This document shows positions 1 to 24,711 of a stretch of DNA of 24,711 nt, piece by piece. The notes beneath the pieces were generated by a model that searched no databases, was not told the DNA's origin, and was given only the letters and a program-made list of their open reading frames with translations. The translations under genes and the position numbers were made by a program. The stretch is from positions 1 through 24,711 of the IMG/VR virus record IMGVR_UViG_3300006917_000146; one strand, written 5' to 3'. Within the stretch, counting starts at the first letter, position 1. Each line of letters starts with the position of its first letter. The stretch comes from a virus.

Positions 1-24
1 GCGCAGCGCAGGCACCCGCGAAAC

Positions 25-37
25 TAGACTGATTTCC
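25..37 (+). promoter_or_regulatory. Candidate leaderless -10 element of the methyltransferase gene
   Basis: TAGACT at 25-30 fits the actinobacterial -10 pattern TANNNT and lies 7 nt before the ATG at 38. No Shine-Dalgarno is visible before that ATG. Transcription would therefore begin at or next to the start codon, giving a leaderless mRNA. Too little sequence lies upstream to judge a -35 box. This is inference from spacing only. Confidence 0.4.
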
Positions 38-1354
38 ATGATTGCCGCCGACCTTCAAAGCCTCGCCACAAACGCCGCCCAACTTCAACTGCTCCCAGGC
101 AACCCACGACGTGGAGACATCGAGGCGGTCCGGCGCAGCCTCGAAGCATTCGGGCAACGCAAACCGATCGTGGCCAGACGCAAAGACAAAGTGGTCATCG
201 CCGGCAACCACACACTGCAAGCCGCACGACTTCTCGGATGGACAGACATCGCCGTCGTTTGGGTAGACGACGACGACACAACCGCAAAGGCCTACGCACT
301 CGCAGACAACCGCACCGCAGAACTTGGTAGCTACGACGAGCAAGCCCTCGCAGACCTCATCAGCCAGGTCGGGTCCGTTGACCCAGAACTTCTGCAGGCT
401 TCCGGCTGGGACGACAAAGCCGTAAAGGAACTACTCGACGGACTTCAAACAGAACCACAGCCAATCGAAGACCCAGACTGGATGCCAGAAACAACCAAGT
501 CGATAACGAAGCGCGGCGACATTTGGCAGCTCGGACCACACAGGCTCATCTGCGGAGACAGCACAGACGACGACACCTACGTGCAACTTTTGGAAGGCGC
601 ACAAGTCGACTGCATATTCACAGACCCGCCATACAACGTCGCATACCAGGGCGGCACCAAAGACAAACTCACAATCGCGAACGACAACATGGACGAGACA
701 AAGTTCCGCAAGTTCATAGGCGACGCATTCAAAGCGATGAACAAAACCATCAAAGAAGGTGGCGCAATTTATGTCTGCCACCCAGACACCGGCGGCGTTC
801 TTTTCAGACAAGAATTCGAGAAGGCCAACTTCATGCTCAAGCAGGTCCTTGTTTGGGTAAAGCAAACATTCGTGCTCGGACGACAGGACTACAACTGGCA
901 ACACGAGCCGATCCTTTACGGATGGAAACCAGGCGCAGCACACGTGTGGCTCGGACCATTCAGCAACAGCACAGTCCTCGATTACGACAAGGACTACAAC
1001 GACATGAAGAAAGACGAGCTCGTCGAATTGCTAACAAACATCAAGAACGGGTCAAGCGTGGTGCGTGAAAACAAACCACCAAAGAACGGCGAGCACCCAA
1101 CGATGAAACCAGTGAACCTCGTCGCACGATTGATCATCAACAACACACGACCACAGGAACTTGTGCTCGACCCATTCGGAGGCGGAGGTTCCACACTGAT
1201 AGCAGCGCAACAACTCGGACGATTTGCCCGCATCATTGAACTCGACCCAAAATACTGCGACGTCATCTGCACCCGTTGGCAGAAGGTGACAAACAACAAA
1301 CCGATCAATGCAAAGACCGGCAAAGCGCACGACTTCAAACCAGCCAATGCCTAA
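38..1354 (+). CDS. ParB-like nuclease domain / DNA adenine methyltransferase fusion
   Basis: A 438-residue two-domain protein. Residues about 15-110 look like a ParB/sulfiredoxin-type domain, with NPR followed by the box IAGNHTLQAARLLG. Residues about 155-425 are a methyltransferase with DPPY (196-199) as catalytic motif IV and a C-terminal DPFGGGGST (378-386) as the AdoMet-binding motif. The order motif IV then motif I is that of the beta class, and DPPY favours N6-adenine as target. The recognition sequence cannot be read. Such fusions are common in phages and usually protect phage DNA from host restriction or mark DNA for packaging or regulation. The gene sits directly upstream of the terminase genes and its end overlaps the small terminase start by 8 nt. 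Translation start: ATG without Shine-Dalgarno, behind a possible leaderless promoter. Confidence 0.9.
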   Translation: MIAADLQSLATNAAQLQLLPGNPRRGDIEAVRRSLEAFGQRKPIVARRKDKVVIAGNHTLQAARLLGWTDIAVVWVDDDDTTAKAYALADNRTAELGSYDEQALADLISQVGSVDPELLQASGWDDKAVKELLDGLQTEPQPIEDPDWMPETTKSITKRGDIWQLGPHRLICGDSTDDDTYVQLLEGAQVDCIFTDPPYNVAYQGGTKDKLTIANDNMDETKFRKFIGDAFKAMNKTIKEGGAIYVCHPDTGGVLFRQEFEKANFMLKQVLVWVKQTFVLGRQDYNWQHEPILYGWKPGAAHVWLGPFSNSTVLDYDKDYNDMKKDELVELLTNIKNGSSVVRENKPPKNGEHPTMKPVNLVARLIINNTRPQELVLDPFGGGGSTLIAAQQLGRFARIIELDPKYCDVICTRWQKVTNNKPINAKTGKAHDFKPANA

Positions 1355-1832
1355 GCCAGTAGGCAGACCACCCAAACCTGTCGAACAGAAACGACGAACA
1401 GGCAACCCAGGCAAACGAGCTCTGCCACAAACAACGATCGCGATACCAACAAGCCCAACAGCGCCAGTACCGCATCGACCATTAGGACCAGCAGGCCAAC
1501 ACTTCTGGGAACGCGTATGGTCGGTTGGCTTCACGTGGATAAGCCCACAGATGGACATCGAAATTCTGCAGATGGTTTGTGAACTCATTGATGAGAGAAC
1601 AGCGCTGCGAATGAAAGTGCTCGTTGACCAGGACTGGCGTGACCGTTCAGGACTTCGAGCTTTAGACGCACAAGTATTAGATTGTTTATCCCTGCTCGGT
1701 TTCACCCCAGTCGATCGAGCACGTCTCGGATTTGTGGAGGTGAAAATACAAAATGAACTCGAAGCATTCAGAGAACGCAAAGCAACAAGGCAAACCAACG
1801 TGGTCGACGCCAACGATTTACAAAACGAGTGA
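1347..1832 (+). CDS. Terminase small subunit (P27 family)
   Basis: A 161-residue protein. Its N-terminus, GRPPKPVEQKRRTGNPGKRA, is the signature of P27-type small terminases, which bind phage DNA and hand it to the large subunit for packaging into proheads. The middle (about 45-120) is a helical region, and the C-terminus is rich in charged residues. I chose the ATG at 1347 because the family signature begins right after it; an upstream in-frame ATG at 1308 would add 13 residues lying wholly inside the methyltransferase gene. The 3' end overlaps the large terminase gene by 80 nt, so the two are probably translationally coupled. Confidence 0.85.
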   Translation: MPKPVGRPPKPVEQKRRTGNPGKRALPQTTIAIPTSPTAPVPHRPLGPAGQHFWERVWSVGFTWISPQMDIEILQMVCELIDERTALRMKVLVDQDWRDRSGLRALDAQVLDCLSLLGFTPVDRARLGFVEVKIQNELEAFRERKATRQTNVVDANDLQNE

Positions 1833-3234
1833 CGGACAAAACGTCGCAGACTTCGCTGAAACATTCCTCCACGTTTCCAAAGGCATCCGCGCAGGCGAAC
1901 CGCTCTACCTAACAAACTGGCAACGCGAACTTCTCGAAGCATTGTACGAACGCAGACCAGATGGACTGCTGCGATACCGGCGAAGTTTGATAGGCCTCGC
2001 TAGGAAAAACGGCAAGTCGCTGCTTGGCTCCTTGATTGCGCTGTATGCGTTATTCGAAGGCGAAAGCGGAGCAGAGGTTTATAGCGCAGCAGGAGACAGA
2101 CAACAAGCACGCGTCGTATTCAACGAAGCAAAAACACAAGTGACACGATCGCAAGCATTAAGCGGCATCTGCAAGGTTTACCGCGACGCAATAGAAATAC
2201 CATCAACAGGCGCCGTCTATCGCGTGCTTTCGAGCGACGCAGCACTTCAACAAGGACTCAACCCTAGCGCCGTGATTTTCGACGAGCTTCACGTGCAGAA
2301 GGACTCCGAGCTTTTCGACGCTTTGACCTTGGGATCAGGCGCACGCAAAGACCCACAAATAGTCGCGATCACCACCGCCGGCTACGACTTCGACACGATA
2401 TGCGGCAGACTTTACAACTACGGCAAGCGCGTCATTTCAGGCGACCAGGAAGATGAACGCTTCGGCTTCTTTTGGTGGGAAGCGCCAGAAGGAGCAGCAG
2501 TCCACGACCGCGAAGCTTGGGCATTAGCAAACCCCAACCTCGCAGAAGGACTGCTCGACATCGAGGACATGGAAGTCTCGATGAACCAAACCGCAGAAAT
2601 TCCATTCAGGCGATACCGGCTGAACCAGTGGGTAAGAACAGACGGCGACTCAAGCTGGCTCCCAGCAGGAGCATGGCAACAATGCACGTCAGACTTGACG
2701 CTCGACTTTGACACGCCAACCTTCGTGGGCATTGACATGGCGTTGAAGCACGACTCGATAGCGGTCGTCATTTGCCAGGCCAAAGAAGAACGCCTTGTGG
2801 TTCGCGCCAAAATATGGCACCCAGACGGAAACATGATCGACATCGCCGCAGTCGAACACCACCTAAAAAACCTGCACAGGACTTACAACGTGCGCGAATT
2901 CGCATACGACCCCGCGTTCTTTCAGAGAAGCGCAGAAGCACTCGCAGACGACGGCCTACCAATGGTTGAGTTCCCGCAAAGCCCACAACGAATGGTCCCA
3001 GCCATAGGAACGATGTACGAAGCGATCGTAAACAGACAGCTCGCACATGACGGCGACCCGATGTTCACCGATCAAATTCTCTCAGCAGTACCAAGACAAA
3101 CAGACGCAGGACTTCGATTAAGCAAAGGCAAGTCAAAACGAAAAATAGATGCGGCGATCGCATGCGCACTCGCAGTAGACAGAGCAACACGACGACCACC
3201 AGAAGAACCAGTCCCTGAATTCTTTGTAGTCTAG
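1753..3234 (+). CDS. Terminase large subunit (packaging ATPase and nuclease)
   Basis: A 493-residue protein, a normal length for the family. The N-terminal ATPase half has a Walker A at about 81-89 (GLARKNGKS) and a Walker B at about 174-180 (VIFDELH), followed by the coupling region ITTAGYD near 206-212. The C-terminal half is an RNase H-like nuclease with GIDMALKHD (D328) and a late acidic residue in KIDAAIACALA (about D466). The enzyme cuts concatemeric DNA and pumps it into the prohead. The start ATG is preceded by a good Shine-Dalgarno (GGAGGTG, 1736-1742) inside the small terminase gene. The first 20 residues are low in conservation-like features, so a slightly later start is possible. 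Confidence 0.93.
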   Translation: MNSKHSENAKQQGKPTWSTPTIYKTSDGQNVADFAETFLHVSKGIRAGEPLYLTNWQRELLEALYERRPDGLLRYRRSLIGLARKNGKSLLGSLIALYALFEGESGAEVYSAAGDRQQARVVFNEAKTQVTRSQALSGICKVYRDAIEIPSTGAVYRVLSSDAALQQGLNPSAVIFDELHVQKDSELFDALTLGSGARKDPQIVAITTAGYDFDTICGRLYNYGKRVISGDQEDERFGFFWWEAPEGAAVHDREAWALANPNLAEGLLDIEDMEVSMNQTAEIPFRRYRLNQWVRTDGDSSWLPAGAWQQCTSDLTLDFDTPTFVGIDMALKHDSIAVVICQAKEERLVVRAKIWHPDGNMIDIAAVEHHLKNLHRTYNVREFAYDPAFFQRSAEALADDGLPMVEFPQSPQRMVPAIGTMYEAIVNRQLAHDGDPMFTDQILSAVPRQTDAGLRLSKGKSKRKIDAAIACALAVDRATRRPPEEPVPEFFVV

Positions 3235-3241
3235 GAGCACC

Positions 3242-3388
3242 ATGATTTTATTCTTAGAGATACTCGGAACCCTGCTCATCGTGGCTGGACTATTCTTGAT
3301 ATCAATACCAACAGGGCTGATAAGCATCGGCCTCGCAATTCTGTTATTCACGTTCGCAATTGAACGAGGACAGAGGAAGGCTAAGTAA
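3242..3388 (+). CDS. Small two-helix membrane protein
   Basis: A 48-residue ORF starting at ATG 3242 after an AGGAG Shine-Dalgarno (3233-3237) that overlaps the terminase stop codon. Nearly the whole protein is hydrophobic: a first segment of about residues 3-22 (LFLEILGTLLIVAGLFLISI) and a second of about 24-40 (GLISIGLAILLFTFA), with a charged tail ERGQRKAK. This predicts a small membrane hairpin with a basic cytoplasmic end. The stop TAA shares a base with the portal start (TAATG). Function is unknown; its place between terminase and portal does not fit a classical holin, but a membrane role in assembly or exclusion is possible. The strong Shine-Dalgarno and exact coupling are what support it as a real gene. 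Confidence 0.7.
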   Translation: MILFLEILGTLLIVAGLFLISIPTGLISIGLAILLFTFAIERGQRKAK

Positions 3389-4932
3389 TGCTCTCACGAC
3401 TGTTCAACGGCGGCACAGAAGAACGAGCGATCTCATACCAGACCCTATTCGCATTAGGCGACGGCTTCGCAGTTTCCACCAACGCCGGAACAATTATTAC
3501 ACAACAAGACTCGCTGAAAATAGAAGCGGTCTATTCATGCGTGCGTATCATCGCAGACAGCATCTCAACACTTCCAGTCGACACCTTCCTCCGATACAAC
3601 GGAACACGCCTCCCATTACGACCACGACCACAATGGCTAGACACGCCAGAGTCAGGCGTGAGCAGAATAGAACACTTCCAACAAGTGCTCGTCTCATTGA
3701 TGTTGAACGGAAACTCATTCACAAGAATTCTGCGCGACGACCAAGGCATCGCCGGCCTGATTGTTCTCAACCCTGAAAAAGTCCAGTGCAGCCGCGACCA
3801 AGTAACACGCCGCCCGATTTACGTCTACGACAACCGCGACGTCATTCAAGCAGCAGACATGATCCACCTCACCGAGATGAGACTGCCAGGCGACCTGCGC
3901 GGACGTTCACGCATTGACCTCATCAAAGAAAACCTAGGACTCGCACGCGCACTCGAAGAATTCGCTGCACGCTTCTTCGGACAAGGCTCAAGCGCATCAG
4001 GAATAATCGAGTTCCCAGGAAACCTCTCACGTGAACAAGCAAAAAACCTGGTCGACGGTTTCGAGGAAAGCCATCGCGGACTACGCCGATCGCACAGACC
4101 AGGCATCCTCACCGGAGGTGCACGCTTCAGCAAAACAACAGTCGACAACGACAGCGCACAATTCTTAGAATCACGCAAATTCGCAGTCGAAGAAATAGCA
4201 CGCATATTCCGCGTACCACCATCAATGCTCGGAGTGACAACGCCAGGCGCGATGAGTTACGCAAGCGTCGAAATGAACTCGATCCACTTCGTACAACACA
4301 CGCTCCGCCCATACCTCGAAAAAATTGAAGAAGGATACAGCCGACTACTCGAAGGCCGAGCATTCATGAAATTCAACGTCGACGGATTACTTCGAGGCGA
4401 CCAAGCATCACGCTACGCAGCATTCAGCACAGGCATCCAGTCTGGCTTTCTTTCAATCAACGACATCCACAAGCTCGAAGACATGCCGCCGGTAGAAGGC
4501 GGCGACGCATACCGCGTGCCACTTGCCAACGTGGACATCAACGCAGCAAACCTCGCAGAGATAGACCGCAAATCAATTATCGCGCAACGCCTCATCCTTT
4601 CAGGCTTTGACCCAGCAGAAGTCCTCGCATCGCTCGGACTTCCAGCAGTCACACACACAGGCGTCCCATCATCAGGACTGCAACCACTCGCAAGCATTAA
4701 CCCAACAAACCCGCAAGCAGCATACGAAGTCAAATCGCAGGACATGAACATCACGATGCCAGAGATGGTGCTGAACTACACGCCGCCAGCAGTCAACGTT
4801 CCAGCACCAATCATCAACGTCCCAGAAACAGTTGTGCGAGTAAACATTCCAGAACAACGACCAACGATCAGAACCGTTGAACGAGACAACAACGGACGCA
4901 TCGTCAACATTATCGAGAAGGTAGAAGAATAA
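3388..4932 (+). CDS. Portal protein (HK97 type)
   Basis: A 514-residue protein of the phage_portal family, which forms the dodecameric ring at the capsid vertex through which DNA enters and leaves. Typical features are the early segment IEAVYSCVRIIADSISTLPV (about 50-69), the NGNSFTRI segment near 110, and FRVPPSMLGVTTPGAMSYAS (about 273-292), followed by the long helical stem and LRPYLEKIEEG. After about residue 440 there is an unusual proline/valine-rich tail with repeated INVPAPIINVPETVVRVNIP-like units, ending in a charged segment with DNNGRIVNI. That tail is probably extended and exposed and is not part of the core portal fold. Start and stop overlap the neighbouring genes by one base each, indicating translational coupling. 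Confidence 0.93.
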   Translation: MLSRLFNGGTEERAISYQTLFALGDGFAVSTNAGTIITQQDSLKIEAVYSCVRIIADSISTLPVDTFLRYNGTRLPLRPRPQWLDTPESGVSRIEHFQQVLVSLMLNGNSFTRILRDDQGIAGLIVLNPEKVQCSRDQVTRRPIYVYDNRDVIQAADMIHLTEMRLPGDLRGRSRIDLIKENLGLARALEEFAARFFGQGSSASGIIEFPGNLSREQAKNLVDGFEESHRGLRRSHRPGILTGGARFSKTTVDNDSAQFLESRKFAVEEIARIFRVPPSMLGVTTPGAMSYASVEMNSIHFVQHTLRPYLEKIEEGYSRLLEGRAFMKFNVDGLLRGDQASRYAAFSTGIQSGFLSINDIHKLEDMPPVEGGDAYRVPLANVDINAANLAEIDRKSIIAQRLILSGFDPAEVLASLGLPAVTHTGVPSSGLQPLASINPTNPQAAYEVKSQDMNITMPEMVLNYTPPAVNVPAPIINVPETVVRVNIPEQRPTIRTVERDNNGRIVNIIEKVEE

Positions 4933-5315
4933 TGGCAACAGGAATAAGCAACTACCTCGCAAACAAATGGCTCGACGCATTAGGTAACGCGACCGCATTC
5001 TCAGTAACAACCGCCTACATCAAACTCCACGTGGGCGACCCAGGAGCAGCTGGAACATCAAACCCAGCAACAGAAACAACACGCAAAACCGCATCCTTCG
5101 CAGCAGCATCAACAGGCAACATCGCAACAGACGCAGACATCTCCTGGACAAACATCGCCGGCTCAGAAGACGCGACACACTTCACCGCATGGGACAACAG
5201 CACAGGCGGGAACTTCCTATTTTCAGGAACCATCACAGGAAACCCATACACCGCAGGCGACACATACACGATCGCATCAGGCGCCCTCAACGTTTCACTA
5301 ACCATCGCAAGCTAG
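4932..5315 (+). CDS. Gp80-like beta-sandwich virion protein (often called tail fibre)
   Basis: A 127-residue protein. The opening SNYLANKWLDALGN, then AYIKLHVGDPGAAGT, the middle DISWTNIAGSEDATHFTAWD, and the end GDTYTIASGALNVSLTIAS match a widespread family of small phage proteins, usually annotated as tail fibre or Gp80-like. The pattern is of alternating beta strands with no signal peptide or membrane segment. It is coupled to the portal gene (TAATG). Its position between portal and protease, away from the tail genes, suggests a head decoration or neck role as an alternative. Family resemblance is fairly clear; the precise role is not. Confidence 0.65.
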   Translation: MATGISNYLANKWLDALGNATAFSVTTAYIKLHVGDPGAAGTSNPATETTRKTASFAAASTGNIATDADISWTNIAGSEDATHFTAWDNSTGGNFLFSGTITGNPYTAGDTYTIASGALNVSLTIAS

Positions 5316-5322
5316 GCAACCA

Positions 5323-6081
5323 ATGGCCGTCCAACGGTTCGTCCTCAACACAAGCACCCTCAACGACGCAACCACAGGACTAGCAGGCGGCGCAACGCCC
5401 GCCTTCAAACTCGACACAAGCACCCTCGACAGCACAGCCAAACTTGATGGCGTCGACTACCTCACCCTCGCCACAGCAACCGCACAGCTCGGAACAAGCC
5501 AAGCCACAGCAACCAGCCAAACAACGAAACAAGCAACCGCAACAGCCAACCTCGGAACAAGCCAGGCCACAGCAACCAGCACCACCATCAACCCAGTCTC
5601 CGCAACAGCCAACCTCGGAACAACCCAGGCCACAGCACAAACCACTATCACAAAACAAGCCACAGCAAACACACAGCTCGGCACAATTCAAGCAACAGCA
5701 ACTACCACAACAAACACCAACGCAACAGCAACCGCACCACTTGGATCAGGCCAAGCCACAGCAACCAGCCAAACACGCATCGTCCCAAACGGCACAGCAA
5801 ACCTCGGAACCACAAACGCCACAGCAACAGCAACCGTCACCCCACAACCAACCCCAGAACCAACCACAACACAAGGCGGCAACCCTTGGTGGCGCAAACA
5901 AATACCAACAACCAAACAACCACCAAAACAAGAACAACAACCAGAACCAACAGTCGAACAATTCAAACCACGCGAAACATTCGCACGAGCATCAACCAAC
6001 GCAAAACTTCAAGCAACAGCAACAGCAACAGTCGCATGGTCTATCCTTGAAGATGAAGCAGACCTCCTGCTTTTGATTTGA
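5323..6081 (+). CDS. Repeat protein with six exact 21-residue Ala/Thr-rich units, probable virion fibre or decoration
   Basis: A 252-residue protein with three parts. Residues 1-47 hold two copies of a motif (FVLNTSTLND and FKLDTSTLDSTAKLDG). Residues about 50-175 are six tandem units of 21 residues with core ATAxLGTxQATAT. Residues about 176-225 are a Pro/Gln linker with GGNPWWRKQ, followed by a partial seventh unit (AKLQATATATVAWS) and an acidic-hydrophobic end (EDEADLLLLI). The alternating small and beta-branched residues suggest stacked beta strands, such as a solenoid or fibre. There is no Shine-Dalgarno; the gene starts 7 nt after the previous stop, so it is probably coupled. I do not recognise a named family. 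A structural role is inferred from position and composition. Confidence 0.7.
   Translation: MAVQRFVLNTSTLNDATTGLAGGATPAFKLDTSTLDSTAKLDGVDYLTLATATAQLGTSQATATSQTTKQATATANLGTSQATATSTTINPVSATANLGTTQATAQTTITKQATANTQLGTIQATATTTTNTNATATAPLGSGQATATSQTRIVPNGTANLGTTNATATATVTPQPTPEPTTTQGGNPWWRKQIPTTKQPPKQEQQPEPTVEQFKPRETFARASTNAKLQATATATVAWSILEDEADLLLLI
5470..5847 (+). repeat. Six tandem 63-bp repeats within the repeat protein gene
   Basis: The unit containing CTCGGAACAA (or a close variant) recurs with its GGAACAA-type core at 5491, 5554, 5617, 5680, 5743 and 5806, exactly 63 bp apart each time with no indels. Units differ by scattered substitutions, fewest between units 2 and 3, so they arose by tandem duplication and then diverged while keeping the reading frame. 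Confidence 0.85.
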
Positions 6082-6088
6082 GGACACG

Positions 6089-6352
6089 ATGGCAATTCAA
6101 ACAGGACAACTCAGCGTCGGAACAGCAGCAACCCGCATCTTAGGAACACGCGGAAACTACGGACACGTGATCCTCCAAAACTTAGACAGCACAGACGCCG
6201 TCTACATTGGCGGAGCAAACGTCACAACAAGCACAGGATTAGCACTTTCCAAACTCGACCATCATGACTTCGACTTGATGCCGGCGACAGAACTCTACGC
6301 CATATCAACAAAAACAGGTCACACCCTTTCATACTTTCTTCAAGAGCTCTAA
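6089..6352 (+). CDS. Small beta-rich virion protein of unknown function
   Basis: An 87-residue protein starting after a GAGG Shine-Dalgarno at 6080-6083. It opens with GQLSVGTAATRILGTRG and continues with VILQNLDSTDAVYIGGANVT, then TGLALSKLDHHDFDLMPATE, and ends in LYAISTKTGHTLSYFLQEL. This pattern, of a short beta barrel or sandwich with an 'xxNLDSTDAVYIGG' core, occurs in many phage structural operons, often as a small head or tail accessory protein. No signal peptide or membrane segment is present. Its stop overlaps the start of the prohead protease gene by one base. The structural role is inferred from position; the exact function is unknown. Confidence 0.65.
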   Translation: MAIQTGQLSVGTAATRILGTRGNYGHVILQNLDSTDAVYIGGANVTTSTGLALSKLDHHDFDLMPATELYAISTKTGHTLSYFLQEL

Positions 6353-8004
6353 TGCCGTACTACATCACAGACAAAGCAGAAGGCTGCACAGGCTGGGCAA
6401 CGATTAAAGAAGACGGCGAAGTCATCGGCTGCCACACAACAAAACAAGATGCGATCGATCAGATGGTCGCTGTTTCAGTAGCAGAAGAAATGGAACCAGG
6501 CGGAGAACGCGCAATCGAACTCAACCTTCCCGCATACATTCGAAGCGCAGCAGCCAAAGGACTCGAACACTATCGAGAAGGACTTGGAGGCGACGGACTT
6601 GTTGAACGAACAATTCGAGAAGCACGCGCAATGGCTGCAGGAAACATCAGCGAAGACAAAGTCATACGAGCAAACGCGTGGGGCCAACGACACCTCGTCG
6701 ATTTAGAAGCACCTAAGAACTCCAATCCAGACAACGACGAATACCCAGGCGCCGGCGCCGTTGCTTTCTTCCTTTGGGGAATAAACCCATTAGACCCCAA
6801 ACCAGCAATGGACTGGTTCAGTAACAAAGCAGAAGCCATCAAAGCAGACGAAAACAAACGCAGCAGCGACGCAGAAGACGTCATCATTGTTGACATCGAT
6901 GGAACACTAATCGCAGGCGGAAAAGGCATTCAAAAAAACATCGACTACGTCAACGCCTTATACGAAGCCAACTACATCTACATCGTCACAGGCAGAAGCG
7001 AAACAGAAGAAGCAACAACCATCCAAGAACTAGATGCCGCTGGCGTCAAATATGACGACATCGAATTCAACGACGACATGAGCGTCTCGACACCTGAATA
7101 CAAAAAAGAGAAGGCCGCAGACATTCAAGAAGAAGCAACCGTCATCCTCGCCATCGATAACGATGCAGCAGCTCGAAGCGCGTACAGCTCTCTGGGAATA
7201 AAAACCCTAGACCCTAAAGACATCAAACCAACACCACCAACGCGATCGTTCACATTCTGGCGCAAACAAAGTGAACCCTTTGCTACGCTTGAACCTATGG
7301 CTGAACAAGTCGAAACACGACGCGTAACATTCAACGACTTCGAACTCCGCGCAGCACCACAAGGCGACGGTATGACATTTAGTGGCTACGCCGCAGTGTT
7401 CAACAGCGACAGCGAACCGCTCCCATTCATCGAACGAATCGCACCTGGCGCATTTGCGAAAAGCCTCAAAGCACGCAACAACATCCGCATGTACATGAAC
7501 CACGACTCAAGCATGCTCCTCGCAACCACACGAGCAAAAACACTTAGACTTCAGGAAGACAGCAAAGGCCTGCACGTGGACGCAGACCTACCAGACACCA
7601 CAATCGGTCGCGACCTTTCAGTTCTCATGCAACGCAAAGACGTCGACTCGATGAGCTTCGGCTTCACCGTCCCACAAGGCGGAGACAGATGGAGCGACGA
7701 CGGAATGCGACGCGAACTAACACAGATCAAGCTCTTCGAAGTTTCAGTGGTGACAGGCTTCCCAGCATACGCAGCAACAAGCGCAAGCGTCCGATCACTT
7801 GACGCACTCGCAACACGCACAGGAATCGACGCAGATCAACTAGCAGCAGCAATCAACACACTCGAAGCAGGGCAAACATTGAGCCCAGACCACGCTGCAG
7901 TCATTCGCGAAACAGTGGCCAAGTTGGAGCCACAACAAGAAGCAGCATCATCGCGCATCGGCCTAATGGCTAAGCACCTTGACCTGCTAAAAGATTTCGC
8001 TTAG
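6352..8004 (+). CDS. Prohead maturation protease fused to an inserted HAD phosphatase domain
   Basis: A 550-residue protein, more than twice the length of a usual HK97-type prohead protease. Residues 1-50 (GWATIKEDGEVIGCHTTKQD) and about 58-165 (LPAYIRSAAAKGLEHYREGL, then GDGLVERTIREARAMAAG) are modules seen at the front of other phage capsid proteases. Residues about 175-290 form a HAD-type domain: DIDGT (D181, D183), VTGR (212-215), YKKEK near 250-254 and AIDND (D269, D271), so its catalytic motifs look intact. Residues about 313-495 are the U35-type serine protease, with FSGYAAVF, H384 in MYMNHD, S435 in DSMSFGF and FEVSVVTGFPAYA. The protease trims capsid subunits and scaffold. An in-frame ATG at 7297 could give the protease alone (235 residues), but no Shine-Dalgarno precedes it. 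The C-terminal 50 residues are helical. Confidence 0.88.
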   Translation: MPYYITDKAEGCTGWATIKEDGEVIGCHTTKQDAIDQMVAVSVAEEMEPGGERAIELNLPAYIRSAAAKGLEHYREGLGGDGLVERTIREARAMAAGNISEDKVIRANAWGQRHLVDLEAPKNSNPDNDEYPGAGAVAFFLWGINPLDPKPAMDWFSNKAEAIKADENKRSSDAEDVIIVDIDGTLIAGGKGIQKNIDYVNALYEANYIYIVTGRSETEEATTIQELDAAGVKYDDIEFNDDMSVSTPEYKKEKAADIQEEATVILAIDNDAAARSAYSSLGIKTLDPKDIKPTPPTRSFTFWRKQSEPFATLEPMAEQVETRRVTFNDFELRAAPQGDGMTFSGYAAVFNSDSEPLPFIERIAPGAFAKSLKARNNIRMYMNHDSSMLLATTRAKTLRLQEDSKGLHVDADLPDTTIGRDLSVLMQRKDVDSMSFGFTVPQGGDRWSDDGMRRELTQIKLFEVSVVTGFPAYAATSASVRSLDALATRTGIDADQLAAAINTLEAGQTLSPDHAAVIRETVAKLEPQQEAASSRIGLMAKHLDLLKDFA

Positions 8005-8007
8005 TCT
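7979..8007 (+). promoter_or_regulatory. Candidate promoter for the major capsid gene
   Basis: TTGACC (7979-7984) and TAGTCT (8002-8007) are separated by 17 bp, close to the sigma-70 type TTGACA/TANNNT arrangement. Transcription would start near 8014, leaving a leader of about 125 nt before the capsid ATG at 8139. The TAG of the -10 is also the stop codon of the protease gene, so part of the match may be chance. Confidence 0.45.
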
Positions 8008-8027
8008 TTTAGAACTACATCGGATGA

Positions 8028-8064
8028 GCGGAGCCGCCTCTGATGTTGCTGATCGCGGAGCCGC
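8028..8064 (+). repeat. Duplicated GCGGAGCCGC element in the capsid gene leader
   Basis: GCGGAGCCGC occurs at 8028-8037 and again at 8055-8064, 27 bp apart start to start. The second copy sits in CGCGGAGCCGCG, which can fold as a 4-bp stem with a GAGC loop. The element lies in the only sizeable non-coding stretch upstream of the capsid gene, after the candidate promoter. It may be a protein-binding site or a leader RNA structure; neither is shown. Confidence 0.4.
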
Positions 8065-8138
8065 GACAGGTTAAATAAAACCACCCTGCGTAGCCCCATC
8101 AACAACATCACCCCGCAAGGGAAAAGGAACCAATCATC

Positions 8139-9317
8139 ATGAAGGAATACATCGACCGTCAAGTCGAAATTCGTAACCGCGCATGGAACGAAGCAAAGTC
8201 GATCCTTGACAAAGCAGCAGCAGAAAAGCGTGACCTTTCAGCCGAGGAGGAGCAGACCTACAGTCGCATCTCCAAGGAACTCGAAGACCGCGCAGCAACC
8301 ATCGCAAAGCTCCGTGAAGACGAAGCTCGCGAATTGCGCCTCGATGCAGCAACCCGCGAAATCGCAGACCAGGCTCGCCCAATGGCAGCAGCACCAGTCG
8401 CAGACGACATCGCACACATTCGCTCACTCGTAATGAACGAAAAGCGCTCACACAACTTCGAGCGTCGCGACATTCTGAAGTCAAGCACCGGCTCCCCAGT
8501 GCCGACTTCGTTCTACGACCAAGTGATTATGAAGGCACGCCTCATCGCGCCAGTGCTTCAGACATCAACCGTCCTGAACACCGCAGGCGGAGAGAACCTC
8601 CAAATCCCATCGTTGTCGACTTATTCAGTAGGCACCGTGACGGGCGAAGGTTCAGCCATTGGCGAGAGCGACCCAGTATTCAACTCGTTCATCACATTGA
8701 ACGCGTACAAATACAGCTTCCTCGTGCAGCTCTCAACAGAACTGCTCGAAGACGCAGGCGTTGACATTCTCGGCTTCATGGCAGACCAAGTCGGTAACGC
8801 ACTTGGCTACGCCGTAGGTTCAGCATTGACCGTTGGAACTGGCACCGACCAGCCAAAGGGCATCGTCACTGCATCAGCAGTAGGCGGAACCGCAGGCACC
8901 GCGACAGCATTCACCGCAGACAACCTCATCGACTTGCTCTACAGCTTGGATGGCGCAGCACGCAACCTCCCAGGCGTGGGCTGGATGATGAACGGCAAGT
9001 CAGTAGGCGCAGTTCGAAAGTTGAAGGACACCGCCGGGAATTATGTATTCCAGCCAAGTCTTTCGATGGAGAGCCCAGACATGCTGCTTGGCAAACCAAT
9101 CTACGAGAACCCATCAATGGTTGACGTTGCGACAACGACCAAGTCGGTCATCGTTGGTCACTTGCCTTCGTACTACGTACGCACCGTAGGCGGCCTCCGT
9201 TTGGATCGAAGCGACGACTACGCATTCAACGCAGGACTCGTGACCTTCCGGGCCACATTCCGGGTCGACGGCAACTTGCCACAAACCAGCCACATCAAGC
9301 ACCTGCTCCAGCCATAA
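8139..9317 (+). CDS. Major capsid protein (HK97 fold)
   Basis: A 392-residue phage_capsid family protein. Residues 1-80 are strongly charged and helical (EYIDRQVEIRNRAWNEAKS onward), matching the delta or scaffold domain that directs shell assembly and is removed by the protease. After a linker at about 80-115, the shell domain begins near SSTGSPVPTSFYDQ. It continues with QIPSLSTYSVGTVTGEGSAI, LVQLSTELLEDAGVDILGFM and GTGTDQPKGIV, all typical of this family. The end GLVTFRATFRVDGNLPQTSH is the usual final strand region. The exact cleavage site cannot be read. A Shine-Dalgarno-like AAAAGG lies at 8122-8127. Codon use differs from its neighbours: lysine is mostly AAG here and mostly AAA elsewhere, consistent with selection for high expression. 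Confidence 0.95.
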   Translation: MKEYIDRQVEIRNRAWNEAKSILDKAAAEKRDLSAEEEQTYSRISKELEDRAATIAKLREDEARELRLDAATREIADQARPMAAAPVADDIAHIRSLVMNEKRSHNFERRDILKSSTGSPVPTSFYDQVIMKARLIAPVLQTSTVLNTAGGENLQIPSLSTYSVGTVTGEGSAIGESDPVFNSFITLNAYKYSFLVQLSTELLEDAGVDILGFMADQVGNALGYAVGSALTVGTGTDQPKGIVTASAVGGTAGTATAFTADNLIDLLYSLDGAARNLPGVGWMMNGKSVGAVRKLKDTAGNYVFQPSLSMESPDMLLGKPIYENPSMVDVATTTKSVIVGHLPSYYVRTVGGLRLDRSDDYAFNAGLVTFRATFRVDGNLPQTSHIKHLLQP

Positions 9318-9359
9318 CAAGCTGACAGATGCAAGCGCTGCCGCAAGGCGGCTAACTTT

Positions 9360-9394
9360 GAGGGCGACGCGAACACGCAGGGCGCGTCGCCCTC
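9360..9394 (+). terminator. Strong hairpin after the capsid gene, candidate terminator or attenuator
   Basis: GAGGGCGACGCG (9360-9371) pairs perfectly with CGCGTCGCCCTC (9383-9394), a 12-bp GC-rich stem with an 11-nt loop. The sequence after it (ATCTATTCCC) has few T residues, so it is not a textbook intrinsic terminator. A smaller hairpin (GCCGC/GCGGC) lies just upstream at about 9340-9352. A partial terminator or mRNA 3'-end stabiliser would explain high capsid expression relative to the following genes. Confidence 0.6.
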
Positions 9395-9427
9395 ATCTAT
9401 TCCCTGCGACCTGCGAAGGAGACAAAG

Positions 9428-10738
9428 GTGGGCAATGCGCGTAATCATCCAGAACATAATGGTCGAGTTACCAGACCTCGAAGCGCAGCTCCTGCTGCAC
9501 CGAGGCATAGCGCACTTACCGGAACAAGCGGACGAACCAACAGAGACACGTTACGAATCCTCTGGTACTCAAACGCGCCCTTCGCGCCAACAGGCTACGG
9601 CACGCAAACCGCGCAAGCAGTCCCCAGGCTCATCAAAGAAGGCCACGAAGTAGCCATCCACGCGATGTACGGCATCGAAGGCGTAGCTTCGATGTGGAAC
9701 GGCATCAAGCTCTATCCACGAGGAATGGCACCATACAGCGACGACATTCTCACAGCACACTGGATGGATTGGTCAAACGGCAACAAAAACATCCCAGCAA
9801 TGCTCATGACACTTTTCGATGTTTGGGTATTGAAATCACCTTCTCTAAACCAGATAACAAACATCGCATCGTGGGTACCAATTGACCACGCACCATGCCC
9901 ACAAGAAGTCGTCGCCTGGTGCAAACGCGACAACGTCAAACCAATCGCAATGTCACAATTCGGACTACGAATGCTTGAAACAGAAGGCGTCGAGGCCTTC
10001 TACGCGCCACACGGAATCGACGCAACATTCAAACCAACACCAAAGTGGAGCAACGGGCAACGCGAATACACAGGACGCGAACTCATGCAAATACCAGAAG
10101 ACAAATTTGTGGTGATGATGAACGCAGCAAACAAAGGACAAAACCCATCGCGTAAATCATTCGGAGAAAACCTGCTGGCCTTTTCGATTTTCGCGCAAAA
10201 CAAACCAGACGCAATCATCTACCTGCACACAGAACGCGACGGAGCAATGGGAGGAATCAACCTCACACCATTACTAGAAGCCTGCGGAATTCAACCACAC
10301 CAATACAAAATTGTGGACCAATACTCCTATCGCGCCGGCTTCCCACAAGGCGCACTCGCAGCGATGTATACAGCAGCAGACGTCCTACTTGCCTGCAGCA
10401 TGGGCGAAGGCTTCGGCATTCCAGTGATCGAAGCACAAGCCTGCGGAACACAAGTCATCGTCTCAAACTTCACCGCACAACCAGAACTTATCGGAGCAGG
10501 CTGGGCAGTCGACGTACAACCATTCTGGGACGCACACCAAAAGTCATGGTTCTGCACACCACAAGTCCCATCCATCGTTGACGCATTAAACGAGGCATAC
10601 AAAACAACACGAGGAACAAACCAAACAGCCGTCGATTTTGCGAAAGACTACGAAGCAGACCAAGTCTGGGAAACACACTGGCAACCAATTATGAAAGAGC
10701 TCATCGCATGGTGCCATGCATCATTATCCCAGTCTTGA
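9428..10738 (+). CDS. GT-B glycosyltransferase (GT4-like)
   Basis: A 436-residue ORF. From about residue 41 it is a clear GT-B glycosyltransferase: TLRILWYSNAPFAPTGYGTQ begins the N-terminal Rossmann domain, and the C-terminal domain carries AMYTAADVLLACSMGEGFGI with the EX7E pair E327/E335 followed by QACGTQVIVSN, which binds the nucleotide-sugar donor. It has no signal peptide or membrane segment, so it acts in the cytoplasm. The first 40 residues look non-conserved and overlap a better-looking ORF in another frame at 9435. The only available start in frame is GTG 9428, with AAGGAG at 9416-9421. It begins a three-gene sugar-related cassette inserted between capsid and connector. The acceptor, probably a virion protein or host surface glycan, is inferred. 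Confidence 0.85.
   Translation: MGNARNHPEHNGRVTRPRSAAPAAPRHSALTGTSGRTNRDTLRILWYSNAPFAPTGYGTQTAQAVPRLIKEGHEVAIHAMYGIEGVASMWNGIKLYPRGMAPYSDDILTAHWMDWSNGNKNIPAMLMTLFDVWVLKSPSLNQITNIASWVPIDHAPCPQEVVAWCKRDNVKPIAMSQFGLRMLETEGVEAFYAPHGIDATFKPTPKWSNGQREYTGRELMQIPEDKFVVMMNAANKGQNPSRKSFGENLLAFSIFAQNKPDAIIYLHTERDGAMGGINLTPLLEACGIQPHQYKIVDQYSYRAGFPQGALAAMYTAADVLLACSMGEGFGIPVIEAQACGTQVIVSNFTAQPELIGAGWAVDVQPFWDAHQKSWFCTPQVPSIVDALNEAYKTTRGTNQTAVDFAKDYEADQVWETHWQPIMKELIAWCHASLSQS
9435..9653 (+). CDS. Small ORF overlapping the glycosyltransferase start; possibly a separate or frame-broken gene
   Basis: A 72-residue ORF (ATG 9435) in a different frame from the glycosyltransferase. Residues 1-38 (MRVIIQNIMVELPDLEAQLL, then LHRGIAHLPEQADEPT) look like a real small phage protein of the kind found directly after capsid genes, where a strand-turn-helix is followed by an acidic tail. 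Residues 40-72 are Arg/Lys/Pro/Gln-rich and look like an out-of-frame shadow of the glycosyltransferase. The better-looking coding therefore switches from this frame to the glycosyltransferase frame at about 9545-9555. AAGGAG at 9416-9421 is 13 nt from this ATG, longer than usual. Either both overlap genuinely, or a frame change joins them. Confidence 0.4.
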   Translation: MRVIIQNIMVELPDLEAQLLLHRGIAHLPEQADEPTETRYESSGTQTRPSRQQATARKPRKQSPGSSKKATK

Positions 10739-11376
10739 ACCGCTACGACCTCCTCGAACGCGCCATCAAATCAATCGACTACCCAGTCGAAGAACTTCTC
10801 ATCATTGACAACGGAGGACAAAGCACACTCAACGATTACCCCTGGATAATCGATAGACGACACGTGAAAAATTATCGCGTTTGGAGCATGCCAACAAACC
10901 TCGGCGTAGCACCATCATGGAACCTCGGCATCAAAGCAACACCACACGCACGCGGCTGGATACTCATGAACTCAGACGCAGCATTCGAACCAGGCCAACT
11001 CGAACACTTCCACAACGACACAACAGAAGAAGCTATCATCTTCACAAGCGCAACGCCAGGCTGGTCATGCGTATGGATAGGAGCCAACGTCGTAAAGAAG
11101 ATAGGCCTGTTCTCAGAATGCTACGTGCCCGCTTACTTCGAAGACAACGACTACGAACAACGAGCCAGGAACAACGGCATACCAATACTCATATCAGACG
11201 CAGCCGTAAAACACGACAACTCATCCACAATAAACTCATCTCCAGAACTAAGCGAAAAAAACGCTCGCAGCTTCCAAGCAAACCAAAACCTACACATCGA
11301 GAGATGGCAAAACGGAACACCACCAATAGGACAATGGGACCTAACACGACGAAGGGAACTCGGCTGGGATGCTTAA
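10708..11376 (+). CDS. GT-A glycosyltransferase (GT2-like)
   Basis: A 222-residue protein. It opens with the GT2 strand IIIPVLNRYDLLERAI (about 5-20), followed by ELLIIDNGG. The metal- and sugar-nucleotide region is GWILMNSDAAF, where NSD (88-90) stands in the DXD position. FEDNDYEQRARNNGI near 143-157 matches the acidic segment seen in rhamnosyl- and related GT2 enzymes. It is short for the family but has the whole GT-A core, with no membrane segment. It overlaps the GT-B gene by 31 nt and the next gene by 8 nt, so the three are co-translated. Donor and acceptor are unknown; a role in adding a second sugar to the same glycan is inferred. Confidence 0.87.
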   Translation: MVPCIIIPVLNRYDLLERAIKSIDYPVEELLIIDNGGQSTLNDYPWIIDRRHVKNYRVWSMPTNLGVAPSWNLGIKATPHARGWILMNSDAAFEPGQLEHFHNDTTEEAIIFTSATPGWSCVWIGANVVKKIGLFSECYVPAYFEDNDYEQRARNNGIPILISDAAVKHDNSSTINSSPELSEKNARSFQANQNLHIERWQNGTPPIGQWDLTRRRELGWDA

Positions 11377-12019
11377 ACTCGAAGACTTCAAAAACAAACA
11401 CAAAGACGAAACGATCCACGTCTTCGGTTCAGGCGCAACACTGAACTACCTAGACCCCGCCTACTTCAACAACACAACAAACATAACGACCAACTTCGCC
11501 GGGTCCATCTTCGGACTCAAAAACTATTACTGCTTCAGCCACTACCACGAAGACAGCAGAAAAGAAAACAACAAACCAGAATGCGCTGCAGTTTTCACCC
11601 CAGACAAAGAACACGGAACAGACGGCTACTTCATCGACATCCAAGAAAACATCGTGCTATTCGAAGCAACACAAGGAAGACCAGGCGCCTCATTTGATCC
11701 ACAAGGAAAAGACTGGCCAACCAAAGAAAACAGCCTCGTAGTCGGATCATCAGGAATACACGGAGCCATGCACCTAGCCGCATACATGGGCGCAAAATTC
11801 ATCGTCCTCGTAGCAGCAGACTGCGGAACACTTGGAGGCAACCATCGCATCAACGGCTACCCAACAGGCGACACCCACTGGCAGCTCTACGAAATTCACC
11901 TAAGAAGAATGAAACAACGGCTCCACCAAACCTACGGATGCCAAACCTACTCACTCAACCCATTCATCAACTACAGCCTCGAAGGGACACCATACAGAGG
12001 CCACGCAACCATCAACTAG
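11369..12019 (+). CDS. MptE/DUF115-like Rossmann protein, probable glycan-related enzyme
   Basis: A 216-residue protein. ETIHVFGSGATLNYLDP (about 14-30) is a nucleotide-binding-type GSG loop, and about 124-153 has VGSSGIHGAMHLAAYMGAKF followed by IVLVAADCGT. This two-part pattern resembles the MptE-like/DUF115 fold, a group that includes flagellin-modifying Maf-type glycosyltransferases and sialyltransferase-like proteins. The late segment GNHRINGYPTGDTHWQLY could contribute to substrate binding. It overlaps the GT2 gene by 8 nt and closes the cassette. I am confident of the general fold class, less so of catalysis; a sugar-transfer role rests mainly on context. Confidence 0.6.
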   Translation: MLKLEDFKNKHKDETIHVFGSGATLNYLDPAYFNNTTNITTNFAGSIFGLKNYYCFSHYHEDSRKENNKPECAAVFTPDKEHGTDGYFIDIQENIVLFEATQGRPGASFDPQGKDWPTKENSLVVGSSGIHGAMHLAAYMGAKFIVLVAADCGTLGGNHRINGYPTGDTHWQLYEIHLRRMKQRLHQTYGCQTYSLNPFINYSLEGTPYRGHATIN

Positions 12020-12030
12020 AATTACCAATC
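12017..12030 (+). promoter_or_regulatory. Candidate leaderless -10 element of the connector gene
   Basis: TAGAAT (12017-12022) lies 8 nt before ATG 12031, and no Shine-Dalgarno precedes that ATG. No convincing -35 box is present. The TAG is the stop codon of the preceding gene. The same nine bases, TAGAATTAC, recur before the tape measure start. Confidence 0.4.
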
Positions 12031-12654
12031 ATGAGCGGACCAAACTACGCAACGCGCAACCAGATCAAAGCAGCACTACGCATAGGAACCGCTGACACCA
12101 TCGACGACGACCTAATCGACAACTGCGCAGGAGCAGCATCACGCCTCATCGACGGATACTGCAGCCGCAAATTCTGGACAAGCGGAACAGCAGAAACACG
12201 CCTCTACACAGCAAGCAACGCCTACGTGTGTCAAATAGACGACATCGCAGGAACAGCAATCACCCTGCAAAGTTCAACAAACGCAGACGGAACATTCGAC
12301 GTCACGTGGCAACCAAACGACTACCAGCTCGAACCACTCAACGGAACACTCGACGGACTTACCTGGTCATACGACCGCATTCGAGCAACAGGCGACTACG
12401 TGTTTCCAAACATCGACACCACCTACGGAGAACAAGCGCTAGTAAAACTAACCGCAGTCTTCGGCTGGCCAAGCATCCCAGAACCAATAACACAAGCAAC
12501 CATCATCCAAGCATCACGCATCTTCAAACGATACGACTCACCACTTGGCGTCGCCGGCTTCGGAGACTTAGGAGCAATTCGAGTAAGCCGCGCACTTGAC
12601 CCAGACGTCGCACAGCTCGTAGAACCATACAGAAGAATGCGACAATTCGCGTGA
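12031..12654 (+). CDS. Head-tail connector protein (gp6-like adaptor)
   Basis: A 207-residue protein. NYATRNQIKAALRIGTADTI, then DDDLIDNCAGAASRLIDGYC (about 5-45), is the helical start of the gp6/connector family, which forms the adaptor ring under the portal. A beta-rich insertion follows, then the helical end ITQATIIQASRIFKRYDSPL and VEPYRRMRQFA. I chose ATG 12031; the open frame extends upstream to 11938, but those 31 codons overlap the previous gene and look like a shadow. The stop TGA overlaps the GTG start of the next gene. It resumes the standard head-tail order after the glycosylation cassette. Confidence 0.8.
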   Translation: MSGPNYATRNQIKAALRIGTADTIDDDLIDNCAGAASRLIDGYCSRKFWTSGTAETRLYTASNAYVCQIDDIAGTAITLQSSTNADGTFDVTWQPNDYQLEPLNGTLDGLTWSYDRIRATGDYVFPNIDTTYGEQALVKLTAVFGWPSIPEPITQATIIQASRIFKRYDSPLGVAGFGDLGAIRVSRALDPDVAQLVEPYRRMRQFA

Positions 12655-13058
12655 GCGCAACAGTCACAGAAATAAAACAAGGCATCGCAAATGCCCTCGC
12701 AACGATCTCAGGACTTCGCAGCTACGCATACCAACCAGACAACCTGAACCCACCATTCGCATGGCCAATGCTGGACACAGTGACATACAACGGCGCGATG
12801 CGCGGAGGACTCATCACGCACGTTTTCACCGTCACCGTTGTCGTTGGAAGGGCAGCAGAACGAACAGCACAGAACGCCCTAGACGGCTACGTCGCATACG
12901 ACTCCACGACCTCCATACGAGCAGCGCTCGAAGCAGACAGAACCCTCGGAGGCGTAGTCCAGAACTTGCTGGTTGAATCAGCAAACAACATCTCAACAAC
13001 AGAAGGCAACGACACCACCTACCTGATGGTGGACTTCCGCGTCGTTGTTTACGCATAG
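12651..13058 (+). CDS. Tail terminator / tail completion protein
   Basis: A 135-residue protein starting at GTG 12651, overlapping the previous stop (GTGA). The middle region with YNGAMRGGLITHVFTVTVVV, the helix AAERTAQNALDGYVAYDSTT, SIRAALEADRTLGGVVQNLL, and the final strand TTYLMVDFRVVVYA match the small tail terminator family of actinobacterial siphoviruses. That protein caps the finished tail tube and joins it to the head. The position just before the major tail protein fits. No other start in the frame would keep the N-terminal helix. Confidence 0.78.
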   Translation: MSATVTEIKQGIANALATISGLRSYAYQPDNLNPPFAWPMLDTVTYNGAMRGGLITHVFTVTVVVGRAAERTAQNALDGYVAYDSTTSIRAALEADRTLGGVVQNLLVESANNISTTEGNDTTYLMVDFRVVVYA

Positions 13059-13063
13059 ATTTA

Positions 13064-13093
13064 TTTACAGGACGAACTCCGCCCTGTTAGAGT
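13064..13093 (+). promoter_or_regulatory. Candidate promoter for the major tail protein gene
   Basis: TTTACA (13064-13069) and TAGAGT (13088-13093) are 18 bp apart in an 80-nt gap between genes. Transcription would begin near 13100, followed by AGGAG (13126-13130) and the ATG at 13139. A separate promoter would fit the need for many tail tube subunits. Confidence 0.45.
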
Positions 13094-13138
13094 TTCCACA
13101 AGCAACAGTTCTAGTGCCGAAGGGCAGGAGAAAAACAA

Positions 13139-13564
13139 ATGGCAAAGCAAGTCCTCACAAACGTCGCTGTCACATTCGGCACCGCAGCAACTGACATTAC
13201 AAGCTACGTCGCATCATGCACGTTGAACTTGACCGCAGCAGAAGTGACCACCACCTCATTCGGTTCGAGCGGCGCAGTAACCCGCGTGCAAGGACTCAAA
13301 GACCACAGCGTCACACTTGAACTTCATCAGGATTATCCAACAATTGAAAAATTGTTCTACGATGCATTCGCAAACGGCACCTCAGTACCAATGACGATCA
13401 AGCCGAACGGAACAGCCGCTGCTTCTTCCAGCAATCCACAGTACGCATTCAACGTGCTGCCTGTTTCCTGGACGCCTGTGGCCGGCGCCGTTGGTGACCT
13501 CGCAACAGCATCGATCACCTATCCAATCGACGGCGCAGTAACCAAGACAGGCACCGGCGCCTAA
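13139..13564 (+). CDS. Major tail protein (tail tube subunit)
   Basis: A 141-residue beta-rich protein. VAVTFGTAATDITSYVASCT, then AEVTTTSFGSSGAVTRVQGL, then KDHSVTLELHQDY and IEKLFYDAFANGTSVPMTIK match the compact tail tube family of actinobacterial phages. The end is GAVGDLATASITYPIDGAVT. It polymerises into the hollow tail tube. AGGAG precedes the ATG with 8-nt spacing, a strong start, and the gene has its own candidate promoter. Its position directly before the tail assembly chaperone is canonical. Confidence 0.9.
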   Translation: MAKQVLTNVAVTFGTAATDITSYVASCTLNLTAAEVTTTSFGSSGAVTRVQGLKDHSVTLELHQDYPTIEKLFYDAFANGTSVPMTIKPNGTAAASSSNPQYAFNVLPVSWTPVAGAVGDLATASITYPIDGAVTKTGTGA

Positions 13565-13598
13565 TTAATTCCCAACCCTTACCTGCGGAGGTAAAAGA

Positions 13599-13889
13599 AT
13601 GAAACTCGCACTCGAAGTAACAAGTGCACTCGACAAGAAGAAGCGCGTCATCGTTGCCGCGTTCCCAGACTTCATCGCATTCGAAAACCGCTTCAACAGA
13701 AGCGTCGCAAAATTCGAAACAGAACTAACACTCAACGACCTCGCATTCCTCGCATGGAACAGCGAACACCGCACAAAGAAGACAGGCCTCGACTTTGATA
13801 CATGGTGCAGCGAAGTTGAATCATTAGAACTTGGTGACCAGGCGGAGGCAACGATCGTCCCTTTGGAGATCAGTCAGCCCACTGGATAA
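13599..13889 (+). CDS. Tail assembly chaperone, short form (G-type)
   Basis: A 96-residue protein starting after a strong GGAGGT Shine-Dalgarno (13586-13591). It contains KKKRVIVAAFPDFIAFENRF, then the helical TLNDLAFLAWNSEHRTKK and LDFDTWCSEVESLELG, typical of phage G-type tail chaperones. It binds the tape measure protein during tail assembly and is not part of the finished virion. Near its 3' end lies a CCCTTTG slippery heptamer at which a fraction of ribosomes should shift to the -1 frame and make the longer form. The family and position between major tail protein and tape measure support the call. Confidence 0.88.
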   Translation: MKLALEVTSALDKKKRVIVAAFPDFIAFENRFNRSVAKFETELTLNDLAFLAWNSEHRTKKTGLDFDTWCSEVESLELGDQAEATIVPLEISQPTG

Positions 13890-14008
13890 TCGCGTACCTT
13901 TCCTGCGAAACAGGAATAGCGCCTTCAGTGCTGCTGGCAGAAACACCTCGGATGATTTTCACAATGCTCGCATACTTGCGATGGAGAGCAATACAACAAA
14001 ACAAGTAA
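13599..14008 (+). CDS. Tail assembly chaperone, long -1 frameshift form (GT-type fusion)
   Basis: Predicted product of a programmed -1 frameshift at CCCTTTG (13859-13865). The first 89 residues are those of the short form; after the slip, translation resumes at 13865 in the -1 frame for 47 codons to TAA 14006-14008, giving 136 residues. The extension reads GDQSAHWIIAYLSCETGIAP, then SVLLAETPRMIFTMLAYLRW and RAIQQNK. That is the classic T-domain pattern: a W-I-I-A-Y-L-S helix, then a helix ending in LRWRA. The T domain has no start codon of its own, so frameshifting is the only obvious route to its expression. Such paired products are established for long-tailed phages. Confidence 0.85.
13859..13865 (+). 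other. Programmed -1 ribosomal frameshift site (CCCTTTG)
   Basis: C CCT TTG in the chaperone frame is a perfect X XXY YYZ heptamer. Both tRNAs can re-pair on CCC TTT after a one-base slip. The zero-frame stop is 24 nt downstream and the -1 frame stays open to 14008. A 6-bp hairpin (TTCCTG/CAGGAA, 13900-13916) begins 34 nt downstream, further than a usual stimulatory structure. Confidence 0.85.
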
Positions 14009-14017
14009 CCTGAAGAC

Positions 14018-14548
14018 ATGGCAGCAACAGGACTACCGCTTGGACGAGCAGGACAAGTAACGATTGCGCCGAGCGGCAACGACCCGATAGTCATTGAAGG
14101 CATCGCGGAATTCTTACGAGCCGCATCAAAGGCAGACGAGAACTTCAACAAGGAGATGCGCCTCGCCGCAAAACAAGTCGCGCAGCTCATAGTTGACGGA
14201 GCCAAAGTAGAAGCGTCCACCGTGACCAGAAACAGGCAAGCCGAGCAAGTGATGAAGGGAATGAAGGCCAGAAGCGACCGCATCCCAACCGTCGCCCTTT
14301 CACCAAAGGAGGGCTTCGTTTCATTAAGCAGACCCAACCGACTCCGCAAACGCAAAGTCACACGTGGGGACGTTTTCTTCGGGGCGGAATTCGGAGGCGG
14401 CGCAAGGCCCACGACCCGCCAATTCTTAAGGCACCGAGGACGAAGCGGCTACTTCTTCTGGCAGACGGTCCGCAAGAAACGCAACGAAATAGCGACGGAA
14501 TACCTCAAAGCCATCCAGGGCGTGCTCGACAAATTAGCCAGTGATTGA
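14018..14548 (+). CDS. HK97 gp10-like tail completion or minor tail protein
   Basis: A 176-residue basic protein. IEGIAEFLRAASKADENFNK and EMRLAAKQVAQLIVDGAK (about 26-65) form the helical start, VALSPKEGFVSLSRPN begins the beta region, and FFGAEFGGGARPTTRQFLRH followed by GYFFWQTVRKKRNEI gives the family-like 'FGAEFG...PFLR' ending. It resembles the gp10-like joining proteins, which usually lie upstream with the connector. Here it follows the chaperone, an uncommon position, so a minor tail role is the alternative. Its start lies 9 nt after the frameshift product's stop with only a weak GAAG upstream. Confidence 0.55.
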   Translation: MAATGLPLGRAGQVTIAPSGNDPIVIEGIAEFLRAASKADENFNKEMRLAAKQVAQLIVDGAKVEASTVTRNRQAEQVMKGMKARSDRIPTVALSPKEGFVSLSRPNRLRKRKVTRGDVFFGAEFGGGARPTTRQFLRHRGRSGYFFWQTVRKKRNEIATEYLKAIQGVLDKLASD

Positions 14549-14573
14549 ACCAGCCCAAGCCCGCGAGTAGGGT
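14545..14573 (+). promoter_or_regulatory. Candidate promoter for the primase-like gene
   Basis: TTGAAC (14545-14550) and TAGGGT (14568-14573) are 17 bp apart, just upstream of the AGGAGG Shine-Dalgarno (14581-14586) of the gene at 14591. The -35 overlaps the stop codon of the preceding gene. With transcription starting near 14580 the leader would be very short and would barely include the Shine-Dalgarno. It suggests that the gene is expressed independently of the tail operon. Confidence 0.45.
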
Positions 14574-14590
14574 ACAGGGAAGGAGGACCA

Positions 14591-15292
14591 ATGGCCGTTT
14601 ATTTCGCATCCATCAAAGCAACCCAGCCCAAGCCACTCGCTGGCACGTGGACAGAGCTCAAAGCCATCCTTCAACACCACGACGAAAACCCAAACAAAAC
14701 AGATGGCGCACTTTGGTCGCCGGTCGAATACTACCCAGGAACCAAACGAGGCAACAAAGGCGTCCGCTTCATCGAAGCCCTCGTCGTAGACATGGACGGC
14801 GAAGCATTCGACAACGCCAGACTCGACGGCTTGGAGTGGTTCGCATATTCAACTTATTCGCACAGCAACGAAGAACCGCACTACCACCTCGTCCTCCCAC
14901 TAGCGGAACGAGTACCAGCAGGATTATGGCGTGTCGTTTGGGTAGGGCTTCACGAACGACTGCACCTCCAAGGCGATCCACAAACCAAAGACCCAGCTCG
15001 TCTCTTCTACCTTCCACAACACGCGCCAGATCAACCGTACGAATTCCATGAAGGACACGGCGCACTTCTCGACGCAGACTTCAACTGGCAAACAGAACAC
15101 AACATACAACCAGGGCAAACTAGAACAGCGCGACAACCACGACAACGCAAACCACAAAACATCATGCTCTCAGAAGAATGGTGGAACAGCACAACAACAA
15201 ACCCCTGGAGAGAACTCGAAGGCAAAGCAAAATACAAAGCGATGCTCAACGATTTCACAGCGCTCATGAACCGCGTCGGAGGACCAGAGTAG
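14591..15292 (+). CDS. Primase-like (AEP-type) or replication-initiator-like protein inside the tail module
   Basis: A 233-residue protein that does not look structural. EALVVDMDGEAFD carries D67 and D69, PHYHLVLPLAERVP carries H97 and H99, and DPQTKDPARLFYLPQHAP follows at about 129-146. This D-x-D, then H-x-H, then 'DPARLFYLP' order is the pattern of archaeo-eukaryotic primase-like domains found in phage and plasmid replication proteins. The C-terminal 80 residues are basic then helical (QTRTARQPRQRKPQN; WWNSTTTNPWRELEGKAKYK), with no helicase domain. It starts after a strong AGGAGG Shine-Dalgarno with its own candidate promoter. Position between tail chaperone and tape measure is unexpected for a replication gene. 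The fold is inferred from motifs; enzymatic activity is uncertain. Confidence 0.5.
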   Translation: MAVYFASIKATQPKPLAGTWTELKAILQHHDENPNKTDGALWSPVEYYPGTKRGNKGVRFIEALVVDMDGEAFDNARLDGLEWFAYSTYSHSNEEPHYHLVLPLAERVPAGLWRVVWVGLHERLHLQGDPQTKDPARLFYLPQHAPDQPYEFHEGHGALLDADFNWQTEHNIQPGQTRTARQPRQRKPQNIMLSEEWWNSTTTNPWRELEGKAKYKAMLNDFTALMNRVGGPE

Positions 15293-15302
15293 AATTACGC
15301 GC
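15266..15302 (+). promoter_or_regulatory. Candidate leaderless promoter of the tape measure gene
   Basis: ATGAAC (15266-15271) and TAGAAT (15290-15295) are 18 bp apart, and TAGAAT ends 7 nt before the ATG at 15303. The nearest purine-rich stretch, GGAGG, is about 20 nt from the start, too far to act as a Shine-Dalgarno. The TAG doubles as the stop codon of the previous gene. Confidence 0.45.
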
Positions 15303-17810
15303 ATGGCCGGCGAGCGCACCTTTCTAGTTAAATTCATTTCAGACACCCTCGGCTTTAGCAAAGGCGTCGCCACAGTAAGCGGACAAATGGGATCGCTTAA
15401 AAAGGGCGTCACAGGAATGCTGCCCTCATTCAAAACTATGGCAATAGCGGGAACGGCAGCGTTCACCGCCACAGCAGCAGCAGCATACAAAGCAGTCGAA
15501 GGAGCAGCACAAGACCAAAAGTCGCAAGCCCTCCTAGCGCAACAACTTAAAGCAACCACAGGCGCAACACGCGACCAAATAAACGCAGTCGAAGACCAGA
15601 TCAAAACAATGATGCTGGCAACAGGAATCGCAGATGACAACCTGCGCCCAGCATTCGCACAGCTCGTACGTGCAACAGGCTCCGTGACAGAAGCAAACGA
15701 CCTGATGAAAATCAGCCTTGATGTTTCAGCCGGCAGCGGTAAAGACTTAACAGCAGTCACGACCGCGCTGAGCAAAGCCGCAACAGGGAACTTCTCTGCG
15801 CTTGGAAAACTTGGCATACCGCTAAGCGACAACATCAAGAAGTCCAAGGACATGAACCTGGTGACTGCAGAATTGAATAAGCAATTCGGAGGAGCCGCAG
15901 CAGTAGCAGCCGACACATTCTCAGGCAGACTGCAACGATTGAAGACAGGCTTCGGAGAAGTCATCGAGTCAGTCGGATACGCACTGATGCCGGCACTCGA
16001 AGGAGCGATGAACCTCATCACCACCAAAGTCATGCCAGTGCTTGACGAATTCGGTAACGCGCTTTCAGAAGGAGGAATAGGTGGCGGCGTTCAATTCATC
16101 GCAGACAAGATCAAAGAAGGCGCACCGCTAGTGCTTGCCGCGCTTCAGGATTTGATAACAACAGCAGTGGACTGGCTGGTAACAACAGGAGGCCCAGCGT
16201 TCGCTGCAGGACTTCAACGATGGGCAGAAGCACTAACAGGATGGATCGAACCACGTATTCCAGTTTTCATAAATCAGATACGCGACTTCCTTCTTACAGG
16301 CTTCGAATGTATATACAAAGAAGGACTGCCAAAACTCGTCACAGTCGTGCAACGACTAGGAGACACACTCGCATCATTCGTTGGAAAAGCAGCTCGACAA
16401 CTTCCAGCACAGCTCGTAACTTTCCTAGGCGACATCGCCAAGTGGGTACTTTCAGATGGCATCCCCGCGCTACTTTCAGCAGGAACACGACTCGCCGGCT
16501 CACTTCTTAAATGGACGGTAACAATTGGAGGCCAACTCATCGCAGGACTTGGCGGCGCAATCGTTGCGTTAGTCGCAGCACTCCCCGACATTTTCGTTGG
16601 CTTCATCAAAGGCATCGCAAACATCGCAGTCAACGCAGTCAAAGGCTTCGTCGGAAAATTCGACGACATGAAAACAGCACTCGCCAACATCGCGGTCTCG
16701 GTTGTTAACACGCTCATCGACGTCTTCAACAAGATACCGCTAATACCAAACATCCCCAAAATCACCGTTGACACAAAAAAACTTGGAACACAGATGGGCC
16801 TCACAGGAGCACAGCTCCAAGAAGTGAACGCCAAATTCGACAACGTCAATGGCACACTCAAAGTGAGCAAGGACGCATTAGGTGGCTTTACAGACGCACA
16901 AGAAGAAGCAGGAGCAGCAGCCGGCGGCGCAGCCAAGACCGTGAAAACCGCCAAAGAAAAACTCAAGGAATACACAGACGCCCTCAAGAGTTCCACCTCA
17001 GCACAAAAGGCATTTACCAAAGCACAGGCAGATACCAAGTCCGCACAAGCAGACCTCACACAAGCAACCCTCGACGTCGCAACAGCACAAGCAGCACTTG
17101 ACAAAGCCGTCGCAGGCTACGGCGCGAACTCGCCAGAAGCGATCGCAGCGCAACGCAAACTTGACCAGGCACAGCGAAGCGTGGAACGAGCCGGGTACCG
17201 AGTCGAGGCTTCCGTCTTCGCCATTGCGGACGCAGAACGACAGCTCGCAGAAGTACGCCTCGACCCAGCGTCCTCACCACAGGCAATACGCGAAGCAGAG
17301 ATCGCGCTCGCTGAGGCGAAACTTTCAGCCAAGGACGCAGTCGACGAACAAAAGGACGCAACCGACGAATTGGCCACGTCACAAAGCACCCTCAACGAGC
17401 TCGTAAACGGCGCCATCATTGGCTCCGATTTCTACCGCCAATTCAGCGACGCCCTAGCAGAAGCCAAACAACGCCAAGAAGAAGCCACACTTCGAGTCGC
17501 AGACGCCATCGACCGTGAAGCAGAAGCACAGGAACGCCTCAACGCAGCAAACGAGAAGGCTGCGGAACTTGCCAAGGCCTACCCAAAGATAGCGGCAAGC
17601 GTTCAAAACCCGATGGCCTCCGTCGTTGCCCAACCAACCAGCACCGTCAGCGCCCGCTACCGCGACCTCGCAACCGCACAAGCAGGACCACAAATAACAA
17701 TCAACGCAGGACTCGGCGCAAACGGCGTCCAAATAGGACAGGAAATTGACCAATACCTTCGCGAATACCAACGCCTCAACGGGACCACATTCTCCTTCGG
17801 ATCGATCTAA
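15303..17810 (+). CDS. Tape measure protein
   Basis: An 835-residue protein, the longest in the window, in the standard place after the chaperones. The N-terminus has a hydrophobic segment (about 46-65, MAIAGTAAFTATAAAAYKAV), then the TMP-type region ASGSVTEA-like to LSKAATGNFSALGKLGIPLS (about 160-180). A second hydrophobic region lies near 410-445 (LIAGLGGAIVALVAALPDIF). Residues about 537-765 are Ala/Gln/Lys/Glu-rich heptad-like coiled coil. It sets tail length and helps DNA eject; with roughly 1.5 angstroms per residue, the family rule would suggest a tail of about 125 nm. That length is an estimate, not an observation. No peptidase or lysozyme motif was recognised within it. Confidence 0.92.
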   Translation: MAGERTFLVKFISDTLGFSKGVATVSGQMGSLKKGVTGMLPSFKTMAIAGTAAFTATAAAAYKAVEGAAQDQKSQALLAQQLKATTGATRDQINAVEDQIKTMMLATGIADDNLRPAFAQLVRATGSVTEANDLMKISLDVSAGSGKDLTAVTTALSKAATGNFSALGKLGIPLSDNIKKSKDMNLVTAELNKQFGGAAAVAADTFSGRLQRLKTGFGEVIESVGYALMPALEGAMNLITTKVMPVLDEFGNALSEGGIGGGVQFIADKIKEGAPLVLAALQDLITTAVDWLVTTGGPAFAAGLQRWAEALTGWIEPRIPVFINQIRDFLLTGFECIYKEGLPKLVTVVQRLGDTLASFVGKAARQLPAQLVTFLGDIAKWVLSDGIPALLSAGTRLAGSLLKWTVTIGGQLIAGLGGAIVALVAALPDIFVGFIKGIANIAVNAVKGFVGKFDDMKTALANIAVSVVNTLIDVFNKIPLIPNIPKITVDTKKLGTQMGLTGAQLQEVNAKFDNVNGTLKVSKDALGGFTDAQEEAGAAAGGAAKTVKTAKEKLKEYTDALKSSTSAQKAFTKAQADTKSAQADLTQATLDVATAQAALDKAVAGYGANSPEAIAAQRKLDQAQRSVERAGYRVEASVFAIADAERQLAEVRLDPASSPQAIREAEIALAEAKLSAKDAVDEQKDATDELATSQSTLNELVNGAIIGSDFYRQFSDALAEAKQRQEEATLRVADAIDREAEAQERLNAANEKAAELAKAYPKIAASVQNPMASVVAQPTSTVSARYRDLATAQAGPQITINAGLGANGVQIGQEIDQYLREYQRLNGTTFSFGSI

Positions 17811-17813
17811 CCA

Positions 17814-19067
17814 ATGGCACAACAAACCATCTGGGGCGAAACACTCGCAGTCAAACTCGACGTCGGCTTCCTAACCGACGTCTTCAAATTAGACAGCAGC
17901 ACACTAGACGGAACAGACAAACTCGAAGGAACGACAGACTTCATAGACATCACCGAGTACGTCCAAACAATCAACATCAACCGAGGACGCAACAGCCAGC
18001 TCGACACATTCAACCCAGGCACACTCAACATCACAGCAGACGACCGCGCAAGCAGCCGCTCATTCGACCCATTAAACACAGACTCACCCTGGTACCAAGG
18101 CACACTAGGAATCGCACCACGACGCAAAATAGAAATTTATGGAGGCAGCGCAGGAACAGCAGCGCTATACAAAGGCTACGTCTACGACCTCAATATCGAA
18201 TACGACGAGCCAAACCTTTCGACAGCAACCATCCTCGCAGTCGACGCACTAGCCCAACTCAGCCAAACCAACCTGACCGCATTCAACCCAACACAACAAC
18301 TCACCTCACAACGCGTAGACGCCATTCTCAACCGCAACGAAGTCTCCTGGTCCACAGCCCTACGAAACATAACCACAGGCGTAGCCACATGCGGCACCAT
18401 CGCCTACGAAGAAAACACCAACACACTCCAAGCCTTACAAGCCGTACAGCTCGCAGAAAACGGTCGCCTCTTCGCAGACAGAGAAGGCCTCATTCAATTC
18501 GACCCACGCATCACGACATCGTTCGGAACAGCCATCGCAACACTTGGAGGAACAGCAACAACAGCCATACCAATCGAAGCACTACAAACCGTCTACGGAG
18601 CAGAAACAGTACTGAACCGCATCTCGATACAAATAGCAGGCGGAACCGCATCGAGCGTCGCAAACGGAACAGCAAGCCAAACAGAATACGGAATTAAAAA
18701 CTTCTCGCTCACAGACGTCCCGCTCGTCGACAACGCAGCAGGCTCAGCACTCGCAGCCAACCTCCTCGCCACATTCCAAACGCCGGAGGTTTACTTCACA
18801 GAAGTCGGAATTCTTCTAAACAGACTGACAGCAGAACAACAAGATCAAGTGGCTCGTTTCGAGATAGGCGACATCCTCGCAGTAACTAAAACATTCACAA
18901 CAGGAACACCCAGCTCGATAACACAGAACGTCGTTATCGAATCGATACGACGACAGATAACCCCAGGAAGACATCAAGTCGTTCTGGGCCTAGGCAAGAT
19001 TGACCTGCTGCTTCCGTTCATTCTGGACACGAGCACTCTCGATGATGCCGCATATGCGATAACCTAG
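17814..19067 (+). CDS. Minor tail protein (distal tail / baseplate type)
   Basis: A 417-residue protein. The N-terminal region FIDITEYVQTININRGRNSQ, then LDTFNPGTLNITADDRASSR and FDPLNTDSPWYQGTLGIAPR, is the conserved core of a minor tail protein family in actinobacterial phages, in which a beta domain sits at the tail tip. The middle has LFADREGLIQFDPRI and the C-terminal half has ARFEIGDILAVTK and GRHQVVLGLGKIDLL. Both ends carry the FxLDTSTLD motif: VFKLDSSTLDGTDKLEG near residues 23-39 and PFILDTSTLDDAAYA at the extreme C-terminus, a motif also present in the repeat protein at 5323. It starts 4 nt after the tape measure stop with no Shine-Dalgarno, so translation is probably coupled. Confidence 0.8.
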   Translation: MAQQTIWGETLAVKLDVGFLTDVFKLDSSTLDGTDKLEGTTDFIDITEYVQTININRGRNSQLDTFNPGTLNITADDRASSRSFDPLNTDSPWYQGTLGIAPRRKIEIYGGSAGTAALYKGYVYDLNIEYDEPNLSTATILAVDALAQLSQTNLTAFNPTQQLTSQRVDAILNRNEVSWSTALRNITTGVATCGTIAYEENTNTLQALQAVQLAENGRLFADREGLIQFDPRITTSFGTAIATLGGTATTAIPIEALQTVYGAETVLNRISIQIAGGTASSVANGTASQTEYGIKNFSLTDVPLVDNAAGSALAANLLATFQTPEVYFTEVGILLNRLTAEQQDQVARFEIGDILAVTKTFTTGTPSSITQNVVIESIRRQITPGRHQVVLGLGKIDLLLPFILDTSTLDDAAYAIT

Positions 19068-19074
19068 AAGCACT

Positions 19075-19458
19075 ATGGCACTTCGTCCCAGCTTCAACCC
19101 AGGCGACACCCTGACCGCAGCCAACATGAACATCTTGGCAAACAGCCTTGTTTCAGTAAGCGCACAAACAGGAACCGCATACACCATCGGCACAGCAGAC
19201 GTCGGCAAACTTGTCACGCTGAACAACACAGCAGCGCAAACCATCACAGTGCCAGCAAACTCATCCGTCGCGTTCGCAATTGGTGATCAGATTAACTTCA
19301 TGAACCTATCGACAGGGACAGCAACATTCTCGCCAGGAGGAACCGCCGTCATTCGTAGCGCTGGAAGCAAACTCAAACTCGCAGATCAATACGCCGTCTG
19401 CACAGTTCTAAAAATTGATACCGACGCATGGGTAATGCTCGGCAACGTTAAGGCTTAG
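19075..19458 (+). CDS. Small beta-rich tail or fibre protein
   Basis: A 127-residue protein. After FNPGDTLTAANMN, the core TGTAYTIGTADVGKLVTLNN, then AQTITVPANSSVAFAIGDQI and STGTATFSPGGTAVIRSAGS, ending in AVCTVLKIDTDAWVMLGNVK, matches a common phage beta domain found at the ends of fibres and in small tail tip proteins. No signal peptide or membrane segment is present. The gene lies 8 nt after the minor tail protein. It probably belongs to the adsorption apparatus, as a trimeric beta domain, but host receptor binding is not shown. Confidence 0.65.
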   Translation: MALRPSFNPGDTLTAANMNILANSLVSVSAQTGTAYTIGTADVGKLVTLNNTAAQTITVPANSSVAFAIGDQINFMNLSTGTATFSPGGTAVIRSAGSKLKLADQYAVCTVLKIDTDAWVMLGNVKA

Positions 19459-19460
19459 TA

Positions 19461-20147
19461 ATGCAATTACTCGCAGGAGTTGGAGGAGGCGCCAACGCGC
19501 CAACAACTGTAGAAGTTTTAGCTGCTGGAGGTGGATCATATGGAGCCAACTGGCCAGGTGGAGCAACTGGAGCTGATGGAGGCGGTGGTGGACAAACAAC
19601 ATACAATGCCTCAGTCACAGTCGCAGCAGGCATCGCATATACGATTACCGTCGGAGGACAGACAAGTTCGTCTTCTGCTGTTTTAGGTTCGACCGTTACA
19701 GCAACAGGAACAACTGGTAGAACCGGAAACGGAAACGGCGGATTTGGAAGTTCTAGTGATGGAAGTGGGAACGCTGGATCAAATGGAACTTCCGCAGCTT
19801 CAACAATAACCGGAGTTTCACGAATTCAAGGAGGAGGAGGCGGAGGAGGAGCAAGGCGCGGCGCAGGTTCAGGTGCAACTGTTGGAACTGGTGGAGCAGG
19901 TGGAACTCTAAACGGATTATCAAATGGTGGTGCAGGAGCAAGAGGAGGCGGTGGTGGCGGAGCATCAGACGCATCTGTTTATGGTGGTGGTGTAGGCGGT
20001 TCAGGTGGAGCAGGTGAAGTTATTATTGCTTACCCAAGCACATTTGACGCAGCGACTTCAACAACAGGAAGCCCAACCTATAGCAATTCATCACGCTCTG
20101 GCTATCACGTTTACATATTCACTGGGAGTGGGACGATAACTTTCTAA
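19461..20147 (+). CDS. Glycine-rich tail fibre / putative receptor-binding protein
   Basis: A 228-residue protein. VEVLAAGGGSYGANWPGGAT starts a glycine-rich body with runs such as GGGGGGGARRGAGSG and GARGGGGGGAS, and the end VIIAYPSTFDAATSTTGSPT followed by GYHVYIFTGSGTITF is the usual cap of this protein type. Runs of Gly recall the polyglycine-II lattices of phage tip adhesins, where variable loops contact the receptor. Codons here are unusually rich in GGT/GGA and T compared with the AC-rich neighbours, which could reflect amino-acid content or recent acquisition. There is only a weak AAGG upstream. The stop overlaps the next start by one base. Confidence 0.7.
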   Translation: MQLLAGVGGGANAPTTVEVLAAGGGSYGANWPGGATGADGGGGGQTTYNASVTVAAGIAYTITVGGQTSSSSAVLGSTVTATGTTGRTGNGNGGFGSSSDGSGNAGSNGTSAASTITGVSRIQGGGGGGGARRGAGSGATVGTGGAGGTLNGLSNGGAGARGGGGGGASDASVYGGGVGGSGGAGEVIIAYPSTFDAATSTTGSPTYSNSSRSGYHVYIFTGSGTITF

Positions 20148-20506
20148 TGGCTTACTACGCAGAACTCGACAACAACAATAAAGTCATTTCAGTAATGGCA
20201 ATACACAACAACGAACTCCTTGAAGACGGATCAGAAAACGACGCTAAAGGTTTGGAATTCTGTAATTCAATTAAACAAGCGAAATGGATACGAACCTCCT
20301 TCAGCGGTCGCATTCGAAAACAATACGCAGCCATTGGATACACATACGACGAAACAACTGACGTTTTCATCGCACCACAGCCATACCCATCCTGGCAACT
20401 AAACAGCAACTACGATTGGCAAGCACCAATCGAATACCCTGCAGATGGAAAACGATACGCATGGGACGAAGACACGCAGGCCTGGGTAGAAATAGCCGCT
20501 GGCTAA
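20147..20506 (+). CDS. Small tail-fibre-associated protein of aquatic phages
   Basis: A 119-residue protein. It starts YYAELDNNNKVISVMAI and has IRKQYAAIGYTYDETTDVFI, then APQPYPSWQLNSNYDWQAPI and GKRYAWDEDTQAWVEI. This 'KxYAxIGYTYD...F.APQPYPSW.L' pattern is very common next to fibre genes in marine and freshwater phages. Its exact function is not established; assembly chaperone or fibre-tip roles have been suggested by position only. It is coupled to the glycine-rich fibre gene (one-base overlap), and its 3' end contains the start of the secreted protein gene at 20461 in another frame. Confidence 0.7.
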   Translation: MAYYAELDNNNKVISVMAIHNNELLEDGSENDAKGLEFCNSIKQAKWIRTSFSGRIRKQYAAIGYTYDETTDVFIAPQPYPSWQLNSNYDWQAPIEYPADGKRYAWDEDTQAWVEIAAG

Positions 20507-21780
20507 TCATCATCCCCGCGAGCCTCCTCGCGCTTTTCATTCCAAGCAAAACCAAAGCAGACACACTCGGCGCCTGGACCTTCAGCAAAACCTGCATCGC
20601 AGCAGAAGGCGGCAACACAACACCAACCGCAGACGGCTTCATCATCACCGGGCCAGACGGAGGAACCTGCGCAGGCAAAGCAAACTACGCGCAGCTCCAA
20701 ACAACCATCCCAGAAGGAACCACCCTCATCACCTTCACGTGGACCTACCAAACCAACGACGGCGCCTGGTACGACCCACCCCAATACGGCATCAACGGAA
20801 CCATCACCACCCTCCTCAACCAAGGCAACCAAGGAACAGGAACCGTCAACGCGATAGTTCAAACAGGCGACACATTCACCATCCGCCAAGCCTCAACAGA
20901 CACCTGCTGCCAACCAGGAATTCTCACCATAAGCAACCTGAACTACGGCACCCAAGAAACCACAACCACCACCACAACCGAGCCAAGCACCACACTCCCA
21001 GAAACAACCCTGCCGGAGACAACCCTCCCAGCTCAAACAACCACTACCGACGCCCCAACCACCACCGTCGAAACAACCACCACAACCACAACAACGACGA
21101 CAACAACAACTACCTCGACGACCAGTACGACCGTCTACGTGCAACCCGCCACCACCGCCGCACCGCCCACAACAGAACCACCAACGACAACCACCACAAC
21201 GGATCAGACAACAACCACAACCACCACAACTCCAACGACCACCACAAGCACAACACAACCAACCACAACAACGACAACAAACCCACCACAAACGACATCA
21301 CCCCAGACTACCCAACCCACCCCAACCACCCAACCTGAACCAACCAACCCAGGCGAAGCAACAGACGCCGAGATAGCACAAACCGTCATCGCATTAGAAG
21401 CAGCAACCCCAGACCAAATAGAAGCCATCATTGATGACGTGCTCGAAAAGGAACTCCAAACAGACCAGGCGGCAGCGATTATCGCGAGCCCACAAGTTCT
21501 CGCAACCATTAACCCAGAGCAGGCCACACAGCTCTTCGAGCAGATCAACACAAACGAACTAACAGCAGACGAAGCAGAAGCCGTAGTCGCAGCCGTTCAA
21601 GACGCACCACTAGACATCAAGCAAGCATTCGAAGCAGCGCTCAACATTTTCTCAGGTTTTGCCGACAACTACATCGCCTCAAACTCAACGATCCCAGTCT
21701 CGCAGAGAAGGGCGATGGTCGCATTGAGTGCAGTATTATTGACGGCAAGCCCTGCACTAACCACACGGAGAACACGATGA
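20461..21780 (+). CDS. Secreted, threonine-rich, probably membrane-anchored protein
   Basis: A 439-residue protein from ATG 20461 (an upstream ATG at 20416 would add 15 residues). The N-terminus is a signal peptide: basic MGRRHAGLGRNSR, hydrophobic WLIIIPASLLALFIP, then SKTKA with cleavage likely before DTLGAW. A beta-rich, four-cysteine extracellular domain follows to about residue 170. A Thr/Pro-rich linker of roughly 130 residues comes next, then an acidic helical domain with repeated units (TPDQIEAIIDDVLEKELQTD; NPEQATQLFEQINTNELTAD). The C-terminus has a hydrophobic stretch (AMVALSAVLLTASPAL) and a basic tail TTRRTR, which looks like a C-terminal membrane anchor. The layout resembles cell-surface proteins of Actinobacteria. 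Function is unknown: host-surface modification, superinfection exclusion or a lysis role are possible. Confidence 0.75.
   Translation: MGRRHAGLGRNSRWLIIIPASLLALFIPSKTKADTLGAWTFSKTCIAAEGGNTTPTADGFIITGPDGGTCAGKANYAQLQTTIPEGTTLITFTWTYQTNDGAWYDPPQYGINGTITTLLNQGNQGTGTVNAIVQTGDTFTIRQASTDTCCQPGILTISNLNYGTQETTTTTTTEPSTTLPETTLPETTLPAQTTTTDAPTTTVETTTTTTTTTTTTTTSTTSTTVYVQPATTAAPPTTEPPTTTTTTDQTTTTTTTTPTTTTSTTQPTTTTTTNPPQTTSPQTTQPTPTTQPEPTNPGEATDAEIAQTVIALEAATPDQIEAIIDDVLEKELQTDQAAAIIASPQVLATINPEQATQLFEQINTNELTADEAEAVVAAVQDAPLDIKQAFEAALNIFSGFADNYIASNSTIPVSQRRAMVALSAVLLTASPALTTRRTR
20959..21353 (+). repeat. ACA/ACC-rich low-complexity tract encoding the threonine linker
   Basis: About 400 bp dominated by ACA, ACC and ACG codons, encoding runs of up to 14 threonines with interspersed Pro, Glu, Gln and Ser. 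The codons for Thr vary, so the tract is selected at protein level rather than being a simple DNA repeat. Slippage here could change linker length between relatives. Confidence 0.8.
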
Positions 21781-21944
21781 AATTCTGGGGCGAAATACAC
21801 GCACTGCTCTGGACCATCGGCGCATCCATCATCACGATAGGAACCCTGTCGGGCTTCACACAACAGCTCGCAATTTGGGTAACGATAGGAACGCTCGTGC
21901 TTCATTTGGCTGGTGCATTAACCAAGAAGGAAGACCAGCAATGA
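21777..21944 (+). CDS. Small membrane protein, candidate holin
   Basis: A 55-residue ORF starting at ATG 21777, overlapping the previous stop (ATGA), with GGAG upstream. Two hydrophobic segments, about residues 9-25 (ALLWTIGASIITIGTLS) and 30-46 (QLAIWVTIGTLVLHLAGA), are joined by GFTQ, and the end is charged (LTKKEDQQ). This is the size and layout of a class II-type holin, which would open the membrane for the endolysin two genes downstream. The stop overlaps the next gene (ATGA). Confidence 0.7.
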   Translation: MKFWGEIHALLWTIGASIITIGTLSGFTQQLAIWVTIGTLVLHLAGALTKKEDQQ

Positions 21945-22180
21945 ACAAACTCAAGAACGTGATATTCCGCATCGGCGCATTATTCGGCTCATCGGCTTTG
22001 GCAGCCGTAGCAGGAGGCGCACTCATTGGCGTTGACCTTTGGAAAAGCGCAGCCCTCGCAGGACTTATGGCATGCGCACAAGTCATCGAAAAACTGCTCC
22101 GCTCGATGGTTGACGGCGACCTCACACAAGAAGAAATAGCCGAGGCATTCGGAGGCAACGGAAAACCGCGAGCCAAATGA
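21941..22180 (+). CDS. Small membrane protein, second candidate holin
   Basis: A 79-residue protein from ATG 21941; upstream codons in this frame overlap the 55-residue gene. The segment RIGALFGSSALAAVAGGALI (about 10-29) and the region SAALAGLMACAQVIEKLL (about 36-53) are hydrophobic, and the C-terminus is acidic (DGDLTQEEIAEAFGG) then basic. This 'FGSSAL...G...VDLWKSA' pattern is common in small membrane proteins next to endolysins in actinobacterial phages, where they are called holins. Whether it or the neighbour is the main holin, or one acts as antiholin, cannot be told from sequence. Confidence 0.7.
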   Translation: MNKLKNVIFRIGALFGSSALAAVAGGALIGVDLWKSAALAGLMACAQVIEKLLRSMVDGDLTQEEIAEAFGGNGKPRAK

Positions 22181-22740
22181 TGGCAACAGCAAAGAAGGCA
22201 GCAAGCCTGCCAATCATCCCCGTTCAACTTTGCTCACACTTAAAGAACGCCAAACCAGGCGAACTACCAGCAAAACTACTCCGAGCAATCGAAGGCAAAG
22301 GACGACTTCACCATTGCGCAGCAGACGCATACGAAGCAATGGACGCAGCAGCAAACGCCGCTGGAATCGACCTCAGCCCAACAAGCCAAGCAGACACATA
22401 CCGCAGCCTCGAAACACAGGAATACGGCTTCTACCAGCGCTACACAACCAACGTCATCTCCGGCCAGAAGCCACGCGTTTACAAAGGCCAAGCGTGGTAC
22501 TTAAAGAAGGGCATGGCGCCACTTGCTGTGCCAGGAACTTCAAAGCACAACCTCGGCATCGCAATCGACATCGCAAACGCCAACGGCAAACGCCTCGAAT
22601 GGCTGAAGCAAAACGCCGTCTCGTTCGGCTTTTCATGGGAAGTCGTGCCAGAGGAACCCTGGCATCTTCGCTACGTCGCCGGCGACAACACGCCAGACCG
22701 CGTCAAGGAGTGGCTCGCAAGCAAAGCACCCCAGGCTTGA
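22177..22740 (+). CDS. Endolysin, M15 (VanY-type) peptidase
   Basis: A 187-residue protein. The zinc-binding motifs of M15 peptidases are present: SKHNLGIAID (S122, H124, D131) and EPWH (160-163, H163). TYRSLETQEYGFYQRY (about 74-89) precedes them as in other DD-carboxypeptidase-like endolysins. The enzyme should cut peptide bonds in the peptidoglycan stem or cross-bridge. There is no signal peptide, so it depends on a holin, and no recognisable cell-wall-binding domain, so it is a single-domain endolysin. It is coupled to the holin-like gene upstream by a 4-nt overlap (ATGA). Confidence 0.9.
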   Translation: MMATAKKAASLPIIPVQLCSHLKNAKPGELPAKLLRAIEGKGRLHHCAADAYEAMDAAANAAGIDLSPTSQADTYRSLETQEYGFYQRYTTNVISGQKPRVYKGQAWYLKKGMAPLAVPGTSKHNLGIAIDIANANGKRLEWLKQNAVSFGFSWEVVPEEPWHLRYVAGDNTPDRVKEWLASKAPQA

Positions 22741-22741
22741 A

Positions 22742-22984
22742 ATGGACTGGGGCGTCGTTCTCGCGGCTTTATTAACAAGCATCGGCGGAATCATCACAAC
22801 ACTTCTGATGCGTTTCAGAAAAGAGAACGCAACAGACCACGCAACGGTCATGAAAGCGATCGACAAGATAGGTGGAAATGTTGAACGCCTCGACTCTAAA
22901 CTTGACTCACACATTGACTGGCACTTAAAGGAGGCGTCAAGTGGGCAAGTTTCTAGCAGAGGTCAAAAACACCCAGCTCAATAA
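22742..22984 (+). CDS. Membrane-anchored coiled-coil protein, lysis-associated
   Basis: An 80-residue protein starting 2 nt after the endolysin stop. One N-terminal membrane segment, about residues 3-23 (WGVVLAALLTSIGGIITTLL), is followed by MRFRKEN and an amphipathic helix (ATVMKAIDKIGGNVERLDSK, then LDSHIDWHLKE). Such one-membrane-segment plus coiled-coil proteins beside endolysins are frequent in actinobacterial phages and are often labelled holin or DUF2746-like. It could be a pinholin partner, a spanin-like linker in monoderm hosts, or a membrane organiser. Its last 44 nt overlap the next gene. Confidence 0.65.
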   Translation: MDWGVVLAALLTSIGGIITTLLMRFRKENATDHATVMKAIDKIGGNVERLDSKLDSHIDWHLKEASSGQVSSRGQKHPAQ

Positions 22985-23171
22985 ACGCACAAATCGCATC
23001 GACGAAATAGCAGAACAACTTGGCGAAACCGATGGCGCAGACTTCCTAGAAGCACTCAAAGACCCAACCGTTAGACCAGCGCAAATTATTAAAGCATTAC
23101 AAGCGCGAGGAATAACGATGACGGGATCGATCATCACGCGCTACCGACAGACAAACAATGTCACTCGCTAA
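22941..23171 (+). CDS. Small helix-turn-helix-like protein
   Basis: A 76-residue protein starting at GTG 22941 after a strong AAGGAGG (22928-22934). It has a basic N-terminus (KNTQLNKRTNR), a helical middle (EIAEQLGETDGADFLEALKD) and a C-terminal segment VRPAQIIKALQARGITMTGS followed by IITRYRQTNN that reads like a helix-turn-helix ending in a basic recognition helix. The same 'P.V....I...L...G...S...I.RYR' pattern appears in small phage DNA-binding proteins. It may regulate the downstream or late genes. It overlaps the phosphoesterase start by 14 nt, so the two are made together. Confidence 0.55.
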   Translation: MGKFLAEVKNTQLNKRTNRIDEIAEQLGETDGADFLEALKDPTVRPAQIIKALQARGITMTGSIITRYRQTNNVTR

Positions 23172-24132
23172 AGAAATTCGATACGGCCTGCAACCAGCAT
23201 GGCCAATCATTCAACCAGGCAAGCGATACCAAGTGCCTGCACTTAAACCGAGCGACAAGAAGCGCGACACAATGCGCACAGCAGTCATCCTCCCAGACAT
23301 GCAGCTCGGTTATTTCAGAACAGCAACAAACGAACTAGAAGCGATACACGACGAAGCAGCAATAGACGTCGCGCTTCAACTTGTGCGCAAAGCCAAACCA
23401 GACCAGATCATCCTTGTTGGCGACAACCTCGACCTCTGCGAGTTCGGCAAATACCGATACACGCCGGCCTTTGCCAGAACCACCCAAGCAGCAATTGACC
23501 GCGCAACAGAGCTCTGCGCACAACTTCGAAAACTGGCACCACAAGCCCGCATCGTTTGGATAGCAGGCAACCACGAAGAACGCCTAGGCAACATGCTCCT
23601 CGACAGCGCAGGAGCCGCCTACGGGCTTAGACGAGGCCAACGCCCACAGGAGTGGCCAGTCCTCTCGGTTCCTTACCTTTGCCGTTTAGACGAAACAGAA
23701 GTCGAATACCTGCCGGGCTACCCAACAGGAGCGCACTGGATTAACGAGCGCCTCCACGTGATACACGGAGACAGGGTCGCAAGCGGCGGCAGCACCGCCC
23801 ACAAATACCTCGCAACCGTCAAGACCTCAGTCATTTACGGACACATTCACAGACGCGAATGGGCAGAACGCACACGCGACGACCACGACGGAGCTCGAAC
23901 AATTCTCGCCGCAAGCCCAGGCTGCCTTGCCAAGATTTCAGGCGAAGTACCAAGCACACGTGGAGGACACGACCTCGACGGGCGACCGCTTTACAGGGCA
24001 GAAGACTGGCAGCAAGGCATCGCCATAGTTGAATACTTCCCAGGCGACGGCGACTTCAACCTTGAGCTCGTCCCCATTCGCGACGGCTGGGCCAGATGGC
24101 GAGGCGAAGACTACCTGACGGAGCAACGATGA
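23158..24132 (+). CDS. Calcineurin-like metallophosphoesterase
   Basis: A 324-residue protein with all metal-binding motifs of the family: DMQ (D47, Q49, with Gln in the usual His place), GDNLD (88-92), GNHEER (N138, H139), HGD (H203) and GHIHRR (H229, H231). It should be a two-metal phosphodiesterase or phosphatase; the substrate could be nucleic acid, a nucleotide or a phosphoprotein. No signal peptide or membrane segment is seen. The start ATG 23158 lies inside the HTH-like gene; a later ATG at 23271 would still keep the catalytic domain. Phosphoesterases of this kind are common in phages, often near DNA-metabolism genes. Substitution of Gln in motif I occurs in some members. Confidence 0.85.
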   Translation: MSLAKEIRYGLQPAWPIIQPGKRYQVPALKPSDKKRDTMRTAVILPDMQLGYFRTATNELEAIHDEAAIDVALQLVRKAKPDQIILVGDNLDLCEFGKYRYTPAFARTTQAAIDRATELCAQLRKLAPQARIVWIAGNHEERLGNMLLDSAGAAYGLRRGQRPQEWPVLSVPYLCRLDETEVEYLPGYPTGAHWINERLHVIHGDRVASGGSTAHKYLATVKTSVIYGHIHRREWAERTRDDHDGARTILAASPGCLAKISGEVPSTRGGHDLDGRPLYRAEDWQQGIAIVEYFPGDGDFNLELVPIRDGWARWRGEDYLTEQR

Positions 24133-24389
24133 CCACGCCAGTGATTGTGATTTGGGCAGATGCGCACACGAACACAGACACGTGGACGCCGATAGACGAC
24201 CTCGACAAGGAGGAATACCTGGTCGAAACTTGCGGCTTTCTTTTAGCCACGTGCGACGGAGGCAAGCCAGACCACATCACCGTCTACCAGTCGAGGACGC
24301 CAGACGACGAGGTGGACGGCGTGCTGAACATTCCAGTGGGCATGGTTCGGCAGCTCAAGATTTGCGGCCCGCAAACCCTAGTGAAATAA
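24129..24389 (+). CDS. Small conserved-looking phage protein of unknown function
   Basis: An 86-residue acidic protein from ATG 24129, overlapping the previous stop (ATGA), with GGAG upstream (24119-24122). The sequence alternates strands: WTPIDDLDKEEYLVETCGFL, then ATCDGGKPDHITVYQ, and ends in VLNIPVGMVRQLKICG. The 'W.di.dl..eE.l.v.t.G.l' start with an 'IP.GMV..ik' end recurs in small phage proteins, where it appears alone without a known role. No membrane segment or catalytic motif is visible. It is coupled to the phosphoesterase, which hints at a shared process. Confidence 0.6.
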   Translation: MTTPVIVIWADAHTNTDTWTPIDDLDKEEYLVETCGFLLATCDGGKPDHITVYQSRTPDDEVDGVLNIPVGMVRQLKICGPQTLVK

Positions 24390-24405
24390 GGGCCAAAAAC
24401 GGTCG

Positions 24406-24434
24406 TTGCTTTGTCATACAAAACCCCGTACTGT
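24406..24434 (+). promoter_or_regulatory. Candidate promoter of the next transcription unit
   Basis: TTGCTT (24406-24411) and TACTGT (24429-24434) are 17 bp apart in an 88-nt gap. Transcription near 24441 would give a leader containing AGGAGG (24466-24471) before the ATG at 24478. It marks a probable boundary between the lysis-side genes and the following module. Confidence 0.45.
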
Positions 24435-24477
24435 TCAAGTCGTGGAGCACAAGCCCCACATAAACAGGAGGAACCAC

Positions 24478-24711
24478 ATGGACACAGCAACCGAAATACA
24501 AATAGGGAAGCGCGAGCTCGCAAACCGATACCTCGCCATTCGACACACACTCGTAAAAGCAGCGCACCAACTTGCAAGCCTTGAAGACGAATACGGCTTC
24601 GAGTACGGCGAGACAAAGCAGATGCTGCGCGAACTGCGCGAGCAGCTCAAGGTTGACGAATCGATGGCGCTTGAATTCTTCAACTCGATGATGGACGACT
24701 TCACAGCAGAC
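24478..24711 (+). CDS. Unknown helical protein, partial (runs off the window)
   Basis: The first 78 codons of an ORF that continues beyond the window, starting at ATG 24478 after AGGAGG (24466-24471). The visible part is almost all helical and charged (EIQIGKRELANRYLAIRHTL, then EYGETKQMLRELREQLKVDE). No family was recognised. It is the first gene after the promoter candidate and so may open the next (replication or regulatory) region. Confidence 0.6.
   Translation, partial: MDTATEIQIGKRELANRYLAIRHTLVKAAHQLASLEDEYGFEYGETKQMLRELREQLKVDESMALEFFNSMMDDFTAD

Follow-up and report, generated by a model that had tools for sequence, protein, structure and literature searches.

The protein encoded at positions 6352-8004 of the window (the whole 24,711-nucleotide viral DNA analyzed here) appears, from comparison with its relatives, to be a mosaic whose capsid maturation protease carries a HAD phosphatase domain drawn from a set of about six exchangeable modules. 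We observe an intact HAD domain and an intact protease in one chain, shuffling of modules among relatives, purifying selection, and a sequence motif common to the linker in front of the protease and the capsid maturation site. Together these suggest a self-cutting cassette for loading enzymes into the virus head. Our full explanation, that a mosaic pre-protein loads into the prohead, cuts itself, and frees a phosphatase-bearing piece that may reach the cell, is put forward tentatively, as an account with a good chance of being right and a slightly better one of being wrong.

Gene Structure and Genomic Setting

The open reading frame (plus strand) begins with ATG and has no internal stops (Table 1). 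A sequence-only reading had described a single 550-residue frame joining two N-terminal modules, a HAD domain and a protease, which domain searches bear out, and the residue positions that it gave (DIDGT at 181, VTGR at 212, K251, DND at 269, H384, and S435) all proved right on re-check. The predicted model shows four domains with disordered linkers between them; at full length (pTM 0.32) it is best taken as separately folded parts with low-confidence linkers at residues 167-174 and 294-318. The same architecture recurs on independent contigs at 71-100% identity, which excludes an assembly artefact, and since each of the main architectures likewise recurs on independent contigs, an assembly or frameshift artefact was rejected in general. 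Chance is also excluded, because 84 distinct HADs retain the catalytic residues and the domain shows a dN/dS of about 0.10.

Table 1. Coordinates of the fused protein, its parts, and neighboring head genes in the window.
Feature	Position	Strand	Basis or remark
Whole ORF, N1-N2-HAD-linker-prohead protease	6352..8004	+	550 aa
N1 module, residues 1-53	6352..6510	+	Weak DUF2188 match; alignment
N2 module, residues 55-167, helical	6514..6852	+	
HAD phosphatase domain, residues 173-292, without cap insertion	6868..7227	+	AlphaFold2, T4 Pnkp fold match
HAD motif I DIDGT, D181 nucleophile and D183	6892..6906	+	84/84 distinct sequences
HAD motif II VTGR, residues 212-215, T213 and R215	6985..6996	+	T/S 84/84, R 84/84; R215 = T4 R213 (hhalign)
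HAD motif III K251	7102..7104	+	84/84
HAD motif IV DND, residues 269-271	7156..7164	+	Position 269 acidic throughout; N270 in place of T4 Asp
Predicted self-cleavage site T-R298/S299-F-T-F-W-R-K in disordered linker, residues 294-318	7240..7266	+	Capsid-site motif, low-pLDDT linker
Internal Met316	7297..7299	+	Met kept in 87/90 distinct fused forms
HK97-type prohead protease core, residues 330-483, H384 and S435	7339..7800	+	Pfam S78, TIGR01543
HK97-type major capsid protein, expected protease substrate	8139..9317	+	TIGR01554, 4.7e-79
Putative capsid maturation site R103/S104	8445-8450	+	Motif alignment
Portal gene, upstream head-module context	3388..4932	+	TIGR01537, 4.9e-69

By its profile matches, the C-terminal half is a true HK97-type prohead protease: it matches Pfam Peptidase_S78 (2.6e-44, 151.7 bits against a cut-off of 21) and the NCBIfam equivalog proheadase_HK97 (TIGR01543, 1.6e-33, 115.9 bits against a cut-off of 59), and the active-site residues H384 and S435 are invariant in the protease alignment. 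Its median dN/dS is 0.12. The gene order is portal-protease-capsid, and the capsid protein carries an N-terminal delta region.

The methionine at the start of the protease (Met316 here) is also the start codon of the protease where the two parts are split genes, and it may be either left over from a fusion or active as an internal start codon. In a different account, which it favors, the long form would be an enzyme of the infected cell, with RNA or DNA ends or sugar phosphates as examples of its substrates, and the prohead protease would come separately from Met316 or from a split gene. Stand-alone HAD genes in larger phages and the glycosyltransferase genes nearby in the window fit this account as well. 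However, the head operon would be an odd location for a cytoplasmic enzyme, the methionine may be a mere relic, and no Shine-Dalgarno sequence precedes Met316, although there is no clear one before the split protease genes either. We regard such a cytoplasmic role as unlikely. Because Met316 lacks a Shine-Dalgarno sequence, we do not claim an internal start there; some free protease made from this codon would be a second, unproven possibility.

Catalytic Residues and Selection in the HAD Domain

The HAD region has the Rossmann-like fold and motifs I-IV of the superfamily phosphatases. It matches Acid_phosphat_B (3.9e-8, above the cut-off when run alone) and phrog_415 'polynucleotide kinase' (2.3e-15), and AlphaFold2 run on the HAD alignment gave a confident model (pLDDT 92.8, pTM 0.87). 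Among 84 distinct HAD sequences, about 41-100% identical to that of the window, D181, D183, R215, and K251 are invariant and position 213 is T or S, while each of the 83 sequences that extend over position 269 has D or E there. The search pattern contained motif I, whose conservation is thus in part built in, but not T213, K251, or D269. The earlier claim that the catalytic positions are intact therefore holds, with no loss across these relatives. Median dN/dS is 0.10 for the HAD vs. 0.47 for the linker. These results suggest that the domain is an intact, predicted working phosphatase. That it might instead be a catalytically dead structural or binding domain could be argued from the third DND position, which varies (D, N, or G), and from the replacement by Asn of the second Asp of T4. 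We consider this highly improbable, as the catalytic residues are conserved over the whole identity range and across three protein contexts under a dN/dS of about 0.1. In two relatives (L171 and L182), the motif IV Asp is replaced by Glu (ALENN), and catalysis is possibly altered.

Close matches to the HAD (45-69% identity) occur in UniProt/BFVD entries from uncultured Caudovirales, such as A0A6J5NAI8 and A0A6J5PW45, which are named 'Prohead protease' or 'HAD-like'. The phage isolate collection yielded no HAD on a protease, and the absence of the domain from the isolate phage phiPsal1 and from many relatives indicates that it is dispensable. A scan of 84,980 genomes for this subfamily outside phages, which was pattern-based and hence weak evidence of absence, gave one remote match (L163, 26%) on a MAG contig, in a protein that resembles a kinase-phosphatase, and a cellular origin of the subfamily was not adopted.

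Comparison With T4 Pnkp

When solved structures were searched with the HAD sequence, no useful match emerged, and only the fold search was informative. The best match of the HAD model is the 3'-phosphatase domain of T4 Pnkp (Z 17.7, rmsd 1.9 over 119 residues), with a small lead over Pnkp1 of the Pnkp1/Rnl/Hen1 complex (Z 16.7) and Nir2 (Z 16.4). A profile comparison with T4 PseT, at about 19% identity, aligns the DxDGT motif (D165/D167 with D181/D183), the Arg of [T/S]GR (R213 with R215), and the first motif IV Asp (D277 with D269), and in the motif III region a Lys of T4 falls near K251. In T4, R176, R213, and D277/D278 are important residues. The second motif IV Asp of T4, D278, aligns with N270 (Asn in 80 of 83 distinct HADs), and the position of R176, where the local alignment is uncertain, is R in 33 of 84 HADs and otherwise Q, E, S, N, or others. 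The predicted model also lacks a cap insertion; capless HADs often go with macromolecular substrates. No fused 5'-kinase domain was found in the window protein or among the residual segments listed for the fused forms.

Therefore, given N270 and the variable R176 position, we say that the domain has the predicted fold of a Pnkp 3'-phosphatase and may work like one, and we avoid saying that it is one. The resemblance to the 3'-phosphatase domain of T4-type polynucleotide kinase noted in the sequence-only reading is thus upheld at the level of fold; full membership of that group is not, considering Asn270, the R176 position, and the missing kinase.

Module Shuffling on the Protease

Among the 80 top-ranking relatives of the full-length protein, the protease is kept and the front part is not, yet all of the front parts are accounted for by a few modules: N1 (weakly DUF2188-like), N2, HAD, a 4-Cys module (C4 or C4b), a Tudor-like module (PF11160), and M (PF19141, DUF5824). 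Across IMG/VR contigs we found 28 arrangements with the protease (some 25-30 overall; a few may be incomplete), 16 of them with the HAD, plus two split HAD forms beyond the 28; these counts come from searches seeded with the whole protein, the HAD, N1, and C4b, and are not population frequencies. The idea of one odd gene fusion was accordingly rejected: the fusion described earlier is real, yet the same modules are also put together in many other ways, so that no sole fixed form exists. The chains run to about 440-760 aa. N1 comes first in nearly all arrangements and ends in an invariant G-E-R at its junction, the HAD is found behind N1, N2, the Tudor-like module, C4, or M, and the modules almost always precede the protease, with modules downstream of it in L133, L137, L165, L266, and L275-L279 (relatives are cited by L number).

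Two pairs of relatives illustrate this, the first by the clean presence or absence of a cassette. In L005 vs. L038, the DNA flanking the junction is 94% identical (745 bp upstream, 3.4 kb downstream), and the junction holds 448 bp including the HAD in one and 91 bp in the other; in L053 vs. L070, C4 stands in place of the HAD. Module presence and order vary freely among phages whose proteases are about 80% identical.

Two further observations concern the modules themselves. The pattern C-x2-C ... C ... C-x-x-W in L053-type C4 and in the C4b of L150 and L171 resembles a zinc or iron-sulfur site, and a Pfam HIPIP match to C4/C4b was sub-threshold and is only a hint. In L266 and L275-L279, the protease comes first and is followed by N2, the Tudor-like module, N1, or C4b, so that the order is reversible.

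The modules also occur away from a fused protease. Two clades (L101/L103/L105/L107/L119 and L129/L131/L164) encode the module array as a separate gene, with the protease gene, which has its own start, immediately downstream; fusion is therefore not the packaging route in these phages. The HAD, or N2-HAD, lies between portal and MuF-like parts in L138, L148, L153, L156, L175, and L181, and in further phage contigs, often larger ones, the HAD stands alone as a small gene of about 120-140 codons. N2 heads a protease-capsid fusion protein in Synechococcus phage S-CBS1, as do N2 and M in Roseobacter phage CRP-821. The common factor of the module carriers is that they are proteins facing the head interior.

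A Motif Common to the Linker and the Capsid Maturation Site

The capsid protein of HK97 is cut at K103/S104 (PMC10275583), and that of the window has its putative site at R103/S104. Capsid proteins of relatives have R|S-x-x-F-E-[KR]-R-D (the bar marks the expected cut) or close variants in the region where maturation cleavage is expected. The linker of the window protein, TRSFTFWRK, may be compared with the capsid sequences RSFTFEKRD (L037/L043) and RSFTFETRD (L129). Of 74 distinct linkers, 16 contain the reduced motif R[ST]xxFx[RK], which is absent from the rest of those proteins (shuffled linkers give 0.1 on average); the looser form R[ST]x(2-3)F was counted 30 times in the 74 linkers and is likewise absent elsewhere; since the reduced motif was chosen after viewing the linkers, and the linkers share ancestry, these statistics are descriptive. 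R[ST] itself is present in 57 of the 74 linkers and lacking in 17. A position-specific matrix of the full capsid site, a weaker test overall, places its top match in the linker in 24 of 112 proteins (about 7 expected) and ranks the linker site first in the window protein; it was set aside as a poor test, because the protease segment G-D-V-D-S-M-S-F also scores well. Given the post hoc choice of motif, the kinship of the linkers, and the 17 linkers without R[ST], we count the motif as sequence-level support for self-cleavage, not as proof.

Proposed Loading of the Head and Its Alternatives

Under the explanation that we prefer, fusion to the protease would bring the modules, including the phosphatase, into the prohead, where the activated protease would cut the capsid protein at R103/S104 and itself at R298/S299, freeing an N1-N2-HAD piece of about 300 residues within the head. 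Speculatively, this piece, being folded and large, might tend to remain in the virion and might enter the cell with the DNA, and its phosphatase might then act on phosphorylated DNA or RNA ends or on another macromolecule. The earlier suggestion of a phosphatase released or trapped inside the prohead is plausible, and release gains support from the putative cleavage motif common to the linker and the capsid site.

It is also possible, although we would lean against it, that the modules, including the HAD, are accessories of assembly, which regulate or tether the protease in the manner of a propeptide, are cut up, and leave the head; the HAD may then act briefly on a head component or a nucleotide in the prohead. 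The main argument for this is that the propeptides which prohead proteases release are, as a rule, expected to exit the head (PMC10052503), and the nearly constant position of the modules in front of the protease, with N1 leading, and their small repertoire of about six, compared with open-ended effector sets, also fit. By contrast, a conserved phosphatase active site would be superfluous for pure tethering, the HAD and N2 occur in portal-MuF proteins and the HAD in a stand-alone gene as well, and the free variation of modules on proteases so similar is hard to match with such a role.

The loading explanation could be extended to a general one, in which the maturation protease is a self-cutting loader whose modules, an end-processing phosphatase among them, are packed by fusion, released at R|S-x-x-F sites of the kind that mature the capsid, and delivered to the host. 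This wider reading is doubtful at present. Against the loading explanation itself count the expected exit of propeptides, the restriction of the strict motif to those 16 of the 74 linkers, the modest result of the full-site matrix, the two clades with a separate array gene, and the many relatives that lack the HAD.

Relation to Known Systems

The nearest known concept is that of the polyvalent proteins with a C-terminal assemblin-like peptidase. Polyvalent proteins are multidomain phage proteins that combine 2 to 15 domains by shuffling and are predicted to accompany the DNA; their assemblin-like peptidase, when present, is always C-terminal and is thought to carry out processing during virion assembly (Iyer et al. 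2017, PMC5512222). The window protein family fits this range of shuffled domains; its protease is C-terminal in nearly all members and is followed by modules in the relatives named above. However, the chain is smaller, few kinds of module were found, and the role of the peptidase falls to the HK97-type maturation protease of the phage itself, encoded between the portal and capsid genes; the word 'phosphatase' is absent from the main text of PMC5512222. HK97 gp4 shares the family, the gene order, and the apparent capsid cleavage position, whereas the window protease is preceded on its chain by modules, one of them an enzyme, that span about 316 residues. For domains fused to MuF, packaging in the head is predicted (PMC3482391), and the MuF polymorphic toxins are similar in combining a head protein with swappable modules, the same HAD occurring in portal-MuF fusions, although here no toxin or immunity partner was seen and the main carrier is the protease.

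The closest isolate is Pontimonas phage phiPsal1, whose prohead protease (AUV61415.1) shares the gene order, N1, N2, and the protease, and has the arrangement N1-C4-N2-protease without the HAD; the paper reporting this phage sets it aside from further discussion (PMC6106888). Domain shuffling in phage proteins has been documented in a survey from whose main text proteases are absent (PMC10684548). A limited literature search found no published description of the architecture, and the entries from uncultured phages give names only.

Prohead proteases are usually regarded as single-purpose proteins that vanish after capsid maturation. If the loading explanation is correct, small siphophages could equip the head with enzymes in a simple way, with no need for a dedicated internal protein, and the occurrence of the same modules on portal-MuF, protease, and protease-capsid genes would be explained. 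Annotation would also gain, as such proteins are currently filed as 'prohead protease' only.

Other Features of the Window

The protein encoded at 5323-6081, whose gene lies two before that of the protease, has two copies of the motif F-x-L-D-T-S-T-L-D close to its N terminus, and the protein encoded at 17814-19067 has one copy near either end; the motif is present in 70 of the 279 loci compared and resembles a shared docking or assembly tag. Within the gene at 5323-6081, which lies between portal and protease, a tandem repeat (5473-5826, periods 63 and 189 bp) encodes repeats of the type L-G-T-x-Q-A-T-A. The protein encoded at 20416-21780 contains a long Thr/Pro-rich low-complexity stretch with several overlapping short tandem repeats. 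Downstream of the capsid gene, 9428-12019 encodes two glycosyltransferases (GT1 and GT2) and an unassigned 216-aa protein; phiPsal1 has glycosyltransferases at the same place, which may mean that the virions are glycosylated.

Follow-up and report, generated by a model that had tools for sequence, protein, structure and literature searches.

A three-enzyme cassette between the capsid and connector genes of an aquatic phage lineage: candidate machinery for virion glycosylation

Introduction

Glycosylation of virions has so far been demonstrated in few phages (mycobacteriophages). In these, the capsid and the tail tube are glycosylated by phage enzymes, Che8 gp110 and Corndog gp38 being reported as essential for capsid glycosylation (available part of PMC12363180), and C-termini are named as glycosylated (PMC12619734). 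The Che8 (gp108-110) and Corndog (gp35-38) sets are runs of overlapping genes that encode small glycosyltransferases, three or four per set, and either include or adjoin a sugar-type methyltransferase. In Corndog-type phages an O-methyltransferase and three glycosyltransferases lie within the head module (extract of PMC4351075), an arrangement that is also seen in the Krili map. Related by fold to one of the enzymes described here are the Cst-I and Cst-II sialyltransferases (GT42) and the Maf flagellin glycosyltransferases (Maf_flag10/PF01973), whose central domain resembles Cst-II (consulted portion of PMC11339370). A further system for comparison is phiPsal1 (MG835450), a phage sequence from a culture of Pontimonas salivibrio.

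Here, we describe three genes that span positions 9428-12019, between the capsid and head-tail connector genes, of the window, i.e., the whole 24,711-nt stretch of virus DNA analysed (IMGVR_UViG_3300006917_000146). The virus is a freshwater virus, probably of actinobacteria, and its lineage is found in many aquatic metagenomes. It is reasonably likely that the three genes form a glycosylation cassette within the structural operon and that their products modify virion proteins in the cytoplasm as particles assemble. This reading, put forward in a first-pass annotation, is partly supported by sequence comparison, predicted structure and analogy.

The cassette genes and their products

The locus comprises the following features:

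8139 to 9317, plus strand: major capsid protein (HK97-type; phrog_10, 5.3e-67)
9428 to 10738, plus strand: GT1, a GT-B (GT4-like) glycosyltransferase of 436 aa (Glycos_transf_1, phrog_2170, EX7E motif)
10708 to 11376, plus strand: GT2, a GT-A family 2 glycosyltransferase of 222 aa (Glycos_transf_2, phrog_29879, N-S-D motif)
11369 to 12019, plus strand: third enzyme, a predicted single-domain MptE/Maf/sialyltransferase-fold protein of 216 aa (predicted structure, weak Pfam MptE-like match)
12031 to 12654, plus strand: head-tail connector/adaptor (phrog_442, 5.5e-13)
13139 to 13564, plus strand: major tail (tube) protein, candidate acceptor, ending in ..VTKTGTGA (phrog_4574, 1.1e-16; predicted tail-tube fold)

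The three open reading frames lie where the first-pass annotation had placed them, and recomputation returns the same overlaps, 31 nt between GT1 and GT2 and 8 nt between GT2 and the third gene. GT1 starts with a GTG codon preceded by an AAGGAG-type ribosome site. The ORF list contains a further in-frame ATG for the connector, upstream at 11938; comparison with relatives indicates that its start is most likely 12031, 11 nt past the third gene. Scanning the cassette region for promoters and terminators gave results that were not usefully better than those for shuffles.

Profile searches and a motif recount bear out the identification of the first two enzymes. GT1 matches Pfam Glycos_transf_1 (PF00534; 43.8 bits, E 2.7e-11, above the gathering cut-off of 26.4) and phrog_2170 (1.4e-31), and both residues of its EX7E motif, E327 and E335, are invariant in 58/58 aligned homologues. 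GT2 matches Glycos_transf_2 (PF00535; 32.0 bits, E 1.5e-7, above the cut-off of 23.3) and phrog_29879 'galactosyl transferase' (1.3e-45); in its N-S-D motif at 88-90, N88 and D90 are invariant in 81/81 homologues. That all three proteins lack membrane segments was likewise confirmed, the recomputed maximal 19-residue Kyte-Doolittle means being 1.42, 1.06 and 1.51.

The third protein is more divergent. Its match to Pfam MptE-like (PF01973) is weak (15.9 bits, E 0.011) and does not reach the gathering cut-off of 34.6. Single-sequence searches gave little (no phage record by tblastn, one viral contig, which carries an identical copy, and no meaningful match in the PDB sequence search), and family-level results needed an alignment. 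At that level, the MptE-like profile matches 22/22 family members (E up to 0.1, best 8.6e-6), and all 22 also weakly match phrog_4603 'alpha-2,3-sialyltransferase' (best 2.9e-4). The top structural matches of the predicted model (pLDDT 83.8, pTM 0.87) are MptE (8sd5, Z 12.3) and Maf (5mu5, Z 11.9), followed by Cst-I (2p2v, Z 11.0) and Cst-II (1ro8, Z 10.5); SteA (9.5), thiamine pyrophosphokinases (7.9-8.6) and other unrelated rows (<=4.6) score lower. Structure prediction thus did not place the protein outside the MptE/DUF115 group, and the earlier assignment to this group stands by predicted structure while by sequence it remains below the Pfam cut-off. On the strength of the model, the protein appears to belong to an MptE/Maf/Cst fold group. 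The likeness to Maf concerns the central-domain fold: Maf is a three-domain protein (632 aa in the 5mu5 chain) that acts on flagellin, whereas its window counterpart consists of one domain of 216 aa and belongs to a phage with no flagellin. With Cst-I and Cst-II, identity is about 13% and the likeness is one of fold only.

This fold does not fix the reaction, because MptE itself is a pterin kinase. Instead of a sugar enzyme, the third protein could accordingly be a partner without catalytic activity or a pterin diphosphokinase of the MptE type, as its top structural match and Foldseek rank 1, M. jannaschii HPPK/MptE, would have it. We regard this as quite improbable: Maf is tied with MptE, the Cst sialyltransferases are close, every family member matches the phage sialyltransferase group, and other glycosyltransferases and methyltransferases occupy the same slot in relatives (see below).

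Distribution and exchange of the cassette among relatives

The gene-neighbourhood comparison suggested by the first-pass annotation was run on 91 non-redundant loci that carry the third gene. This gene sits between GT2 (before) and the connector (after) in 87 of them, the other four being contig ends, and the gene preceding GT1 is the capsid in 69, the remaining 22 again being contig ends. The remark that such sets do not usually include the third member is therefore wrong for this phage lineage. With the capsid as bait, 80 loci were collected, 14 of which end before telling the cassette state. Cassette genes are present in 58 of the 66 informative loci, and in the other eight the capsid is joined directly to the connector, which bears out the view that the cassette interrupts a usual capsid-connector order. 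The cassette is thus a widespread unit, yet optional.

In some relatives the third slot is filled by a GT17 (6.7e-19), a GT2-like protein, Methyltransf_11, Methyltransf_24 or a member of the phrog_9549 glycosyltransferase group; it is exchangeable between glycosyltransferases and methyltransferases. Endonuclease-like ORFs are inserted within the cassette in some relatives. In phiPsal1, homologues of GT1 (40% identity) and GT2 (44%) likewise lie between the capsid (44%) and a neck gene; it differs from the window in that a reverse-strand methyltransferase replaces the third enzyme and in that its tail protein is without a C-terminal Thr.

Phage glycosyltransferases that modify DNA are well known. 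Glycosylation of phage DNA bases, blocking host nucleases, has been proposed for glycosyltransferases of Planktophila phages, cultivated freshwater actinophages (PMC10202952), and is quite unlikely for the window, in which the cassette lies within the head module and not among replication genes. Exchange of the third slot with methyltransferases and other glycosyltransferases also argues against it, as does the complete phiPsal1 genome, which carries homologues of GT1 and GT2 at this location and, by annotation, no base-hypermodification gene. The same study proposes a role on host targets (PMC10202952). During infection the enzymes would then modify the wall glycan of the host cell or further targets in the host, e.g., against superinfection or re-adsorption of progeny, and P. 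salivibrio has numerous wall glycan genes, often horizontally acquired (accessible sections of PMC6106888). This second role is unlikely, given that none of the three enzymes has a membrane segment and that the cassette neighbours are virion genes, capsid and connector.

Modification of virion proteins has its precedent in the mycobacteriophages, and this precedent holds by analogy, because tblastn of the three window proteins returned no mycobacteriophage among the matches at the limits used. Homology to the Che8 enzymes was rejected (BLASTP of three pairs, best E 2.2, 0.064 and 19). The Che8 families are different (gp108, GT2 plus Methyltransf_24/TylF; gp109, GT2-like; gp110, GT25), and the Che8 and Corndog sets have another insertion site and no MptE-fold member was seen in them; location in the head module is shared with the Corndog type. 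In the best reading, the cassette would work like those of Che8 and Corndog, with non-homologous enzymes.

The major tail protein as candidate acceptor

The predicted structure of the major tail protein has a tail-tube fold, with the monocin tube as its top match (Z 12.6) and lambda gpV also matching (Z 11.4). After removal of 64/307 rows (55 of unknown cassette state, six with a gap without recognised gene, two short and one with a methyltransferase only), Thr is among its last four residues in 126/143 cassette-plus vs 12/29 cassette-minus sequences, and in 50/53 vs 12/22 among loci retrieved once the hypothesis had been put on record. Independent pairs give 6-0-3 of 9 on the MTP tree (p=0.03) and the same on the connector tree (p=0.03). 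Ser or Thr is kept at the corresponding place in 116/116 tail proteins of the window family; the Ser-or-Thr version of the trait is not significant among pairs (4-0-5, p=0.125). A flip control for the look-elsewhere effect yields p=0.156 when every residue and column of three proteins is allowed for, p=0.047 when these are limited to Thr columns and p=0.016 when they are limited further to the Thr columns in the major tail protein. The best connector column reaches 5-0 in the pair test, and co-transfer of neighbouring genes through recombination could produce part of the association. The association of the tail protein C-terminus with the cassette is hence suggestive.

Exceptions occur on both sides. 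Of the 12 unique cassette-minus sequences with Thr, nine come from one related group ending in ATS/ATT; of the 17 cassette-plus sequences lacking Thr in the last four residues, ten end in ..TKTGSGA, with Ser in its place, and phiPsal1 (..TRLEA) is a true exception. Searches of cassette-minus or gap loci found GT2-family matches in 0/8 and 0/33 records and GT4-family matches in 0/34. The idea that cassette-minus phages with a tail Thr carry glycosyltransferases elsewhere is thus unsupported (0/33 and 0/34 records, all classed linear and many short).

The capsid appears to be neither the sole nor the best candidate acceptor, because its C-terminus does not visibly change along with the cassette, whereas the major tail protein's does; capsid C-termini look alike in cassette-plus and cassette-minus phages, with the pair test usable in 4/9 pairs only.

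Presence or absence at one site, together with the endonuclease-like insertions, indicates that the site accepts cargo. The cassette might therefore be a 'moron', a passenger carried at a permissive site with no link to the particle, which is very unlikely in view of its strongly conserved catalytic residues, its stable linkage to the capsid and the tail protein C-terminus that varies with it.

Proposed mechanism, host and sugar donor

Virion glycosylation is the best-supported role and agrees with soluble enzymes, catalytic motifs invariant across relatives, a conserved place, optional presence and an exchangeable third slot. For the making of a glycan, its acceptor and donor, the sequence of transfers and the benefit, we infer the following. 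GT1 and GT2 would attach the first sugars to a structural protein at hydroxyl side chains. The third enzyme would then add one more sugar, an acidic one that is probably CMP-activated and of the nonulosonic acid or Kdo type, or, alternatively, perform a Maf-like first transfer to Ser/Thr. Because relatives exchange the last slot for other glycosyltransferases or methyltransferases, the outer end of the glycan would be the part that varies. The most likely single acceptor would be the major tail protein at its C-terminal tail (in this family, KTG[TS] followed by two residues); alternatives are the capsid and a Thr-rich phage protein. The benefit may be particle masking or adsorption tuning. In its most specific form the proposal is tentative and rather doubtful: each tail-tube subunit would be capped at its C-terminal Thr/Ser with a short glycan, its outer residue a nonulosonic acid from a free-standing Maf/sialyltransferase-fold enzyme, the exchangeable last enzyme would set a lineage-specific surface sugar, and where the cassette is lost the acceptor residue would be lost too, with Glu or Asp often in its place.

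A host scan by gene sharing in genome contigs gave two matches only, one Microbacteriaceae MAG contig and one planctomycete MAG contig. The latter looks chimeric. The former supports an actinobacterial host and falls short of proof, because it is itself a phage of this type (order GT1-third-GT2) in a bin with four capsid copies. The donor is possibly a CMP-activated acidic sugar: P. salivibrio, the culture of which yielded the related phiPsal1, reportedly adds sialic acid and KDO (partial text of PMC6106888), and in the family to which the Microbacteriaceae MAG belongs, 74/199 genomes have the NeuB family.

Concluding remarks

A conserved and swappable enzyme set in the structural block, together with natural cassette-free relatives, makes acceptor and benefit testable by phage comparison. 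The cassette offers candidate compact cytoplasmic glycosylation enzymes and, if the proposed role is true, the Maf/sialyltransferase fold would here have been put to work on phage particles.

The cassette and its surroundings

The window carries, in a single direction and without tRNA genes in its 24,711 bases, a gene set of terminase, portal, head protease, capsid, connector, tail and peptidase, of which terminase and portal were assigned by inspection and from their homology to phiPsal1 (MG835450), a related phage sequence from a Pontimonas salivibrio culture. The first-pass annotation had placed a sugar-transfer cassette between capsid and connector, and this was confirmed when ORFs, overlaps and motifs were recomputed:

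8139-9317, capsid
9428-10738, GT1, GT-B glycosyltransferase
10708-11376, GT2, GT-A family 2 glycosyltransferase
11369-12019, third ORF (216 aa)
from 12031, connector

The overlaps of 31 and 8 nt, the EX7E residues of GT1 (E327/E335), the N-S-D of GT2 (88-90) and the absence of membrane segments from all three proteins were recovered as described; GT1 and GT2 both score above Pfam cut-offs. Virion glycosylation is the best reading of the cassette, and we regard it as probable. Elsewhere, the head protease (Peptidase_S78; 6352-8004, +) is a fusion in which a HAD-phosphatase/polynucleotide-kinase-like domain (PF03767, 1.2e-6; phrog_415, 1e-13) precedes the peptidase, and a primase/helicase-like fragment (14591-15292, +; phrog_9765, 3.4e-15) lies within the tail module, immediately upstream of the tape measure gene.

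A conserved but optional unit

Relatives on viral contigs (best 80 of at least 593 for GT2, best 80 of 175 for the third protein; 144 loci reduced to 104 by removing those sharing the same stretch) show a stable arrangement. GT2 and connector lie on either side of the third gene in 87/91 non-redundant loci, the other four reaching a contig end, and the gene upstream of GT1 is the capsid in 69/91, with a contig end in 22. No third-gene match was found in 16 of the 80 loci picked by GT2, where other ORFs follow GT2. Nine of these replacements were scanned, giving GT17 (6.7e-19), GT2-like, Methyltransf_11 and Methyltransf_24 matches and none for four proteins; further replacements belong to the phrog_9549 glycosyltransferase group. 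In a few loci HNH- or GIY-YIG-like ORFs (named by eye from the sequences) lie within the cassette, after the third gene (L016, L017, L018, L041) or between GT1 and GT2 (L034, L035, L050).

With the phiPsal1 capsid as query (best 80 of 101 loci, 14 of which end right after the capsid), cassette genes occur in 58 of the 66 informative loci, and in the other eight the capsid is directly joined to the connector, with GT2-family matches in 0/8 of their records. In a redundant set of 176 loci showing both capsid and connector, the slot most often contains GT1-GT2-third (62), is empty or unrecognised (40), or contains GT1-GT2 (39), followed by GT1 alone (8), GT1-alt229 (7) and GT1-third-GT2 (4).

The third enzyme

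The assignment of the third protein to the MptE/DUF115 group holds by fold and fails by sequence, as the protein falls outside the curated family (Pfam MptE-like, 15.9 bits, cut-off 34.6). It matches phrog_4603, "alpha-2,3-sialyltransferase", at E 0.0033, and all 22 members of its family alignment match both MptE-like (best 8.6e-6) and phrog_4603 (best 2.9e-4). A confident model (pLDDT 83.8, pTM 0.87) was built from a 29-row alignment comprising this family and distant members, and Foldseek ranked M. jannaschii HPPK (MptE; E 6e-4) and a Pasteurella sialyltransferase (E 7e-4) at the top.

Structural matches of the third-protein model in the VIA alignment
MptE: Z 12.3, 159 residues, 3.1 A
Maf: Z 11.9, 173 residues, 3.6 A
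Cst-I: Z 11.0, 182 residues, 3.8 A
Cst-II: Z 10.5, 172 residues, 3.9 A
SteA: Z 9.5
Mammalian sialyltransferases: Z 7.5-8.8
Thiamine pyrophosphokinases: Z 7.9-8.6
Other folds: Z 4.6 and lower

The third enzyme is thus predicted to consist of one domain and to belong to the MptE/Maf/sialyltransferase fold group; PMC11339370 describes the Maf_flag10 domain as similar to Cst-II. The fold alone is compatible with a kinase or a transferase, and the latter is favoured because of the two glycosyltransferases beside it and the nature of its replacements. The closest predicted viral protein is from an uncultured phage (52% identical), and several of the next matches are named MptE-like or DUF115. In one planctomycete MAG contig that looks chimeric (L150:8001-8642), a homologue (52%) adjoins a RecA-like ORF instead of glycosyltransferases.

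The tail protein as candidate acceptor

A first comparison showed different endings of the major tail protein (13139-13564) in phages with and without the cassette, and the hypothesis that a Thr among the final four residues accompanies the cassette was fixed before further loci were fetched. The tail protein could be read in 307 loci; the cassette state was known for 243 of these, 172 of them unique. Such a Thr is present in 126/143 cassette-plus and 12/29 cassette-minus proteins (newly fetched loci only, 50/53 and 12/22). Counted by clusters within state, the values are 42/44 versus 5/12 and 18/20 versus 4/10. Because the phages are related, phylogenetically independent pairs were counted on a tail-protein tree built without the last 12 residues; of nine pairs, which include discovery loci, six were as predicted, none against and three tied (sign test 0.031), and a connector tree gave the same result (6-0-3). 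In the tail protein, the top Thr column is the penultimate residue; the best connector column reached 5-0, and the best g14 column a net 4 or 5 according to which pairs were used. Over all 512 possible flips of pair orientation, p was 0.016 for Thr columns of the tail protein, 0.047 when the Thr columns of three proteins were considered, and 0.156 when every residue in the three was allowed. Exceptions are a minus group ending ATS/ATT and, among the plus, phiPsal1. Tail proteins of the window's family end in KTG[TS] plus two residues (116/116, 65 unique); as this set was selected for having KTG close to the terminus, the informative part is the Ser/Thr that follows.

The tail protein is predicted to have a tail-tube fold, matching lambda gpV at Z 11.4. 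Residue 141 of the model aligns with gpV residue 157, beyond which lambda has a C-terminal domain outside the tube; the end of the window's tail protein would therefore be exposed. Judged from these sequences, a C-terminus varying with the cassette is a good lead, short of proof, for the acceptor, and hitchhiking in recombination could contribute to the association. Another possible O-glycan acceptor is the product of a 454-aa ORF (20416-21780, +), which has no Pfam or PHROG match and combines a hydrophobic stretch at its N-terminus with a long mucin-like region rich in Thr. A Thr/Ala/Gln-rich repeat protein without PHROG match lies between portal and protease (5323-6081, +).

Host and sugar donor

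The relatives point to an actinobacterial host, as phiPsal1 comes from a P. salivibrio culture (31 kb, ~2% abundance, absent from a second preparation; PMC6106888) and phages of the cassette-bearing type are present in a Microbacteriaceae MAG. A CMP-activated acidic sugar is plausibly available in such hosts, because P. salivibrio is reported to add fucose, sialic acid and KDO (same source) and NeuB-family genes occur in 74/199 genomes of the MAG's family. The single bin of this MAG (G001, with L151 and L237) contains four copies of the capsid and two of the third protein; at L237 the third-protein gene adjoins a phosphoesterase-like ORF.

Comparison with known systems

Mycobacteriophages are reported to use enzymes of their own to glycosylate the capsid and the tail tube, Che8 gp110 and Corndog gp38 being called essential (PMC12363180), and the glycans sit at the C-termini of both proteins (PMC12619734). 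In Corndog, the genes of three glycosyltransferases and an O-methyltransferase lie between those of portal and protease, and a role in modifying the capsid was suggested for them (PMC4351075); Rhodococcus phages with a glycosyltransferase and a methyltransferase were suggested to be glycosylated (PMC13313380), and Maravista is covered in PMC11256854. For freshwater actinophages, the authors of PMC10202952 proposed that DNA is protected or superinfection excluded, and did not propose modification of the particle. The literature searched, with most subscription papers beyond its reach, gave no account of this cassette, or of its third enzyme, in connection with phage particles. As the Che8 enzymes belong to other families and no similarity to the window's cassette proteins was found, the cassette would work like the mycobacteriophage systems without being a member by homology. 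It may represent a variant of the known virion glycosylation kind, with the tail protein as a testable candidate acceptor.
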